Shown piece by piece: positions 1-64,000 of a DNA stretch of 64,000 nucleotides; position 1 is the stretch's first letter, and each line of letters opens with the position of its first letter. This DNA comes from Dehalogenimonas etheniformans (GTDB lineage: Bacteria > Chloroflexota > Dehalococcoidia > Dehalococcoidales > Dehalococcoidaceae). The translations under genes and the position numbers were made by a program. Where the stretch lies: the NCBI RefSeq assembly GCF_014672715.2, contig NZ_CP058566.2, positions 806,001 to 870,000 of the forward strand. The letters are read 5' to 3'. The notes under the pieces were generated by a model. The model was not told where the DNA came from. It made no database searches and saw only the letters and a list, made by a program, of their open reading frames with translations.

Positions 1-1
1 G

Positions 2-31
2 ATGCTGCTCGTCCGCGAAACCGAACGCTAA
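2..31 (+). CDS. possible 3' end of an upstream gene
   Basis: The first bases form an open frame ending in TAA at 29-31, with C-terminal residues MLLVRETER. A TTG start with a Shine-Dalgarno sequence follows 20 nt later, so these bases could be the tail of a co-directional gene that begins outside the window. Ten codons are too few to prove coding or identify a family. Confidence 0.25.
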   Translation: MLLVRETER

Positions 32-51
32 TCTATTTATCGGCGGAGAAA

Positions 52-705
52 TTGAGCAGACAAATTAGAGTCGTTCCAGCATTGTTGACCGATGATGTCT
101 CTGCGCTAAACCAGATGGTCAAAGCCATCTCGAGCGCGGTGCAATGGGCACAGGTGGACATTATGGACGGCCAGTTCGTACCGTCGAAGAGCATCGGCTG
201 GCAGGAAATAAAGGCGGCTAAACCAAAATTCGATTGGGAAGCCCACCTCATGGTGAAGGAACCGGAGTCCTATTTTTCAGGATTTAAATCGGCGCGCGCC
301 CGCCGGATTATTTTCCATTTTGAAGCGGTGACCGACCCAAAAGTCACAATTGATACGGCCAGAAAACTGGACCTCGATATCGGAATGGCGCTGAATCCGG
401 GTACCCCGGTTTCGGCCGTCGCGGAGTACCTGCCGCTTCTCGACAGCATCTTGATAATGTCGGTGATACCCGGTTTTTATGGGTCGAAGTTTATTCCGGA
501 AGTGCTCGATAAAGTAGGCGAGATCAGAGCGATCAGACCCGAAATCCCAATCGGTATCGACGGCGGAATCAAGGAGAGCAATATCCTGGAAGTCGCGGCC
601 AGCGGAGTTGGTGATATATGCGTAGGGTCGGGGATATTCCTCAGCGCCGATCCTGCGGCTTCCTGGCGGCATCTTCAGACGCTTGTCGATGCAGTTGATG
701 CCTGA
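52..705 (+). CDS. rpe: ribulose-phosphate 3-epimerase
   Basis: Interconverts D-ribulose 5-phosphate and D-xylulose 5-phosphate in the cytosolic non-oxidative pentose phosphate pathway. The 217-residue protein has the (beta/alpha)8 family signatures: VDIMDGQFVPS (about residues 35-45, metal and base Asp), the His of AHLMV near 65, and IGIDGGIKESN near 176, the second catalytic Asp and phosphate-binding glycines. Length is normal for the family. The start is TTG at 52, chosen because GGCGGAG lies 5-10 nt upstream and the protein begins in register with homologues. It converges with rpiB, 6 nt away, so both enzymes that handle ribulose 5-phosphate lie side by side, with transketolase next. Confidence 0.93.
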   Translation: MSRQIRVVPALLTDDVSALNQMVKAISSAVQWAQVDIMDGQFVPSKSIGWQEIKAAKPKFDWEAHLMVKEPESYFSGFKSARARRIIFHFEAVTDPKVTIDTARKLDLDIGMALNPGTPVSAVAEYLPLLDSILIMSVIPGFYGSKFIPEVLDKVGEIRAIRPEIPIGIDGGIKESNILEVAASGVGDICVGSGIFLSADPAASWRHLQTLVDAVDA

Positions 706-711
706 GGAACG

Positions 712-1176
712 CTAGAGATTCCTCAAGGCGGAACGCTCGATCTCGATTATCTTTTCCAGGCGCCGGCGGTAACGGGGCTCATCGCGAAAAGAGGCGCACA
801 AGAAAGCTCGCGAGATTTCCAGAGCAAGCGACAACCCCAAAACCCTGGCTCCCAGACACAGCACGTTCATGTTGTCGTCCTCGACCGCCTGACGGGCTGA
901 ATACGTGTCATGGCAGACTGAAGCCCGGATGCCGGGTATCTTGTTTGCCGCGATGCAAGCTCCGGCGCCCGAGCCACAGATGAGTATTCCTCTCCTGGTG
1001 TTACCTGAGTTGATTTCCCTTGCGACCTTTTCGGCGTAGTCCGGATAATCGTCATCCTGGAGGAATTCGTGCGCGCCGAGGTCGATGACCTTGTGTCCAT
1101 CACCCTGAAGCAAAGGCACGAGCATTTGCTTCAACGCAAAGCCACCGTGGTCGGCGGCGATAACGACGTTAGGCAT
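712..1176 (-). CDS. rpiB: ribose 5-phosphate isomerase B
   Basis: Isomerises ribulose 5-phosphate and ribose 5-phosphate, feeding nucleotide synthesis. The 154-residue protein starts [12 protein letters not shown], the RpiB N-terminus with its catalytic-site Asp-His pair at residues 9-10. It carries [13 protein letters not shown] near residues 67-79, the anion-hole and active-site Cys loop of the LacA/RpiB family. Its start overlaps the end of the transketolase gene by 8 nt on the same strand, so the two are probably co-transcribed and translationally coupled. LacAB-type galactose 6-phosphate isomerase is a related alternative, but the pentose phosphate neighbours favour RpiB. Confidence 0.93.
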
Positions 1177-3184
1177 CGGATTGTCCTGACAGTTTTAATG
1201 CTGCTTCAACAACGTCAGCAGCGGTAAACCCCATTTGCTCCATTACCACGTTGCCAGGCGCCGAGGCGCCGTAGTGGTCCAAGCCGATGATAACGCCGCG
1301 GCACCCGGCGTAACGTTCCCATCCGATAGACCGCCCTGCCTCTATGGTCACCCGGCGCCAAGTTTGGGGAGGCAGCACTTCAAGTTTGTATTCTTCAGAT
1401 TGGGCTTCGAAAACCTCCCATGACGGGAGCGACACGACCCGAGAAGAAATCCCCATCTCTTTGAGTTTCTTGCCCGCCTCCAGAGCCGGATGAACCTCTG
1501 AACCAGTTCCGATGATTATCACTGTTGGTTTGGCGTCGGCTTGCCAAAGGATATAGCCTCCCCGGCGCGTTAGGCTGGCGTTGCTCATGCCGGAGCGGTC
1601 GATAGGCGGCAATTTTTGGCGGGTGAGCACTAGCGCTGTCGGACCGTTGTGACGCTCGATTGCCATTTCCCAGGAAACCGCGGTTTCGGCGGCGTCCGCC
1701 GGGCGCAGCGTCACCAGGTTGGGAACCGATCTGAGTCCGAGCGCCTGTTCGACCGGTTGATGCGTCGGCCCGTCTTCTCCCAGTCCGATCGAATCGTGAG
1801 TGTAAATGAAAATGACCCGTAACTCCTGGAGGGCTGCCAGGCGGACGGAGGGGCGCATGTAGTCATAAAACGCGAGAAATGTCGCGGCATAAGGAATGAT
1901 CCCGCCGTGCAGCGCAATGCCATTGGAAATGGCGCCCATGGCATGCTCGCGAACGCCAAACTGGAGGTTCCGGCCGGACCGGTTTTCGGCCCCGAAAAGG
2001 GTATCGAAATCGAGGACCGTCTTTGTGGAGGGAGCCAAGTCCCCGGAACCACCGATGAGGTTTTCAACCTTTTTGCCGATGACGTTCATTACCTTGCCGG
2101 AAGCCTCGCGGGTTGCCAGGGGCTTATCCGTGGATTTGAACATTGCCTCGATGCCCTCATTCCATCCTTCAGGCAATTTGCCATCAATGAAAGACTTAAA
2201 CTTTGCCGCTTCCTCCGGATAGACGGCTCTGTACGCGTCGAAGCTACTTTGCCATTGTGCCTGCCTCGATTTTCCGGCATCGACAGCGGACATGTTTCGC
2301 CTAACTTCTTCAGGAATGAAAAACGACTCGGTGTAAGGCCAGCCAAGGTTTTTCTTGGCGGCGGCCAATTCGGCTTCGCCCAGTGCTTCACCGTGGGCGG
2401 CACCCGAGTTGGCTTTAGTCGGGGCCCCATACCCGATGACAGTCCGACAGATAATGAGTTTCGGTTTTTCTATCTCTGCATGGGCTTCAGCCAATGCGGC
2501 TTCAACCTCGTTGATTTCCATGCCGTTGATCGGGCCGATAACGTGCCAGCCGTAAGCCCGGAAGCGAGCGCCGACATCTTCGCTGAAATAATTGGAGGTA
2601 TTGCCCTCGATGGTGATGTTGTTATCGTCGTAAAGATAAATGATCTTACCCAGCTTGAGCGTACCGGCCAGGGAAGCCGCCTCGGCAGAGACTCCCTCCA
2701 TTAAATCGCCGTCGGAACAAATGGCATAGGTGCGGTGGTCGACAATAGCACCATCGGGCTTATTGAACTGGGCGGCCAGCCAACTCTCGGCGATAGCCAT
2801 GCCGATGCCGTTGGCGAAACCCTGTCCCAGCGGACCTGTTGTCGCTTCCACACCGGGTGTCAGACCATGCTCCGGGTGCCCCGGCGTTTTCGAATCCCAT
2901 TGCCGGAACTGTTTGATTTCATCCATGGAAAGGTCGTAACCGGTAAGATGGAGAAGTGAATAGAGAAGGGCTGAGGCGTGTCCGGCGGAGAGAATGAACC
3001 GATCCCGGTCGCACCATTCAGGATCTGAGGGATTGTGCTTGAGATACTTTTGCCATAGGACGTAGGCCATGACCGCGGCGCCCATGGGCGCTCCCGGGTG
3101 TCCCGAGACCGCTTTTTGCACCATGTCAGCGGAAAGGAAACGTATGGTGTTTATCGACAACTGGTCCAGGGAACTGTTATTCAT
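1169..3184 (-). CDS. tkt: transketolase
   Basis: Thiamine-diphosphate enzyme moving two-carbon units between ketoses and aldoses, linking pentose phosphates to glycolysis. At 671 residues it is the usual full-length form: N-terminal ThDP domain (SGHPGAPMG near 27-35, then DGDLMEG near 158 for Mg-ThDP), central pyrimidine domain (the catalytic Glu region around FGVREHAMG, and [11 protein letters not shown]), and C-terminal domain. ATG start at 3184. It is upstream of and overlaps rpiB by 8 nt; a 91-nt gap separates it from the LOG-family gene upstream. With rpe and rpiB it makes a compact non-oxidative pentose phosphate cluster. No oxidative-branch gene is in the window. Confidence 0.96.
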
Positions 3185-3275
3185 GATTTTCCTTTACGGT
3201 TGATCGATATTTATGGAGCCCGAAAAAATTATAACGCCAACGAACTAAACACGGTAACCCAAACCAGCCTGGGGG

Positions 3276-3926
3276 CTAGTCGGGGTTGGGAGTGCCGTCC
3301 GGATTGTGCAGTTCCATGAGACGGGTGTACTGGGGTAGCAGGGTTTCCTTATAAAGGTCTTCCAGTTTGGTGAGCAGGTTCTCAGGATCGGTGTCGTAAG
3401 TCACGATAGCGCCGGTGTTTTTGTTTATCATCCGGATGATATCCGACAGATGATCGGTGATGCCGCCGGTGCCTTTAAGAATACCGATGATCTTGCCTTC
3501 ATCGAAGGCAATGGAGAATTCGCCGAGAGTCCCCGAACGGCCGCCGGCAAAGATGACGACATCGCACGACCGGATGTTTTCAATCTCGCGGCCCATGAGA
3601 CCGCTGCCGGTGAACACAATGGCCCGGTAGCCCCTGGTGGGGGACAGGTATTTGGTGACATGTTCTTCGAGGTTAAGCGCCGGCGAGACGCCGACCACGA
3701 TGCCGTCAGATTCAAACGCGCCGAGAACCGTTTCATGGGGCATGCCTGGCGCCGCCCCGGTAATCAGGACGTAACCGCGCCGTGCGATGCAGCGCCCCAA
3801 CTCCCGCAGCTTTGCTTTGATTTCCTCGGCGATGAAACCGCCCGCGGAACCCATAATACCGACTGTCATGACCGGGAAAGGATATTTATGAGCGTCCAGG
3901 GTAACGGCGCAGCTTTTCGTTTCCAT
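3276..3926 (-). CDS. LOG-family (SLOG Rossmann) protein
   Basis: A 216-residue single-domain Rossmann protein with the LOG/TIGR00725-type layout: GIMGSAGG near residue 24, ITGAAPGMPHE near 56-66, and AGGRSGTLGEF near 130, corresponding to the PGGxGTxxE motif of the family. LOG proteins include cytokinin riboside 5'-monophosphate phosphoribohydrolases and proteins long mislabelled lysine decarboxylases; other SLOG proteins bind nucleotide-type ligands. The exact substrate here cannot be read from sequence. ATG start at 3926. It lies 91 nt upstream of tkt and 103 nt downstream of the HD-GYP gene on the same strand, possibly in a loose transcription unit. Confidence 0.8.
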   Translation of the reverse strand: METKSCAVTLDAHKYPFPVMTVGIMGSAGGFIAEEIKAKLRELGRCIARRGYVLITGAAPGMPHETVLGAFESDGIVVGVSPALNLEEHVTKYLSPTRGYRAIVFTGSGLMGREIENIRSCDVVIFAGGRSGTLGEFSIAFDEGKIIGILKGTGGITDHLSDIIRMINKNTGAIVTYDTDPENLLTKLEDLYKETLLPQYTRLMELHNPDGTPNPD

Positions 3927-4029
3927 AAAACCTCAACGAGCAAGTGAGAGTATTTTACAGAAATCTGGAAGAACAAGCCAACGAACCGTCATTTCGAAGC
4001 CCAACGCCCGGTCTCAGGTCAGCTGAGAA

Positions 4030-5082
4030 CTATTCGGTCAGCTTTACAGCTTCGGTGATAACTTGCCGGGCCTTTTTGAAGGCGTTAACCACTGCTGGAT
4101 CGAACTGACTTCCGGCGCAACGCTCGATTTCACAAGTCGCGAAATCCACTGTCATAGCGGTGCGATAAGGCCTGGCTGAGGTCATGGCATCGAAGGTGTC
4201 GGCCAATGCCAGAATGCGGGCGCCCAGCGGTATGCCTTCCCCTACCAGCCTGTCCGGGTAGCCTTGCCCGTCCCAGCGTTCATGGTGATTGCGGACCATG
4301 GCGAGGACGGCTTCGTCTTCGACAACCGGCTGCAGGATACGTTCCCCGACGGCCGGATGGCGTTCCATTTCAGCCCGCTCCTCGGGGTCGAGAGCGCCTG
4401 GTTTGTGCAAGATGGTGCTATCGATGCCGATCTTACCGATATCGTGGACCTTGCCCGCCAGCCGGAGACGCTCCATTTCGGCCTGGGGCAGCTCCAGTTC
4501 GATGCCGATACCGACGGCTATCTCTGAAACGCGCTCGGAGTGGCCCGCGGTGTAACCGTCCTTAGCGTCAAGGGCGTAGGCCAGGGAAGTGATGGCATTA
4601 AAAAACGAAGACCGGATTTTTTGAGCCTGGTATTCCACTTTGGTTTCAAGGTCGTGGCGATATTCGCGATTTTCCAGTTGAAGGCGGCGTTTATCCAGGG
4701 CGCGCCAGATAGAGAACAAGACCTCATCGAGTTTGAACGGTTTTGTCAGGTAGTCATAGGCGCCCTGTTTCATGCATTCGATCGCTGTTGCAGTTTCGGT
4801 CACGGCCGTGGCAATGATCATGGCTGTATCCGGATACAGGTTCTTCACATCGCCTAGCAGTTCCATGCCGGTCCTGCCGGGCATTTTCATATCTGAAACG
4901 ATCAGGGCAATATCCGCATTGCGTTTAAGAACGTCAAGGGCTTCATCGGCACTGCCGGCTTCGAGACAGGCGTAGCCCTCGATGGCCAGCTTCTGGTGCA
5001 ACAGTCGCCTTACTATCGGTTCGTCATCGACCACCAGTACAGTCTCTTTGGCTTTGGTGCTTTCCATCCTACAAACCCGCAA
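4030..5082 (-). CDS. response regulator with HD-GYP domain (RpfG-like)
   Basis: Predicted c-di-GMP phosphodiesterase regulated by phosphorylation. Residues about 13-130 are a receiver domain (phospho-Asp in LIVSDMKMPG, Lys in LTKPF). After a short coiled linker comes an HD-GYP domain with DIGKIGI, HHERWDGQGYP and LADTFDAMTSARPYR. HD-GYP domains of this kind hydrolyse c-di-GMP; some lack activity, so function is inferred. Total length (350 residues) matches single-receiver HD-GYP regulators. Its start overlaps the end of the small receiver gene by 14 nt, so the two are translationally coupled and likely work in one phosphorelay. No diguanylate cyclase or histidine kinase sits beside them. Confidence 0.9.
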   Translation of the reverse strand: MRVCRMESTKAKETVLVVDDEPIVRRLLHQKLAIEGYACLEAGSADEALDVLKRNADIALIVSDMKMPGRTGMELLGDVKNLYPDTAMIIATAVTETATAIECMKQGAYDYLTKPFKLDEVLFSIWRALDKRRLQLENREYRHDLETKVEYQAQKIRSSFFNAITSLAYALDAKDGYTAGHSERVSEIAVGIGIELELPQAEMERLRLAGKVHDIGKIGIDSTILHKPGALDPEERAEMERHPAVGERILQPVVEDEAVLAMVRNHHERWDGQGYPDRLVGEGIPLGARILALADTFDAMTSARPYRTAMTVDFATCEIERCAGSQFDPAVVNAFKKARQVITEAVKLTE

Positions 5083-5473
5083 CAGCTTTTTGAATTTTTT
5101 CTAATAGTTCTGCCGGGGCGAAAGGCTTGGGCAGGGTGATGCGCCCAGTTCCGGCCAGGAATCTGGCAGTCTCTCCGGAAGCTACGTCTCCAGTCGTGAA
5201 AATGACGCCTTTTGACAGGGGCGAATCGTGTTCGAGAATCCAGGAATAAAGCTGTTCACCGTTCATGTTCGGTGTCCTGACGTCTATCAGACACAGGTTG
5301 AATTTTTCGACAGACAATTGCCGGATGGCCTCTTTACCATCTGCCGCCAGGGCGACGTGGAAACCTCTGGGTGTAAGCACCCGCAGGCATACTTGAGCAA
5401 TCGCGGGCTCGTCTTCAACCACCAGAACTTTTATCGCCGGGTTTTGGTTTTCGAGAATGAGCGGTTGTTCCAA
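5069..5473 (-). CDS. stand-alone receiver domain protein
   Basis: CheY-like protein of 134 residues with only a receiver domain: acidic pair VVEDEPA near residues 17-23, phospho-acceptor Asp in LCLIDVRTPN near 64, Thr in FTTGD near 92, and Lys in LPKPF near 115. No output domain follows. It overlaps the HD-GYP gene by 14 nt, suggesting an intermediate phosphate carrier or sink for the same pathway. A cognate kinase is not adjacent. ATG start at 5473. Confidence 0.85.
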   Translation of the reverse strand: MEQPLILENQNPAIKVLVVEDEPAIAQVCLRVLTPRGFHVALAADGKEAIRQLSVEKFNLCLIDVRTPNMNGEQLYSWILEHDSPLSKGVIFTTGDVASGETARFLAGTGRITLPKPFAPAELLEKIQKAVAGL

Positions 5474-5560
5474 CTATCCTGCTCTATTAAGATTCGTATT
5501 AAAATAACACAAGATGACATAATAGGCAACAATCCCGAATAAGAATATAGTACTGTTCAC

Positions 5561-7978
5561 CTAATCAATTTTTATCTGCAACAACCTGCCTAGCGTTCCG
5601 AAGGATGTTAGCCAGTCTTTGAAGGCCGGTTTGTCCTTGCGCCCGATGTAGATGTTTTGGAAAATGGCGAAATAAAGGTTTTGGACTCGCCACAGGTTGG
5701 GGAATAATACAAAATCGTTAAACAACTCGAGCAATCCGATGGCTCTGGTCATTTCCTCCGGATCATCGGGAGCATCGATAAGCGCCAGTAAAATGTTCTC
5801 CAGCTGCCCTGACAGGTAATACGAAACAGTCTCGCGTTCCGGTGAAATGCCCCACAACTTCATTTCATTCAACAGGGCTTCGATAGTCTCAAGGTCGGGG
5901 ACGTCGGCCTGGAGGGCATTTTTAAGGTCCATTCTGAGCACGAATTCCGCCGATGTTATGAACTGGGGCGGAGCTGTTTGTCCCAGAGAGTGCAGGAAGC
6001 GCATTGTTTCACGATGCCTTGAATAGATCGTCCGGTAGGCGGTTTCCGCTTCTTTCAAGGTGCCTGCAATGATACCGTCGACGATAATCGTGCGCTCATC
6101 TCCGAAAAGATGGCGTAAATCGAAAATGTGTCCGCCGAACCGGTTGTCCAGGAATTCACGGCAACCGGCGCAGTCTGTCGGGACGGCGAACGATTTCAAT
6201 TCGGATAGCAAATCAGCATAAACTTCAGGTGATTTGTATGGTTCCAAACCGACGGCAACCTGGTGGTCTCCCCAGAGCATGGCCCCAAAAATGAACCGTT
6301 GTGTCTCCAGGGTCACCGTTGAAGATATCTCTATGTCTCCGGACGAGATGCGCTGCCTGTCATCCCCAAATTGTTTTAGATCATTGATGGTCGCCGAAAA
6401 AGTGTAAAGTCCGGGTTCAGACAGTGATCCCTTGAATAACGTACTGATGGCAACATTCGCCGCCGCATCCTTGAGATCGCAGATCAGAGGCCGGACCTCC
6501 CGTTCAAAAATATCCCAACCGCTTCCGATAGACCGGTCATTGCTCTGGGCGGTCTCCAAGATATTCAAAAACTTTTTTTCAGGGGTTTTAGAAAACAGCT
6601 GATTTGCCAGTTGTAAGACTCGACCGGCTTGCTTCATCACCAGTATCGATTCAAGGCCGCCGATGTCGTCGAAAAACCAACCGCAGCTGGTGTAAATAGC
6701 CATCAGGTGTCGCTGGAGTTCCATCAATCTCAGGACCCGCACTTTTTCAGAGGATGATAGTTCCTTCAAGCTGTATTGCTTCAAAAAAGCATCGACCACG
6801 CCCGGGTTTCGATCAGCGATAACCTCTTGATAGGCATTCCGAGCCGCCCACGGGTCGGCCAGGAACTGCCCGGCATCCTTTTCAAACATGGGGTTCAGGC
6901 TGTCCCGAAGCAGGTCCATGGCTTTTCTTAAAGGCTCGCGCCAATGCTGATTCCAGTCCGGGTGGAACCCCGTTGAACAGCAGCAACCGCTTCGCCACCG
7001 CTCCACACCGTGTTCGCAACTCCACGACGAGTTTTCGATAATTTCCACTTCTGCGGCAGGAGGATGATTTTCGAGGTATTCGGCCATATTGGTGATTTTA
7101 ATGCCAAGTCCGCTTAGCTTATCGAAGGCATAAGCCAGAGCCATTTCGCCGAAACGGCGGTGGTGGCCATATGTTTCGCCATCGGTGGCGATGGTGATCA
7201 GGGCGGGAACTGAACCTTTACCGTAGGCTTCCAGGATACGGTTGGCAAGCAGATCGCCGTTTTGGAGCAACGATCCGAAGGCTACACCTTTGGATAACTC
7301 GGGGTGATAGAAGAAAATCGACATTGAACGCCCCGACGGCATACGGCAAATATAAGGCTGGTTGGTGTCGATAACGCCCCTGGCAGGATGCCATGAGCCC
7401 CGCGGGTCTTTCACCCGGGAAGCTTGATGCGGAGCGAGCACGGTGAACTTGATACCATGGCTTGACATAATATCCAGGGTTTCAAGATCCACCGCCGTTT
7501 CCGGGAGCCACATGCCTTCCGGTTGCCGCCCGAAACGGCGCCTAAAGTCGGAGACGCCCCAGATGACCTGGGTCTCCTTATCGGGGCGGCTAGCCAGAGG
7601 CATGATAATGTGGTTATAAGCCTGCGCAAGGGCTGAACCGTGACCCGAATATTCGGGGGCGTTCTCACGGTCAGAATCTGTGATTGCCGTGTAAACTTCC
7701 GGGTGATTGGCTTCAAGCCACGTTAAGAGCGTAGGCCCGAAATTGAAGGAGAACCTCGAATAATTGTTCACGATCGAAACAATCTGATTCGATCCGTCGA
7801 GGATCCGGGCTGCAAGGTTGACCGCATAACACTCGTCGGTAACGCGTTCGTTCCAGTCATGGTATGGAGCCGCCGATTTTTCTGTCTCCACGGCTTCCAG
7901 CCAGGGATTTTCCCGAGGCGGTTGATAGAAATGACCGTGGACGCATAGGTACCTGGCAGGTGAATCAACCAATGTCAA
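5561..7978 (-). CDS. GH57 alpha-glucan hydrolase/transferase with DUF3536
   Basis: The 805-residue protein opens with a glycoside hydrolase family 57 fold: VHGHFYQPPRENPW near residue 13, FNFGPTLLTWLE near 79, the GMWLPETAVD loop near 155 and SSHGIKFTVLAPHQ near 170. The C-terminal half, about residues 330-800, is the long DUF3536-type region seen in bacterial GH57 proteins annotated as alpha-amylase or alpha-mannosidase. GH57 enzymes act on alpha-1,4 (sometimes alpha-1,6) glucans with retention; the exact activity is not visible. Its start overlaps malQ by 14 nt on the same strand, and glycogen phosphorylase is divergent just beyond, so cytosolic glycogen turnover is the likely role. No signal peptide is evident. 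Confidence 0.88.
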   Translation of the reverse strand: MTLVDSPARYLCVHGHFYQPPRENPWLEAVETEKSAAPYHDWNERVTDECYAVNLAARILDGSNQIVSIVNNYSRFSFNFGPTLLTWLEANHPEVYTAITDSDRENAPEYSGHGSALAQAYNHIIMPLASRPDKETQVIWGVSDFRRRFGRQPEGMWLPETAVDLETLDIMSSHGIKFTVLAPHQASRVKDPRGSWHPARGVIDTNQPYICRMPSGRSMSIFFYHPELSKGVAFGSLLQNGDLLANRILEAYGKGSVPALITIATDGETYGHHRRFGEMALAYAFDKLSGLGIKITNMAEYLENHPPAAEVEIIENSSWSCEHGVERWRSGCCCSTGFHPDWNQHWREPLRKAMDLLRDSLNPMFEKDAGQFLADPWAARNAYQEVIADRNPGVVDAFLKQYSLKELSSSEKVRVLRLMELQRHLMAIYTSCGWFFDDIGGLESILVMKQAGRVLQLANQLFSKTPEKKFLNILETAQSNDRSIGSGWDIFEREVRPLICDLKDAAANVAISTLFKGSLSEPGLYTFSATINDLKQFGDDRQRISSGDIEISSTVTLETQRFIFGAMLWGDHQVAVGLEPYKSPEVYADLLSELKSFAVPTDCAGCREFLDNRFGGHIFDLRHLFGDERTIIVDGIIAGTLKEAETAYRTIYSRHRETMRFLHSLGQTAPPQFITSAEFVLRMDLKNALQADVPDLETIEALLNEMKLWGISPERETVSYYLSGQLENILLALIDAPDDPEEMTRAIGLLELFNDFVLFPNLWRVQNLYFAIFQNIYIGRKDKPAFKDWLTSFGTLGRLLQIKID

Positions 7979-10142
7979 TACCTGCCTTCAGCGTCCCAAG
8001 TCTTCGAGACATCATATCCGGGACATTACTTCGTTTTCTCAAAGCGTCGATTTCTCTCAAGAATGACTCGACTTGCGGATCAACTTCGAGTCGTTCCAAG
8101 GACAACGGCGTCCGGCGCCGCCAGTTAGGATGTTGGGCGCACGTACCAGGAATGTTCTGGGCCTTCGTCGAACCACCCAGGTCATCAACGTTGATCAACA
8201 TAAACTCGACATCGCTCGAAGCCATCACGCGGCAGATGGCTTTGTAAACCTCCATCGGCGAGTGATTTTGAGAAGGAATCAAATTTCGTTGATAAAGGCA
8301 ATGGGACAGGATTTCTTTACCAACAACTCGCCGTCCGGCTTCGATCTTGGCTCTTTCATCACTGAGAACACCGCACTCCCGTCGCTCCGAGATATCCGTC
8401 ATTTGCCAGAAGCTGGCGAATGGGTGCATATCGTGAGTGTTGACGGCCGCGACCGCACTGACGGGTATGGTGTCGAGGCAGTTGTCATTGCCAGCCAACA
8501 TCTCATACTGGGCGATATAACTTCGTTTGAGATTGTGGCGCTGCATTGACCGCCGCACTATGCTTGGCACGAGCCCGAGATCTTCACCAACAATCACTGC
8601 ATTTGCCCTCAGTGCCTCCAGGCAGAGGATAGCATACATCTCTTCGGCCGCATAACGAACGTAGACGCCCTCTTTGGCGCCGGTCCCCTCGGGGATCCAA
8701 TAGAGGCGGTGCAGGCTCATGACGTGATCCAGCCTCAACATGCCCGCCACCCTGAGGTGATGCCGAACGACGTCTATGAAGTAACGGTATCCGGTCTCTC
8801 TCTGACGTTCCGGATGGGGAGGGGGAAAACCCCAGTCCTGACCACCCGGGAAAGCGGCGTCGGGCGGCGCGCCGACGCTTGAGCCAAAGGCAAATATCCC
8901 CTGGTTTTTCCAGACGTCATAGCCCTCCGGATTGCACCCCAGCGGCAGGTCAAGGTAAAGAGTTTGTCCATTCTGCTTCGATGTATCCGCGACATCGCGG
9001 ATTTGCTCCCATGCTATAAATTGGGCGTATAAGTGGTAATGCTCTATCGTGGGATCGATCGCCCAGGCGTCCAGAGAACCATCCCGGATCTCATCCGGCC
9101 ACTCCCACCAGGAACTTTTATGCTTTTCGGAGACCGCACGGAACCGGGCGTATTCTTCGATCTCGGGGCACTCCTGGAGGAATTGCGTGAACAATTCGCG
9201 TCTTGATTCCGATTGGGGTCTTTTGAAAAAACACTCGGCTAAAATCTCAAGGACGCTACGTTTCAAATCAGCCAGCCGGGCATAGTCCACCATGGTTTCG
9301 CCCCGCTGTTCTGCAAGCGCATTCCGGAATTCATCTGTGTCCACGAAGGCCTGAGCCTCTGGGCAATGAACCAATTCAGGCACAGCAGCGACATCGATGA
9401 AAAATTCGTTCCAGAACAGGCGGCTGGCGGGAGAGTAGGGACTAAGATTGAAATGTTCTCTGTATAAGGCAGGCAACAGCGGGAGCGTCGCGGTGAAGCC
9501 GCTGCCAAGCAGGGTGCTCCACCTGGCTAATTTGTTAAAATCGGAATAGTCGCCCGCGCCCCAATTGTTTTTTGAGTGAAGGGCGTAAACCGGGCAGAAA
9601 AGCCCCCACTTCCGACGTTTTCCAGAGTATTCAGGCGCTTTTCGCGGCGCGGAGATTATGGTCGCCGAAACCGTTTCCTCCGGCAGAATAAGGGATAGAC
9701 GGTGATAACCGAAGGGCAAGCGCTGCCTCAAAGGAAGGCTCAAAAAATGGAAGGTATTCTCGGTTTTGTCTTTTGTCTGCATCTCGAATCGAGAAAGCTC
9801 AGTCCAACTAAACCTTCGGATTTGAGCGTTTTCCAATTCCAGCACCAGCCCGACGGTTGCGGGTAAAGGGTGGTGCAGCCGGATCCGCAGGATCGGCAGC
9901 CTGCCTTCCCACGCTAATATAACTGGTTCGATGATTCTCCGGGACCTTTTTGATTTAAGCTCGTTGAGCGCGCTGGCAAAATTCGTTTCTCCCGCTACGG
10001 GAATTCCCAAAGCACCCACAACCGCCAGCAAGGTTTGGGTAGAGGCGTTCCGGACCCGGCCGCCCATGTCCCGATAAGACACCTGGACACCGCAAGCCCT
10101 GGCCAGTTCTTTGAGCTTGTTATCTTGCCGGCCTTTTCTCAA
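7965..10142 (-). CDS. malQ: 4-alpha-glucanotransferase
   Basis: GH77 disproportionating enzyme that transfers alpha-1,4-glucan segments between oligosaccharides. At 725 residues it is the long, E. coli MalQ-like form rather than the roughly 500-residue short form; the N-terminal 150 residues are a MalQ-type extension. Catalytic motifs are present: RLDHVMSLHRLYW (nucleophile Asp), VGEDLGLVP (acid/base Glu) and NTHDMHPFASFW (third acid). Start ATG at 10142. The gene runs into GH57 with a 14-nt overlap and is divergent from glgP across 120 nt holding promoters. Together the three genes would trim, disproportionate and phosphorolyse glycogen branches. Confidence 0.94.
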   Translation of the reverse strand: MRKGRQDNKLKELARACGVQVSYRDMGGRVRNASTQTLLAVVGALGIPVAGETNFASALNELKSKRSRRIIEPVILAWEGRLPILRIRLHHPLPATVGLVLELENAQIRRFSWTELSRFEMQTKDKTENTFHFLSLPLRQRLPFGYHRLSLILPEETVSATIISAPRKAPEYSGKRRKWGLFCPVYALHSKNNWGAGDYSDFNKLARWSTLLGSGFTATLPLLPALYREHFNLSPYSPASRLFWNEFFIDVAAVPELVHCPEAQAFVDTDEFRNALAEQRGETMVDYARLADLKRSVLEILAECFFKRPQSESRRELFTQFLQECPEIEEYARFRAVSEKHKSSWWEWPDEIRDGSLDAWAIDPTIEHYHLYAQFIAWEQIRDVADTSKQNGQTLYLDLPLGCNPEGYDVWKNQGIFAFGSSVGAPPDAAFPGGQDWGFPPPHPERQRETGYRYFIDVVRHHLRVAGMLRLDHVMSLHRLYWIPEGTGAKEGVYVRYAAEEMYAILCLEALRANAVIVGEDLGLVPSIVRRSMQRHNLKRSYIAQYEMLAGNDNCLDTIPVSAVAAVNTHDMHPFASFWQMTDISERRECGVLSDERAKIEAGRRVVGKEILSHCLYQRNLIPSQNHSPMEVYKAICRVMASSDVEFMLINVDDLGGSTKAQNIPGTCAQHPNWRRRTPLSLERLEVDPQVESFLREIDALRKRSNVPDMMSRRLGTLKAGIDIG

Positions 10143-10195
10143 TAAGCTTCCCCCGTTTAACTGTCATGCCAGAATGATTATAACTGCTGGAAAGC

Positions 10196-10224
10196 TTGAC
10201 TTGCCATCTGGTGGCACGGATAAT
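10196..10224 (+). promoter_or_regulatory. sigma-70-type promoter of glycogen phosphorylase
   Basis: TTGACT at 10196-10201 and GATAAT at 10219-10224 are separated by exactly 17 nt, about 39 nt before the glgP start. It lies in the divergent malQ/glgP intergenic region. Confidence 0.6.
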
Positions 10225-10262
10225 GGAAAAAGAGCTGCCGATATCTTCCCTCGAGGTAATAT

Positions 10263-12401
10263 ATGGATAAGGTTCAATTAGCGTCCCGCCTGCCGGGACG
10301 CTTATCACGTCTAGCGGATCTCTCGGCCAACCTATGGTGGAGTTGGACCATTCAAGCTAGAGAGCTTTTTGAATCTATTGACGGACGGCTCTGGCGTTCG
10401 TCCGGGCACAACCCCGTACGGCTCCTCATCGAGGTTGAAACAAGGCGCCTCGAAAGCCTGGCGGTAGATGAAGAATTTCTCAACAAATTCGATTCGGTCA
10501 TGAAACTCTACGATAGGCGTATGTCAGACGGAGACAACTGGTTGACAAAGACCTACCCGGGGATTTTCAACAATCCGGTGGCCTACTTTTCGATGGAGTT
10601 TGCCGTCCATAACTCCTTGCCTATGTACGCTGGAGGCCTGGGGGTACTCGCCGGCGATATTTGCAAAGAAGCATCGGATCTCGGCCTCCCGTTTGTAGGG
10701 GTGGGTTTCATGTACCCCGAGGGTTATTTCCATCAGCGAATCAGCGAAGACGGCTGGCAAATCGAACATTACCGGCAACTCGATTTCGATTTAGCACCGA
10801 TCTCCAGGGTCACCCGGTCGGACGGTAGTCGTTTCCTGCTCAGTTTACTCGTTGGAAACAAGAACGTGTTTCTGACCGCCTGGGAGGTCAAGGTAGGTCG
10901 GGGGGTGTTGTACCTGCTTGATACTAATGTTCCGGAGAACGAACCGGGTGACCGGGAACTATCAGCCAGGCTCTACAGCGCCGGCAGAGAGATCCGCTTG
11001 CAACAGGAATACCTGCTCGGCATCGGCGGTGTAAGACTGTTGCGAACCCTCGGAATAACCCCGGTCGCCTGGCATTGTAATGAAGGCCATACTTCGTTCC
11101 TGCTGCTCGAATTATTGAGGGAACATTTGACCGCCGGAGACAATCTCGAATCCGCCATCGGTAAGGTACGTGATCAAGCGGTGTTTACCACCCACACTCC
11201 GGTCCCCGCGGGACATGACACCTTTGACCCTGCCCTGATCGATAGGTATTTTTGCTGTTATTGGGAAAGCCTCAAAATCGAACGGGACCAGTTTATGGCA
11301 CTAGGCCAAGCCAGCAGAGAAGAGCACTTCAACATGACGGTTCTGGGTCTCAAACTGTCCCGCCGCGCCAACGCGGTCAGCCGTCTCCACGGTGAAGTGT
11401 CCCGGCGGATGTGGCGGCGGTTGTACGGTGCGACGCCCGAATCCGCGGTACCCATCGGCCATATAACCAATGGCATTCACGTTCCGACCTGGGAAACGCC
11501 ACCGATGACCAAGGCGTTTGAGAAGTATATCGGTGAAGACTGGTATGAACATCGTCACGAGATTGGTTTTCGCGATTTGCTTAACAAAGTCCCGGACGAG
11601 GTTTTGTGGCAGGTGCACCAGTTCAGGAAACAGCGTCTCATTCATTTGATTACCGAACGCTCCAGGCAGGAATGGAGCAATGCCGAAGTATCCAGCCGTA
11701 GATTGGTTGCTCTTGGCGCCCTGATGGACCCGGACGTCCTGACCATAGGTTTCGTCAGGCGCTTTGTGGAGTACAAACGGCCGTCGCTCCTCTTCCGGGA
11801 CGTCGAGAGGTTAAAAAAGATTGTCCGCAATTGGCAGCGGCCGGTACAGTTCATATTCGCCGGAAAATCCCACCCCGCCGATTTCATGGCCAAGGAATTG
11901 ATCCACCGCGTATACACGCAAGCGACAGACCGGGAGTTCGAAGGCAGGGTGTGCTTTATTGAAGATTACGACCTGCACCTGGCCAGATACCTGGTTTCCG
12001 GAGTGGATGTTTGGCTCAACAATCCGCGCAGGTTGCTGGAAGCCAGCGGGACGTCGGGGATGAAAGCCGGTATCAATGGCGTACCGAACGCGAGCATTCT
12101 GGACGGATGGTGGCAGGAAGGGTACAACCGGAAGGACGGCTGGGCCATCGGCAGCGAGGAAAAGCCGGACAACCCGGTCGACGAAGATACCCGTGATGCG
12201 GCGGAGCTTTACCAGTTACTGGAAGAACAGATTGTGCCGATGTACTACGATCGGGACGTCGGTGACATTCCCAGACGGTGGTTGAAGGTGTCGCGAGAGG
12301 CTATTGCTTCGACCGTCTGGGAATTCTCCGCCAGCAGGATGATGGTCGAATATGTTGAGCAGATGTATTTGCCTATCGCCCGGTCGGCGCTTAAAAAATA
12401 A
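10263..12401 (+). CDS. glgP: alpha-glucan (glycogen) phosphorylase
   Basis: Phosphorolyses alpha-1,4-glucan to glucose 1-phosphate. The 712-residue protein belongs to the alpha-glucan phosphorylase branch with an N-terminal DUF3417-like segment (LADLSANLWWSW near residues 17-28). VAYFSMEFAVHNSLPMYAGG lies near 101, WHCNEGHTSF near 268, and the PLP-lysine region GTSGMKAGINGV near 596. This branch is shorter than the rabbit-muscle type. ATG start at 10263, 39 nt after a promoter. It is divergent from malQ-GH57 and converges with the GT2 gene, 22 nt away. Product glucose 1-phosphate and free glucose from MalQ would feed glycolysis, the latter through the ROK kinase at 27.9 kb. Confidence 0.93.
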   Translation: MDKVQLASRLPGRLSRLADLSANLWWSWTIQARELFESIDGRLWRSSGHNPVRLLIEVETRRLESLAVDEEFLNKFDSVMKLYDRRMSDGDNWLTKTYPGIFNNPVAYFSMEFAVHNSLPMYAGGLGVLAGDICKEASDLGLPFVGVGFMYPEGYFHQRISEDGWQIEHYRQLDFDLAPISRVTRSDGSRFLLSLLVGNKNVFLTAWEVKVGRGVLYLLDTNVPENEPGDRELSARLYSAGREIRLQQEYLLGIGGVRLLRTLGITPVAWHCNEGHTSFLLLELLREHLTAGDNLESAIGKVRDQAVFTTHTPVPAGHDTFDPALIDRYFCCYWESLKIERDQFMALGQASREEHFNMTVLGLKLSRRANAVSRLHGEVSRRMWRRLYGATPESAVPIGHITNGIHVPTWETPPMTKAFEKYIGEDWYEHRHEIGFRDLLNKVPDEVLWQVHQFRKQRLIHLITERSRQEWSNAEVSSRRLVALGALMDPDVLTIGFVRRFVEYKRPSLLFRDVERLKKIVRNWQRPVQFIFAGKSHPADFMAKELIHRVYTQATDREFEGRVCFIEDYDLHLARYLVSGVDVWLNNPRRLLEASGTSGMKAGINGVPNASILDGWWQEGYNRKDGWAIGSEEKPDNPVDEDTRDAAELYQLLEEQIVPMYYDRDVGDIPRRWLKVSREAIASTVWEFSASRMMVEYVEQMYLPIARSALKK

Positions 12402-12423
12402 ACGAGGCAGCAATGTCGGGGCT

Positions 12424-13500
12424 TTAACGCCAGGTCCAGGCGCTGTTGACCATGAAGTTCCAACCGAAGCCGACGACGATGCCTATTGCCGCCGAGATGA
12501 TGTAAAATAGCCCGAAAACCTGGGTTAGCAAGGCCAGAATCCCGATATAAATGATAAAACCGCCAAGGCTGGTGACGTTGAACCTCAAAAGACGGCCCAG
12601 GAAGGTGCCTTCCGGCCGTTTGCGATCGCCAAAGGTGAAACGGTCGTTCAGTAAAAAATTCCAGACCACCGACACTTCGAAAGCGATTGCCCCAGCCACC
12701 AGGTAATAAAGACCGGCCCATTCCTTGAGAATGGCCAGCAGCCCCAGGTTGACCAGGGTTCCGCTCCCGCCGACAGCCACAAATTTTACTATGCGGTTTA
12801 ACTCCCCGGTCCGCCGCATGAGTGAGAGAAGGTGCCTCAGATAATCGGTCTGGGTGATCATAGAGAGTTTGGTAACCCCAGCGCGGCGGTTCTCGAAAAT
12901 AAACGGCACCTCGACCGTCGTCCTGGGGCAACCCAGGCAGATGACCTCGAGCAGGATCTTGTAACCTACCGGGCTAAGGGCGACTTCTGAGATGACGTCC
13001 TTTCTTAGCATGAAATAGCCGCTCATTGGGTCTTTAATGCCTCGGGTCGAGGGTAGAAGCACGTGAGACATCAGAACCGCGCCCCTTGAGATCACCCTGC
13101 GGGTAGCAGACCAGTTGCCGACGCTGCCGCCTGGGACGTACCTGCTGGCAACGGCCAGGTCGGCACCGCCTTCGATGGCTCTGACTAATCTGGGTAAAAC
13201 TTCAGGCGGGTGTTGAAGGTCGGCATCCATCACCGCCACAATATCGCCGCCGGCCAGTTTGAAGCCGTCGACGACGGCTGAGGCCAGCCCGCGCTTGTCC
13301 TTCCTGACCACAACGCTAACCGGGTATTTTTCAGCCAGTCCGCGGGCCACTTCCGCCGTCCCGTCGGGGCTGTTATCATCGATAACGAGAACATCGTACG
13401 GGTAATCACCCAGGGCGGAATGGATCTTTTCCAACAGAGAAGGAATATTGGCCGCTTCTTTATAACTGGGAATGACGATGGTCAGGTGCGGTTTAGTCAT
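12424..13500 (-). CDS. GT2 glycosyltransferase fused to a GtrA membrane domain
   Basis: The 358-residue protein begins MTKPHLTIVIPSYKEA, a dolichyl-phosphate-mannose-synthase-like GT2 domain with VIDDNSPDGTA and the metal-binding Asp cluster VMDADLQHPPE. From about residue 235 it continues into a GtrA-type domain with four hydrophobic spans. Such proteins move a sugar from a nucleotide donor to polyprenyl phosphate for cell-envelope or protein glycosylation. An upstream ATG at 13645-13647 would add 49 residues, but that stretch resembles no GT2 N-terminus and would overlap the divergent Crp/Fnr gene; 13500 is preferred. Acceptor and sugar are unknown. Confidence 0.88.
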   Translation of the reverse strand: MTKPHLTIVIPSYKEAANIPSLLEKIHSALGDYPYDVLVIDDNSPDGTAEVARGLAEKYPVSVVVRKDKRGLASAVVDGFKLAGGDIVAVMDADLQHPPEVLPRLVRAIEGGADLAVASRYVPGGSVGNWSATRRVISRGAVLMSHVLLPSTRGIKDPMSGYFMLRKDVISEVALSPVGYKILLEVICLGCPRTTVEVPFIFENRRAGVTKLSMITQTDYLRHLLSLMRRTGELNRIVKFVAVGGSGTLVNLGLLAILKEWAGLYYLVAGAIAFEVSVVWNFLLNDRFTFGDRKRPEGTFLGRLLRFNVTSLGGFIIYIGILALLTQVFGLFYIISAAIGIVVGFGWNFMVNSAWTWR

Positions 13501-13606
13501 GACTCTTAATGCTAACCGAGTAACCTCTAAAGCGTCAAGTGAACAGGATGGGCTTCCGGGGGAGAGGCTGTTGCCACGTGAGGGCGCGCCACTTATAATC
13601 TGGACT

Positions 13607-14293
13607 ATGGCTGAACCGTTAGTCCCTGAATTGAGCGTTCTGAACAAGCAGGAACTGATAAGACACAGTCCCTATTTCAAGGGGTTATCCCCCAAAGAAT
13701 TTTCTGTGATCGAGGGGATGGCGCTGGAAGAACGTTTTGAACGGGACGCTATGGTAGTGTCGGAAGGGGATTTGAGCCGCAAGGTTTATCTGGTAGCCTC
13801 GGGAGCGGTGAAAATTTTCGGGACTTCAGCAGAAGGTAAGGAACAAATCCTCGCCATCGCCCGCCCAGGCGACAGCTTCAACGATGTCGCTGCTTTTGAC
13901 GGCGGCGAGGCTCAGGCCACTGCTCAAGCGCTCACGCCATTGATTGTTTTTGCAATCAACGGCAGGGTACTTCTCGAACAGGCTTGCCAGCTTGGCCCGC
14001 TGGCGGCGAACATCATTGGGGCTTTGGGGGTAAAGGTCCGCCAGCTTGGCGACCTGGTCGCCGATCTATCGTTCCGTCCCGTATCCGGCCGATTAGCCCG
14101 GATATTGGTGACCCAGGTTGATCTGCCCAACACGCCATACCTGACCCAGCGGGACCTGGCAGCCATGGCGGGGACGGCCCGTGAAGTGGTGGCGCGCGCC
14201 CTGAAGGGGATGGAGGACGACGGCTTGATCAAAGTCGAACGACACAGGATCGAGATTGTAAACAGGCGGGAACTCGAAAAGATCGCCCTATGA
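13607..14293 (+). CDS. Crp/Fnr-family transcription regulator
   Basis: A 228-residue regulator: cNMP-binding-like beta-roll (about residues 18-130, with LVASGAVKIFG and ARPGDSFNDVAAFDGG) and a C-terminal Crp-type helix-turn-helix (LTQRDLAAMAGTAREVVARA near 180). It has a single Cys (near residue 127), so it cannot hold an FNR-type [4Fe-4S] cluster; its ligand is unknown. ATG start at 13607; an upstream in-frame start at 13472 would read through the divergent GT2 gene and is rejected. It is followed 53 nt later by a ferredoxin on the same strand, suggesting control of, or co-expression with, an electron carrier. Confidence 0.88.
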   Translation: MAEPLVPELSVLNKQELIRHSPYFKGLSPKEFSVIEGMALEERFERDAMVVSEGDLSRKVYLVASGAVKIFGTSAEGKEQILAIARPGDSFNDVAAFDGGEAQATAQALTPLIVFAINGRVLLEQACQLGPLAANIIGALGVKVRQLGDLVADLSFRPVSGRLARILVTQVDLPNTPYLTQRDLAAMAGTAREVVARALKGMEDDGLIKVERHRIEIVNRRELEKIAL

Positions 14294-14313
14294 TATAAGT
14301 TACATCGCGAATT

Positions 14314-14336
14314 TACCATCTAAAGGTATGATGGTA
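14314..14336 (+). promoter_or_regulatory. inverted repeat upstream of ferredoxin
   Basis: TACCATC at 14314-14320 and GATGGTA at 14330-14336 are perfect inverted repeats 9 nt apart, ending 10 nt before the ferredoxin start. It could be an operator or a hairpin in the crp-ferredoxin mRNA that affects ribosome access. No Shine-Dalgarno sequence is obvious downstream of it. Confidence 0.4.
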
Positions 14337-14346
14337 TCAACACACC

Positions 14347-14562
14347 ATGATCAATATCGAAATCAATCAAAAACTATGCGGTCACTGCCACCTCTGCGTC
14401 GCGTCTTGCCACAATGGCGGACTGGCACTCGAGAACGGGATTATCGTCGCCGATTCTTCTGCTGATTGCCGAGATTGCCGGACGTGTGAGTCGATCTGTG
14501 AACGAAATGCAATAAGCTGGTACTATGAGATCGTACTTAAAAATCCCGAGCCAGCCGATTGA
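14347..14562 (+). CDS. 2[4Fe-4S] ferredoxin-like protein
   Basis: A 71-residue cytosolic protein with two cluster motifs of the pattern CxxCxxCxxxC: CGHCHLCVASC near residues 12-22 and CRDCRTCESIC near 41-51. This is the bacterial-type dicluster ferredoxin fold, predicted to carry low-potential electrons. The usual Pro after the fourth Cys is replaced in both motifs (His and Glu), a modest deviation. It follows the Crp/Fnr gene by 53 nt and ends just before a strong bidirectional terminator. Redox partners are not in the window. Confidence 0.88.
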   Translation: MINIEINQKLCGHCHLCVASCHNGGLALENGIIVADSSADCRDCRTCESICERNAISWYYEIVLKNPEPAD

Positions 14563-14579
14563 CTATCGGAACGCAGGTG

Positions 14580-14620
14580 AAAAGACCGCAGGACCGAAAT
14601 ACCTGCGGTCTTTTCTTTTA
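14580..14620. terminator. bidirectional rho-independent terminator
   Basis: GAAAAGACCGCAGG at about 14579-14592 pairs with CCTGCGGTCTTTTC at 14602-14615, followed by TTTTA. A-rich and T-rich flanks on both sides let it serve the ferredoxin (+) and the convergent YihY gene (-), whose stop is at 14618. Confidence 0.88.
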
Positions 14621-15505
14621 TAGGGGTTTATCGGCATCTAATTTCAGAGTGCCTTCCCGCCATCGGCGCAACTCTCCGTTGAAAGAGCTGCCCGCTAGCA
14701 TGATAAATGCGGAAAGGTAAATCCAGACCATCAGGGCTATAGCCGAACCGATGGTGCCGTAAATTATGTTGTACCTGTTGAATTGGACGACGAACAAGAT
14801 GAAGCTTATCCGGATAATTTCGAACAGCACGGTTGCTACGAGCGCCCCAGGCCAGATATGCCGCCATTTGCTTCGGACGGCTGGCAGATAGGTGTACAAC
14901 ACGATAAAGACGAAAAAGGTTATGACCGAACCTACGGCGATCAATATGAAACTGGCTGATGTACCGAAGAACGGAATATCGACTTCGGGGATCAGGCTGA
15001 AAGCCGTGGGCAAAACACCGGAGAGTAGAAACAGAAAACCAGCCGCTAGAGCGAATACTATATCTCTCGGTTTGCGCAGATAAAATGGGGTCCGGTCGCA
15101 AACGCCGCAACTCCTGTTGAGCGCCACGCCCATGGAGGTGAACATATTCGAGCTGGTCCAGATCAAGGCTAGGATGCTGAAAATGCCCACAGCGCCGCGG
15201 GCGGCGATGATGCTCTGGATGTTTTCGGAGACGACATCTGGTGAGATAGGCAGATTTTGCTGGATGAAGCGGATGATTGCCTGTTGGACCGACTCCGAGG
15301 GAAGAAACAAACCTGCCAGGGAGATAAAACCGAGAAGCAACGGGAAAAGCGACAGGACAGCGAAGTAGGCTACCCCGGCGGCGAGATGTGATGCGTCGTT
15401 GCGGCCGAGTTCTTCAATCGTGCCCACGGAAACTCTGACAGCGACAAAAGACAATATCCTGTCTTTGAGACGGTTGATACTACTTTTCAAAGATAGCGGG
15501 GTCAT
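14618..15505 (-). CDS. YihY/BrkB-family inner-membrane protein
   Basis: A 295-residue polytopic membrane protein with about six hydrophobic spans. It has the YihY signatures AAGVAYFAVLSLFPLLLGF near residue 43 and LALIWTSSNMFTSM near 118, and the LPAVRSKWRHIWPGALVA loop near 208. The family was once called ribonuclease BN in error; its biochemical role is not established. The start overlaps the end of the AI-2E-type permease gene by 26 nt, so the two are probably translated from one mRNA. Length is normal. Confidence 0.87.
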   Translation of the reverse strand: MTPLSLKSSINRLKDRILSFVAVRVSVGTIEELGRNDASHLAAGVAYFAVLSLFPLLLGFISLAGLFLPSESVQQAIIRFIQQNLPISPDVVSENIQSIIAARGAVGIFSILALIWTSSNMFTSMGVALNRSCGVCDRTPFYLRKPRDIVFALAAGFLFLLSGVLPTAFSLIPEVDIPFFGTSASFILIAVGSVITFFVFIVLYTYLPAVRSKWRHIWPGALVATVLFEIIRISFILFVVQFNRYNIIYGTIGSAIALMVWIYLSAFIMLAGSSFNGELRRWREGTLKLDADKPL

Positions 15506-16604
15506 GGTGTCTTAAAGGCAGATGGTCTTCGAATCTGGCAGCGTCTTCGGTGTATTGAAAAATCCGGATTATGGTAGCGGTCAGAGGAATGGCCAGGATG
15601 ATGCCCCAGAGCCCGGCAAAATAGGCCCCCAGGATCAGCAGCACCAGGGAAAGGGCTGGATGAATGCGCTGAGCGTCACCCTGGATGCGCGGCACCAGCA
15701 GATTGTTTTCCAGCAACTGAACCACAAGAAACAGTCCGATGACCCAGAAAATGAGCTCCGGATATGTTGCCAGGATCAGGACCGCGGCAAAGAAACCACT
15801 TATCCAGGGACCGATAGTGGGCACCGCCTCAAAAAATCCCGCCAGAAGGCCAAGGAAAAGTGCCAGGGGAAAATTTACCCCCATGATTAATAGGGCAATG
15901 AAGGTTACGCCTCCGACGATACTGCCCAGTACCAACTCGGCTCGGAGGTAGCGCCCAAGCACTCGCCCGACGATGCCCAGGATGTTTCGAGTGTGGATCG
16001 AGGCCGCCGCAGGTAGTTCCTTGTAGATTCCGTCGCGGATCTTTTCCCAGTCCTTTAACAAGTAAAAGACGAATACAGGCATGATGGCAAAACCGAAGAT
16101 GAAGCCGATCGTCGCCGGAACCAGGGAAATGCTTCGTTGGAACGTGTTTTTGACGGCGTCGCTGACGCTGGTGGAAGCTCCAGCGACGATGTCGTCGATG
16201 CGCGCCCTGATTTCGGGTGAAAGGTGTTCTCTCAAGCCGTTCAGCCAATTGGACAAATGGCTGGTCACGGAGTTGATGATGTCCCCAGCATTGGCGAATA
16301 GCTGCGAAACCGTGTTAGCGGTGAGCGCCACAGTATAGGTCACCACGATGACCAAAAAGATAGCGATGAAAATGAAAAGAATCAGGACGATGATCGCGCG
16401 TTTTTGCTTTTGCAGCCAGGTTGGAAACAGAGTGTATTTTTCCAGCCATAGCACCACCGGTCGAAGGATATAAGCGATGAGCAACCCGATCATAAATGGC
16501 AGGAGAACGCTTCTTAGCTTATAGACCACAACGGAAAAGACGATTAAACAAACAAAAAAAACAACGGACCGCCAGTGCCGGCTAAGAATATGGCGTATTT
16601 GCAC
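15480..16604 (-). CDS. AI-2E/PerM-family permease
   Basis: A 374-residue membrane protein of the PerM/AI-2E transporter family: two N-terminal spans (residues 11-45), a long soluble loop (roughly 95-150), and a C-terminal block of helices containing PTIGPWISGFFAAVL and NNLLVPRIQGDAQRIHPAL. Members include Na+(Li+)/H+ antiporters and a reported autoinducer-2 exporter; the substrate here is unknown. GTG start at 16604. It overlaps YihY by 26 nt and lies 74 nt from YtxH upstream, within a run of envelope genes on the minus strand. Confidence 0.88.
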   Translation of the reverse strand: MQIRHILSRHWRSVVFFVCLIVFSVVVYKLRSVLLPFMIGLLIAYILRPVVLWLEKYTLFPTWLQKQKRAIIVLILFIFIAIFLVIVVTYTVALTANTVSQLFANAGDIINSVTSHLSNWLNGLREHLSPEIRARIDDIVAGASTSVSDAVKNTFQRSISLVPATIGFIFGFAIMPVFVFYLLKDWEKIRDGIYKELPAAASIHTRNILGIVGRVLGRYLRAELVLGSIVGGVTFIALLIMGVNFPLALFLGLLAGFFEAVPTIGPWISGFFAAVLILATYPELIFWVIGLFLVVQLLENNLLVPRIQGDAQRIHPALSLVLLILGAYFAGLWGIILAIPLTATIIRIFQYTEDAARFEDHLPLRHHDPAIFEK

Positions 16605-16678
16605 CGTCTATTCCTTTTCCTATTCAGGCGGGTTGATGTAGAGCGCCCAGATCTGAGAGGGCGGTGGATGACTGAAAA

Positions 16679-16912
16679 TCAGGTTTCGCCGTGGGGCAGC
16701 CGCGACTCGAGATTGCGCTTGGCCGAAGCGGCTCCCTCGCGGACATTTTCTGCAAATTCCTCGGCCCGCTCGCTGAGTTCGACAGCTTTCTCTTTTAGCA
16801 TCGAACGAGTTGCCGACCCGGTCTGCGGCGCATAAAGCAGGCCGATGCCGACTCCCACCGCGACACCAAGGAGGAGTCCCAGAGCAAAATTACCGGACGA
16901 ATCATTAGACAT
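16679..16912 (-). CDS. YtxH-domain protein
   Basis: A 77-residue protein with an N-terminal glycine-rich transmembrane helix (FALGLLLGVAVGVGIGLLYA, residues 8-27) followed by a charged helical tail (KAVELSERAEEFAENVREG). This is the YtxH/gas-vesicle-GvpP-like layout, often linked to envelope stress. It is 3 nt downstream of the DUF948-like gene, so the pair is one unit. Function is unknown beyond a membrane anchor. Confidence 0.78.
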   Translation of the reverse strand: MSNDSSGNFALGLLLGVAVGVGIGLLYAPQTGSATRSMLKEKAVELSERAEEFAENVREGAASAKRNLESRLPHGET

Positions 16913-16915
16913 ACT

Positions 16916-17203
16916 TTACTCCTTCCTTCGGAAGAGACCGCCCAGACCCGCTTTTAGTCCATGGAAAATCGCGGCGATCTCGATGACGGGTTTAATAAGT
17001 TCCTTTGAAGCCACCTCGGTGAAGCTTTCAACATTGCAGGCAGCTTTTTGAATGGAGTCCATGACATGTTTCGACCGGTCATAGATTTCATTGGTTTTCC
17101 GGTATATGGAAATGACCAGGACGAGCACCACCAGACCGATCAGGATGGCGACAACGCCGCCGATCACAATTACCAGATCGCGCCACCATCCAATATCCAT
17201 CAA
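16916..17203 (-). CDS. DUF948-like small membrane protein
   Basis: A 95-residue protein with one N-terminal transmembrane helix (IVIGGVVAILIGLVVLVLVI, residues 12-31), then an amphipathic helix with many Asp/Glu/Lys residues and a basic C-terminus (GLFRRKE). Such proteins commonly sit next to YtxH genes; here the gap is 3 nt. It probably forms a membrane-anchored helical assembly with YtxH, an inference from pairing only. Confidence 0.72.
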   Translation of the reverse strand: MMDIGWWRDLVIVIGGVVAILIGLVVLVLVISIYRKTNEIYDRSKHVMDSIQKAACNVESFTEVASKELIKPVIEIAAIFHGLKAGLGGLFRRKE

Positions 17204-17354
17204 ATGCCTCCGTTCGTTCGGAGAATTTTATCCCGCTGCGCCGTGGCCTTGACGCCTGCCGGTCAAGTTCAAGCGTTCGCAATTTGATGATAACACGCGG
17301 TATAGGCAGGTGCAAGTGATGTAATACAATAAATTTGGGACGTCCGGGTTTGCC

Positions 17355-17945
17355 TCAAGCCAAAAAAACAGCCCTGGCCAGCCTGAGCAGGAAATTGACA
17401 AAGAAATCCAGCCTGGCGAACAACCATCGTACGAACAAGGCCACGGCGCCTCCGACGGCCGCCCCGCCGATGATGTCCAGGGGATAGTACATGCCGGCGA
17501 CGATGCGGCAAAAAGAATGGATGGCGGCTACGATCAAAAACACTTTACCTGCTTGTTTGTTGCCCAGCCAAACAGCAAAGGCGATGCCGAACAGGATCGC
17601 CGCGGAATTGGAGGGGAAAGACGAATCGGTCGGCTGGTATAACAGTGTCGTCACTGCGATCTCGTTGAAAGGTCGTGGGCGGAACACAAATTCATTCAGG
17701 ATGGCCACCACTCCGGTGGCGATTCCCAAGCTCGCCATAGCCTGGAGGGCCAGTTTTTGGTTCGTCTCCCGTTGCCGTATCTCTGACGTACCAAACCAAA
17801 GCAGCAACAGCCCGAGGCTGGCGCCTACGATAAGAAAATAGTCGTTAGCCAGTCCCTTTATGACCTCATCCAGTATTGTCCATCGGCCGGCGAGGCTGTT
17901 GATAAACAGAGACAGGGCTTTATCGACAGCTATCAGCGCCTCCAC
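17355..17945 (-). CDS. PAP2-family membrane phosphatase
   Basis: A 196-residue membrane protein of the type-2 phosphatidic acid phosphatase family. The split active-site signature is visible: RPRPF near residue 91 (motif 1, KxxxxxxRP-like), SFPSNSAA near 108 (motif 2, SGH replaced by Ser-Asn) and RIVAGMYYPLDIIGG near 147 (motif 3, His replaced by Tyr). The replaced motif-2 and motif-3 histidines raise doubt about catalysis; undecaprenyl-diphosphate or lipid phosphatase activity would be the family expectation. It overlaps the upstream membrane gene by 13 nt. Confidence 0.75.
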   Translation of the reverse strand: MEALIAVDKALSLFINSLAGRWTILDEVIKGLANDYFLIVGASLGLLLLWFGTSEIRQRETNQKLALQAMASLGIATGVVAILNEFVFRPRPFNEIAVTTLLYQPTDSSFPSNSAAILFGIAFAVWLGNKQAGKVFLIVAAIHSFCRIVAGMYYPLDIIGGAAVGGAVALFVRWLFARLDFFVNFLLRLARAVFLA

Positions 17946-18322
17946 TTAAACCTCGCAAATAGCGCTTGAACGAAAGTTCTCTCCTTGAGGGCTTCCAGAC
18001 AGGGCTGGACCGGGGTGGTGGTTTTCAGCCGGGAATGGTTAAGGACCGAACTTAGGATAACGGTAACACCCACTGCCGAAAGCGTTGCCAGGGTGAACAA
18101 GCCGGCTTGCTGCGAACCTTCGATTATACCCACGGGGTTGCGGTAGTTCCAGGTAAAGAAAATAATCGCCCCCGGGGCGATCAAAAGCCCCGCGACCAGC
18201 CTGTTGACTGAAGCTTTCTGGCTGAACAGCAGACCTTTTAATCCGCTTTTGTTCGCAGCCGCCTGGATGAATCCCAGGGCGGAGCAAAATACCAATATAA
18301 AATATTCAGTACCTAAAGACAT
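17933..18322 (-). CDS. small membrane protein of unknown function
   Basis: A 129-residue protein with three hydrophobic stretches (about residues 4-20, 43-59 and 73-93) and a basic C-terminal tail ending FARFKWRR. I do not recognise a family. It overlaps the PAP2 gene start by 13 nt, so it is likely translationally coupled and may assist that membrane enzyme. ATG start at 18322. Confidence 0.62.
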   Translation of the reverse strand: MSLGTEYFILVFCSALGFIQAAANKSGLKGLLFSQKASVNRLVAGLLIAPGAIIFFTWNYRNPVGIIEGSQQAGLFTLATLSAVGVTVILSSVLNHSRLKTTTPVQPCLEALKERTFVQALFARFKWRR

Positions 18323-18384
18323 GCTCTTGTTCCGGGATTTTTTAGAACAACAGAAACAAAGCTAGAAATGCGTTTTGTATCGAA

Positions 18385-18618
18385 TTATTGACTGGACGAA
18401 TAACAATGCCAGCAGGTGATTTCACAATCGCTTGCGTTCGGCAGGAAATTGCTGCTTTTGCTTTCCGCTACCCAGGCTCCCGGCTTGCTTTCGCCGGTGC
18501 GCCTCTCCCAGACGAGAGCCCGGTTGCACCGGCCCATGTGCTGGTGGCTGCGATTGGCACACTCGCAACGCCCTCCCGAACGGGTCCAGGCTTGCTGAAC
18601 TACGGCATTCGAGAACAT
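18385..18618 (-). CDS. small Cys/His protein, HNH-like
   Basis: A 77-residue protein whose cysteines fall in an HNH/treble-clef-like pattern: RSGGRCECANRSHQHMGRC near residues 13-31, Trp-rich middle (ALVWERR, GAWVAESK), and CEITCWHCYSS at the C-terminus. The ending lacks the usual C-x-x-C-H, having CWHCY instead, so nuclease activity is doubtful and a structural zinc site is safer. The start at 18618 is preferred because GAGG lies about 9 nt upstream; an ATG 18 nt earlier is possible. It lies alone between a membrane gene and rlmN. Confidence 0.55.
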   Translation of the reverse strand: MFSNAVVQQAWTRSGGRCECANRSHQHMGRCNRALVWERRTGESKPGAWVAESKSSNFLPNASDCEITCWHCYSSSQ

Positions 18619-18696
18619 CGGACGATCCTCGTACAAAATCCGGGCTGAATTATACCACTACTAAAAAAATCTAACTAACGCTCACTACCTCTGATG

Positions 18697-19767
18697 TCAG
18701 GCAACCGGCGGCTTTTCTTCACGCCGGCGCAACTGGCCGCACGCAGCATCGATATCAGCCCCGCGCCGGAGCCGTTGGGTCACCTGGATGCCGTGAGAAG
18801 ACAGAACGGCGGAAAATGCCTTGACCCGCTCTTGGGGGCTGGTCTTGAAGGGTAGCCCGGCCGCCGGGTTGAACGGAATCAGGTTAACGTGGCAATTCAA
18901 TCCTCGCAGCAGTTCGGAAAGCTGTACCGCTTCTTCCTGGCTGTCGTTGATCTTGTCGATTAGGCAATATTCGATAGTTATCCTCCGGCCGGTCGCCATA
19001 AAGTATTCACGGCAAGTTTCGATGATCTTGGCAACATTCCATCGTGTCAGGCTCGGTATCAGCCGGCGCCTCAATTCATCATTCGGCGCGTGGAGGGAGA
19101 CCGCCAGTGTGACCGGCAGTTTTTCTTTCATCAGGCTGCGGATTCCCGGCACGTAGCCTATGGTCGAAACAGTGAGATGCCTGGCGCTTATTCCCATTTC
19201 TTCGTTCAGCAGGCGCAGAGCCTTGACCGTCGAATTGTAGTTGAGCAACGGCTCGCCCATTCCCATGAAGGTCACGTGATCGATTTTGAGTTGCGGACGG
19301 GCTTCTGTTGCTGTATTTACGGCGCCGTTTACGGTCAATACCTGATCGACGATCTCACCGGGAGTCAGGTTGCGCTTGAACCCGCTCTGACCCGTGGCGC
19401 AGAAAGCGCATCCGACCGGGCAACCGGCCTGGGTGGAAACACAGCAGCTGAACCTTTCGGCGTATAGCATGCCTACCGTTTCAACCTTCGCCCCGTCCAT
19501 CAATTCCAGAAGGAGCTTGATCGTGCCGTCGGAAGCCTGCTGGCGGGTGATTTCACGAGAGCGCCCGACCGTGTAATTCGCCTTCAATTTTTCCCTGAAA
19601 GGCGCCGGAAGGGTCAGCATCTGGTCGAAGTCACAAGCCCCCTGCTTGTACAGCCAGTCAGTTACCTGACGGCCCCGGAAAGCCGGCAGACCTTCCGATT
19701 CGGTTATGGCGATCAGTTCCCGGGTATTCATGCCCAGGAGGGCGGGGTGGGTGTCACAATTTTTCAC
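18697..19767 (-). CDS. rlmN: 23S rRNA/tRNA adenine-C2 methyltransferase RlmN
   Basis: Radical-SAM enzyme that methylates C2 of A2503 in 23S rRNA and A37 of some tRNAs. The 356-residue protein has the radical-SAM triad in CPVGCAFCATGQ (CxxxCxxC), the GMGEPLLNY motif, the SVTLAVSLHAP-type region near 220, and a Cys near the C-terminus (DAACGQLRRR) in the place of the second methylated Cys. Full length, ATG start at 19767. Divergent from the frameshifted membrane gene, 93 nt away. Confidence 0.95.
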   Translation of the reverse strand: MKNCDTHPALLGMNTRELIAITESEGLPAFRGRQVTDWLYKQGACDFDQMLTLPAPFREKLKANYTVGRSREITRQQASDGTIKLLLELMDGAKVETVGMLYAERFSCCVSTQAGCPVGCAFCATGQSGFKRNLTPGEIVDQVLTVNGAVNTATEARPQLKIDHVTFMGMGEPLLNYNSTVKALRLLNEEMGISARHLTVSTIGYVPGIRSLMKEKLPVTLAVSLHAPNDELRRRLIPSLTRWNVAKIIETCREYFMATGRRITIEYCLIDKINDSQEEAVQLSELLRGLNCHVNLIPFNPAAGLPFKTSPQERVKAFSAVLSSHGIQVTQRLRRGADIDAACGQLRRREEKPPVA

Positions 19768-19860
19768 TTCTGGATTATCTCAAAAGCGACACCGTGCGGC
19801 AAAACACATAGCAGGCATGCGATTGTTAAATGCTACAATAAGAAAAAACAGGTGAAAATA

Positions 19861-20567
19861 ATGACCGTCGTACCGTTGATCACATCCATCGTGAGTCTGA
19901 TTTTCGCGGTCCTGGTCCTGGACCAGTTCTTCGCCCATCGGCGTCCGTATCAGTTGGTATGGTGCCTGGGGCTGTTGATATACGCCTTAAGCTCCGGCTC
20001 GGAATTCGTTGCCAACACAGCGGCATCTCCGAGGCCGTCTATAAGACCTGGTATCTCTTCGGCGCAATCCTGGTAGCCGCCTGGCTCGGTATGGGCACAC
20101 TCTACTTGCTGTTAAAACGGGGCGTGGCGAACATCATTATGGTCGTTCTGGCCATGGTCTCGATTTTCGCGGCATTTAAGGTTTACACGGTCTCCATCGA
20201 TGTCGGCGGATTAACCGGACTGGCGACCGGCATCATGCCCGGAGGCATCGTCGCCCTGACGGTAATCCTCAATATTTTCGGTACGCTGGCACTGGTGGGC
20301 GGCGCTCTTTACAGCGCCTGGTTTTTCTGGCGGAACCGCACGATGAAACACCGGGTGCTATCCAATATCCTCATTGCTTTCGGTGCCATCCTTCCGGCTA
20401 TGGGCGGCACCAGCATGAGGCTCTCCGGCGACATGACGCTCTTTTATTTCATGGAAATGGCCGGGATTGTCATCATCTTCATTGGGTTCCTGCGGTCGAA
20501 TGAGGTCTTCGGAGTCGCCTGGTTCCCGCTGATCCACGGCTTTTCTAAGATTGAAACCCGGCGATAA
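19861..20567 (+). pseudogene. membrane protein gene with a frameshift
   Basis: A polytopic membrane protein split across two frames. From ATG 19861 (AGGTG upstream) it reads MTVVPLITSIVSLIF through LIYALSSGSEFVA; near 20010-20035 sense moves to the frame in which SGISEAVYKTWYLFGAI continues to the stop at 20567. The shift equals one missing base. Joined, it would be about 235 residues with six or seven hydrophobic helices. The downstream part keeps good composition for a membrane protein, so the lesion is recent or a sequencing error; I see no slippery heptamer to support programmed frameshifting. Family unknown; convergent with cobB, 4 nt away. Confidence 0.7.
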
Positions 20568-20571
20568 ACCG

Positions 20572-21951
20572 CTATTTCCTATGAGTAGCCGATTCCACAA
20601 ATTTCTGTGCCAGCCGGGGATCGCTGCCGAAATGCAGGTGGAGGTAGCTGGCCAGCAAATTGTTTTCCGGTCCCAGAACGAAGCCTTCTAGCTGCTCTTT
20701 GGGGTCGGTAACCTGATAAGCTGCAACGGTCTGATCCGGCTCATCGAGTTTCGACCAGTGGAACAGGTGGCCCCTGATCGGCTGGCCTTTGCCAGCGATG
20801 GGTGTCGATTTCAAGGCCGTTGCCTTTGTGTAGCCCAGGCGTTGGAGCTTATTCTGCATCTCGCAATAACCGGGCAGCAAGCCGACCATTTCGTATCGGT
20901 TACCACGGAAATCGGCGATGCCCTGGGAGAGGTACATCAATCCGCCGCATTCGGCATAAACCGGCAGCTCTGACGCTACCGCGTCTCGAATGGCACGCTT
21001 CATCGAAAGATTAGCCTCGAGTTCGCGCAAAAACACCTCCGGAAATCCGCCGCCGATGTACACGCCGTTGGTTCCTGCGGGCAAAATACTATCCGCGACA
21101 GGACTGAAATTGACGATTTCAGCCCCCCAGGCCCGGAGCATTTCAATATTGGCTTCGTAGTAAAAATTGAAAGCTTCATCCCTGGCCACGGCAATACGGC
21201 AGCGTGGAGAAATGGGATGGTCTGGAAACAGCACAGCGTTTTGTTTTAGCGTAAACTCTGGAGCTTTTCGAGCCAAATCCAAGAGCTGATCGAGATCGAT
21301 ATGCTCCTCGATAAGGTCGCCTAATTCATCGAGGAAACTCTTCCCCCCGCCGCGCTCCGCCACCGGTACCAGACCCAGGTGCCTTTCGGGCAGGGTGAGG
21401 TTGGCGGTTTTGGGCAGGTAACCGATGACCGGAACGCCGCAGCGCTCCTCGATGGCGCTTTTAGCCGAACGGAGGTGTGATTGGCTTCCCACCTGGTTCA
21501 GAATGATGCCCGATACCTTTACATCTGGATCGTAGGTGCAGTACCCCAGCGCCATAGCAGCGGCGCTTTCGCTCATCTTGGCTATATTAAGCACCAGGAT
21601 AACCGGTGCGTCGATGATTTTAGCGATCTTGGCAGTGCTGCCGCCGCCTTCGGGCTTCCGGTGGCCGTCGTAGAGGCCCATGACCCCCTCGACCACGGCT
21701 ATGTCCTTGCTCCGGTTAAAATAGCTGAAAAGCTCTTTCAGGTTACCTTCGGGCAGCATCCAGGAATCGAGGTTGTGGCAGTAGCCGGAGGCGGCAAGGC
21801 TGAGGTAGCCCGGATCGATGTAGTCCGGGCCGCATTTAAACGGTTGAACTCTGAGGCCGCGGCGGTGAAGGGCGTAGGTTATGCCGGTAGCGATGGTCGT
21901 TTTACCGACGCCGCTCGAAGTTCCAGCTATAACGAAACGAGGAATGTTCAA
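20572..21951 (-). CDS. cobB: cobyrinate a,c-diamide synthase
   Basis: ATP- and glutamine-dependent amidation of the a and c side chains of cobyrinate (CobB/CbiA). The 459-residue protein has an N-terminal P-loop synthetase domain (TSSGVGKTTIATGI near residues 11-24, FKCGPDYIDPGY near 40) and a C-terminal class-I-like amidotransferase domain with the nucleophile in YAECGGLMYLSQ near 329. ATG start at 21951. Corrinoid synthesis or remodelling fits an organism depending on corrinoid enzymes such as reductive dehalogenases, but no other cobalamin gene is in the window. A winged-helix regulator lies 71 nt upstream on the same strand. Confidence 0.94.
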   Translation of the reverse strand: MNIPRFVIAGTSSGVGKTTIATGITYALHRRGLRVQPFKCGPDYIDPGYLSLAASGYCHNLDSWMLPEGNLKELFSYFNRSKDIAVVEGVMGLYDGHRKPEGGGSTAKIAKIIDAPVILVLNIAKMSESAAAMALGYCTYDPDVKVSGIILNQVGSQSHLRSAKSAIEERCGVPVIGYLPKTANLTLPERHLGLVPVAERGGGKSFLDELGDLIEEHIDLDQLLDLARKAPEFTLKQNAVLFPDHPISPRCRIAVARDEAFNFYYEANIEMLRAWGAEIVNFSPVADSILPAGTNGVYIGGGFPEVFLRELEANLSMKRAIRDAVASELPVYAECGGLMYLSQGIADFRGNRYEMVGLLPGYCEMQNKLQRLGYTKATALKSTPIAGKGQPIRGHLFHWSKLDEPDQTVAAYQVTDPKEQLEGFVLGPENNLLASYLHLHFGSDPRLAQKFVESATHRK

Positions 21952-22022
21952 ATCAGCCCCTCGGGGAAACTAAAGCTCATTTGATTATAATCCGGTGAAG
22001 TTTATCGGTCAATGGGTTACGG

Positions 22023-22808
22023 TCATTTAATCCGGAGATCGATCAAATGAGGCTTGATTTCGGCATCGGATAAAACCTTGGTCAACGCAGGGATTTCCTC
22101 GGCTACCGCCACGATGACCACTTCAAGGCCGTAGCGCAAAGCTTCTACCGCCACCTGGGGAACGGCGTAAAAATATCTTGGTTCTACGGCAATTTTCCTC
22201 AGGGCGGCATATGCCTCAATGCCCGCAGCCGCCACATGTTTCTTGCCTTCTACCAAAGATTTTAACCGTGACAGATCAGCGCTGCGGGAGCCCCCCTCGA
22301 GGATGCCGGGCACAGATACCAGGGTGATCCTACCTAATTTCAGCGGGATAATGCCTTTAACCCCGGAAATACCGACATCTTCTCCCGATTCGGCGTTTTG
22401 TGCCGCCAATCCCCATGCTCCGCCATTCTTTTCCGGTCGGGCAGAGAGTATCCCTTCTCTCATCACCAGGCCGACTTCCTGGCCTTCGGAGATTTTACCT
22501 TCCGCTAACGCAGCATTGACCGAGATATCAGTGACAGCTCGTTCGGCTAAGTTGACATAATCGTTTAACGCCCTGAGTTCTTTGAGCATCCAATTCACGC
22601 CGCTGGAAGTGACCCGATAGCGTGAACGACCTTCGGCGGCAACCAATCCATCGGCGGTCATATGCTTTAAATAGTCCGAAATTGCCTGTGGAGTGATGCT
22701 AAGGTTCGCGGCGATGGTTTTCTGCTCGATAGCCGGACCTTTTGAAGCAATCTCTACCATTATTTGAAATCGGGTGGAGGCGTTTTTGGTATGCAGGATA
22801 TCAGCCAT
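22023..22808 (-). CDS. winged-helix transcription regulator, archaeal-like
   Basis: A 261-residue protein. Residues about 10-75 form a MarR/ArsR-like winged helix (IAANLSITPQAISDYLKHM as the helix-turn-helix). The remaining 180 residues form an alpha/beta domain with glycine-rich turns (SARPEKNGGAWGL) that I do not recognise as an enzyme; similar two-part regulators occur in methanogenic archaea. ATG start at 22808. It lies upstream of cobB on the same strand and may control corrinoid genes; that is inference from position. Divergent from the CxxCH lipoprotein across 163 nt, which could hold shared regulatory sites. Confidence 0.7.
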   Translation of the reverse strand: MADILHTKNASTRFQIMVEIASKGPAIEQKTIAANLSITPQAISDYLKHMTADGLVAAEGRSRYRVTSSGVNWMLKELRALNDYVNLAERAVTDISVNAALAEGKISEGQEVGLVMREGILSARPEKNGGAWGLAAQNAESGEDVGISGVKGIIPLKLGRITLVSVPGILEGGSRSADLSRLKSLVEGKKHVAAAGIEAYAALRKIAVEPRYFYAVPQVAVEALRYGLEVVIVAVAEEIPALTKVLSDAEIKPHLIDLRIK

Positions 22809-22971
22809 CGGGTTCTCTCATCAGATAGGTGATGCACATTATAGCATTGACATTCAATCTATTTCGGGGTATTACGTTGATTAAATGCTGGTGTAATATT
22901 TTGACATAATAAAGATAAGGGACTATATTTATTTACAATTGGCAAGTTAAAGAATAGAAGGTTTGTAGCAC

Positions 22972-23229
22972 GTGAAAATTAGAACTTTGGTGATAGTTGC
23001 GGCGACAATCGGAGTATTTACTTTAGCGGGTTGTTCCTCCAAAGCTGGCGCTGAGCAAAATACCAATCCGCCGGTAACAACGCCCCCGCCGACTACGTCA
23101 CTGGCGCCGACAGGAGATAACACGCCGCCCATCCTGAGTGGTTACGCGAACTGCCTTGGTTGCCATGGGTACGTGCCGGCAGGAATCCTCCCGGGCAGCC
23201 ATGGTAGCCTGACCGTAGATGGCGATTAG
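22972..23229 (+). CDS. lipoprotein with a single CxxCH heme motif
   Basis: An 85-residue exported lipoprotein: basic N-terminus MKIRT, hydrophobic core, and lipobox LAGC with the acylated Cys near residue 21, then a Pro/Thr-rich linker (residues 32-50) and a short C-terminal part with CLGCHG near 61-66, a c-type-heme-attachment-like motif. The chain ends 19 residues after the motif, shorter than any standard cytochrome c fold, and the stop abuts a terminator, so it looks truncated or is a minimal heme or metal peptide. GTG start at 22972. A second His (GSHGS) could act as a distal ligand. Confidence 0.68.
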   Translation: MKIRTLVIVAATIGVFTLAGCSSKAGAEQNTNPPVTTPPPTTSLAPTGDNTPPILSGYANCLGCHGYVPAGILPGSHGSLTVDGD

Positions 23230-23245
23230 ATTTTAACTTGAACAA

Positions 23246-23282
23246 AAGAAGGCCACCGCTCGCGGTGGCCTTCTTGTTTTTG
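23246..23282 (+). terminator. rho-independent terminator
   Basis: A 13-14 bp perfect stem (AAGAAGGCCACCGC at 23246-23259 with its complement at 23262-23275) is followed by GTTTTT. It closes the CxxCH lipoprotein gene. Confidence 0.9.
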
Positions 23283-23295
23283 ATCGGTTTTAATG

Positions 23296-23368
23296 TGAGC
23301 CGCCTGGGGCTCGAACCCAGCACAACCTGATTAAAAGTCAGGTGCTCTACCAACTGAGCTAGCGGCCC
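23296..23368 (-). tRNA. tRNA-Lys (TTT)
   Basis: On the minus strand the acceptor GGGCCGC pairs with GCGGCTC (one G-U), the D arm is GCTCAGTTGGTAGAGC, the anticodon arm CCTGA-CTTTTAA-TCAGG presents TTT, and the T arm contains GGTTCGAGCC. The discriminator is A; the 3' CCA is not encoded. Confidence 0.95.
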
Positions 23369-23426
23369 ATGTAAAGGGAAGTTTAACAAAACTTGCGGCT
23401 ATGGCGCAAATATCGCCGTTCGGAGC

Positions 23427-23948
23427 TTAACATCCGGGGACGTTCTGCAAATCCTCCAGGATAAAGCCAATCACTTTTTTTACCGCCATGGAGACAGGTT
23501 CGGTGAGTCCTTCATGCAATTCCAAACTGCCCGGTTGAATGCCATAGAAGATGACGTCCCCCGGCAGTTCACCGGTCAGACCGAGCAAGAAGATGGCTTC
23601 ATGGACGCCGATGTCGTGCACCGACACGCTCATCTTCCGGGTTTCAGCCAGTTGTTCCGGACCGAATTTGAACACCGCGCCGGGCTCTACATCTGCGTCG
23701 AGGGCATCGATGATGATAACTTTCTCGCGCCCACGCATGACATCGATGAGTTCCATCGCCCGGGTCGCACCGTCGACGACTTCGACACACGCCGGCAGGG
23801 GATGCTTCTGGAGTTCCTCGACGACACGCACACCGACTCCCTCATCTGACAGCAAAATGTTGCCAACGCCCAAAACCAGTACGCGCAGGGGAACCTTGTT
23901 ATCTGTGTCATCGGGACTTGTCCGAGTCATGAGTTCACAGGATACCAT
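23427..23948 (-). CDS. hydrogenase maturation endopeptidase (HyaD/HybD family)
   Basis: A 173-residue protease of the family that trims the C-terminus of [NiFe]-hydrogenase large subunits after nickel insertion. Motifs: VLGVGNILLSDEGVGVRVVE near residues 29-48 with the nickel-sensing acidic residue, VVDGATRAMELID, IIDALDADVEPGAV, and SVHDIGVHEA with the conserved His. Start is uncertain: ATG at 23948 or an ATG six codons on (23930); neither has a good ribosome site. It lies 28 nt downstream of a glycosyltransferase on the same strand. No hydrogenase structural genes are in the window. Confidence 0.88.
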   Translation of the reverse strand: MVSCELMTRTSPDDTDNKVPLRVLVLGVGNILLSDEGVGVRVVEELQKHPLPACVEVVDGATRAMELIDVMRGREKVIIIDALDADVEPGAVFKFGPEQLAETRKMSVSVHDIGVHEAIFLLGLTGELPGDVIFYGIQPGSLELHEGLTEPVSMAVKKVIGFILEDLQNVPGC

Positions 23949-23976
23949 AACTGCGGCACTTTGGCATGAGCCAGCC

Positions 23977-25266
23977 TCAGACAGCGAAAGCTTTGTCTCT
24001 GTCTCCTGAAACCTTGTCCATCAGACCCTTGATCACCGCCTCCCAGGTATAATCCTTGGCGGTCGCCCGCGCCGAATTTCGAATCTTGCCTTCGTGATGA
24101 TCATTTTCATCAAGGTAAGTGACGTATTCTTCAATTTCCTTTGGGTCGGTTGATTCAAGGACTATGGCGTTATCGAGGTGCCTGGCGTAATCCTCGCCGG
24201 TGCCGCCGGTGAAGGCAACGCCCCCGGCCGCCATCGCTTCGAGGCCGACCAAACCGAACGGCTCATGGCGGCTGTTAGCCAGCACAGCGTCCGAGGTGTT
24301 GTAAAGGATTCTTAGCAGTTGAGGGCTGCAGTGAAATTTCATGTTGACCACATCGGCGTCTTGGGCTCCCTGGACGACCGCCTCCAGGCAATCAGGGGTA
24401 CCGGGGGAATCAGAAAACACGTCTTTGACTCTCAGTCCGAGTTGATGAGCGTTGTAAAGGACTTCTTCGCCGAAAGGCTCCATGCCTCCCCGAGCCAGCA
24501 AAAGAGGTTGCTTGCCGGCGCTTTTCAACCTAGCAGTAGCTTCAACCGCTTCATTCCAACCTTTGGTGGGATCAAACCGGGCAACCTTGGTAAGCAACAG
24601 GTCTCGTTTCAGTTTTGCTCTTAGTTCCGTCGATTCCTCTTCATCGATACCACCGAGCATGGCTTCCGGGATGCCGTTGGGGATCACGATGGAGTTAATA
24701 CCCTTTTCTCTCATCACGTGTTTCATGTACTTACTGACGGTGGTCACCGTGGAGTTCTCGGCGAGCCTTTTCCAATCGATGCGTTCAAATCCAAAGGTAT
24801 TGTTGGCGTTCCACAAGATTTCGGTTTTTTCACGTAAGCCGGCGGCAAGGAGTTGTTCCCCAAGGCGGCAAGTAGCTTCCGCTGTATGCCATTCTTCGGA
24901 AAGTACAACGACGTTTTCCCGACGCTCCACCGCCGGCCGGATAATCCTATCGATAACATAGGGAGGGATAGACCTGCTGTAATCCTCGACCTTCTCGTTT
25001 TCTCCCTGGTAAACGCCATTGGGATTGTATTCGGAGATCCATTGGCACCACCGATGAAGAGTTAAATGGCTGTCCGGCTGCGATTCCTCACCGCGGCGTT
25101 TCGGGTCGCCGATAAAAAACAGATGGGTGTCGTAGTTCCTGCCCAGGCAATGGCTCAGATTGGAAACGCGCGCCCCCAACCCCCCGGCGAGCGAATATCT
25201 GTCCGGCCCTTCGAACGAAAGGAGAATAAAAGTCGTGTTGCCGCTTGTAAATTTACGCCTATCCAC
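23977..25266 (-). CDS. GT4-type glycosyltransferase (glycogen-synthase-like)
   Basis: A 429-residue GT-B-fold transferase. The N-terminal domain carries the donor-loop-like GGLGARVSNLSHCL near residues 28-41 typical of glycogen/starch and sucrose synthase relatives; the C-terminal domain has VARFDPTKGWNEAVEA and the nucleotide-sugar site NSRHEPFGLVGLEAMAAGG near 336-354, with the EX7E-type glutamates. The product may be alpha-glucan or a small glycoside; proximity to glgB and glucokinase makes glycogen synthesis plausible but not proven. It precedes the hydrogenase protease by 28 nt. Confidence 0.82.
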   Translation of the reverse strand: MDRRKFTSGNTTFILLSFEGPDRYSLAGGLGARVSNLSHCLGRNYDTHLFFIGDPKRRGEESQPDSHLTLHRWCQWISEYNPNGVYQGENEKVEDYSRSIPPYVIDRIIRPAVERRENVVVLSEEWHTAEATCRLGEQLLAAGLREKTEILWNANNTFGFERIDWKRLAENSTVTTVSKYMKHVMREKGINSIVIPNGIPEAMLGGIDEEESTELRAKLKRDLLLTKVARFDPTKGWNEAVEATARLKSAGKQPLLLARGGMEPFGEEVLYNAHQLGLRVKDVFSDSPGTPDCLEAVVQGAQDADVVNMKFHCSPQLLRILYNTSDAVLANSRHEPFGLVGLEAMAAGGVAFTGGTGEDYARHLDNAIVLESTDPKEIEEYVTYLDENDHHEGKIRNSARATAKDYTWEAVIKGLMDKVSGDRDKAFAV

Positions 25267-25387
25267 TCAGAGTCCCTTTTTCCCAATCACTGCCATAAAA
25301 TTGGCTAGCCCCCATGGTTGGACTCATTATCAAGCCTGAAGATGAAGCAGGGGAATTGGTATAACTACCTAAAGGTCCCCCCGTCGG

Positions 25388-25409
25388 GTACTTAATTTCC
25401 GGTAAGTAC
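25388..25409. promoter_or_regulatory. inverted repeat upstream of the glycosyltransferase
   Basis: GTACTTA at 25388-25394 and TAAGTAC at 25403-25409 are perfect inverted repeats 8 nt apart in the 187-nt gap upstream of the minus-strand glycosyltransferase. It may be a dimeric-regulator operator. No terminator-type T-run follows. Confidence 0.35.
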
Positions 25410-25453
25410 TTTGTGGGTGGGCGGTTTAGGGTGAGTTCACCGAAGGAAAAGCG

Positions 25454-25669
25454 CTAGTGTCGCCAGGTTTCGTCTGAACCGAAATAAACCAGCAATGTGG
25501 TATCGAGATCGCGTTCCAATTGCTGAAAGGCTAGAGGTCGGCTCTTGATATCATGAAGCTGTGGCCGTTTTTCCAGTGCGATTAGTTTGACACCCTCGCC
25601 CATATCTTTTTCAAGTTCTCGGAGCCGCGATAATCCGTATTGATCGATCTGTTTAAACAACTGTGCCAT
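25454..25669 (-). CDS. small hypothetical protein
   Basis: A 71-residue protein, MAQLFKQIDQYGLSRLRELE at the N-terminus, rich in charged residues with two predicted helices and a short hydrophobic strand (TTLLVYFG) near the C-terminus. The upstream sequence GAGGAGAAT 4-12 nt before the ATG is a strong ribosome site, which is the main evidence that it is real. No recognised family, signal peptide or membrane span. It lies alone between the glycosyltransferase and the divergent glgB. Confidence 0.65.
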   Translation of the reverse strand: MAQLFKQIDQYGLSRLRELEKDMGEGVKLIALEKRPQLHDIKSRPLAFQQLERDLDTTLLVYFGSDETWRH

Positions 25670-25936
25670 ATGATTCTCCTCTGAGTAATGAAAACATTAT
25701 CTACGCAATCGGTAGATTGTGTAATTAGTAGGCTTACGAATTGTTGCTGTTTTGGTTACTTATTTTTGCTTGCAGGGTGTACTTGTTAACCTTGGCAGCA
25801 TTACGACCGGGCGGTACATGTAGAATGATGATCCATAGGAAGCATTAAGTGATTCGAAACCGAACGGCGTATAATTGCCGCGAAAGAGGTGCGGAGGAGC
25901 ACAATAGGCGATAAACCTCTAGACCCCGAACATAAA

Positions 25937-27832
25937 ATGCCCTCAGGTCCTTGGATAACCGAAGAGGACATCTACCTGTTCAGCGAAGGCACCCACGCCA
26001 GGCTGTACCAGAGGCTGGGAGCCCATTCCAGAATTGTCGATGGTGTTCAGGGCACCCAATTTGCCGTTTGGGCGCCCAATGCGTCGGAAGTCTCCGTGCT
26101 GGGCGATTTCAACGGCTGGAAGAGGACGGTGAACCCGCTGGCCCGCGGAAGAACCGGTATCTGGGAGGGGTTTATCCCCGCGGTCGGCCCGGGTACAGTT
26201 TACAAGTATTTCATCCGGTCGAGAGTCAACAATTACGGGGTCGAAAAAGCTGATCCCTTTGCCTTCTTTGCGGAAATACCTCCGAAAACGGCTTCGGTGG
26301 TCTGTGACCTCGATTATGAATGGCAGGACTCCGATTGGATGGCCCGCCGCGCATCCTTGATTTCCACTGATGCCCCGGTTTCCATTTATGAGCTTCATCT
26401 CGGATCATGGAGACGCATAGCGCAGGATAATCGCTGGATGACCTATCGTGAAATTGCCTCTGAACTCGCTGATTACGTGACCAAGGCCGGCTTTACCCAC
26501 GTGGAATTGCTTCCCGTGATGGAGCATCCCTTTTACGGTTCATGGGGCTATCAGATCACCGGCTATTTCGCCCCGACAAGCCGATACGGCACTCCCCAGG
26601 ATCTGATGTATTTGGTTGATTATCTGCATCAGCGCGGTATCGGTGTTATTCTCGATTGGGTGCCTTCGCATTTCCCTGACGATCAACACGGGTTGGCTTT
26701 TTTCGATGGCACCAACTTATTTGAGCATGAAGACCCGCGTAAGCGCCTGCATCCCGAATGGAAAAGCCTGATTTTCGATTATGGACGCAATGAGGTGAGG
26801 AGTTTTCTGTACTCAAGCGCTCTCTTCTGGTTGGACAAGTACCATGCTGACGGGCTCAGGGTCGATGCCGTTGCCTCCATGTTATACCTGGATTACGGCC
26901 GCAAGGCCGGGGACTGGGTTCCGAACAAGTTCGGCGGACGTGAGAATTTAGACGCTGTCGATTTTTTGCGACAACTCAACCAGTTCGTTTACCGCGAGTT
27001 TCCCGGAGTTCAAACCATCGCCGAAGAGTCGACCTCGTGGCCAATGGTTTCACGCCCGGTGTATGTCGGCGGGCTGGGGTTCGGGTATAAATGGGACATG
27101 GGATGGATGAACGATTCTCTGCGGTATCTAGCCCGGGACCCGATATTCCGCAAATATCATCACCGCGAACTGAATTTCAGGCGGCTGTACGCTTTTTCGG
27201 AAAATTTTGTGTTACCGTTGTCCCACGATGAGGTTGTCCACGGCAAGTCGTCGCTCCTTTCCAAAATGCCTAGCGATGATTGGCGGAAGTTTGCCAACCT
27301 GCGGCTGCTGCTTGGTTACCAATACGCCCAGAGTGGGAAAAAGCTGCTTTTCATGGGCGGGGAGTTTGGGCAAAGGCGGGAATGGGACCATGACGCAGCC
27401 GTTGAATGGGCTTTATTGCAATATGCCCCGCATCATGGGCTTTTTCGCTGGGTATCCGATTTAAATACGTTGTATAGGCAAGAGTCGGCTATGCACCAAC
27501 TGGATTGCGAACCTTCGGGTTTCGAGTGGATTGACGCTGACGATTATGAAAACAGCGTGCTGTCCTTTATTCGCAAAGACCGAGCCGGAGGATCGATCGT
27601 GGTCGTGTGCAACTTTACTCCGGTCCCGCGCGAGGGTTATCTGGTTGGCATCCCCGAACCGGGCTGGTACCGGGAATTGTTGAACAGTGACGCCGAATGT
27701 TACGGCGGCAGCGGTTGGGGAAACCTCGGCGGAAAAGATTCCGATCTAAAACCGATGCACGGCCGACCCCACTCTTTGACCCTGAATCTGCCCCCGTTGT
27801 CTGTCATCTTTCTGAAACGGGGTAAAAAATGA
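25937..27832 (+). CDS. glgB: 1,4-alpha-glucan branching enzyme
   Basis: Makes alpha-1,6 branches in glycogen. From ATG 25937 it is 631 residues: N-terminal CBM48 ([20 protein letters not shown]), GH13 barrel with [12 protein letters not shown] (nucleophile Asp), IAEESTSWP (acid/base Glu) and [10 protein letters not shown] (third acid), and a C-terminal beta domain. The start is unclear: a strong GGAGGAG at about 25892-25898 is placed for an ATA codon at 25904 or a start a few codons on, GTG 25889 overlaps it, and ATG 25937 has no good site. Followed 53 nt later by a ROK kinase. Full length for the family. Confidence 0.93.
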
Positions 27833-27877
27833 ATGCAACTATCTTGTAGTCTCAACCATATTTTAATTGTTTTAAGA

Positions 27878-27914
27878 GTCCGTTCGTGGTGAGCCTGTCG
27901 AACCATGAACGGAC
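27878..27914. repeat. dispersed 37-bp palindromic repeat, copy 1
   Basis: GTCCGTTCGTGGT at 27878-27890 pairs with ACCATGAACGGAC at 27902-27914 (one G-U). A second, inverted copy with about 4 mismatches is at 55845-55881. The repeat contains the only usable start codons of the ROK kinase gene. Confidence 0.85.
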
Positions 27915-28929
27915 TGACGATCTCGTTCTTGGGATCGATGTCGGCGGTACCAAGATATTGTCGGCTGTCATTGACCCCGAAGGAAACAAAGTATCTGAGT
28001 ATCTTACCGCCACCCGGGCATCCGAGGGTTTCGAGGAAGTCCTGAAATCTATCGTTGAATCCGGATTTGGTGCGCTGGTAAAAGCCGGAAAAGGATTTTC
28101 CGAAGTTCGCGCCACCGGTTTGGCGGTTGCCGGTTTGATCGATGCAAAAGATGGCATAGTCCGCGCTTCGCCCAATCTGCCCGGCTGGAGAAACGTACCC
28201 TTACGTGATCGAGTCGAAGCCGCTTTCGGTAATCGGGTATTTTTGATCAACGACGCTCATGCTGCCGCTGCAGGGGAGCATTATTTCGGAGCGGGGCGTG
28301 GTTGCCGCGATTTTGTTTACATAACAGTGAGCACCGGAATAGGCGGCGGACTCATCCTCAATAACGAACTCTATGAGGGTGCAAACGGCTTCGGCGGAGA
28401 AGTCGGTCACATGGTGATAGATGACAAAGGACCCTTATGCAATTGTGGCAACAGGGGCTGCTGGGAGATGTTGGCATCGGGCAAAGCTTTGGAAAGAGAG
28501 GCTCTCCGCCTAATCGAGTCCGGCTCTAATACGACCATTCCTTTATTTTGTCATCCTGACCCAGAGCAAAGCGAAGGGGAAGGATCTCAATCTCACCCAA
28601 TCAAATGCATCACCGCCAAAGCCATCCATGCTGCCGCGCTAGCTGGCGACCCTCTTGCCGTCGAATTGATTCAACGGACCGGTTACTACCTGGGAGTGGG
28701 GTTGTCCAACATCATCAACATATTCAACCCTGAATTGATCGTGATTGGTGGCGGGCTTTCGAATATCGGCGATATGCTTTTTAAACCCGCCATCGAAGAA
28801 GCGCACAGACGGGCTTTCAAGCAATCGTTCGATCTGGTGAAATTTACTTTGGCGGAGTTGGGCGCTTACTCAGGAGTCATCGGCGCTGCCGCTTATGCCC
28901 GCCAGCAATTGGGCCGCCCTAAAGAGTAG
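27886..28929 (+). CDS. ROK-family glucokinase
   Basis: Phosphorylates glucose (or a related hexose) with ATP. The 347-residue protein has the ROK ATP-binding start LGIDVGGTKILS near residues 14-25, the HE[GA]xGH-type segment as EVGHMVIDDKGPLCNCGNRG with the zinc-binding CxCGxxGC pattern near 175-194, and IVIGGGLSN near 286. GTG at 27886 or 27889 is the start, both inside a palindromic repeat. Residues about 217-240 (HPDPEQSEGEGSQS) are encoded by a second repeat inserted in frame between helices of the fold, making the protein longer than usual. Glucose from malQ/GH57 action is the likely substrate. Confidence 0.86.
   Translation: MVSLSNHERTDDLVLGIDVGGTKILSAVIDPEGNKVSEYLTATRASEGFEEVLKSIVESGFGALVKAGKGFSEVRATGLAVAGLIDAKDGIVRASPNLPGWRNVPLRDRVEAAFGNRVFLINDAHAAAAGEHYFGAGRGCRDFVYITVSTGIGGGLILNNELYEGANGFGGEVGHMVIDDKGPLCNCGNRGCWEMLASGKALEREALRLIESGSNTTIPLFCHPDPEQSEGEGSQSHPIKCITAKAIHAAALAGDPLAVELIQRTGYYLGVGLSNIINIFNPELIVIGGGLSNIGDMLFKPAIEEAHRRAFKQSFDLVKFTLAELGAYSGVIGAAAYARQQLGRPKE
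28549..28587. repeat. REP-like repeat inside the ROK kinase gene
   Basis: TGTCATCCTGA at 28549-28559 through GAAGGATCT ending at 28587 follows the frequent bacterial pattern TGTCATYCTGA...GAAGRATCT. A relative lies at 55379-55407 in opposite orientation. Here it is translated without breaking the frame. Confidence 0.75.
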
Positions 28930-29024
28930 GGGCTGGTTTTTACCCGCCCCGCCCGGTTCCCAACGATGTCATCACACGGTTTTTGGGTCGAGCATGAGAT
29001 CTCTTTTCTCGGGTAACATTATCT

Positions 29025-29459
29025 AAAAATATCCCACCAAAAACGTCACGAAACGCTTGACAGTTAAGGAAACACCTGTGCTATAATAGCCGCTATGTCC
29101 TATAGCACACCTGTACCAACCTGCCTCCGAAATGAAGACCGCGGGCATTTGAATTATTGCCCTGAACGTTCGTTTTTTGGAACAAATCGTACGTTTGCGA
29201 TGAAGCTGATTCTGGATGATTCGTTTCAGAAAAAAAGGTTTTCTGAAAACACGAAAAACAAATTCGACGCCCCGACCTAGGTTGAAAGAGACATTGTTTT
29301 CTGCAATACCCTCGGCGAAACAATTCGCTCAGCACCGATTTTCACGATTAAACACCGGAATTGTTTCAAAAACCGGTTAGTTGTTTTGTCTGAAAATGAA
29401 CGTAAAATCCGAGTCGTTTTCCGAAAAATGTATCAAAAGTGAAAAAACAAAAAAACAAT
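29025..29459 (+). repeat. dispersed promoter/inverted-repeat element, copy A
   Basis: This occupies most of the 684-nt gene-free gap between the ROK kinase and uvrA. Its head (29025-29090) carries a conserved AACGTCACGAAACGCTTGACA block and a TG-extended TATAAT; its tail (29305-29459) carries GAAACAATTC (29317-29326), 31 nt, GAATTGTTTC (29358-29367), then about 90 conserved nt ending in A-rich AAAAACAAT. Copy B at 53888-54182 on the other strand matches both parts; the tail aligns without gaps, including the 31-nt spacing. The middle of copy A, about 145 nt longer than in B, contains its own hairpin (TTCAGAAAA/TTTTCTGAA, about 29225-29248). Both copies point toward a downstream gene on their strand. 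Confidence 0.75.
29057..29087 (+). promoter_or_regulatory. promoter-like sequence in element copy A
   Basis: TTGACA at 29057-29062 and TGC-TATAAT with the hexamer at 29082-29087; the 19-nt spacer is long but the extended -10 compensates. An ATG begins 8 nt after the hexamer, so any transcript would be nearly leaderless at that codon. Confidence 0.5.
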
Positions 29460-29534
29460 CCAAGGGGACGTGAGGAAATTTAAGAACCAGAGCTGAAACC
29501 TCACGGCTGACTGCTGGGAGCTACACCCCCCTGA

Positions 29535-29564
29535 TTGCCACAATTGACATAAAGCGAGTATAAT
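29535..29564 (+). promoter_or_regulatory. probable uvrA promoter
   Basis: TTGCCA at 29535-29540, 18-nt spacer, TATAAT at 29559-29564, giving a leader of about 40 nt before uvrA. CAAGGAG lies 6-12 nt before the ATG. Confidence 0.6.
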
Positions 29565-29613
29565 TAAAGGCTGTTTTTGAAGGATTTACTTTTATTTCCC
29601 TCAAGGAGTTTCA

Positions 29614-32442
29614 ATGCCTCTCGATAAAATCGTTGTAAAAGGTGCCCGTGAGCACAACCTCAAAAATATTGACGTTACCATCCCCAGGGACAAGCTGGTT
29701 GTTATTACCGGGGCATCAGGGTCGGGTAAAAGTTCGCTTGCTTTCGATACAATCTACGCGGAAGGTCAGCGCCGCTACATGGAATCCCTTTCCGCCTACG
29801 CCCGGCAATTCCTCGGGCGCATGGAAAAGCCGGATGTCGACTACATCGAAGGCTTATCGCCGGCTATCTCAATCGACCAGAAGGGCGCGTCGAGGAATCC
29901 CCGTTCCACAGTTGGCACGACCACCGAGATCTACGATTACCTCCGGCTGCTTTTTGCCCGCATAGGTCATCCGCATTGTCCCAACTGCGGCCGCGAGATC
30001 GCGATGCAGGCGGTGGAGCAGATCGTGGACACGGTAAAGGCGCTTCCTGCGGATTCTCGCATCCTGGTTCTCGCGCCGCTGGTCAAGGACCGGAAGGGCG
30101 AACACCAGGCGATGTTCAAGGAACTACGAAAGTCCGGTTATGCCCGGGTACGCATCGACGGGGCAGTACTTGATCTCGCCGAGGATATAGAGCTCGACAA
30201 GAAGAAAAAGCACAAAATCGAAGTAGTCATCGACCGCCTGGTCATAGGCCAGTCTGATACACAGAGCCGGTTGGCTGATTCGATCGAAACAGCTTTAAAA
30301 CTCGGCGAAGGGGTCGTTGTCGTATCGATCGTCGAAGGCTCGGAATATCTTTTTTCCGAGAAATTTGCCTGCGCAGATTGCGGCGTCTCGTTGGGCGAGA
30401 TCGAGCCCCGCAGTTTCAGCTTCAACTCACCCCATGGTGCTTGCCCGGATTGTACCGGCCTCGGCATTAAGATGGAATTCGATCCGGACTTGGTGATCCC
30501 AAATAAAAAACTATCCCTCGCTGAAGGCGCCATCCATCCTTACCAGTGGCAGACATGGTACTTCTCTCAACTCGAAGATATCGCCCGGCGATATAACTTC
30601 AGCCTGAACGCACCTGTGGAGCGATTGACGCCGGAACAGATGGAGGTCGTTCTTTACGGCGAAGGCGGCGACAGAATCAAATACAAAAACCGATTTGGCA
30701 GGACCAGGGAGTACACTTCCGGATTCGAGGGGGTCATACCCAGGTTGGAGCGGCTCTACAAAGACTCCGAATCCGAACAGGTGCGAGCCGGGATCGAACG
30801 CTACATGATGGCTACACCATGTCCCACCTGCGGCGGCAAACGGCTCAAACCCGAAGCATTATCTGTGTTGATCGACGGCAAAAACATCGCCGAAATCTCA
30901 GCTCTATCGGTCGTTGACAGCCTCGAATGGGTTGAGCGCCTGGCCGATACCAAAACCCCTCTTTCCGAGCGCGAACAACTTATCGCCAAGCAGATACTCA
31001 AGGAACTGAAATCGAGGTTAGGTTTCCTCGAAGACGTCGGCCTGGATTATTTATCCGTCGACCGTGGTTCGGCAACCCTTTCGGGAGGCGAATCGCAACG
31101 GATTCGATTGGCGACCCAGATCGGTTCGGGATTGATGGGCGTTCTTTATATATGTGATGAGCCTACGGTAGGTCTCCATCCTGCCGATGATTCCCGTTTG
31201 ATCGATACTTTGAAAAGGCTGCGCGACCTTGGCAATTCAATAATCGTCGTTGAACACGACGAAGCCATGATGCGGGCTGCGGATTGGATCGTAGACCTTG
31301 GGCCGGGCGCAGGGGAACACGGTGGTCATATTATCGTATCGGGTCCCCTCGACGAGGTACTTGAATGTCGCCACTCGGTAACCGGTCAGTACCTGTCGGG
31401 ACGAAAGTTTATACCATTACCGGAGCATCGAAGGCCGGGGTTGGGCAAGGAGATGGTTATTCGTGGTGCCCGGCAGAACAACCTTAAGAATATAGATGTT
31501 CATATTCCGCTCGGGGAGCTTGTATGTATCGCCGGCGTCTCGGGTTCAGGTAAAAGTACCCTGGTCAACGAGATATTGTTCAAGAAGCTTGCCCAGGTAT
31601 TTAACGGGTCCCGTGAGAAACCGGGCGATCATGACGGCATCGACGGTTTGGAATACATTGACAAGGTGATCGCCATAGACCAATCTCCGATCGGTCGGAC
31701 ACCGAGGAGCAATCCAGCGACTTACACCGGCGCCTTCACACCCATCCGCGATTTATTCGCTACAGTACCAGAAGCTAGAGTGCGCGGGTACAACTCTGGG
31801 CGTTTTTCTTTTAACATCAAAGGTGGCCGGTGCGAAGCTTGCCATGGCGAAGGCTACATCGAGATCGAAATGCAGTTTTTGCCTGATGTCACCGTGCCCT
31901 GCGACGTTTGCCACGGGCAGCGCTATTCCCGCGAAGTGCTCGATATCAAATTCAAAGACAAAAATATCGCCGAAGTGCTGGACATGACTGTCGATCACGC
32001 CCTCGATTTCTTCGAGCATTTTCCGGCGATCAAATCCAAGTTGAAGAGCATGCATGATGTCGGCCTGGGTTACATCCGGTTGGGTCAACCCGCGCCGACT
32101 CTTTCCGGCGGCGAGGCGCAACGGATCAAGTTAGCGTCGGAACTGGCTCGTCGCGCGGTTGGGCATACCTTGTATATCCTCGATGAGCCCACAACCGGGC
32201 TTTCGTTTGATGACATTGCGGCGCTCTTGAAAGTGATGCAGCGCCTGGTGACAGCCGGAAACTCGGTGGTAGTCATCGAACACCAACTCGATATCATTAA
32301 GAATGCCGATTGGGTCATCGACCTTGGCCCCGGCGCCGGGCATCGAGGTGGCCAAATTGTGGCGGTGGGAACACCTGAAGATGTTGCGAAAATCCCGGGA
32401 TCAGCGACCGGTGAATATCTTAAAAAGGTCTTATCGGCTTAA
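29614..32442 (+). CDS. uvrA: excinuclease ABC subunit A
   Basis: DNA damage recognition ATPase of nucleotide excision repair. The 942-residue protein has two ABC modules: Walker [13 protein letters not shown] near residue 31 and [12 protein letters not shown]-like [11 protein letters not shown] near 640, two signature motifs [13 protein letters not shown] near 487 and [13 protein letters not shown] near 829, and zinc-finger CxxC pairs ([38 protein letters not shown]). ATG start at 29614 with CAAGGAG before it. Normal length. It converges with a lipase gene, overlapping 4 nt; uvrB and uvrC are not in the window. Confidence 0.98.
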
Positions 32443-33290
32443 GCTGGCAGGTGCTTGTCGAGCCAAAGGGACAAAGTACCGAGGACAAAGTCGCGGCAGG
32501 GCTCGTTGAAGATTTCGTGGTAACAACCCGGGAAGATCCGGATTTCCTTATCCTGGGAAGATACCGAATCGAAAGTGATCTGGCTGCTTGAAGGACTCGC
32601 CAACCGGTCGGCGCCGCCGTGGAGCAGCAGGATCGGCGATTTAACGGCGGTCAGCTTCGTTTGCACGGAAGCCATCGCTGTTATAAGTTCGGCACCCATT
32701 CTAACCGGGACTTTTCCCGTGTAGACCAGAGGATCGGCGATATAAGCCTTGACCACCGACTGATCGCGGCTGATGGCTTCGCACTCGATGGTTTGAACGC
32801 CCAGGTGGGGTATCAGGGAGGAAAGGGTGCCTGACAGTGAAAGCAGCAACTTAGGGACGTTCTGACCTATTCGCAACAGCATTCCGGAAAGGGCATATCC
32901 GGCAACAAACGGCGGATTTTCGGTGGCAAAGGCGATGCTCTCCAAAGCGCCCATGCTGTGTCCGACAATGAAAACCGGTGTTCCCGGATTTTGGGAAGAG
33001 ACGAAGTTAGAAAAGCTTTTCAGGTCGCCGATGAGATCGGAAAGGCGATTAACATAGCATCGCGGTCCCGGCGATTGACCGTGTCCTCTTTGATCGTAAG
33101 TCCAGACGGCATAGCCGCGCGGTACCAGGTGGTTTACGACATTTTGGTACCGGCTCGAATGATCGGCTAAGCCGTGCACCAGGACGATAATGGCTTTCTG
33201 CCGGTTGTCGGGCAACCAGGCCTGGTAAAAAAGGGACAGGTGCTTCGCGACCGAAAACTTGCCTTCGAGATGGGTCATTTGACTTGACAT
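32439..33290 (-). CDS. alpha/beta hydrolase, monoacylglycerol-lipase-like
   Basis: Serine hydrolase of about 283 residues from ATG 33290. Oxyanion-site [12 protein letters not shown] near residue 37, nucleophile elbow [10 protein letters not shown] near 108, and the late Asp and His in [11 protein letters not shown] and [12 protein letters not shown], matching lysophospholipase/monoglyceride-lipase proteins. It lacks a signal peptide. A longer frame back to 33419 would overlap the divergent HD gene and is unlikely; ATG 33278 is an alternative start. Substrate probably a membrane-derived monoacyl lipid; this is family inference. Confidence 0.84.
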
Positions 33291-33357
33291 GTTATCAGCT
33301 AATCCGTTTTTTGACAACGCAGTTATTGGTTTCTTAAGATAAACCGAGGAGTATAAG

Positions 33358-33906
33358 ATGGAACGAGAACAAGCCCTGGCGGCGGTAAAAGAAAAAATCA
33401 GTAACCCCAATCTGATCAAGCATATGCTGGCGACTGAAGCCGTTATGCGAGCGCTTGCCGAGAGATTCGGCCAAGTTATCGATGAATGGGGACTCGCGGG
33501 CTTGCTGCATGATATCGACCTCGATGAATGTAAAGGTGATATGTCAGTTCACGGGAGACTATCAGCGGAGATGGCAAGGGAAATGGACGTCTCCGATGAG
33601 GTATGTCATGCTATCCTCTGCCATGGCCTGCTCGGAGAACCCTGTATCAGTTTGATGGACAAAGCTTTATATTGTGCCGATCCAGTCACAGGATTGATAA
33701 CCGCCGGCGCTTTGATTCGGCCTGAGAAGAAACTTTCAGTGGTTGAAGCTAAATCGATCCTTAAAAGGTTTAAAGAAAAGAGCTTTGCAGCTGGGGCGAA
33801 CCGGGAGCAGATCGCTAAATGCTCAGAAATCGGTTTGACCCTGGAAGAGTTCATCACTTTATCCCTCAAAGCGATGCAAGGGATATCTGATGACCTTGGT
33901 CTCTAG
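33358..33906 (+). CDS. HD-domain phosphohydrolase (HDIG type)
   Basis: A 182-residue metal-dependent hydrolase: H in KHMLATEAVM near residue 20, the HD pair in GLLHDIDLDE near 49-58, a later His in ILCHGL near 87 and Asp in YCADPVTG near 104. Small stand-alone HDIG proteins of this type act on nucleotides or other phosphate esters; the substrate is unknown. ATG start at 33358 with GAGGAG-like CGAGGAG 8 nt upstream. Divergent from the lipase and overlapping the end of the SbcC-like gene by 4 nt. Confidence 0.8.
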   Translation: MEREQALAAVKEKISNPNLIKHMLATEAVMRALAERFGQVIDEWGLAGLLHDIDLDECKGDMSVHGRLSAEMAREMDVSDEVCHAILCHGLLGEPCISLMDKALYCADPVTGLITAGALIRPEKKLSVVEAKSILKRFKEKSFAAGANREQIAKCSEIGLTLEEFITLSLKAMQGISDDLGL

Positions 33907-36497
33907 TTATAATTGATCCGAAGGTCACTCCCATCAGCCGTTTTGAACACTTCGATTCGTGCCGGAAAGGCATCTTTGAATTCTTCGATGTGAGTAATTA
34001 CCAGCACGCACTCGAATTTGTCCTGGATTGAAGCGATGGCCTCTTTCAATTTTTCTATGCCTGCCGCGTCCTGGGTGCCAAACCCCTCATCTATGACCAG
34101 CGTTCGTAACGGTGCCCCTGACCTGTGCGCCAGCAATCTGGATAATGCCAGCCTAAGCGCGAAGTTTATGCGAAATGCTTCTCCGCCGCTGAACAGGTCA
34201 TAGTCACGTGTGCCGAGTTCATCCGCAATCTTGATGTCAAAGGTCTCAGCGATGTCTCCCTTTTTAGTGGCGCGCTGCATTTCCAGTTTCAGGCTCATTC
34301 GGTTGTCGGTCATTTTAGCTAGCAGCCGATTGGCTTCAGCCTCCATTTCGGGAATGGCGCTCTCGATAAGTACCGCCTGGATGCCGTTCTTGCCGAACGA
34401 AGCCTGAAGTTCTTTGTAGATGCTTTCATCAACAGCATACTTCTTGAGTTCAACAGCTTTTTTAAAGAGCGAATTTTCCAGCTCATCAAGGTGAACCAAG
34501 GCTTGTTTCAAACTGCCCAACCGTTCGGAGTCCGAGTTTACGGAAATTGACAATGATTTAACGGTCGATTCTGCATCCTCGATTTGCTGGGCATCGATTC
34601 TCGGAATCTGGGACAATGACTGTCTTTGTGTGTCCGCCTCCTGAATCCGCTGTGCTAGTCTTTGTTCGAGTTCACTGATCGTCTTGAGAGCCTTATCTAA
34701 ATCTTTCTCCTCCTGTGTGAGGAGCTTCTCAGCTTGATAGAGTTCTTGATGACGCTTTTCGAAGGGTTCAAGTTCGTTGATTTGAGCTTGGACACGTCGA
34801 TGCGCCGTGGCGTCATAACCCATTTTTCGGATTTCTTGCTCGAGAGAAGCGATCGAATTTCTTTCTTCGAGGGCAAATTCACCTTTTTCAATCTGCTGAG
34901 TCAGCGCAGTGATCTGCTTCTCCCCTTCAGGGAGGCGTTTTGAAGCAGATTCCGCTTCCGCGAGTTCTGTCTGCAATTGCGCTTCGAGCTTGCCCAGGCG
35001 CAAGACCTCAGACCTTAATGAGCCTTCCATCGCCAAGTGGCGTTCCAGTTCGGTTATCTCTCTGGCTTTGTCTTTTTTAGAATCTGCCAACATAGCTAAC
35101 GCGGACTCGGCCGCCCGGCGCTCAGCGACGTATCTTGTTTGTACCGTTTTGAGCCGATCTTCGCTGAGTTCCGCCTCACAGACCGGGCAGATTGCGGCTT
35201 GGCCCGCGGAAGCGAGCATTCCAGTCTTTTCAGCAATTTCTGCCAATCGGCGAACCTGTCCTTTCTCTTCAGCATCAATAGCCGCCACCTCAACTTTGAC
35301 TACCTGAAGCTGCCTGGATTCAGCTTCGAACTGAGTTTGCCTTTCTTTGAGCTTTTCTGCCTCCAACCCGAGATCGTCCAAAGAGAGTCTCAGGCTGCTC
35401 GATTTGGCCGCCCTTAGCGACAATTCGTCAAATTTGGATTGCCACGTCGATCTTTTGTTTAAAAGAATGTGTCTGGCTTCGGAAATCTGTTTGTCTAATT
35501 GCATGTATTGTTGTTCGAGTGTTCGCAGTTCGCTGAGTTTCCGATTATCGTCCTCATTGATTTGGCGGGCCGATAATAAACGAGAATACCCATCCACAAT
35601 CTCTGCCCGGTTATGTACAATATCTCGATGAATTTTAATGCGTTTCTCTATCTCAAACCTGTCATTATGTCTCGCTTTTAGGTCGTTCTCAGTATCCACC
35701 ACCGCCGACTCGGCTTGGCGCAGCATTTGTTCTCGGGTTTGGATCAGTTGCCACGATGATTTCAGGGAATCCAGGGTTAGCCGCGCTTTAGACAGCTGTT
35801 CGTTCGATTCGGCGAGCTGTTTTTGGGAGGACAAAAGAGCGGATTCCAACTCCGGCCTGCGTTCCAGTTGTTTTTGCTCGATTTCCATAGTCACGCTTAT
35901 CAAACTCTTGGCGGAAGCCGCTTCACTCGCCTTGTCCCTTGCTTTTTCCGCTAATTCATCGTAAACATCCAGACCGAGAATGCTGACGAGGACCTCCTTG
36001 CGTTCATTAGGACGAAGTACTGTGAAATGATCGGCTTCGCCTTGTTTGAGATAGGCGCTGCTCACGAATGTCTCGTATTCCAAATGAAGAACATTTTTTA
36101 TCTTCACTTCGGTCTCGGCGATAGTGTTGCCAGAGATTGTTCTGAAACCCTCCGGGGATCCGACGAAGAGGTTTAAGCTGCTCTGTCCTGAACTACCTGT
36201 CTTTTTCGGTTTAGCGCGTCGCCGGACAACCCGGTAAATCTGGTTGTCGCCCGTGCGGAAATCGAAGCTGATCTCGGTTTCGGTTTCACCCTGGGTTATC
36301 AGGTCATCATCTGAGGTGGTTTTGCTTCGAAGCCGGGATTTTCCCCAGAGAGCCCAGGTGATCGCATCGATTATTGAAGATTTTCCGGACCCATTGTCAC
36401 CGGTGATGCATGCAAGATGGATTCCATCAAAAGAAAGGGGTGTTATTTCTCCGCGATACGGCAGAAAATTTTTCATTTTGAGGCGAACTGGAATCAA
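33903..36497 (-). CDS. sbcC: SbcC/Rad50-like SMC ATPase
   Basis: An 864-residue SMC-like protein: Walker A ITGDNGSGKSSII near residues 31-43, long coiled coils on both sides of a zinc hook CPVCEAEL near 437, the ABC signature LFSGGEAFRINFALRL near 775, and Walker B TLVIDEGFGTQD near 806. This is the Rad50/SbcC layout for DNA double-strand-break end processing. ATG start at 36497. The nuclease partner SbcD (Mre11) is normally adjacent, but neither neighbour is one; it may be elsewhere. Its 3' end overlaps the convergent HD gene by 4 nt. Confidence 0.88.
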   Translation of the reverse strand: MIPVRLKMKNFLPYRGEITPLSFDGIHLACITGDNGSGKSSIIDAITWALWGKSRLRSKTTSDDDLITQGETETEISFDFRTGDNQIYRVVRRRAKPKKTGSSGQSSLNLFVGSPEGFRTISGNTIAETEVKIKNVLHLEYETFVSSAYLKQGEADHFTVLRPNERKEVLVSILGLDVYDELAEKARDKASEAASAKSLISVTMEIEQKQLERRPELESALLSSQKQLAESNEQLSKARLTLDSLKSSWQLIQTREQMLRQAESAVVDTENDLKARHNDRFEIEKRIKIHRDIVHNRAEIVDGYSRLLSARQINEDDNRKLSELRTLEQQYMQLDKQISEARHILLNKRSTWQSKFDELSLRAAKSSSLRLSLDDLGLEAEKLKERQTQFEAESRQLQVVKVEVAAIDAEEKGQVRRLAEIAEKTGMLASAGQAAICPVCEAELSEDRLKTVQTRYVAERRAAESALAMLADSKKDKAREITELERHLAMEGSLRSEVLRLGKLEAQLQTELAEAESASKRLPEGEKQITALTQQIEKGEFALEERNSIASLEQEIRKMGYDATAHRRVQAQINELEPFEKRHQELYQAEKLLTQEEKDLDKALKTISELEQRLAQRIQEADTQRQSLSQIPRIDAQQIEDAESTVKSLSISVNSDSERLGSLKQALVHLDELENSLFKKAVELKKYAVDESIYKELQASFGKNGIQAVLIESAIPEMEAEANRLLAKMTDNRMSLKLEMQRATKKGDIAETFDIKIADELGTRDYDLFSGGEAFRINFALRLALSRLLAHRSGAPLRTLVIDEGFGTQDAAGIEKLKEAIASIQDKFECVLVITHIEEFKDAFPARIEVFKTADGSDLRINYN

Positions 36498-36595
36498 GGG
36501 TTAATTACCTCGCGATTGATTTTAACATAACTAGTTTGTTTTACGCTGATCAGCGCTATGTTGGTGTTCGAATTGCTCGATGGTAACATGTTGTT

Positions 36596-37018
36596 ATGAA
36601 CATAATTAAGCGCCGAATCGGGATGGCTCTATTATCCATGATTGCATTGGGCTTGATATTGCCAATAAGTGGTTGCAGCAATTCAGGATATAGCACGTTC
36701 AACATCCATGAAGGTATGCAGCCGTTGTCTTTTGAATACCCAGAACATTACAAGCTGGTTCGCCTCGATATGGAAAATGATGATACGGCGCAGTATACGA
36801 CGATAGGGTTGGTGTCTGGCGACTCCGCGAATTACTCGGAAATATATTTGTATATATGGAATACAACCGTAGACCTGCCCGGGTCAAAACAAATCATGGA
36901 TCAGTTGCTTGAAAATGCTGCCCAAACCTTGACTGGGTACAAATTGGAAAGTAGAAGCGGAGCTACGATCGTGGGTATAACGAAAAAAGGCGGCTTGAGA
37001 GCCGCCTTTTTTCGTTAA
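36596..37018 (+). CDS. small lipoprotein reading into its terminator
   Basis: A 140-residue predicted lipoprotein: basic start MNIIKRRIG, hydrophobic core, lipobox ISGC near residue 27, then a soluble domain of about 100 residues (YPEHYKLVRLDMEND, GLVSGDSANYSEIYLYIWNT) that I do not recognise. The last ten codons (KKGGLRAAFFR) are the terminator hairpin translated, so the original stop has been lost or the gene truncated. ATG start at 36596, no clear Shine-Dalgarno. Divergent from sbcC, 98 nt away. Confidence 0.6.
   Translation: MNIIKRRIGMALLSMIALGLILPISGCSNSGYSTFNIHEGMQPLSFEYPEHYKLVRLDMENDDTAQYTTIGLVSGDSANYSEIYLYIWNTTVDLPGSKQIMDQLLENAAQTLTGYKLESRSGATIVGITKKGGLRAAFFR
36979..37016. terminator. 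bidirectional rho-independent terminator
   Basis: AACGAAAAAAGGCGGC at 36979-36994 and its exact complement at 37001-37016 flank TTGAGA. A and T runs on both sides allow use by the lipoprotein (+) and the rpoD operon (-, stop at 37030). It lies within the lipoprotein frame. Confidence 0.9.
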
Positions 37019-37029
37019 CATATCTGATT

Positions 37030-38544
37030 TTACTCAAGATAGTCTTTAAGTTTACGACTCCGGCTCGGATGGCGCAGCTTACGAAGCGCCTTGGCTTCAA
37101 TCTGACGGATACGCTCGCGGGTCACGTTGAATTCCTTCCCCACCTCTTCAAGAGTTCTGCTCCGGCCGTCCTCCAACCCGAACCTGAGCTGCAGCACCCT
37201 GCGCTCTCTGGGAGTGAGGCTTCCCAGGACGCTGTCGATCTGCTCTTTGAGTAGTTGGCGGGAGGCCGCATCTGGGGGCGGCAGCGCGTTTTGGTCCTCA
37301 ATAAAGTCTCCGAGGTGTGAGTCTTCTTCCTCGCCGATTGGAGATTCAAGTGAGACAGGTAATTGAGATACTTTAGCGATCTCCCTGACCTTATCAGCGG
37401 GTAATTCCATTTCAACCGCGATTTCATCCGGGGTTGGTTCCCGGCCCAGTTTTTGGGACAGCGATCTTGAAACTGACAAAAGCTTGTTGATCGTTTCCAC
37501 CATGTGCACCGGTATGCGGATCGTCCTCGCCTGATCGGCAATAGCCCGGGTGATTGCCTGGCGTATCCACCATGTCGCGTAAGTTGAGAATTTAAAACCT
37601 CTGTGGAAATCAAATTTTTCCACTGCTCTAATGAGACCTATGTTGCCTTCCTGAATCAAGTCGAGCAGGGGCATACCTCGACCGATGTGTTTTTTGGCGA
37701 CACTAACCACCAGCCTTAGGTTAGCCTGGATGAGGTGCCTTTCGGCTTTTTTAGCTTCGATTTCAACGGTATCAAGGTAATTCTTGAGTTGATGTTCATA
37801 GTGCTCTAATCGGTTGATAAAAGCCGGATCGACAACGAGTTTATCAATATCGGCCAATTCCATGTCAGCGGGAATACCATCGAGGACTTTTTTAGGTAAA
37901 AGGTCGCTGTTCAGAGAAAGATCGATCAGCGCCTGTTCGATCTGAGATACCGGCGCACCCTGTTCTTCCGCAATGCTCTTGGTAAGTTCCTGATCGATCT
38001 CCTGGTCGATACTGGCCCGCAACTTAGGAGAAAACACCGCCTCTTTGAAGTTAGTTGACACCGGTAGCCCAAGTTGTTTCTGTAACATGCTGACGGTTAC
38101 AGCAGCCTTGACTAACTCCTGGAGCATGCAAACCATGGTCTCCACCGCAGTCGGGGGATGGCCGTCTTTTAAGCGGCACTGCTCGCGTATCTCTCGGATA
38201 CGCTTGCCTTCCTCCATTTTCTTGGCGAGCATTTTCTCGGTTTCGGCATTGAGTAACGGCACGCGGCCTATCTCATGGAGATACATCCTCACAGGATCAT
38301 CAACGATGCCGTGCTCGAGCTGTTCGAGTGGCATCTCAAGGTCTGGCAATAAAGCCTCAGCTCCCTCGGGGAGGGTGTCTGATTCTGCCTCCGCCTCTGC
38401 TGAAAGGTCTTCTGCCGTAAGATCTCCTGGACTGGAAGGGCCAGCCTCTTCTTCAGCCTCCTTTTCTTCATCCTCTTCGACAGGAGCAATCGGTGTTTCC
38501 AGGTCCTCGTCGTTTATAGAATTTTCAGCGCGTTCCTTTTCCAT
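37030..38544 (-). CDS. rpoD: primary RNA polymerase sigma factor
   Basis: The 504-residue housekeeping sigma-70. An acidic, Glu-rich N-terminal 80 residues replaces a typical region 1.1; region 1.2 is [17 protein letters not shown] near 81-97; a non-conserved insertion follows; region 2 is present with [33 protein letters not shown] and [10 protein letters not shown]; region 4 has [15 protein letters not shown] and [23 protein letters not shown] start at 38544, 3 nt after dnaG. The dGTPase-dnaG-rpoD order resembles the classical macromolecular synthesis operon without rpsU. Confidence 0.97.
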
Positions 38545-38547
38545 TCA

Positions 38548-40314
38548 TTACCTCCCGGGGCTTCTGTGTTTTTGGTTTTCACGTTTGTCTAGTTCCGCCA
38601 GACGACTAGCCAATGATAGTGCCTGTTCTCGATATCTGAGAAGTTCCACGGCGCTTCCCTTGTCGCCTTCAGTATCTAATATTGCACTGATTCTAGATGC
38701 GTATGACTTAAGATATTCTTTTTCTAAATGTAACGCACATTTTTGCAGTCGGTCAGCCAAACGGTCGTCGGGAATCGGTTTTGCCGAGATATTTTCAAAA
38801 CATTCCCAAACAGATGGATCAAGTTGTTCTTTTAACAAAGTACCATCGTTACTGGTCAAACAATGGCGGTAGATTTCACGATTCTCAATACTATTTAGAT
38901 AATCTTCCCGGAAGCCGCCACAAGCGGACTTCAACTCGGGATGTTTTATTAATATTGCCAAGAAATGCTTTTCCAATTGATAAGCCCTTGATGATAAGGG
39001 GATGACGCGAGATGGCTCCGCTAGTTTGGCGCCGGGCTGGGGTAGTTTAAGTTGTAGCAAGCTGAATTGCAAGTCTGCAGCCGTAGTTCCAACTCTTCCC
39101 GCAAGAAGCGCCAGATAATGCGCCCGCCGGACCGGGTCGTTGATCCCGGCGATGACAGGCAACAATTTGGTGACGAGGTCTGCCTTACCCATGGCGCTGT
39201 GGAGGTCGGTGGACCCAATGGCTCTCTCGAACACAAAATCGACGATGGGTGTTGCCGATGCTATCAGCCGATGCCATTCTTCGGCGTCTGCTCTAATTAC
39301 CTCGTCCGGATCCAGACCCTGAGGTGCAGTCACCACCCTGATCTCACGCTCGAGCAGGTTTTCAAAAGGGACACATCTTGCCATTGCTTCCTCGCCGGCA
39401 ACGTCGGCATCAAGAGCCAGGATAAGGTTGGAAGACAATTTTTTCAGGGTGTTCAACTGTTTATCGTTAATGGCAGTGCCCATTGATGCAACGGTGTTGG
39501 TGAATCCGTACTGGTGGCTGATGATCGTATCGATATAACCTTCAACTATTACGGCGGTATCTACGACGCGGATGGCCGTGGCGGCCAGGTTGAGTCCATA
39601 TAGTGTAGAGCTTTTGGAGAAAAGGGGCGTTTCAGGAGAATTCAGGTATTTGGGCTGGGAGTTGTCCAGAACTCGGGCTCCGAAGCCCGTTATGCGCCCC
39701 TTGATATCGGCGATAGGAAATATGATTTGGTCTCTGAACCGGTCGTAAAGGCGGCCGGAGTCGCTTCGGCCTAGCAACCCGGCGTCGGTGAGCAAATCGT
39801 CGGTGTAGCCGGCATTATTGAGATGGTCTTTGAGTGCCTGCCACTCGGGTAAAGCATAACCCAGTTGGAAATCAGCTATTGATTTGGAATCAACGCCCCG
39901 TCTCTGGAGGTAGGTACGGGCTTTTTCACTTGCTGGTGCATTTAATATCAGTCCATGAAAATACTGAGCTGCCGCAGCATTGACCGCGTAAAGATCTGAA
40001 CGGTGGCCGGCTTCCGGTGTGGATTGGAATCTGGAAGGTAGGGAAACGCCGTACTTTTCCGCCAGCCTTTCAAGCGCTTCTGAGAACGACCAGCCCTCTT
40101 TTTTCATCAGGAAAGAAAATACATCACCGCCAGTGGCGCAGGCTCCGAAACAGTGCCAGGTACCGGATTCAGGGTAAACAAAAAAGCTACCATGTTTTTC
40201 CGAATGGAACGGACAAAGCCCTTTTAAAGACTTGCCGGAACGGGCTAATGTCGTGTACTGACTCACCAGTTCGACGATATCTGCCCGGGATTTTATTTCG
40301 TTGATAACGTCCAT
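38548..40314 (-). CDS. dnaG: DNA primase
   Basis: Synthesises RNA primers at the replication fork. The 588-residue protein has the N-terminal zinc-binding domain (CPFHSEKHGSF near residues 35-45, then CFGACATGGD near 55), the TOPRIM catalytic core (VIVEGYIDTI near 256 and LALDADVAGEEA near 303), and a helical C-terminal helicase-interaction region that is weakly conserved. ATG start at 40314, directly abutting the dGTPase stop. Length is normal. Co-transcribed with rpoD. Confidence 0.97.
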   Translation of the reverse strand: MDVINEIKSRADIVELVSQYTTLARSGKSLKGLCPFHSEKHGSFFVYPESGTWHCFGACATGGDVFSFLMKKEGWSFSEALERLAEKYGVSLPSRFQSTPEAGHRSDLYAVNAAAAQYFHGLILNAPASEKARTYLQRRGVDSKSIADFQLGYALPEWQALKDHLNNAGYTDDLLTDAGLLGRSDSGRLYDRFRDQIIFPIADIKGRITGFGARVLDNSQPKYLNSPETPLFSKSSTLYGLNLAATAIRVVDTAVIVEGYIDTIISHQYGFTNTVASMGTAINDKQLNTLKKLSSNLILALDADVAGEEAMARCVPFENLLEREIRVVTAPQGLDPDEVIRADAEEWHRLIASATPIVDFVFERAIGSTDLHSAMGKADLVTKLLPVIAGINDPVRRAHYLALLAGRVGTTAADLQFSLLQLKLPQPGAKLAEPSRVIPLSSRAYQLEKHFLAILIKHPELKSACGGFREDYLNSIENREIYRHCLTSNDGTLLKEQLDPSVWECFENISAKPIPDDRLADRLQKCALHLEKEYLKSYASRISAILDTEGDKGSAVELLRYREQALSLASRLAELDKRENQKHRSPGR

Positions 40315-41349
40315 TTAAACAAGACCAAATGATAAAGCCGTTTGAGTAGCGAACTGATCGGTCATACCGGCTATATAGTCGACGACACCCCTGGCCGGAT
40401 CATCGGCATCACGGAATTCGAGTGGAAGATTTTGAGGAGATTCGAGGTAGAACCGGTACAAACTCCTTACGGTGGCACGAGCATTTTCCGCATAGTGATC
40501 GCGGTTCCTGTACACCCGCTCAAATAAAAAATCCCTTAGCAGGTTGCAGGCACTCAGGACGGATTGGCTCATTCCGATCTTGACGGGTAACTCGGGCGCA
40601 GTGCCTGAAACACCGAAGGAAGAGGCAATAACGTCGCGAACCATGGTGTCAACTATTTTGGAGTGAGTCTGTCCCAACACCTCTACCGCCTGACAGGGAA
40701 GATCCGATAGATGGATTATACCCGCTCTGACCGCATCGCCAATATCGTGGTTAATATAGGCTAAAGCATCAGCCAAGCGGCAGACTTCACCTTCCAGTGT
40801 CGCCGGCTCACCTGCGGCAGAAGCCATAATGTCACCCTGGGCTTTGGAGTGATTAAGTATGCCATCACGCACTTCGGCGGTTAAGTTCAATCCCTGACTG
40901 TTGTTTTCCAACTTTTCAACCACTCTGAGGCTCTGAGCATTGTGCCGGAAGCCGCCCGGATAGAGTTCGCCTAATACTTCTTCGCCCACATGCCCGAAGG
41001 GGGTGTGACCCAGGTCGTGACCAAGGCTAATGGCTTCGGCCAAATCCTCATTCAGACGCAGCGCCCTGGTAATTGTCCGCGCGAGTTGCGAAACCTCCAG
41101 GGTGTGGGTAAGCCGGGTTACGTAGTGATCGCCTAACGGTGCGATAAAAACCTGGGTTTTATGCTTCAGCCGACGAAAGGCTTTAGCATGGATGATACGG
41201 TCTCTGTCGCGTTGGAATTCAGTACGTACCGGGCTCGGTTCTTCAACTTTCTCTCGTCCCAGAGTATTGACAGACAAGGTCGCGTATGGTGACAGCCATT
41301 GGCGCTCCCGGTCTTCCAGGTAATGGCGAATATCGGGGAGGTGGGTCAT
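40315..41349 (-). CDS. dGTPase-like deoxynucleotide triphosphohydrolase
   Basis: HD-domain enzyme that hydrolyses dNTPs to deoxynucleosides and triphosphate. The 344-residue protein has RDRDRIIHAKAFRRLKHKT near residue 46, the HD motif as HTLEVSQLAR and LGHDLGHTPFGH near 82-120, and the late Asp in ALAYINHDIGD near 193. This is the short bacterial Dgt-like family. It abuts dnaG with no gap, placing dNTP control in the same transcript as primase and sigma factor. ATG start at 41349. Confidence 0.9.
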   Translation of the reverse strand: MTHLPDIRHYLEDRERQWLSPYATLSVNTLGREKVEEPSPVRTEFQRDRDRIIHAKAFRRLKHKTQVFIAPLGDHYVTRLTHTLEVSQLARTITRALRLNEDLAEAISLGHDLGHTPFGHVGEEVLGELYPGGFRHNAQSLRVVEKLENNSQGLNLTAEVRDGILNHSKAQGDIMASAAGEPATLEGEVCRLADALAYINHDIGDAVRAGIIHLSDLPCQAVEVLGQTHSKIVDTMVRDVIASSFGVSGTAPELPVKIGMSQSVLSACNLLRDFLFERVYRNRDHYAENARATVRSLYRFYLESPQNLPLEFRDADDPARGVVDYIAGMTDQFATQTALSFGLV

Positions 41350-41535
41350 GGAGAGGTTAATCTCCGATCACGGGGCGAATTAGGCCAGGAATGATCCCGA
41401 AAAAAAGCAACAGTCCGCCGAAAGATTGTCAAGTGCCCAATCCCGGGGGTGAAACGGCTCAATACTGTCCCCGCTATATACTTTCCAGAACATGAAAGAC
41501 TGGTAGTTTGTGTGAAACTAAACCTTCAACAACAA

Positions 41536-43794
41536 TTAGACTTGTACCTTGGCTTCTGCTTTTGCGATGATTTCCCGGGTGGTGCCAATCATATCGGGAC
41601 TGACCGAAACCGAGGTAATCCCCCAGGCTACCAGTTTCTCGGTCATTTCAGGATAAACGGAGGGCGCCTGGCCGCAGATTGAGGAGGTGATACCTTTTCG
41701 TTTGGCGGTCTTTACCGCAATTTCAAGGGCAGCCATAACGGCGTCATTACGCTCATCAAAAGTGTCCTGGAGTTTTTCGGAATCACGGTCGATTCCCAGA
41801 GTCAATTGAGTGAGGTCATTCGAGCCGATCGAAATGCCGTCAATCCCGACGTCGATGAATTTGTCCATCAGGAAAATATTGGCTGGAATCTCAGTCATCA
41901 TCCACAGCTTGAAGTCCGGTCCACGTTTCAAACCTTCCCCTTCCAATATCTCTTTCGCTCTGCTTAATTCATTGACCGTGCGGACAAACGGAATCATGAC
42001 CCAAAGATTGGGATAATCCTTGCGGACCCGTTTGATGGCTTCGATCTCCATTTTGAAGCTTTCGATATCACGGATATAGCGGGAGGCTCCACGATAACCA
42101 AGCATCGGATTTTCTTCAGGAAGTTCGTATTTGTCGCCACCCTCGAGTTCCCGATATTCGTTAGTCTTGAAATCGGTAGTTCGATAGACCACAGGGCGCG
42201 GATAGAATGCCTTGGCGAATGGAACAATTCCTTCGTACAATTTCTTGATGAATTCTTCTTGTCTACCCGTTTCGATCATGTAACTGGGATGCTTACCGAT
42301 TCCGCTTATGATGAACTCGGCGCGGAGTAATCCGACGCCATCGACATTACGGGCTGCGACCATATCAGCCAATTCTGGCTGAGCCAAGTTAACATAAACT
42401 CTTGTTTTGGTCTTGATTGCATCGCGCACCATGCTGACGACAGAAGAGGTTTGAATGCGGCGGGTGACCTTTCCCGGGTATACCTTGCCATGGGTACCAT
42501 CAACCGTAATCACTTGGTCGTCCCTAAGCACCTTCGTAGCTTCGTGGGTTCCGACGACGCAGGGTATGCCCAATTCTCGGCTGACGATCGCGGCATGGGA
42601 GGTACGGCCGCCTCTGTTAGTGACGATAGCGGCGGCCCTCTTCATCGCCGGAACGAAGTCTGGAGTCGTCATTTCAGCGACCAGAATGTCGCCCGAATCG
42701 ACGCGGTCGATCTCTGACGGGTCCATCAGGATTTTTACTGGACCAGATGCCAAGCCGGGGCTCGCGGGGGAACCCTCGAGGATCGGCTGTTCTTTAATCT
42801 CAGGTTCTTCTTCAAGAGCTTGTTCTTTAATTGCGGTTACGGGACGGGATTGAACCACATAGATGGCACCATCTTCTTTGGCCCATTCGATATCCTGAGG
42901 CATGCCGTAATGTTTTTCGATGTGCATGGCCAATTCGGCAAGCTTCAGAACGTCTTCGTCGCATAACTTCTGCTGCTCTTGCTTGTCAACGGGTACCTGT
43001 TGCCAATAATTGGCAGCTTCTCCGGTGCCCGATGTGTTCCTGACGAGACGCCGGTCTTGGAAGCTTATCCGGCGTGACAATATAGCCGGCCCTTCTTTGG
43101 AAACGATGAACAGGTCCGGGTTGATTTCGCCCGAGACCAACCCTTCACCAAGGCCGTAAATGGCCTCGATCACTATTTTGGACGGATCGTGGGTGATCGG
43201 TTCAATAGTGAAAATGACGCCGGAGGTAACCGACTGCACCATGCGCTGCACTGGCACGGCGATTCCAACCTTGAAGTGATCGAAATGCTGTTCTTGGCGA
43301 TAATAGATAGCACGGGCTTCAAACAAGGACGCCCAGCACATCTGGACGGCATGAACCACCTGATCAGGGCCTTCTTGATTGAGATAAGTGCTCTGTTGTC
43401 CGGCGAACGAAGCTTCCGGCAGGTCTTCAGCAGTGGCTGACGAACGGACCGCAACCAGGCCACCGCCCAACTTGGCGTATGCGTCTTTAATCTGCCGAGC
43501 AAGGGTTTCAGGTAAAACCGTTTTCATGATCAGTTCTTTGACCCTGGCTGATGCGGCAGAAAGAGCCTTCGAGTTTTCTATGTCCAAACCCTGTAGAATT
43601 TCGCGGATCTTGGATTGGACGCCGGAAGACTCTATAAAATCGTAGTAAGCAGATGAAGTAATAATAAAGCCAGGAGGGACGGGAATCTTGGCATTGGTCA
43701 TTTCACCGAGGTTAGCGCCTTTGCCGCCGACCAGTGGTATGTCCTGTTTGGTAACCTGGTCGAACCAGACAATCGCTTCCGGCATTTTCTGCAT
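41536..43794 (-). CDS. ppsA: phosphoenolpyruvate synthase
   Basis: Pyruvate, water dikinase: pyruvate + ATP to PEP, AMP and phosphate, for gluconeogenesis. From ATG 43794 (AGGAGA 8-13 nt upstream) it is 752 residues: N-terminal ATP-grasp domain (VGGKGANLGEMT near residue 24, AVRSSATAEDLPEASFAGQQ near 115), central phosphohistidine domain (TNRGGRTSHAAIVSRELGIP near 394), and C-terminal PEP-binding barrel (GLLRAEF, SIGSNDLTQ, and SICGQAPS with the catalytic Cys). It provides PEP for the pentose phosphate and glycogen genes elsewhere in the window. Divergent from the bifunctional nuclease gene. Confidence 0.95.
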   Translation of the reverse strand: MQKMPEAIVWFDQVTKQDIPLVGGKGANLGEMTNAKIPVPPGFIITSSAYYDFIESSGVQSKIREILQGLDIENSKALSAASARVKELIMKTVLPETLARQIKDAYAKLGGGLVAVRSSATAEDLPEASFAGQQSTYLNQEGPDQVVHAVQMCWASLFEARAIYYRQEQHFDHFKVGIAVPVQRMVQSVTSGVIFTIEPITHDPSKIVIEAIYGLGEGLVSGEINPDLFIVSKEGPAILSRRISFQDRRLVRNTSGTGEAANYWQQVPVDKQEQQKLCDEDVLKLAELAMHIEKHYGMPQDIEWAKEDGAIYVVQSRPVTAIKEQALEEEPEIKEQPILEGSPASPGLASGPVKILMDPSEIDRVDSGDILVAEMTTPDFVPAMKRAAAIVTNRGGRTSHAAIVSRELGIPCVVGTHEATKVLRDDQVITVDGTHGKVYPGKVTRRIQTSSVVSMVRDAIKTKTRVYVNLAQPELADMVAARNVDGVGLLRAEFIISGIGKHPSYMIETGRQEEFIKKLYEGIVPFAKAFYPRPVVYRTTDFKTNEYRELEGGDKYELPEENPMLGYRGASRYIRDIESFKMEIEAIKRVRKDYPNLWVMIPFVRTVNELSRAKEILEGEGLKRGPDFKLWMMTEIPANIFLMDKFIDVGIDGISIGSNDLTQLTLGIDRDSEKLQDTFDERNDAVMAALEIAVKTAKRKGITSSICGQAPSVYPEMTEKLVAWGITSVSVSPDMIGTTREIIAKAEAKVQV

Positions 43795-44058
43795 CCCTGC
43801 TGTCTCCTTCCCGAGCTGTTTGTTTATGGTCAAGCGCCAGAGGCAGAGTACGACTTTGTTGGAAACGCGAGCGAGCCCTCATCTTTGGAAAAGGCCAGTT
43901 ATTCTACAACAAATCAATCCCTTTGTTAAAGTGTTACAAAAAACCAGACTAGTTTACCACGTTCCAACTATATTCAATTTCATTGACACCCTATGGTCAT
44001 AAAGGTAGAATTGAACCCATCGATATGTGTCTCAGAAGCGGGGAGGCTCCTCATATAA

Positions 44059-44622
44059 ATGATTGAAATGACGATAGAAAGCATCCGTGTTAGCCTTGTG
44101 AATTATCAGCGCGTGGTGATGCTTAAAGAAAAGAATACGCTACGCTATCTGCCTATCTGGATAGGTTCGGCTGAAGCCCAGGCCATTGCGATACGGTTGC
44201 AGGAAGGCATACAGGTCCAGAGACCGATGACCCATGACCTTCTAGCCACCACTATCGAAGTTCTGGGGGCCAAAGTAGAGCATGTCATCGTAAATGACCT
44301 AAAAAATGACACCTTTTATGCCAAAATTTTATTGAACGTAGGCGGCAACCAAATCGAAATCGACTCTCGTCCTTCAGACGCACTGGCACTGGCGGTGCGC
44401 GTTGAAGTTCCGATCTATGCGGACGAATCGGTCCTGGACAAGGCCGGCATCGTTCTCGAACGCGAAGGCGAAAGCTCAGAAATCGTAGAGAGTGTGGATG
44501 GTGCCGGGGACATCTCTGAAAAACGTAAAAAGACTAGCGAAGACGAAATAAAGAAGATGAGTGCCTTCCGCGATTTTATCGACAATTTAGACCTCGAGGA
44601 CTTTGACAAACGCAAATCGTAA
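44059..44622 (+). CDS. bifunctional nuclease family (DUF151) protein
   Basis: A 187-residue protein of the DUF151/BFN family: ESIRVSLVNYQRVVMLKEK at the N-terminus, LPIWIGSAEAQAIAIRLQ near 31, RPMTHDLL near 55 and IDSRPSDALALAVR near 98. Members include plant and bacterial proteins with RNase/DNase activity; the bacterial role is uncertain. A C-terminal charged tail of about 55 residues is not conserved. ATG start at 44059. A strong terminator follows, so it is probably monocistronic. Confidence 0.86.
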   Translation: MIEMTIESIRVSLVNYQRVVMLKEKNTLRYLPIWIGSAEAQAIAIRLQEGIQVQRPMTHDLLATTIEVLGAKVEHVIVNDLKNDTFYAKILLNVGGNQIEIDSRPSDALALAVRVEVPIYADESVLDKAGIVLEREGESSEIVESVDGAGDISEKRKKTSEDEIKKMSAFRDFIDNLDLEDFDKRKS

Positions 44623-44650
44623 GAGTGGCGTCACGTGGAATCAAATCCGA

Positions 44651-44680
44651 AGAGAGGGGAGAAAATCCCCTCTCTTTTTT
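44651..44680 (+). terminator. rho-independent terminator
   Basis: AGAGAGGGGA at 44651-44660, loop GAAAA, TCCCCTCTCT at 44666-44675, then T5. It closes the DUF151 gene before aspS. Confidence 0.9.
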
Positions 44681-44786
44681 GGACCGGAATAAACTGTCGG
44701 TTTCTTTACTAAAGCTGATTCATTGAACAAACAATCCGCCTGGGTTATAATTTAACTTTAATACTTTGATTTTGAGGAGCCGAGCG

Positions 44787-46583
44787 TTGCTTAAAGACCA
44801 CCAATGCGGAGAACTGACCGATAAGAATCTAGGTCAGAAGGTCATCCTGGCGGGGTGGGTGCACCGCCGGCGAGATCATGGCAACTTGATATTTATTGAT
44901 CTGCGTGATCGTTCGGGGATTGTTCAGGTTGTTTTCAACCCTGAAAAAGCCAAAGAAGCTCACCATTTGGCCGAAGCGCTCCGGTCGGAGTTCGTTCTGA
45001 GGGTCAAAGGCACCGTGTCACATCGGCCTGAGGGCACTGAAAACAAGAGGATGCCCACCGGTGCAATCGAAGTTAATGCCGAAGAACTCGAAATATTGAA
45101 TGAATCAAAGACCCCTCCCTTCTATGTCAATGAAGAGGTTGAGGTCGATGAGAGTTTGCGCCTGAAATTCCGCTACCTTGACATAAGGCGGGAACGCATG
45201 CGGAATAACATCATCCTGCGCCACAAAGTTGTCACTTTTATGCGCCAGTATCTGAACGACCGGGGGTTCCTCGAAATCGAGACTCCGATCCTGCTTAAAA
45301 GCACCCCGGAAGGAGCGCGAGACTATTTAGTCCCTTCGAGATTGTATCCCGGCAAATTCTACGCTCTGGCTCAGTCACCACAACAATTGAAACAGCTTCT
45401 CATGGTCGCAGGTATTGAGAAGTACTACCAAATTGCACGATGTTTTCGCGATGAAGATCTCCGGGCGGATCGGCAAATGGAGTTCACCCAACTTGATCTT
45501 GAAATGAGCTTCGTTGAAGAAGAAGACATGATGGAACTCCTCGAAGGGTTGTTCTCCAGCCTCGTGGAAACGGTTACCCCTGGGAAGACTTTTAGAAAAC
45601 CATTCCCGCGGCTGTCCTTCCACGATATTATGGATCGCTACGGCTGCGATAAACCTGATCTCCGTTTTGGCCTAGAACTGGCTGACATCTCGGACATCGT
45701 TGTCGGGAGCAGTTTTGGAGTGTTTTCAAACACCATCGCCAGGGGCGGAGTCGTCAAAGCCATCGTCGCTCCTGGCTGTTGGGGTTATAACAAGAACCAA
45801 ATCGAAGAATTGATCGAATTCTCAAAGAAACTGGGCGCAGCAGGTTTGGTTCCCATAGCACTGGGTGGAGAATCCGGAAACCTCCAGCAGCTGGAGATGG
45901 ACAAGGTGAGATCGGTAGCAGCCAAATACCTATCGTTGGATCAGGTTAAAGCCATCGCCCAACGGTCCGGAGCTAACCCGGGAGACTTGATCCTAATCGT
46001 CGCCGGCGAACGCGAGCGGACTAATGCAGTACTTGGTCAACTGCGCAATGAACTTGGCTGCAGACTAAAACTTGCCGATCCCAACGAGTTGGCTTTCGCC
46101 TTTGTTGTTGATTTCCCGCTCTTCACATGGAATGAAGAGGACAACCGGTGGCAGGCAACACATCACCCTTTCACCGCCCCGCGAAAAGAAGATATGCCGC
46201 TCCTGGCGGAGCAGCCCGGAAAGGTACACGGCCGCCACTACGATCTTGTATTGAACGGTTATGAGATCGCCGGAGGCAGTATCCGTATCCATCAGCCTGA
46301 ACTTCAGCGGCAGGTTTTCCGGATTCTAGGCCACAGCGACGAGCGAATCCAGACTTTATTCGGTCAACTTCTTGACGCATTCGAATACGGCGCGCCGCCC
46401 CACGGTGGTGTTGCGCCCGGCATTGATCGGGTGGTCGCCATTCTCGCGGGCGAGCCCACGATTCGTGAGGTTATTCCGTTCCCGAAGAACCAGGCTGGGC
46501 TTGATTTGCTGTTCGGTTCTCCGTCAGAGGTCACTCAAGCTCAGATCGATGCCGTTCACATTTCGGTGAAGTTACCACAGTAG
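44787..46583 (+). CDS. aspS: aspartyl-tRNA synthetase
   Basis: Charges tRNA-Asp (and possibly tRNA-Asn). The start is TTG at 44787, about 598 residues, because GAGGAG ends 7 nt before it; an earlier in-frame TTG at 44766 overlaps that site. Domains: N-terminal OB fold (VILAGWVHRRRDHGNLIFID), class II motif 2 (CFRDEDLRADRQMEFTQLD), the bacterial GAD insert in the middle, and motif 3 (GVAPGIDRVVAILAG). Full bacterial length. It heads aspS-tig-clpP, with tig 28 nt downstream. Confidence 0.97.
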   Translation: MLKDHQCGELTDKNLGQKVILAGWVHRRRDHGNLIFIDLRDRSGIVQVVFNPEKAKEAHHLAEALRSEFVLRVKGTVSHRPEGTENKRMPTGAIEVNAEELEILNESKTPPFYVNEEVEVDESLRLKFRYLDIRRERMRNNIILRHKVVTFMRQYLNDRGFLEIETPILLKSTPEGARDYLVPSRLYPGKFYALAQSPQQLKQLLMVAGIEKYYQIARCFRDEDLRADRQMEFTQLDLEMSFVEEEDMMELLEGLFSSLVETVTPGKTFRKPFPRLSFHDIMDRYGCDKPDLRFGLELADISDIVVGSSFGVFSNTIARGGVVKAIVAPGCWGYNKNQIEELIEFSKKLGAAGLVPIALGGESGNLQQLEMDKVRSVAAKYLSLDQVKAIAQRSGANPGDLILIVAGERERTNAVLGQLRNELGCRLKLADPNELAFAFVVDFPLFTWNEEDNRWQATHHPFTAPRKEDMPLLAEQPGKVHGRHYDLVLNGYEIAGGSIRIHQPELQRQVFRILGHSDERIQTLFGQLLDAFEYGAPPHGGVAPGIDRVVAILAGEPTIREVIPFPKNQAGLDLLFGSPSEVTQAQIDAVHISVKLPQ

Positions 46584-46611
46584 TCTATAATAAATTTTGA
46601 TAGGGGATTTA

Positions 46612-47973
46612 ATGAAAGTTACCGAGAAAAAGATCGAGGGTTGTGAAGCCCTGCTCACCATCGAAATGGACAGCGCTTCCATGGAGGATGCACTTGACCA
46701 TGCTTATCAAAAGCTGGTCAAGAAAGTAGACGTTCCGGGATTCCGCAAGGGCAAAGCCCCCCGTCAGATTTTGGAAAATTTCGTGGGCCGTGAACGGCTC
46801 ATCGATGAATCCCTTGATGAGGTACTTCCGCACGCCTGCGCCGAAGCCATCAAAGAAGAAAAACTCCAGAGCTTTGGCACTCCTGGGGTCGAAGTCCTCC
46901 AGAACGAGCCCCTGATTTTCAAGGCGAAGGTACCGCTTCCCCCCAAGGTGGAGTTGGGCGATTATAAAAGCATCAGGCTTGAGCCCGAAAATGTTGAAGT
47001 AAAGGATGAAATCATTGACGGGATGATCAGGCAGCTTCAACATGAAAAAGCCATCTGGGAGCCGGTTGAGAGACCAGTCAAATCGGGTGACCTCGTTGTC
47101 ATGGATCTGGAAAGCACGATTGACGGAGCGCCATTCATTAATCAAAAAGGTCTTCAGATCGGTATTGACGAACAATCGAAATATCCAGCACCCGGATTTT
47201 CTCAGGAGATCATCGGGCTGGCACAGGGCGACACCAAAGAATTCAAATTGAAATACCCTGATGACTTCGCCAAACCTGAATTAGCAGGCAAGGAGCCTGA
47301 ATTCAAGGTCAAAATCAATGAGGTCAAGGAGGAAAAGCTGCCTCCGACTGATGATGATTTTGCAATGTCGCTCGACGTGGAAATGCCTACGTTCGAGGCG
47401 CTGAAAGCTCGTCTCACCGAAAATTACCGAAAGCGCATCGAGCAGCAAGCTAATCAAGATTACGAAAATCGCCTGGTTGCTGAGCTCATTAAAATGAGTA
47501 AAGTGGAATATCCGGCCAATCTGGTTGATATGGAATACGAACGGCTTGTTAACGCCCAGATGGAACGTTGGAGGTCTCAAGTCAATTCTGAGGCCGAACT
47601 GGAAGAATTGTTAGGCCGTGTGAACCCAGAAGAACTTGCCAAGCAATTGCGACCTATGGCGGAGGATCGGATCAAAATCTCCCTTGCTCTTGGTAAGCTG
47701 TCTTCTGCTGAAGACATCAAGGTAACCGATGCGGATATCGATGCCGAGGTTACTCGAATGCTGGAACCTGTACCCGAGGATCAACGAGCAGCCCAGCGAC
47801 AGCAAATGGAATCAAAAGAAGCTCGCGAGCAGGTCGTTCAAGTGTTGCTTTCGCGCAAAACGATGGAACGGTTGAAACAAATTGCAACTGAACGACTGCC
47901 GACAGAAGCGTCCGCAGAAACGACGCCTACTACCGAAAACGAAACCGAAAACAAAGAGGAGGCTACACCATGA
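46612..47973 (+). CDS. tig: trigger factor
   Basis: Ribosome-associated chaperone and peptidyl-prolyl isomerase. From ATG 46612 (AGGGGA upstream) it is 453 residues: N-terminal ribosome-binding domain with the [11 protein letters not shown] signature near 44, FKBP-like middle ([11 protein letters not shown], then [16 protein letters not shown]), and helical C-terminal arms. The tail is Glu/Thr-rich. Its stop overlaps the clpP start by 4 nt (ATGA), so the chaperone and protease are coupled, as in many bacteria; clpX does not follow here. Confidence 0.96.
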
Positions 47974-48590
47974 CAATGAAACCATCCAACATTATCCCTA
48001 TGGTTATCGAAAGCAGCGCTCGAGGTGAGCGGGCTTTCGACATTTATTCTCTCTTACTGAAAGAACGTATCGTTTTTCTTGGCACCGAGATCAATGATCA
48101 GGTCGCCAACATCATAATTGCCCAACTTCTCTTCCTTGACCGTGAGGATCCTGATAAAGACATTAGTCTTTACATTCATTCGCCTGGCGGGGTCATATCT
48201 GCCGGTTTGGCTATCTATGACACCATGCAACTGATAAGACCTGCTGTCTCAACCATCTGTGTCGGAATGGCGGCTTCGATGGCCACCGTTCTCCTATGCG
48301 CGGGCGCAAAAGGTAAGCGTTTCGCGCTGCCGAATGCTACTATCCACATGCACCAGGCACTGGGTGGAGCGAGGGGCCAAGCCGCCGATATTGTAATTGC
48401 CGCCCGAGAAATCACCCGGATGCAGGACATCATTCGTGACATCCTTTCCAAGAGGACCGGACAATCCCTTGAAAAGATCGCCCACGACACCGACCGGGAC
48501 TTCTATCTAAATCCCGAAGGCGCTAAAGAATACGGTCTGATCGACGATATCCTTAAAAAGCCTGAAGAAAAGAAACCCGCCAAAAGTTAG
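47970..48590 (+). CDS. clpP: ATP-dependent Clp protease proteolytic subunit
   Basis: Serine protease of 206 residues forming a tetradecameric chamber. Catalytic triad: Ser in [13 protein letters not shown] near 98-110, His in [11 protein letters not shown] near 123, Asp in [10 protein letters not shown] near 172. The start overlaps tig by 4 nt. A terminator follows within 25 nt and no clpX gene is adjacent, so the unfoldase partner must be encoded elsewhere. Confidence 0.97.
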
Positions 48591-48612
48591 TTTATCTGCT
48601 TTGGTATCCCTT

Positions 48613-48645
48613 GCCCGAGGGCTACAACAGCCCTCGGGCGTTTTT
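48613..48645 (+). terminator. rho-independent terminator
   Basis: GCCCGAGGGCT at 48613-48623, loop ACAAC, AGCCCTCGGGC at 48629-48639, then GTTTTT. It ends the aspS-tig-clpP unit before the convergent kinase gene. Confidence 0.9.
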
Positions 48646-48660
48646 GTAGGGTCTGGCTTG

Positions 48661-51600
48661 TCAATCCGGATTCGGAGATAGCACACGATCTACCATCGTT
48701 TGAACGGCAGATTGGTCGAACGGTTTTGTAAGCACTTCGAGGCGATGCTTTGAGATGAATGCCTGGACATCCTCTCCAAGGGCATCGCCGGTGATGACAA
48801 TCACCCTCCCTTCAAATTCGGGTTTTTGCGAGATAATTTCCCGGTACAGAGCCATACCGCTTGTGCCGGGCATCCTCAAATCCATAAGAATAATATCGTA
48901 TGGGCTCGATCTTATCAGTTCGAGCGCTTGTTGGGCGTTTCCCGCTACGTCAATAATCCTATTTTGGTCAGAGAGAGATTGCCTTAATAATCGCTGGATA
49001 GAAATTTCGTCGTCGATGACGAGTACCCTGATGTTCGAGTTAGTTCGGCGGGAAACGGTAGTCACCGGATCTAGCAGAACGTTTTCAGATTCTGAGTTAA
49101 GAGGCAATTCGATCGTAAATGTGGCGCCACGCCCTAGCTCGCTGGCTATATCGATACTCCCACCGTGCTCCAGGATTATAGACCGGGAAATTGATAGCCC
49201 GAGGCCGGTGCCTTCTCCGGGGCTCTTGGTCGTGAAAAACGGTTGGAATAGCTTAGGTAGAACTTCCGGTTCGATCCCCGGTCCGTTATCGCTGAACACG
49301 ATTCGCAAGTGATCGCTGATTTTCTTGGCGGAGATGGTAATAACGCCGGTATGCCCGGTCTTTTTGATGGCGTGCTCAGCGTTAACAATTAAATTCAAAA
49401 ACACCTGCTGCAGTTGACCGGGATCGGCGACTATCCAGGGTAGGTCATCCTGGTAATTTTTGACGACATCTATTCCAGCCGTCCTGAGCACATAATTTCG
49501 GAGTTCGAGGGTATTGTCGATAAGTTCGGTGACACTCAAGCTTGTTTTGAAAGGTTTTGTTTGGCGGGCAAATGTCAGCATCCGCTTTACGATTTCCGCC
49601 ACCCTTTTGCTGCCGTCGGCGATTACCTTAACCTCTTCTTTTAACTCATCCGGGATATCCTCGGAAAGCATCAGTTCAGCGTAACCCAAGACTCCGGTAA
49701 GGGGGTTATTGATTTCATGTGCTATGCCCGCAGCCATTTCCCCAACGGCAGCTAGCCGACTCGATAGTTCCGCCTTTTCTTTCAATCTCTGTTGTTCGGC
49801 TTCGGCGTTCTTGACGGCAGTGACATCGCGGGCAATATGCACGTATCGTCCGGAAGATTTTCCATCGTTATTGAGCGTTGAAATATTGATCTGGTACACG
49901 CAGCCGCATCTGGCGATCTCACTGCTAGGACCACACGCTTTCCCCGAAGAGAAGCCGGGACAGCTCTCCGGGGGTGCATCCGTATTGTGCATCAGTTCAT
50001 AGCACTTTTTGCCGATGGTCTGGGCGGGAGATAATCCTAATTTATCTGCCATTGCTCGGTTGACCCTGATGATGTTATGGTCAGCGTCCAAAATGCAAAT
50101 CAAATCTGGGATAGAGTCGAAAGTGCTCTCCCATTCCTGCTTGGCGTTGAGGATGGCCTGCTCGTGGCGTCTTCGTTCTGAAATATCTCTCTCGGCGATT
50201 AATATGCCTCGCAATGAAACGGCTGCCACCGAGGCCAAACCCTGGATGAGATAAAAATCGGAGCCGTTAAATTCCTGGCGTGAGGTTTTTCCCGATATGA
50301 ACAACACGCCAACTTCCTTGTCCGCGGCTACTAGGGGTATCACAAAGGCAATATCCGGATTTGGTGTGTCCGCTAGATTTGGGAATTCTTTACCGACGTT
50401 CCGGCGAACAATGAGGCTCAGCAAATCACGTTGTCTGGATTCAGTAGCAAAAATCCCCCTGGCCGCCCCCACCTCGAATGAGCCGGTGTCTGTGGCAATG
50501 AACAGGGAGGCTCCGGCAAGGTTGAGCGCGCTCATGGGTGCATCGATAATCAGGGAAGATGCGACTTCTTTATCGCTTGTAGCGCTCAATGAAGTGCTTA
50601 AATTCTGGATCGTTTTTCGATAATCGAAGCGGTCTTTGTAAAACAACTTATCGATCATCGTCTCGACGAGGTTTTTGATGGGGCCGAGCAAAAACACAGC
50701 TAATGCGGATAGTCCCAGAGCTAAAATGAAGCGTTCAAAGAAACCCGGAGCGATGCCGCTAGAAAATACCAGGGCGAATGCTGCCCAAATAAGCATAGCC
50801 AGGATGATAGTGATCACAGCGTAGATAAAGCTGCGCCGTATAACAACTTCTATTTCGAGTAATTGTTTAGCCACAACGGCATAGCCGAGAGACAAGGGGA
50901 TAAATGACAGGAAAGCCAGTCCTACATCTGAAGGCAGAACTACCGCTCCGGTGACGGCTGCAGGAATCGCGTTTAATGCAACAAATGGCACTAATCCAAA
51001 AACACAGCCGATTAGAACAATTTTCATCTGTTGGCGGGTCTGGGGTAATTGAGCCCGGACATAGTTATAAATGGCGACTCCCACTACCCCGAGAAAACCC
51101 ATTCCGTAACTGAGGAGTCTGAACATCCGGAATTCGGGAAGCGGTTGGCCGTTTGCGTAACCAATTATTGGGTACATAACGATCGCAATCGCAGGGATTA
51201 CATAGATTATCAGTATTCGTGGATCATTGCGGAGCCAGGCTCTTTCGTCAGGTAAAATCAAAAAGAAATGCAATAACAACCATGGGCCAATCAGGGCGGC
51301 CAATACCGCAGGATAAGAAGAAATGGGGATTAGTCGTTCAGCCGCTAAGGTTGAACTGAGTGCTACTGAGAGTGTTGTTCCGGAAAGAAGAAGAATGAGA
51401 GCTGCAGTGTTATCAGGTTTCTTTGACAATATGTAAAAGCCGGTTAAGAAGAATGCGGCACTAAGCACAAACCAAGATATAATCTCGAAAAACGATTTTC
51501 TCGATTGTGGATCAACGTTGATTTCAGAAGAAAGAATTTGTCCGTTGGGCTGTAACACTTTGAGTTGTTCAATCAGCCTGATAGAACCAGATTTTTCGAA

Positions 51601-51876
51601 TCTTTGCAAGAACGTATCGGCTGACTGTGCATTCACTTCGAGCGGTTTATCACCAACTTGAATCCCAGCAGAAAAAGCAGTGCCATGACGGTCCACACTC
51701 TCTATGAGCCATCCATGCTCTCCAAATGAAAGGACCGCTCCCATATAAGGTTTGGTAGCGCAGAGGGCAAAGAAGATTAATGAAACTACCAGAAAAAAGA
51801 AGGATACGCCGATAATGGCGTTGTTAACGATTTTACGTCGTTTTCCAATCAGGTTGTTGTGAGCTAGGATTGACAA
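48661..51876 (-). CDS. ComP-like hybrid sensor histidine kinase
   Basis: A 1071-residue membrane hybrid kinase. Order: TM1 (residues about 20-40), extracytoplasmic PDZ-like domain (48-112, with GWLIESVDRHGTAFSAGIQV), about nine further TMs (133-398), GAF-like region (420-560), PAS (580-690), HisKA with His720 in GIAHEINNPL, HATPase (N-box NLIVNAEHAI, DNGPG at 863-867, GTGLGLS), and a C-terminal receiver with Asp999. The segment IPLSLGYAVVAKQL...IEVVIRR..IYA (326-353) and the PDZ-plus-TM layout match what I recall of Bacillus ComP; the kinase half does not (ComP is HisKA_3 without receiver). TTG start at 51876, AAGGG just upstream. Last gene of an operon with a ComX-like peptide and a prenyl synthase; likely sensor of the modified peptide. 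Confidence 0.85.
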   Translation of the reverse strand: MSILAHNNLIGKRRKIVNNAIIGVSFFFLVVSLIFFALCATKPYMGAVLSFGEHGWLIESVDRHGTAFSAGIQVGDKPLEVNAQSADTFLQRFEKSGSIRLIEQLKVLQPNGQILSSEINVDPQSRKSFFEIISWFVLSAAFFLTGFYILSKKPDNTAALILLLSGTTLSVALSSTLAAERLIPISSYPAVLAALIGPWLLLHFFLILPDERAWLRNDPRILIIYVIPAIAIVMYPIIGYANGQPLPEFRMFRLLSYGMGFLGVVGVAIYNYVRAQLPQTRQQMKIVLIGCVFGLVPFVALNAIPAAVTGAVVLPSDVGLAFLSFIPLSLGYAVVAKQLLEIEVVIRRSFIYAVITIILAMLIWAAFALVFSSGIAPGFFERFILALGLSALAVFLLGPIKNLVETMIDKLFYKDRFDYRKTIQNLSTSLSATSDKEVASSLIIDAPMSALNLAGASLFIATDTGSFEVGAARGIFATESRQRDLLSLIVRRNVGKEFPNLADTPNPDIAFVIPLVAADKEVGVLFISGKTSRQEFNGSDFYLIQGLASVAAVSLRGILIAERDISERRRHEQAILNAKQEWESTFDSIPDLICILDADHNIIRVNRAMADKLGLSPAQTIGKKCYELMHNTDAPPESCPGFSSGKACGPSSEIARCGCVYQINISTLNNDGKSSGRYVHIARDVTAVKNAEAEQQRLKEKAELSSRLAAVGEMAAGIAHEINNPLTGVLGYAELMLSEDIPDELKEEVKVIADGSKRVAEIVKRMLTFARQTKPFKTSLSVTELIDNTLELRNYVLRTAGIDVVKNYQDDLPWIVADPGQLQQVFLNLIVNAEHAIKKTGHTGVITISAKKISDHLRIVFSDNGPGIEPEVLPKLFQPFFTTKSPGEGTGLGLSISRSIILEHGGSIDIASELGRGATFTIELPLNSESENVLLDPVTTVSRRTNSNIRVLVIDDEISIQRLLRQSLSDQNRIIDVAGNAQQALELIRSSPYDIILMDLRMPGTSGMALYREIISQKPEFEGRVIVITGDALGEDVQAFISKHRLEVLTKPFDQSAVQTMVDRVLSPNPD

Positions 51877-51894
51877 GGCTACCCTTATCCGTTA

Positions 51895-52848
51895 TTAGTT
51901 TAGGAATTCCATCAATTGACGAACCGAAATCCCACGATGCTCGAGAGCATAGTGTGTTTCTTTTGCCAATTCTCGATGAAAGCTCATTTTAAGGGAAGTA
52001 TATTGAATTCCACCTGAACTAAATAACACATTTTTGACCTGGTCTGTGCTGACTTCATTCAAACATGAAGGATTAAAGGCTTTCTCGAGAATTGATCTGG
52101 ATTTGTCATCTGAATGAGAGAATCCAAAAAACATAGGCAAAGTTGGCTTTCGTCTGATGATGTCCTTTTTGGTTATTACACCGACAATGTCGTTGCTAAA
52201 TTGGGCCATAATTCCTAAGTTTTGGCCAAATACTGAGAATAAGTCAACCACCATGTTGTCAATAGTTGATAAGGCTGCACCAGCGTGACAACAGCATTCA
52301 ATTTGCGAGGCGGATTTGAGTTTGACAATGTCTAAATATTGACCCTCATTAAGAACTGATCGTGCAAGTGAAAGATCGAGGTGCTGACCGATGCAAGCGT
52401 TCGTAAAAAACGAATTTATTTTTTCAATCACACGGAGCGTTGTTTCGTTATTAATTCCGCGATTATTCAATCGAGTTAGTGCTTTTTCAGCCAAAATTAA
52501 TAGAGTTGTTCCGGTGTTAGCGGCGATCGCGGTACCATATTTTGAAGATATAGAATCTGACACATCTGAATCTTCAATGTCATCGAAAACGTCACCCGCC
52601 GCCATTAATAATTGAATGGCGGCGGCTGCTGGTACAACGTGTTCGCAATTTCCCGAAATCGAATCAGCTACTACAAGTGGGAGTAACGGCCAAGGTTTTT
52701 GAGAATTAGTTGATGTAGGATCTCGGCCCTCGACCATAAGGATATTCCTGATTAATTCAAACAAATCTGTCGTGTTACACAAAGGAGTTAGAATTTCTTC
52801 TAACTCCTCGTTGAGCAATTGTTTTTGTTTCTCTAATTTAGACGACAA
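51895..52848 (-). CDS. ComQ-like polyprenyl synthase
   Basis: A 317-residue isoprenyl-diphosphate-synthase-fold protein. First Asp-rich motif intact: GDVFDDIEDSD, DDxxD at residues 89-93. GQHLDL (154-159) and KLKSASQIE (177-185) match family positions. The second motif is degenerate: QFSNDIVGV (Asn-Asp at 219-220) in place of DDxxD, followed by KKDIIRRKPTLP. One intact and one degraded motif fits a peptide prenyltransferase such as ComQ better than a chain-elongating synthase. TTG start at 52848 without a clear ribosome site, 22 nt after the peptide stop; the kinase follows by 18 nt. The gene is notably AT-rich (19 G+C in the 60 bases from 52441). A housekeeping or quinone-chain synthase is the main alternative. 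Confidence 0.8.
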   Translation of the reverse strand: MSSKLEKQKQLLNEELEEILTPLCNTTDLFELIRNILMVEGRDPTSTNSQKPWPLLPLVVADSISGNCEHVVPAAAAIQLLMAAGDVFDDIEDSDVSDSISSKYGTAIAANTGTTLLILAEKALTRLNNRGINNETTLRVIEKINSFFTNACIGQHLDLSLARSVLNEGQYLDIVKLKSASQIECCCHAGAALSTIDNMVVDLFSVFGQNLGIMAQFSNDIVGVITKKDIIRRKPTLPMFFGFSHSDDKSRSILEKAFNPSCLNEVSTDQVKNVLFSSGGIQYTSLKMSFHRELAKETHYALEHRGISVRQLMEFLN

Positions 52849-52870
52849 TTTTGTGTGTCTGAGTGTTTAG

Positions 52871-53080
52871 TTATAACCATCCGGCCATAGGCCCAATGTT
52901 CGACTGTAATGAAACGCCATCGGCGGTAATAAGGCCGGTCTTAGCGTGCAAAGAGAGTACAGCGTTCTTTTCGGTGGCAGTCAAATCCATCGCAGAGATG
53001 AACTTCTCGGGATCAGCCTGGAATTCTTTCTTGGTTTCCTCGTTGCTGAAGATCTTTTTTACAAGTTCCGCTAGTTCCAC
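52871..53080 (-). CDS. ComX-like pheromone precursor peptide
   Basis: A 69-residue peptide encoded first in the operon. Charged helical N-terminus (ELVKKIFSNEETKKEF), ADPEKF near 22-27, LTATEKNAVLSLH near 33-45, then a small-residue tail ending NIGPMAGWL with Trp68 as the penultimate residue. ComX precursors have this plan, about 55-75 residues with a Trp 1-4 residues from the C-terminus that ComQ prenylates before cleavage. GTG start at 53080 with GGAGGAG 7 nt upstream and a promoter 31 nt before. Nif11-like or other RiPP leader peptides are alternatives; lack of a GG site and the ComQ/ComP-like neighbours favour ComX. Confidence 0.72.
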   Translation of the reverse strand: MELAELVKKIFSNEETKKEFQADPEKFISAMDLTATEKNAVLSLHAKTGLITADGVSLQSNIGPMAGWL

Positions 53081-53110
53081 TAAGGCTCCTCCTTCGATAA
53101 TTTGTTAAGG

Positions 53111-53139
53111 ATTATAAACTTAAGGTGGTGAATCGTCAA
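53111..53139 (-). promoter_or_regulatory. sigma-70 promoter of the ComXQP-like operon
   Basis: On the minus strand TTGACG (53134-53139), 17-nt spacer, TATAAT (53111-53116), about 31 nt before the peptide GTG. Near consensus and correctly spaced. It overlaps the 3' end of the upstream 81-residue frame. Confidence 0.75.
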
Positions 53140-53381
53140 TAACTATTATTATCCGAAAATTGAAAAATGTAATCTTTATGAAACAAAAAACCGGTTGGTA
53201 CGGGATACTTCCGCGGACTCACTGTTCTCTTTCCGAACCAGGCGTAGGCTGCCAGGGTGCCCAACATCAGCGGCTGAATAAGATAGGTCCTGACCCGGGT
53301 GTCGATGGGCAAATGAGGCAGCGCCAGGTTTATCACCAGGTAAATGCCTAATATGGCGCCAATGATCGGGATGCTATTCAA
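53136..53381 (-). CDS. small membrane-protein fragment
   Basis: An 81-residue frame with two hydrophobic helices (IPIIGAILGIYLVINLAL, residues 4-21, and YLIQPLMLGTLAAYAWFG, 33-50) and then a tail of unlike composition from about residue 52 onward. The start would be TTG at 53381 with no ribosome site. The helical part looks like the beginning of a larger membrane protein, so it may be a truncated remnant. The operon promoter lies at its 3' end. Involvement with the ComX-like peptide is not shown. Confidence 0.4.
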   Translation of the reverse strand: MNSIPIIGAILGIYLVINLALPHLPIDTRVRTYLIQPLMLGTLAAYAWFGKRTVSPRKYPVPTGFLFHKDYIFQFSDNNSY

Positions 53382-53518
53382 TCGGGTTAACTTTACGGGA
53401 AAATCCCAAGGTTAGTGTATTCTGGCGCTTCCGGCGCCGTCAGTATGACTTTAGTAATACTTGAATATTGTTGATACGGTACACGTTGGGCGCCGCCTCG
53501 AGGGAAGCGATCAACTTG

Positions 53519-53710
53519 TTACAGGCGGTCGGAATCCTGAGCCGGGGTCGTTTTGAGGGCGACAAATTCATCGCAGCCTGCCCTCATCCGGTAGGCCAAC
53601 CGGCAATGGCAGGGATATAGGTTGCGGACGCATCCGGAGCAGATGTGGAAGGGGTCCTTGCGCACTTCCGCGGGCGTGAGCGAATGCCTTATGGGTCTTA
53701 TCTCGAGCAT
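53519..53710 (-). CDS. Cys-rich small protein, paralogue 1
   Basis: A 63-residue cytosolic protein from ATG 53710 (AGGAAAAG upstream). It shares C-x2-C-x8-C-x9-C-x-EF-x2-LK with the protein at 55440-55652: HICSGCVRNLYPCHC near residues 16-30, then GCDEFVALK. Four invariant Cys suggest a zinc or Fe-S site. Family not recognised. The 91 nt upstream of the start are also conserved between the two loci. Confidence 0.7.
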   Translation of the reverse strand: MLEIRPIRHSLTPAEVRKDPFHICSGCVRNLYPCHCRLAYRMRAGCDEFVALKTTPAQDSDRL

Positions 53711-53801
53711 TGTGCTTTTCCTGCTTTCCAATAATACATATTAGCAGGCAAGCAGTACCTTCTCTGTCGCTGGAATGATGAAAAGGTGTCGCTGAAACGC
53801 T
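53711..53801 (-). promoter_or_regulatory. conserved mRNA leader of Cys-rich paralogue 1
   Basis: These 91 nt align without gaps, at roughly three-quarters identity, to 55653-55743 upstream of paralogue 2. Two mutually exclusive stems are possible in both: CTGCTT with AAGCAG, and CCTGYT with AGCAGG, the latter covering the Shine-Dalgarno sequence. This suggests a translation-controlling leader. No known riboswitch class is recognised. Confidence 0.5.
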
Positions 53802-53887
53802 GAAGAATGCGGATGCCGGCATTTTCCCCATAGATGAAAACGAATGAAACGAATCCTTTTGCCGGGGTAGTTGTAAGGTTCCGGGGT

Positions 53888-54182
53888 ATTGTTTTTTTGT
53901 TTTTTCACTATTGATGTTATTTTCCGAAAACGACCCGGAATTTACGTTCATTTCTGGAAAAAACGACTTCGCGGCTATTGAAACAATTCTCCTTCTGCAT
54001 CGTGGGAATGAGGGCTCCGCGAATTGTTTCACCGGCGCGGGTCGAGAATCAAATGTCTCCGGTTGCATGGCGGAAGCGGGCCGATAGCGTACACTAGTGC
54101 TAATATTCATGACGGGATATTATAGCACGGACGTTCCTTAGGGTTGTCAAGCGTTTCGTGACGTTTTTGGAGGAATATTTTT
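53888..54182 (-). repeat. dispersed promoter/inverted-repeat element, copy B
   Basis: Inverted relative to copy A (29025-29459). On the minus strand: conserved head with TTGACA (54145-54150) and TATAAT (54119-54124, 20-nt spacer), a shorter middle, then GAAACAATTC and GAATTGTTTC (plus-strand positions 54021-54030 and 53980-53989) exactly 31 nt apart, and the same A-rich tail. It lies upstream of the Cys-rich paralogue 1 leader. Together with the leader it accounts for much of the 685-nt gene-free stretch 53711-54395. Confidence 0.75.
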
Positions 54183-54362
54183 GGAAGCTGTATGCTGTCA
54201 GCGGTCAGCTATCAGCCACAGTGTTGTACCGCCTTTCCCTACCCTCTCCCCGTGGGGGAGAAGGGGGGGAGTGACGACCTTCCCCAGCCCAATGCGATCG
54301 GTGTACTATTCGCAGACGATTGCCACGCCTTGCCGCTTGGCAAGGCTCGCAAAGATATTTCT
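54183..54362. repeat. patchwork of short dispersed repeats
   Basis: This part of the gene-free gap contains GCTGTCAGCGGTCAGCTATCAG-like wording, a C/G-run hairpin (CCCTCTCCCCG/GGGGGAGAAGGG near 54242-54268), and GCCACGCCTTGCCGCTTGGC with AAGGCTCGC around 54320-54350. All are typical of repetitive intergenic sequence; no gene is seen. Confidence 0.5.
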
Positions 54363-54395
54363 GGGGTATGATCAGAAATCACAATGGACCGAGGG

Positions 54396-54635
54396 TTACT
54401 CTTTGGCGCTTCCGACCCTGTTGAGTTCTTCTCCGATGTCCTGGATCCGGCCTTCCGTCCTTGCCAGAGTCGCCGAGAGCCGGGTTTTCAAGTTGGTATC
54501 TTCGCCGGCGGCGTGGTCAAGCTCGTCCTGCAGCTTCACCATCAGCGCTTTCAACGCGGCGTGTTCATCGACTAGCTTTTCGACTTTAAGCTGTCGATCC
54601 GTTAAGTTCCGGGTGATTTTCTTCTTTCGTTCCAT
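54396..54635 (-). CDS. coiled-coil hypothetical protein
   Basis: A 79-residue, highly charged protein, MERKKKITRNLTDRQLKVEK at the start, predicted as a continuous alpha-helical coiled coil (heptad-like LVDEHAALKALMVKLQDEL). No recognised family. Start ATG at 54635 with GGAAAG about 12 nt upstream. It sits 89 nt downstream of the MarR gene on the same strand and could belong to its transcript. Confidence 0.5.
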   Translation of the reverse strand: MERKKKITRNLTDRQLKVEKLVDEHAALKALMVKLQDELDHAAGEDTNLKTRLSATLARTEGRIQDIGEELNRVGSAKE

Positions 54636-54724
54636 GCTCTGTTATTCACTTTCCACGATCATCAGATATTTATCGATGGGCACTAACCCAAAACCAGGCC
54701 CGCCAAAGAGCCCGGCCGGGTATA

Positions 54725-55153
54725 TTACGGAATCAGTTTCCTGGTTTGTTTGAGCGTTTTGACGTTCTCCGAAATGGTGTACAGTATACGGTCCAGCGAT
54801 ACTTTATCCTGTGGATCCAGTTTGGCAAATGTCTTTTCAATGATTAACCTGGCTACGGGCAAAGCCATCCTGATGACGTAGTCACCGACATCGGTCAACC
54901 GGATTTGAACGCAGCGCCGGTCGGACTCGCTGTTTTCTTTTTCAACCAAACCCTGTCGAAGGAGTCGGCGAACTAAAGTGGTGACATTGCTCGAACCGGT
55001 CCTGGTTCGACCCGCAAGGGCGCTCATTGTCAACGGGCCATCGTATAAAAGAGTAATCAGAACGGCAAATTTACCCGAGGAGATCCCGAGCGCTTTGGTC
55101 AACAGCCTGTCGGTTTCCTTCAGCGCTGCCTGATAGGTGCTGAGCATATTCAT
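54725..55153 (-). CDS. MarR-family transcription regulator
   Basis: A 142-residue winged-helix regulator: LGISSGKFAVLITLLYDG near residues 22-39, recognition helix TGSSNVTTLVRRLLRQGLVE near 52-71, and the wing SDRRCVQIRLTDVGDYV. MarR proteins sense small molecules and repress neighbouring genes; in Dehalococcoidia they frequently flank reductive dehalogenase genes, but none is here. ATG start at 55153. Gap 55154-55439 upstream holds its promoter region and an REP-like repeat. Confidence 0.9.
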   Translation of the reverse strand: MNMLSTYQAALKETDRLLTKALGISSGKFAVLITLLYDGPLTMSALAGRTRTGSSNVTTLVRRLLRQGLVEKENSESDRRCVQIRLTDVGDYVIRMALPVARLIIEKTFAKLDPQDKVSLDRILYTISENVKTLKQTRKLIP

Positions 55154-55378
55154 GAATAATTTGCTGTCAGCATCGGCCAGCCTGTTTTTACTAAAGATAA
55201 ACTGCTCGTTTATTTGAATATTTCACCAATGAAGTATTTCTTATTTTACCGGGGTGCCGAAACAGGTTTCAAGAAAAGATGACCTCTACGCCGTCAAAAC
55301 GATCTTTATTACACAGGTATAGTACTCGCGATAGAGATTCAAAATAGCCAGTTATCCAGTCGTTTAAGAGTTAAACCG

Positions 55379-55407
55379 AGATTCTTCGGCAAAGCCTCAG
55401 AATGACA
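55379..55407. repeat. REP-like repeat
   Basis: AGATTCTTCGG through CAGAATGACA, the inverse orientation of the TGTCATYCTGA...GAAGRATCT pattern also found inside the ROK kinase gene at 28549-28587. Confidence 0.6.
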
Positions 55408-55439
55408 AAGGGAGAAACGAAGCCGGGAGTTGTCTTTTG

Positions 55440-55652
55440 TCAGTGAGGATGGTCGAAACGGTCAAGGTAGTCCATATCCTGGCATAAGCGCTGTTTCAGC
55501 ACGAGAAACTCGGGGCAATCGCCGGTAATTTTGAAAGCCTTAGGGCAGTTATGGGGGTACAGGTTGCGGGCGCAGCAGGAGCATACATGGTTGGGATCCC
55601 GGCAAACTTTATCAGAACCGTTCGGGTGTTCAGATGGGCCTTGTTTCGGCAT
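55440..55652 (-). CDS. Cys-rich small protein, paralogue 2
   Basis: A 70-residue protein related to 53519-53710: HVCSCCARNLYPHNC near residues 22-36, then DCPEFLVLK. The shared pattern is C-x2-C-x8-C-x9-C-x-EF-x2-LK; extra Cys at 17, 24 and 57 are not conserved. C-terminus is acidic and His-rich (DRFDHPH). AGGGAAAG precedes the ATG at 55652. Probably a metal-binding protein of unknown role, duplicated together with its leader. Confidence 0.7.
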   Translation of the reverse strand: MPKQGPSEHPNGSDKVCRDPNHVCSCCARNLYPHNCPKAFKITGDCPEFLVLKQRLCQDMDYLDRFDHPH

Positions 55653-55743
55653 TTCGCTTTCCCTGCTTTCCGGTTTTGAATGCTAACAGGCAAGCAGAAA
55701 CTTTTCTGTCGCTATTATGATGAAAAATGTCATCGAAAACGCT
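55653..55743 (-). promoter_or_regulatory. conserved mRNA leader of Cys-rich paralogue 2
   Basis: Counterpart of 53711-53801 with the same two alternative stems; the substitution CCTGCT to CCTGTT keeps pairing with AGCAGG through a G-U pair. It occupies part of the 415-nt gap 55653-56067. Confidence 0.5.
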
Positions 55744-55761
55744 TAAAGCCGCCCAAGAAAT

Positions 55762-55810
55762 GTTCCCCACTGCCGCTTGGCGCGGCAGTGGGGAACTCCT
55801 CGGAGGAGTT
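55762..55810. repeat. strong double hairpin
   Basis: A perfect 15-bp stem (GTTCCCCACTGCCGC at 55762-55776, complement at 55782-55796, loop TTGGC) directly joined to a 7-bp stem (AACTCCT 55794-55800 with AGGAGTT 55804-55810). No T-run follows on either strand, so it is not a standard terminator; more likely a REP-type palindrome. Confidence 0.6.
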
Positions 55811-55844
55811 CTATAATTACTTTCCCAGATCAAGCCGATCATCT

Positions 55845-55881
55845 GTCCGTTCATGGTTCGAAAAGCTCACCGCGAACGGAA
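55845..55881. repeat. dispersed 37-bp palindromic repeat, copy 2
   Basis: Matches the reverse complement of 27878-27914 at about 33 of 37 positions. The remainder of the gap to 56067 shows no further gene. Confidence 0.8.
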
Positions 55882-56067
55882 TTAGCGGGGTAGACTCACC
55901 CCCGCGAGATCTCGGGTAGTACGCAAGTTTACGAGAATATGACTATCGGCCTATTTATTATCGCGTCGCTGGCAATCAATAATGGTACACGTGACATTAT
56001 TCGGATATACCCGCGGATTCAACACTCCATGGACCCATCCGGGCGGACCTGAAAACGGAGAGTTCTC

Positions 56068-57276
56068 ATGGCTACGTTAACCGCTCCTGCCCGGAAACTG
56101 TCCCGGCTCAACGGGGTGCAGATCGCTGCGGCGGCGGTACGAGGGCGGGCATTCGGTGGCAAGCTGAGGTTGTATCTCAGCATTTTCCGGTTCCTGACCC
56201 TTATCCTGGCGTTGAGCCAGGTGAGCGGAGTGGTCCCCAAGGGTTCAATTTCGATTGCCGGCGTTATCATCGCCGCCTCGGCGTATACCGTGATCAAATT
56301 CTTTACCCCTGTTACGGCCAGGAACTACCTAGCAAGCCAAGCACTATTGGCGACCGATCTCGTTTTCTGCGCGGCGATGGTCTGGGTGACCGGCGGCCTC
56401 AGCAGCCCGTTCCTCCTTTACACCCTTACTCCGGTACTGGCGGCATCGTTCTTCTACGAGTCCCGGATGGCGCTTACCGTGGCGGTGGCGTCCATCCTAG
56501 ACATCCTACTGACCCAACTGGTCAACCCCTTTTACCAATTGACCTCCGGGCCGCTGGAATTCAGCTTTTTCTTTATATACATAGTCGCCGTCAGCCTTTC
56601 GGCGTCGCTGCCGTACCTAGTCAATTTCAACCTTCAGAGGCGGATGCAGGGCGAATACGTCGCCGAGGAGAGGAGCCGCCTGTCACGTGAACTGCACGAC
56701 GGCACGGTGCAGGTTCTGGCGGCGCTCAACTGGCAAGCGCAGTTAGTCGAGCGAGACCTGAGCCGCCAGGGGATCTCGCTGCCCTCGCTCAGCCACCTGC
56801 TCCACCTATCCAAGGAGTCTCAATCCGAAGCCCGGGAAGCCCTGCAGCTCCTTCGGGACTACACCGAATCTGGCAAGTTCGTGGAGCACCTTAAAACCTA
56901 CGCCGACCGGTTTAAACAGGACAGCGGGATAGAATACAAGATGGACCTTCTGCCCCTGGAACCAAAGCTGGAGCCCCAGGTGGAACTCCAACTGCTGCGC
57001 ATCTGCCAGGAAGCGATGAACAACATCCGCAAGCACGCCCGCGCGCGGCACGTCTGCGTAAACATGATCCGTTCACCCAAAAACTACCTGACCGTGACCA
57101 TCGAGGACGACGGCCTGGGATTCGACCTTGACGCCGGACTGCGGACCTCAGGGTTCCAGGGGCACGGGCTCAACGTGATGAGGGAGCGGGCGGAGACGGT
57201 GGGGGGCTACCTGCAGATGGACAGCCAGTTGGGCAAGGGGACGGTCATTACCGTGGTCGTCCCGTTGAACCGGTAA
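56068..57276 (+). CDS. orphan sensor histidine kinase, DegS/NarL-partner type
   Basis: A 402-residue kinase. Five or six membrane helices occupy residues about 35-195. A HisKA_3 domain has the phospho-His in SRLSRELHDGTVQVLAAL near 208-225; the HATPase domain has EAMNNIRKHARARHV (N-box), DDGLGFD and GHGLNVMRERAE. This is the HPK7 class that normally pairs with LuxR/NarL-type regulators, but no response regulator is adjacent. ATG start at 56068. A small Cys protein lies downstream on the same strand, 225 nt away. Signal unknown. Confidence 0.92.
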   Translation: MATLTAPARKLSRLNGVQIAAAAVRGRAFGGKLRLYLSIFRFLTLILALSQVSGVVPKGSISIAGVIIAASAYTVIKFFTPVTARNYLASQALLATDLVFCAAMVWVTGGLSSPFLLYTLTPVLAASFFYESRMALTVAVASILDILLTQLVNPFYQLTSGPLEFSFFFIYIVAVSLSASLPYLVNFNLQRRMQGEYVAEERSRLSRELHDGTVQVLAALNWQAQLVERDLSRQGISLPSLSHLLHLSKESQSEAREALQLLRDYTESGKFVEHLKTYADRFKQDSGIEYKMDLLPLEPKLEPQVELQLLRICQEAMNNIRKHARARHVCVNMIRSPKNYLTVTIEDDGLGFDLDAGLRTSGFQGHGLNVMRERAETVGGYLQMDSQLGKGTVITVVVPLNR

Positions 57277-57366
57277 AGCCAATCATTTGTCTCTTGCCAT
57301 AATTTGTCTCTCTGGTCCCTCGCTCTTTGTAGCATCAAAGCCCATCTGTGAGATTCATTCTCGAGT

Positions 57367-57386
57367 GGGCGAGCGGCCGCTCGCCC
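57367..57386. repeat. perfect 20-bp palindrome
   Basis: GGGCGAGCGG followed by its exact complement CCGCTCGCCC. It is flanked by nothing recognisable and lies between the orphan kinase and the 56-residue Cys protein. Confidence 0.7.
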
Positions 57387-57501
57387 TACATGCACTCAGT
57401 GTGGTACTAAAGTTTTCGAAGCTAAACAGTACTATCTGCCCATTGCCGGAACTGCCGGAGCGGGTTAACAATAGATCAAGTTTATTAAAGGATGTGATAC
57501 G

Positions 57502-57672
57502 ATGGATTTCGAATATCACAAAGGCTCGCTCTGCATCCACCGGTTCCAGATTTGCCAGGAAGGCTACTGCGCCGAGTGCATCATCCATCTGAACGCGCTC
57601 AAAGCTGTGGTTGAGAAGCCCAGGCTGGCAGTAAAGAATAAACTTCCTGTACTTGTAAGAGCCCAAGCTTAG
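57502..57672 (+). CDS. 56-residue Cys-rich protein
   Basis: A short protein starting MDFEYHKGSLCIHRFQICQE, with four Cys in the pattern C-x6-C-x4-C-x2-C (residues 11-26), followed by a helical basic tail. AAAGGATG lies about 7-14 nt before the ATG. The spacing of Cys and a separate terminator 70 nt downstream support it as real. It may bind zinc or an Fe-S cluster; it is not related to the two paralogues at 53.5 and 55.4 kb by pattern. Confidence 0.6.
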   Translation: MDFEYHKGSLCIHRFQICQEGYCAECIIHLNALKAVVEKPRLAVKNKLPVLVRAQA

Positions 57673-57738
57673 CCTTTATCTTTGAAACCTGCCTGAATGG
57701 CTTGACCTGAGTTCTATCGGCGGTTATTCCCAATAAAC

Positions 57739-57771
57739 GATGCCCCGCAAAAACGCGGGGCATCTGGTTTT
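57739..57771. terminator. rho-independent terminator
   Basis: GATGCCCCGC at 57739-57748 and GCGGGGCATC at 57755-57764 with a 6-nt loop, then TGGTTTTG. It probably ends the small Cys gene; the T-run is short. Confidence 0.7.
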
Positions 57772-57797
57772 GTAGGGGATTTATCCCATCAGGGAGT

Positions 57798-58379
57798 TCA
57801 GAACCTCACGAGCCACCATTCAAAAAGGAAGTAAAATCCCAGTTTCAGATACTCGGTTGCGACCCAGCCGGTAGACTCCGAATGCTTCCACCAGTTATGG
57901 GCAAGCTGCGGGTCATAAGCCGCGGAACAAACCGTCAAATCGATCCCCTTGAAAAAGTGCCTGAAAATGATGCCTGATCTCTTAGTATGATAAGGCGAAG
58001 TTACGATGATCGCGGATTTAAATCCATGATCCTCGATAATTTTGAGCGAGTATTTGGCATTGGTATAGGTCGTAAATGAATCTTGTTCCAGCAGGATGTC
58101 CCCGGCAGGTACTCCCAGGGCTTCAGCCTGTTTCCCCATGTTATCCGAACCGCCGCCGGTGAACAGGATCTTGCTGGCATAACCTTCCTGGTATAGTACT
58201 ACGCCTTTAGCAACTCTATCCTCGCCAGTGCTCAGCACAATAATCACGTCAGCCGGTTTCGGAGGCTGGTTCACCACCAAGTAGTTCCACATGTGGGGCA
58301 ATATAACATGCTGGAACGCCGCCACGATTAAAATGGCCGCCAAAAGAATAGAGCCTATGATCAAAACGGCTTTTTTCAC
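57798..58379 (-). CDS. YdcF-like (DUF218) membrane-anchored protein
   Basis: A 193-residue protein: one N-terminal transmembrane helix (AVLIIGSILLAAILIVAAF, residues 4-22), then a DUF218 Rossmann-like domain with ADVIIVLSTGEDRVAKGV near 43, ILFTGGGSDNMGKQAE near 70, and IIVTSPYHTKRSG near 124. The family (YdcF, SanA, ElyC) is linked to envelope and undecaprenyl-phosphate metabolism and binds SAM in one case; its reaction here is unknown. ATG at 58379. Upstream 237 nt to tRNA-Pro hold no gene. Confidence 0.85.
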   Translation of the reverse strand: MKKAVLIIGSILLAAILIVAAFQHVILPHMWNYLVVNQPPKPADVIIVLSTGEDRVAKGVVLYQEGYASKILFTGGGSDNMGKQAEALGVPAGDILLEQDSFTTYTNAKYSLKIIEDHGFKSAIIVTSPYHTKRSGIIFRHFFKGIDLTVCSAAYDPQLAHNWWKHSESTGWVATEYLKLGFYFLFEWWLVRF

Positions 58380-58616
58380 GAAGACAACTCTCCAACGCTA
58401 TTATTGAGAGAACGCGAAAACATTTACAAATAATTAAATCTAAGGAATGGAATATTGACTGTTACGTATATATTGAGTCGGATCCGGCACGCATCCCGAC
58501 TTTTTGATCAAGCCGATGCTTAAGCTTCAAGGATCCGCAGATTAGCACAGCAAGAGGGCATTCTAAGAGTTGAAGGCGGGCAGGGGGGAGGGAGGGCTAG
58601 AACGTAGAGACTTTGG

Positions 58617-58690
58617 TCGGGGTGGACGGATTTGAACCGTCGACCACCTGAACCCCATTCAGGTGCGCTACCAGGCTGCGCTACACCCCG
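58617..58690 (-). tRNA. tRNA-Pro (GGG)
   Basis: On the minus strand acceptor CGGGGTG pairs with CACCCCG, D arm GCGCAGCCTGGTAGCGC, anticodon arm CCTGA-ATGGGGT-TCAGG with GGG at positions 34-36, T arm with GGTTCAAATCC, discriminator A. CCA is not encoded. Confidence 0.95.
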
Positions 58691-58802
58691 CCGAAACGAG
58701 CCTAAAGATGTTAGCATAGACTACTTCCTATCGCAAGCCGTTTGTCCGCATCACCTGAATTGGATATAATATTTACATAACTAACGTAAAAGCGAGTACC
58801 CG

Positions 58803-59324
58803 ATGAGCGTCAGGCCTATAATCAAATATCCGGACCAAGTCCTCCGGCAGAAAGCTAAAACCATTCCAGTCGTCGACAAAAGCATCAAGACCCTGATCGA
58901 CGACATGATTGAGACGATGAAAGCCGGATGTGGTTGCGGCCTGGCGGCGCCCCAGGTGGGGGTCTCTCTACGTTGCATCGTCCTCGGCATGCCAGAGGAA
59001 GAACCTTTCGCCATCATCAATCCGGAATTCGTTAAGCGAACCGGCGAGCGTGAAATTGAAGAAGGCTGCCTCTCGGTGCCCGACCTCGGCGGTCATGTTA
59101 AAAGATCGATATCGGTAATCGTTAAAGGCCTGGACCGGTACGGGAAACCGATCAGAGTCCGCGGCAAAGAACTGCTGTGCCAGGCGCTCGAGCACGAAAT
59201 CGACCATCTCAACGGCATACTGTTCATAGATAGGGTTGAATCACAGGATAAACTGTTCAAAAAAGAGAAACCGGTCGAGGTCGAAGTACAAGACGCCGCC
59301 GCCGAACTGGCTGCCAAGCAGTGA
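58803..59324 (+). CDS. def: peptide deformylase
   Basis: Removes the N-formyl group from nascent proteins. The 173-residue metalloenzyme has motif 1 GCGLAAPQVG near residue 40, motif 2 EEGCLSVPDL near 82-91 (metal Cys) and motif 3 QALEHEIDHLNGILF near 125-139 (HExxH). ATG start at 58803. The stop overlaps the next gene start by 4 nt (GTGA). Normal length. Confidence 0.96.
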   Translation: MSVRPIIKYPDQVLRQKAKTIPVVDKSIKTLIDDMIETMKAGCGCGLAAPQVGVSLRCIVLGMPEEEPFAIINPEFVKRTGEREIEEGCLSVPDLGGHVKRSISVIVKGLDRYGKPIRVRGKELLCQALEHEIDHLNGILFIDRVESQDKLFKKEKPVEVEVQDAAAELAAKQ

Positions 59325-59962
59325 TCAAAACTCTCCTCCAGTGCGATTTTGACGGCACGCTGACCGAAGAGGATGTCAGTTTTCTTATCCTCGAACGTTT
59401 TGCCGAGAGCGACTGGAAATCAATCCTCCGCGACTACCAGGAAGGCAATATCCCTGTCGGGCAGTTCAATTACCGCGCTTTCAACCTCGTCAAGCAGGAT
59501 CGAGCTGCGCTGGAAAAGCTGGTTAGAGAAGAAGCCAGGCTGCGCCCGGGCGTGCATGAACTGATCGAGCACTGCCGCTCGAATCATATCGAATTGAGAG
59601 TTGTGTCCAACGGACTGGATTTTTACGTCCGAACGTTGCTGGGGCACAACGGGTTCGGGCAAGTTGAGGTCGCCGCTGCCCGGACGTTGTTTACGCCCGA
59701 AGGACTAGATGCCCGGTACTTTGACTTAAACGGCAAAGAGCTCCTGGATGAATTCAAGGCATACCATACCCGTCGGTTTATCGAGCAAGGTTACAGGGTC
59801 CTCTACGCCGGAAACGGGCCGTCTGACATCCCGGCGTCCCGACTAGCCGAACATACATTTGCCACTCAATCGTTGCTGGAATACTACCGACGCGAAGCCC
59901 TGCCGCACACGCCGTTTCATGACCTGCACGACATCGTAGCGGGTCTTAAAAACCTGGTCTAG
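59321..59962 (+). CDS. HAD-superfamily phosphatase, MtnX/SerB-like
   Basis: A 213-residue haloacid-dehalogenase-fold phosphatase. Motif I DFDGTLTEEDVSF near residues 9-21, motif II VVSNG near 91, Lys near 130s and motif III YAGNGPSDIPAS near 165. It most resembles 2-hydroxy-3-keto-5-methylthiopentenyl-1-phosphate phosphatase (MtnX) or phosphoserine phosphatase-like enzymes; the substrate is open. GTG start at 59321 overlaps def by 4 nt, so translation is coupled. Confidence 0.83.
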   Translation: MIKTLLQCDFDGTLTEEDVSFLILERFAESDWKSILRDYQEGNIPVGQFNYRAFNLVKQDRAALEKLVREEARLRPGVHELIEHCRSNHIELRVVSNGLDFYVRTLLGHNGFGQVEVAAARTLFTPEGLDARYFDLNGKELLDEFKAYHTRRFIEQGYRVLYAGNGPSDIPASRLAEHTFATQSLLEYYRREALPHTPFHDLHDIVAGLKNLV

Positions 59963-60618
59963 CGGCGTGGCCCGAAGATAGCGGTGCCCAGGCGAATCAT
60001 GTTGGCGCCTTCCTTAATCGCCACCCGGTAAGAATCGCTCATTCCCATAGACAAGTAACGGATATCAACGCTGGGTAGACACAAACACTTGATTTCTTCA
60101 TAGATCGCCCTGGTCGACGCGAAATAGGGGCGGAGTTCCTGAGCCGGCATATTAGGTCCCATCGTCATCAAACCCGATAAACGAAGGTTGGAAAGTCCGG
60201 CGATCGAGCGAGCCAAATCGAACACATTTTCCGGTAAAACGCCGTTCTTCTGAGGTTCCCGACCTATATTCACCTCGATAAGCACCGGCATGATCTTGTT
60301 CAGCGCAGCCGCATGCTTGTTTATCGACCTGGCTATGGCAATAGAGTCGACGGTTTGGATCAGATCGAAAAGCTCGACGGCTTTTTTAACCTTGTTCAAC
60401 TGCAGGTGGCCGATGAAATGCCATTTGCCCCGGCCTGGAAGATCAAATCGAGTAGTCTCGGTCTCCTGGATGTAATTCTCCCCGAGGATGTTTATTCCAG
60501 CGTCGACGGCGACGGTGATCTCATCAACCGTGCGACCTTTGACCGCGGCGACGATGGCAATATCAGGCGGGATTTCTGCCCGCAGACGGCATACGTTGTC
60601 CCGTATATGCTGATACAT
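59959..60618 (-). CDS. YggS-family PLP homeostasis protein
   Basis: A 219-residue pyridoxal-phosphate-binding protein with no known catalytic activity that buffers PLP. The PLP lysine is in VAAVKGRTVDEI near residue 27; IGHLQLNKVKKA near 79 and LSMGMSDSYRVAIKEG near 188-203 (phosphate cup) match the family. ATG start at 60618. Convergent with the HAD phosphatase, overlapping 4 nt, and 1 nt downstream of the zinc-ribbon gene on the same strand. Confidence 0.93.
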   Translation of the reverse strand: MYQHIRDNVCRLRAEIPPDIAIVAAVKGRTVDEITVAVDAGINILGENYIQETETTRFDLPGRGKWHFIGHLQLNKVKKAVELFDLIQTVDSIAIARSINKHAAALNKIMPVLIEVNIGREPQKNGVLPENVFDLARSIAGLSNLRLSGLMTMGPNMPAQELRPYFASTRAIYEEIKCLCLPSVDIRYLSMGMSDSYRVAIKEGANMIRLGTAIFGPRR

Positions 60619-60619
60619 C

Positions 60620-60994
60620 TTACTCGATTTTTGTGCCGCAATAAGGACAGAATTTCATGCTGTGATCCAAGGGGGAGGCACAGGTTGAACAATAGAGCGG
60701 AGGCAATCTGGTCTGAGTTGCGATTTCGCCGAGAGTCTTTTTTAACTGTTCTTCGGTCATGAGCCGTTCGGCTATCTGAGGCTTCAGTTCGTCCGCAATC
60801 TCATATCGCTCTTTGCAGTGGAGGCAGGTCATATATTGTTTGACCTTATATTGGACAGTTGGGACAAAGTAGAGGGTGAGCTTTTCTCGGACCTGGTGGA
60901 CGAAGAAAATTCGGTCCGTATTGCATTTCTGGCACTTGGTGACAACATAGCCGAGCGGATCGCCGTAGCCTTTGTTCCCGAAAATGAAAACCAT
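60620..60994 (-). CDS. zinc-ribbon protein of unknown function
   Basis: A 124-residue cytosolic protein from ATG 60994. CxxC pairs: TKCQKCN near residues 20-26, MTCLHCKE near 55-62, YCSTCAS near 102 and FCPYCGTK near 117-124, making at least two zinc ribbons. The middle is a hydrophobic strand-rich region (KLTLYFVPTVQYKVK). A longer frame to 61165 runs antisense through tRNA-Leu and is rejected. It precedes yggS by 1 nt. Confidence 0.78.
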   Translation of the reverse strand: MVFIFGNKGYGDPLGYVVTKCQKCNTDRIFFVHQVREKLTLYFVPTVQYKVKQYMTCLHCKERYEIADELKPQIAERLMTEEQLKKTLGEIATQTRLPPLYCSTCASPLDHSMKFCPYCGTKIE

Positions 60995-61079
60995 ATCGAT
61001 TGAATATACTATTATTGGATTGTACCTTGTCAACCCGAGGGTGCGACGAACACGTTGCTGTGTTAGAATATTTTGCCCT

Positions 61080-61164
61080 GGGGGAGTGCCGGAATTGGCA
61101 GACGGGCATGACTTAGGATCATGTGCCGCAAGGCGTCGGGGTTCGAGTCCCCGCTTCCCCACCA
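61080..61164 (+). tRNA. tRNA-Leu (TAG)
   Basis: Class II tRNA: acceptor GGGGGAG with CTTCCCC, anticodon arm CATGA-CTTAGGA-TCATG with TAG, a long variable arm (TGCCGCAAGGCG), and T arm GGGGTTCGAGTCCCC. Discriminator A and an encoded CCA at 61162-61164. Confidence 0.95.
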
Positions 61165-61245
61165 TGCGTTAAAGATGTATATATGTTTTGATAGATCGTT
61201 TTCGATTCATTTTATTCCTCTTTCGTCCGACGGGTTTCACTAATC

Positions 61246-61995
61246 ATGCCTGTTTCCAAGATAGACACATATCGCGAGGAATTGAAACAAATCCCAGACT
61301 GGGAGCCGTTTCTTTTAGCCCATTCAGGACTTCCCGGGCCTCGAGGCAACCTTGAACTTGCCGCTGCGGTCTTCGAAGAGGGCAACTCAGAGCTATTTGA
61401 ACGTTTGTTGAAATACACGCCGGAAAAAGCTCCAGTCAATTCGCCGGAAGAATTTCTTCATTTCTGCGGGGTTTACGGGCAAGGTAAATATCTCACCAAG
61501 TCCTCTGAATTGACTTGGGCGCGTTTGAAGCTGTTTGCGAGCGACCCGCGATGGCGGACGCGTGAAGCCGTTGCTATGGCACTCCAGAGGTATGGTGATA
61601 GAGACACCGATGATCTTGTTGTTAAGATGGCGGTCTGGGCAGGGGGAAATCGCTTCCAGCAGCGAGCGGCTTCTGCCGCACTTTGTGAACCACGGTTACT
61701 TCAACGAGCCGATGTCGCTGGGAATGTGATCGACATTCTAGACAAGATAACCATTACGCTGGCATCCGGTACAGACCGGCGTGAGGATGGGTTCAAAATT
61801 CTTCGGCAAGCTATGGGCTATTGCTGGAGTGTGGCGGTAGCTGCTTTGCCTTCCAAGGGCAAGAGCATGATGGAGAAATGGTTTCTAAGCTACGATCCTG
61901 ACATTCGCCGTATAATGAAAGAAAATTTATCAAAGAACCGTTTGATCAAAATGGACGGCGAATGGGTGGGGCGGTGGATCAAAGAATTAATATAA
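61246..61995 (+). CDS. HEAT-repeat/DNA-alkylation-repair-like protein
   Basis: A 249-residue all-helical protein of the HEAT-like class related to AlkD-type repeats: WRTREAVAMALQRYGD near residue 104 and MAVWAGGNRFQQRAASAAL near 128. AlkD-like proteins bind DNA, but the charged catalytic-site residues cannot be confirmed here, so function is open. ATG start at 61246. It is 2 nt upstream of the QueG-like gene and likely co-transcribed with it. Confidence 0.72.
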   Translation: MPVSKIDTYREELKQIPDWEPFLLAHSGLPGPRGNLELAAAVFEEGNSELFERLLKYTPEKAPVNSPEEFLHFCGVYGQGKYLTKSSELTWARLKLFASDPRWRTREAVAMALQRYGDRDTDDLVVKMAVWAGGNRFQQRAASAALCEPRLLQRADVAGNVIDILDKITITLASGTDRREDGFKILRQAMGYCWSVAVAALPSKGKSMMEKWFLSYDPDIRRIMKENLSKNRLIKMDGEWVGRWIKELI

Positions 61996-61997
61996 GA

Positions 61998-62918
61998 ATG
62001 GCGCTAGCAACTGAAGTTATACAAAACCTGGCTCAAGCCGGCTATCGCGCCTGCATAGCCCCGATAGAGCGGCTGGCTGAGCTGGAAGCCGAATACAATG
62101 CGATCACCAGCCGTGACGTGTGGCGCCGGTCGCCGCACCTCTCGCAACATCGCTTCGACTTCACTCGGCCGACAGATTTCTCAGTAAAATCGATAATCGT
62201 AGTTGCCGCTCCGGTGACGCCGGTACGACTGGGATTTAAGTATCGTGGAACTCACCATTCGTTTGAAGCTCCTCCGCTCTCAGGAGATTACGATCAGGAT
62301 GTCGCCCGAATGAAAAAGGTGATCACTGACACCATAGGCCCCTTGGGCCTTCACGTTGCTGATTCGAACCTGCCAACCAAGGTTCTTGCCAGCCATACGG
62401 GGCTGCTTCAAAACGGGATCAACAACATGGGGTATATTCCTGGTATGGGCAGCTTTTTCAGGCTGACATCCTTTTTCTCTGATCTTCAACCTTCCGACAA
62501 TACCTGGAATGAACAACACCTGGTCGCCCCTGTTTGCCGGGAATGTGGCCTGTGCATGGACGCCTGTCCTACAGGTTGCATTAGCCAGGAAGTGTATGAC
62601 GTCGGCCGTTGCCTATCGCTCTTATCCAAAGAACCCTCGGATTTTCCGGACTGGGTAAAGAAGAGATGGCATAATTCTCTGATCGGATGCCGGGTATGTC
62701 AGCAAATTTGTCCCATGAACCGTTCCGTACTCGATGAGGCAGCCAACGGTATTGAATTTTCAGAGGCAGAAACAGAGGCCATATTATCGGGTGTTCCTTT
62801 CGATACACTCGATCAAGCGACCAGGGATAAGCTGCGTTATTTTCACCTGGCTGCGTTCTATTCCATACTGCCTCGGAACTTACGGCTGCTGCTTGAAAAA
62901 TCCGGAGAACCCGTCTGA
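61998..62918 (+). CDS. QueG-like double [4Fe-4S] protein
   Basis: A 306-residue cytosolic protein from ATG 61998. The C-terminal half has two cluster motifs: CRECGLCMDACPTGCI near residues 205-220 and CRVCQQICPMN near 246-256, matching epoxyqueuosine reductase (QueG) and reductive-dehalogenase-type ferredoxin halves. No Tat signal, so not a reductive dehalogenase. It lacks the C-terminal HEAT repeats of true QueG; a separate HEAT-repeat gene sits just upstream, a possible split arrangement. Its stop overlaps the Crp/Fnr ATG by 1 nt. Cobalamin use is likely from the family. Confidence 0.8.
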   Translation: MALATEVIQNLAQAGYRACIAPIERLAELEAEYNAITSRDVWRRSPHLSQHRFDFTRPTDFSVKSIIVVAAPVTPVRLGFKYRGTHHSFEAPPLSGDYDQDVARMKKVITDTIGPLGLHVADSNLPTKVLASHTGLLQNGINNMGYIPGMGSFFRLTSFFSDLQPSDNTWNEQHLVAPVCRECGLCMDACPTGCISQEVYDVGRCLSLLSKEPSDFPDWVKKRWHNSLIGCRVCQQICPMNRSVLDEAANGIEFSEAETEAILSGVPFDTLDQATRDKLRYFHLAAFYSILPRNLRLLLEKSGEPV

Positions 62919-63598
62919 TGGACTATCAAGCCGCCTCCCTGGCTCTCAAACGCAGTTTTCTATTTTCATCTATTTCTGATGAAGATATGTCAGACTTATT
63001 GGCGAACGCCGAAGAAAAGAGTTACACAACAGGAGAATATTTTTTCTGGGAGGGCGGTGCGCCGGACAGCTTCTTTCTACTGATATCCGGCAGGGTGAAA
63101 GTGATCAAACATGGATCACAGGGCAGGGAAACCGTGGTGGCCTTTTTCCGCCCTGGAGAAATCTTCGGCGAAGTGGCCGTCCTCGAGGACAAGCCATACC
63201 CAGCCTCAGCGATCGCCCTGGAAGATTCTATGGCCTTATCCATCGACCGCCAGGTTTTTCATGAATTTATCCGACGGCACCCAGGAGTCGCCCTGGCGAT
63301 GGTCGGCCTCCTTTCAGCACGTCTGCGGGAAGCTCAGAGCCGTCTTCACGACCTCGCGGGGGAACGGGTCGAACAGCGACTGTCCAGGACGCTCGATCGA
63401 CTGGCCTCGAAACTCGGTCCCGAACTTCCGTTCACCAGACAGGACCTGGCCGATATGTCCGGGACGACACTTGAGACTGCGGTCCGTTTTCTAAGCCGTC
63501 TGAAGCAAGACGGAATAATCTCCTCCGGACGCGGGCTTGTAGTGATCCAAGACAGGCTTCGACTCAAAAGATTGACTGAAGATCCATCTTCGGGTTGA
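62918..63598 (+). CDS. Crp/Fnr-family transcription regulator
   Basis: A 226-residue regulator: cNMP-like beta-roll (LLISGRVKVIKHG and FFRPGEIFGEVAVLEDKPY) and C-terminal helix-turn-helix (FTRQDLADMSGTTLETAVRF near 176-195; the ETAVR helix resembles the FNR recognition helix). There are no Cys residues, so it is not an oxygen-sensing FNR despite possibly using FNR-type sites. It overlaps the QueG-like gene by 1 nt. A near-consensus FNR box lies just downstream at 63620, before the next genes, which it may control. Confidence 0.9.
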   Translation: MDYQAASLALKRSFLFSSISDEDMSDLLANAEEKSYTTGEYFFWEGGAPDSFFLLISGRVKVIKHGSQGRETVVAFFRPGEIFGEVAVLEDKPYPASAIALEDSMALSIDRQVFHEFIRRHPGVALAMVGLLSARLREAQSRLHDLAGERVEQRLSRTLDRLASKLGPELPFTRQDLADMSGTTLETAVRFLSRLKQDGIISSGRGLVVIQDRLRLKRLTEDPSSG

Positions 63599-63619
63599 TC
63601 TATGTATCTTGTGCCAACA

Positions 63620-63633
63620 TTGATTTAAATCAT
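63620..63633 (+). promoter_or_regulatory. FNR-type binding site
   Basis: TTGAT-TTAA-ATCAT, one base off the consensus TTGATnnnnATCAA. Its centre (63626.5) lies about 41.5 nt before the expected start of transcription from the -10 at 63656, the position of a class II activator site. Confidence 0.75.
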
Positions 63634-63655
63634 ATTCCTCTAATAAAGATACTCG

Positions 63656-63661
63656 TATAAT
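63656..63661 (+). promoter_or_regulatory. -10 element of the Cys-rich protein/ferredoxin promoter
   Basis: TATAAT with no clear -35, consistent with an activator-dependent promoter using the FNR-type site upstream. Confidence 0.6.
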
Positions 63662-63687
63662 AATCTTATGAACTTGGAGATATCGCC

Positions 63688-63954
63688 TTGAACGCCGGTT
63701 GTCCGGGTCAAAGGTCCCGAAAACTTACGTCGGAGATTCTGTTCTGCTCACATTGCGGATCCGAATTGGAGATATTCTCCGACGAGGCTCGGGTCAGATG
63801 CCACAAATGCAGTCAGATGACCAGCCGGGCAAAATTACCGTCGTGCGCCGATTGGTGCGCCTCGGCAAGACAATGCCTTGGCGAAGGGGCGTGGCGAACG
63901 GTTCAGGATCAAAATGGGAAGGAGCCTGAATATGCCGGTCCGAAAGATCGTTAA
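63688..63954 (+). CDS. Cys-rich zinc-ribbon protein
   Basis: An 88-residue protein from TTG 63688 (GGAG 9 nt upstream). Cys pairs: FCSHCGSE near residues 19-26, RCHKCS near 37-42, and CADWCASARQCLGE near 53-66. Similar small proteins occur next to Crp/Fnr genes, hydroxylamine-reductase-type proteins and ferredoxins in anaerobes; the role is unknown. The 3' end overlaps the next gene start at 63932 by 23 nt. First gene downstream of the FNR-type promoter. Confidence 0.72.
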   Translation: MNAGCPGQRSRKLTSEILFCSHCGSELEIFSDEARVRCHKCSQMTSRAKLPSCADWCASARQCLGEGAWRTVQDQNGKEPEYAGPKDR

Positions 63955-64000
63955 AATCGATGAAGATAAATGCAACGGCTGCGGGGATTGCGTCCCGTCT
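63932..64000 (+). CDS. 4Fe-4S ferredoxin domain protein, partial
   Basis: The first 23 codons of a gene cut by the window end. The sequence IDEDKCNGCGDCVPS carries the start of a CxxCxxCxxxCP cluster motif. AAGGAG ends about 8 nt before the ATG. It overlaps the preceding gene by 23 nt, so both are under the FNR-type promoter. Type of protein beyond the ferredoxin motif cannot be told. Confidence 0.75.
   Translation, partial: MPVRKIVKIDEDKCNGCGDCVPS

Follow-up and report, generated by a model that had tools for sequence, protein, structure and literature searches.

The operon on the minus strand at positions 48661–53139 of the window (the whole analysed stretch of 64,000 nucleotides from Dehalogenimonas etheniformans, contig NZ_CP058566.2) is probably a divergent prenyl-tryptophan peptide signalling operon of the ComQXP type, comprising a precursor peptide (X), a prenyl-synthase-like enzyme (Q) and a sensor kinase (P), with prenylation and signalling being inferred. 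The presence of the three genes, their co-conservation and linkage, the loss of the IPP site and the ComQ-like derived features of Q, the sensor homology of P and a pherotype-like divergence were computed here, while prenylation of Trp68, cleavage, export, binding by the PDZ domain, density sensing and target genes are all inferred, as there are no biochemical or expression data. A first-pass annotation of the window had proposed a complete ComQXP-like signalling set, and this is supported as ‘ComQXP-like’ but not as ComQXPA, no ComA being present and quorum sensing remaining an inference. Three conditions that would have refuted the proposal were set beforehand, namely a trio that is not co-conserved, a peptide family without a conserved terminal Trp and a synthase grouping with ordinary geranylgeranyl diphosphate (GGPP) synthases; all three were run and none held.

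The genome around the window is a single contig of 2.07 Mb, and the assignment of the window to Chloroflexota is borne out by the same trio in named loci from Dehalococcoidia/Chloroflexota MAGs. The genes are ordered promoter, X, Q and P, with intergenic gaps of 22 nt (X-Q) and 18 nt (Q-P); on recomputation the coordinates of the three open reading frames, the gaps and the promoter all matched those first annotated, as did the region limits, from the end of P to 59 nt 5' of X. The predicted sigma-70-type promoter (TTGACG-17 bp-TATAAT; 53111–53139, minus strand), for which no transcript data exist, agrees with the consensus at 11 of 12 positions and is the top-ranked of 9 promoter-like sites, where shuffling expects 6.3. 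A ribosome-binding site (AGGAGG; 53088–53093, minus strand) lies 7 nt 5' of the GTG start of X. The 3' end of the operon faces clpP, and a terminator-like hairpin (48612–48640, no strand assigned) is located between the end of P and that gene. The window's operon includes no gene for an exporter, a protease, ComA or any other DNA-binding output.

X (52871–53080, minus strand) is a 69-aa precursor peptide with a LigA/Os17-like leader and a variable core, ending in GWL as first described. The C-terminal core (about NIGPMAGWL plus stop; 52871–52900, minus strand) was delimited by alignment, its boundary being inferred, and contains Trp68 as the predicted prenylation site. X is considered a real gene because it is under purifying selection (pN 0.087 against pS 0.61, compared with G004, a genome of the same genus); it is single copy and occurs only alongside Q and P in the 13 genomes tested. 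Among 15 aligned homologues, P24, L33, A40 and W68 are invariant, so that the near-terminal Trp demanded of a peptide family is present in 15/15, at most six residues from the C-terminus. This Trp is penultimate in the window's X, the very last residue only in G138/L050, and in other members may stand farther in, while the surrounding residues vary.

The leader of X shows similarity to LigA-like leaders (PF07746, E 8e-4; NCBIfam Os17, E 5e-4), both matches falling below the curated cut-offs, and a PDB search matched it weakly to SonA (E 0.02). X has no match to ComX (PF05952) in Pfam, and profile comparison with ComX was not significant (P 0.006 and 0.036); the identification of X as a ComX homologue is thus unsupported by either approach. 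The genome search with PF05952 matched no control either and so says nothing on the presence of ComX. No NHase_alpha match was found in X. The Bacilli matches of the X profile (L140–L142) were rejected as relatives, these being different leader peptides without Trp.

Q (317 aa, TTG start; 51895–52848, minus strand) is predicted to be a tryptophan prenyltransferase of the trans-isoprenyl-synthase fold. The earlier description of a prenyl-synthase-like protein with a single DDxxD motif holds: Q matches polyprenyl_synt (PF00348, E 5.6e-23), its first Asp-rich motif is D89–D93 (context VFDDIEDSD; 52570–52584, minus strand), its top NCBIfam matches are prenyl synthases, and its model adopts an all-helical synthase fold (pLDDT 88) whose nearest solved folds are GGPP synthases. 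These matches would also be given by an ordinary GGPP synthase standing by chance beside a small protein and a sensor kinase, but such an identity is hardly tenable, as it is already contradicted by the loss of IPP-site residues, by a ComQ-type deletion and by strict linkage to X and P. In FPP synthase, the corresponding Lys and Arg residues bind diphosphates, chiefly IPP. Ordinary Chloroflexota synthases retain the Lys and (where aligned) the Arg of GGKxxR, as well as the Args after the first Asp motif (38/38), whereas the Lys and the Arg pair are gone in 15/15 Q and 19/19 ComQ, and the GGKxxR Arg is absent from all but one of the 15 Q. The spacing between the first Asp and the conserved Asn that follows is 23 in 19/19 ComQ, 22–23 in 15/15 Q and, for the 36 synthases that allowed the measurement, 27; this difference reflects a deletion of four residues (five in two Q) after the first Asp motif, at the same place in Q and ComQ. 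FDD replaces HDD in 14/15 Q and 19/19 ComQ, the remaining Q having Leu, and among 84,980 species genomes the pattern D[VI]FDD[ILV]ED is carried by 30 relatives, comprising 11 Chloroflexota loci and 19 Bacillaceae ComQ loci.

At the second Asp-rich site Q has only a pseudo-motif (N219-D220; 52189–52194, minus strand), preceded by an invariant glutamine (Q216). The second motif is ND in every Q, and ComQ requires NDxxx or GDxxx at this site (PMC5331326). ND was dropped as a diagnostic feature, being also present in some ordinary synthases of the class. Q does not meet the IPP-site criterion of ordinary trans-isoprenyl diphosphate synthases (Lys/Arg of GGKxxR, Arg after the first motif) and meets that of ComQ-type enzymes (first Asp motif, pseudo second motif, no IPP site).

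The expectation that Q would not group with ordinary GGPP synthases was also met, as the tree splits the 38 ordinary synthases from Q plus ComQ (support 100/99), in keeping with the derived residues common to Q and ComQ. The tree is unrooted, however, with three groups meeting on long branches, and Q is not resolved as a single clade; the notion of Q and ComQ as one clade is accordingly weakened, since the split shows only that Q is separate from the ordinary synthases. A root placed among the latter would unite Q and ComQ. When relatives of PalQ are added, ComQ joins the PalQ group on long branches, and the closest sister of Q is therefore unresolved. It is also conceivable, but very unlikely, that Q works as an aromatic prenyltransferase with a different acceptor, such as free tryptophan or indole, and that X is a small binding partner: the model resembles not only GGPP synthases but also the tryptophan farnesyltransferase Ord1 (TM about 0.7), but an X with a near-terminal Trp and variable neighbouring residues stands beside every intact Q for which flanking sequence is available.

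P (1071 aa, TTG start; 48661–51876, minus strand) was first annotated as a PDZ-containing polytopic histidine kinase, which is borne out, although it is in addition a hybrid kinase with a C-terminal receiver that the annotation did not mention. HisKA (PF00512; 49561–49746, phospho-acceptor His720), HATPase_c (49096–49425) and Response_reg (48691–49026), all on the minus strand, exceed the Pfam cut-offs, and a PAS and a weak GAF domain are present as well. The PDZ domain (51502–51741, minus strand), located between TM1 and TM2 and predicted to be non-cytoplasmic, falls short of the Pfam cut-off in the HMM search (0.12), but both profile comparison and the model support it; TM2–TM10 (50674–51483, minus strand) were identified by hydropathy and by match to the ComP profile. 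In profile comparison, the sensor half of P (from the end of TM1 across the PDZ domain to the last TMs) is collinear with ComP over 325 columns (E 1.6e-19), where common Chloroflexota 7TM kinases, used as control, reach only E 2.8e-5, and the PDZ region alone gives E 8e-12. Both P and ComP contain ten hydrophobic stretches of near-equal spacing, with the PDZ domain after the first; according to a published model, the PDZ domain of ComP is extracellular and may be the binding site for ComX (PMC9620489). Among Chloroflexota, the TM part of the sensor is a widely occurring domain, and a fold search with the sensor returned only unspecific 7TM matches and PDZ proteases (CtpA, DegS). Taken against ComX, ComQ and ComP, the likeness first proposed is thus upheld for the features of Q and the sensor half of P, but not for the kinase half, and X is not detectably a ComX.

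The same sensor is joined to different outputs: a hybrid HisKA plus receiver in the window, G004, G007, G044 and G064, a plain HisKA kinase in G034, G086, G304 and G107, and GAF plus HD-GYP with an intact HHE..(D/N)G.GYP motif in L049, L050 and L133. In some relatives a receiver-HTH_17 or receiver-only protein is encoded close by. We lean slightly towards the view that the ComP-type PDZ plus ten-TM receptor for prenyl-Trp peptides is a module swapped among kinases, hybrid kinases and HD-GYP proteins, and that in some Chloroflexota the signal leads directly to c-di-GMP breakdown without a two-component relay.

In a sample of 343 Dehalococcoidia genomes, where Q-type enzymes were called by profile E below 1e-60, Q was found in 11 and the full-length PDZ plus TM sensor in 12. 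The sensor adjoins Q in 11/11 genomes with Q, and Q adjoins 11/12 full-length sensors, so that the trio is co-conserved across Dehalococcoidia; the association (Fisher test, 7e-20) is inflated by relatedness. Among 400 sampled genomes of Chloroflexota, none from outside the class Dehalococcoidia had a full-length sensor. Within the window's genus, the trio lies beside tig-clpP, at the same place, in 4/8 genomes searched (G000, the window's genome, with G004, G007 and G003), and is missing from the other 4/8 as well as from 3/3 genomes of another genus of the family. The order X-Q-P is kept in all complete loci, and no close relatives were found on plasmids or viral contigs.

The product of X and Q could instead be a prenylated RiPP of another purpose (antimicrobial, surfactant or intracellular membrane signal), with P sensing this product or envelope stress for self-regulation or immunity and not density. 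This is unlikely, yet it deserves consideration, as the leader of X is of the RiPP type, no density data exist, the biological role of the known prenyl-Trp RiPP PalX is not established in the accessible part of its description (PMC10853753), and one genome (G047), the exception to the linkage, retains the receptor and a receiver protein without X or Q. It is opposed by the lack of any conserved transporter or immunity gene next to the trio in the loci examined, and by a ComP-homologous receptor that is fixed beside Q and co-diverges with it, which is a hallmark of signalling systems.

This divergence is best seen between G000 and G004, where identity is 88–99% for flanking genes, 91% for the kinase, 87% for X, 74% for the TMs, 53% for Q and 46% for the PDZ domain. 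As dS is near saturation in this comparison, dN was used as guide, with values of 0.45 (PDZ), 0.38 (Q) and 0.05 (kinase). In other pairs, and in Bacillus ComP, conservation is likewise lowest in the PDZ domain and highest in the kinase, or nearly so. G003 was not used for these arguments, as a transposase gene interrupts its Q and its P is apparently frame-shifted at the start. The pattern is that of co-evolving signal/receptor alleles and is pherotype-like. However, the core of X has barely changed (GPMAGWL in G000, GPMAGWF in G004) despite very different Q and PDZ regions; in Bacillus pherotypes ComX diverges too, and a near-constant core does not fit.

Under the favoured reading, that of a ComQXP-type signalling operon, X would be a ribosomally made precursor that docks on Q through its LigA-like leader. 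The first Asp motif of Q may hold a prenyl diphosphate, the prenyl group being transferred to the indole of the near-terminal Trp and not condensed with IPP. A short prenylated C-terminal peptide would then be trimmed and exported by proteins as yet unidentified and sensed outside the cytoplasm by the PDZ plus ten-TM half of P, from which the hybrid kinase would pass the signal on; in relatives, the same sensor may act on a plain kinase with receiver proteins nearby, or on GAF plus HD-GYP.

The first-pass annotation referred to a census confining comQXPA to Firmicutes, and the 2014 paper indeed reports none outside that phylum (PMC4008528). A 2017 review regards prenyl-Trp modification as special to several Bacillus species (PMC5331326), and a KEGG-based paper states that a ComP-ComA pair occurs in Chloroflexi (PMC8895600). 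The literature examined contained no previous description of such a system in Chloroflexota, although broader mining in the ChrPC work is not excluded, and the literature search found no report of quorum sensing for organohalide-respiring bacteria. If the identification is true, prenyl-tryptophan quorum sensing would extend far beyond Firmicutes and include a version with a RiPP leader, peptide signalling among organohalide-respiring bacteria would be suggested, and the HD-GYP receptors would link a prenyl-peptide signal to c-di-GMP.

Compared with ComQXPA of Bacillus subtilis and relatives, the enzyme has in common FDDxED, the four-residue deletion, the lost IPP site and the ND second motif; a short precursor with near-terminal Trp, a TM1-PDZ-nine-TM receptor and a compact operon are further likenesses, as is the rapid change in Q and the sensor with a conserved kinase. 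It differs in that X is LigA-like and not ComX (PF05952), the order is X-Q-P and not comQ-comX-comP-comA, P is a HisKA hybrid with GAF, PAS and receiver whereas ComP is HisKA_3 (PF07730, seen in L053), no adjacent ComA (receiver plus LuxR-type HTH) is found in the window's operon, the host phylum is Chloroflexota, and some relatives have an HD-GYP output.

A second comparison is offered by the PalX-PalQ-PalP cluster of Paenibacillus alvei (PMC10853753). A large-genome Bacilli family, presumably Paenibacillaceae, encodes NHLP-type precursors ending, or nearly ending, in Trp, with a synthase-like enzyme and a short histidine kinase; these loci (L166–L195), which agree with the published cluster, were used as PalXQP relatives in the comparisons instead of PalQ itself (K4ZRG6). 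Like X-Q-P, they combine a leader-bearing RiPP precursor with near-terminal Trp, an adjoining synthase-like prenyltransferase and a histidine kinase, and the Gly before Trp reported to favour PalQ (PMC13290415) also precedes Trp in the X family (AGW, GGW). In contrast to X, the precursors of L166 and L181 match NHase_alpha; Trp as the very last residue, as in PalXQP, is not shared by the window's X, where it is penultimate; the PalQ-like enzymes are without a polyprenyl_synt Pfam match and far from Q in the tree (branch 3.4, 100/100), and the kinase is about 440 aa with no PDZ match.

The LigA-like/Os17 leaders of the NHLP clan and the borosin-type SonA share a weak profile likeness with the leader of X, but are served by another modifying enzyme, and the core of X ends in Trp. 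Ord1 (PDB 9v4g) shares with Q the all-helical prenyl-transfer fold and the Gln preceding the second Asp motif, but uses free Trp as substrate and is 18% identical to Q in structure alignment. With enzyme features and a sensor in common with ComQXPA, and a presumed mode of working like that of both ComQXPA and PalXQP, the X-Q-P operon is therefore regarded as a member of neither system as now defined.

The trio of G003 (class Dehalococcoidia; L040, 4451-9369), which comprises the precursor peptide X, the prenyl-synthase-like protein Q and the receptor P, looks decayed, as Q is interrupted by a transposase gene and P appears to carry a frame-shift near its start; X is intact. At L049, the open frame of Q (about 5970-6873) contains no ATG, GTG or TTG within its first hundred or so codons, and may use another start codon or include a sequence error. 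The second Asp-rich motif is ND rather than DD in the ordinary-looking Dehalococcoidia synthases of L082, L083, L086, L090, L091 and L098.

GAF and HD-GYP domains replace the kinase behind the ComP-type sensor (PDZ plus ten TM helices) in three fusion proteins (L049, 6900-9146; L050, 6973-9381; L133, 787-3150). G047 encodes an orphan PDZ plus TM receptor kinase (L132, 3525-5930) with a receiver protein directly after it and with neither X nor Q, which is possibly an eavesdropper or a remnant. Another histidine kinase in the window (56068-57276) belongs to the HisKA_3 type; its gene lies on the strand opposite to X, 3 kb upstream of it, and no response regulator was identified next to this gene.

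Among Bacilli loci, L140, L141 and L142 encode LigA-like small peptides, which share the motif LSGAHS and a Cys close to the end, and belong to another precursor family. L166-L195, from presumed Paenibacillaceae, contain many NHLP-type precursors with Trp last or close to the end, alongside genes for a synthase-like enzyme and for a histidine kinase, and constitute a large family resembling the PalXQP cluster of Paenibacillus alvei.
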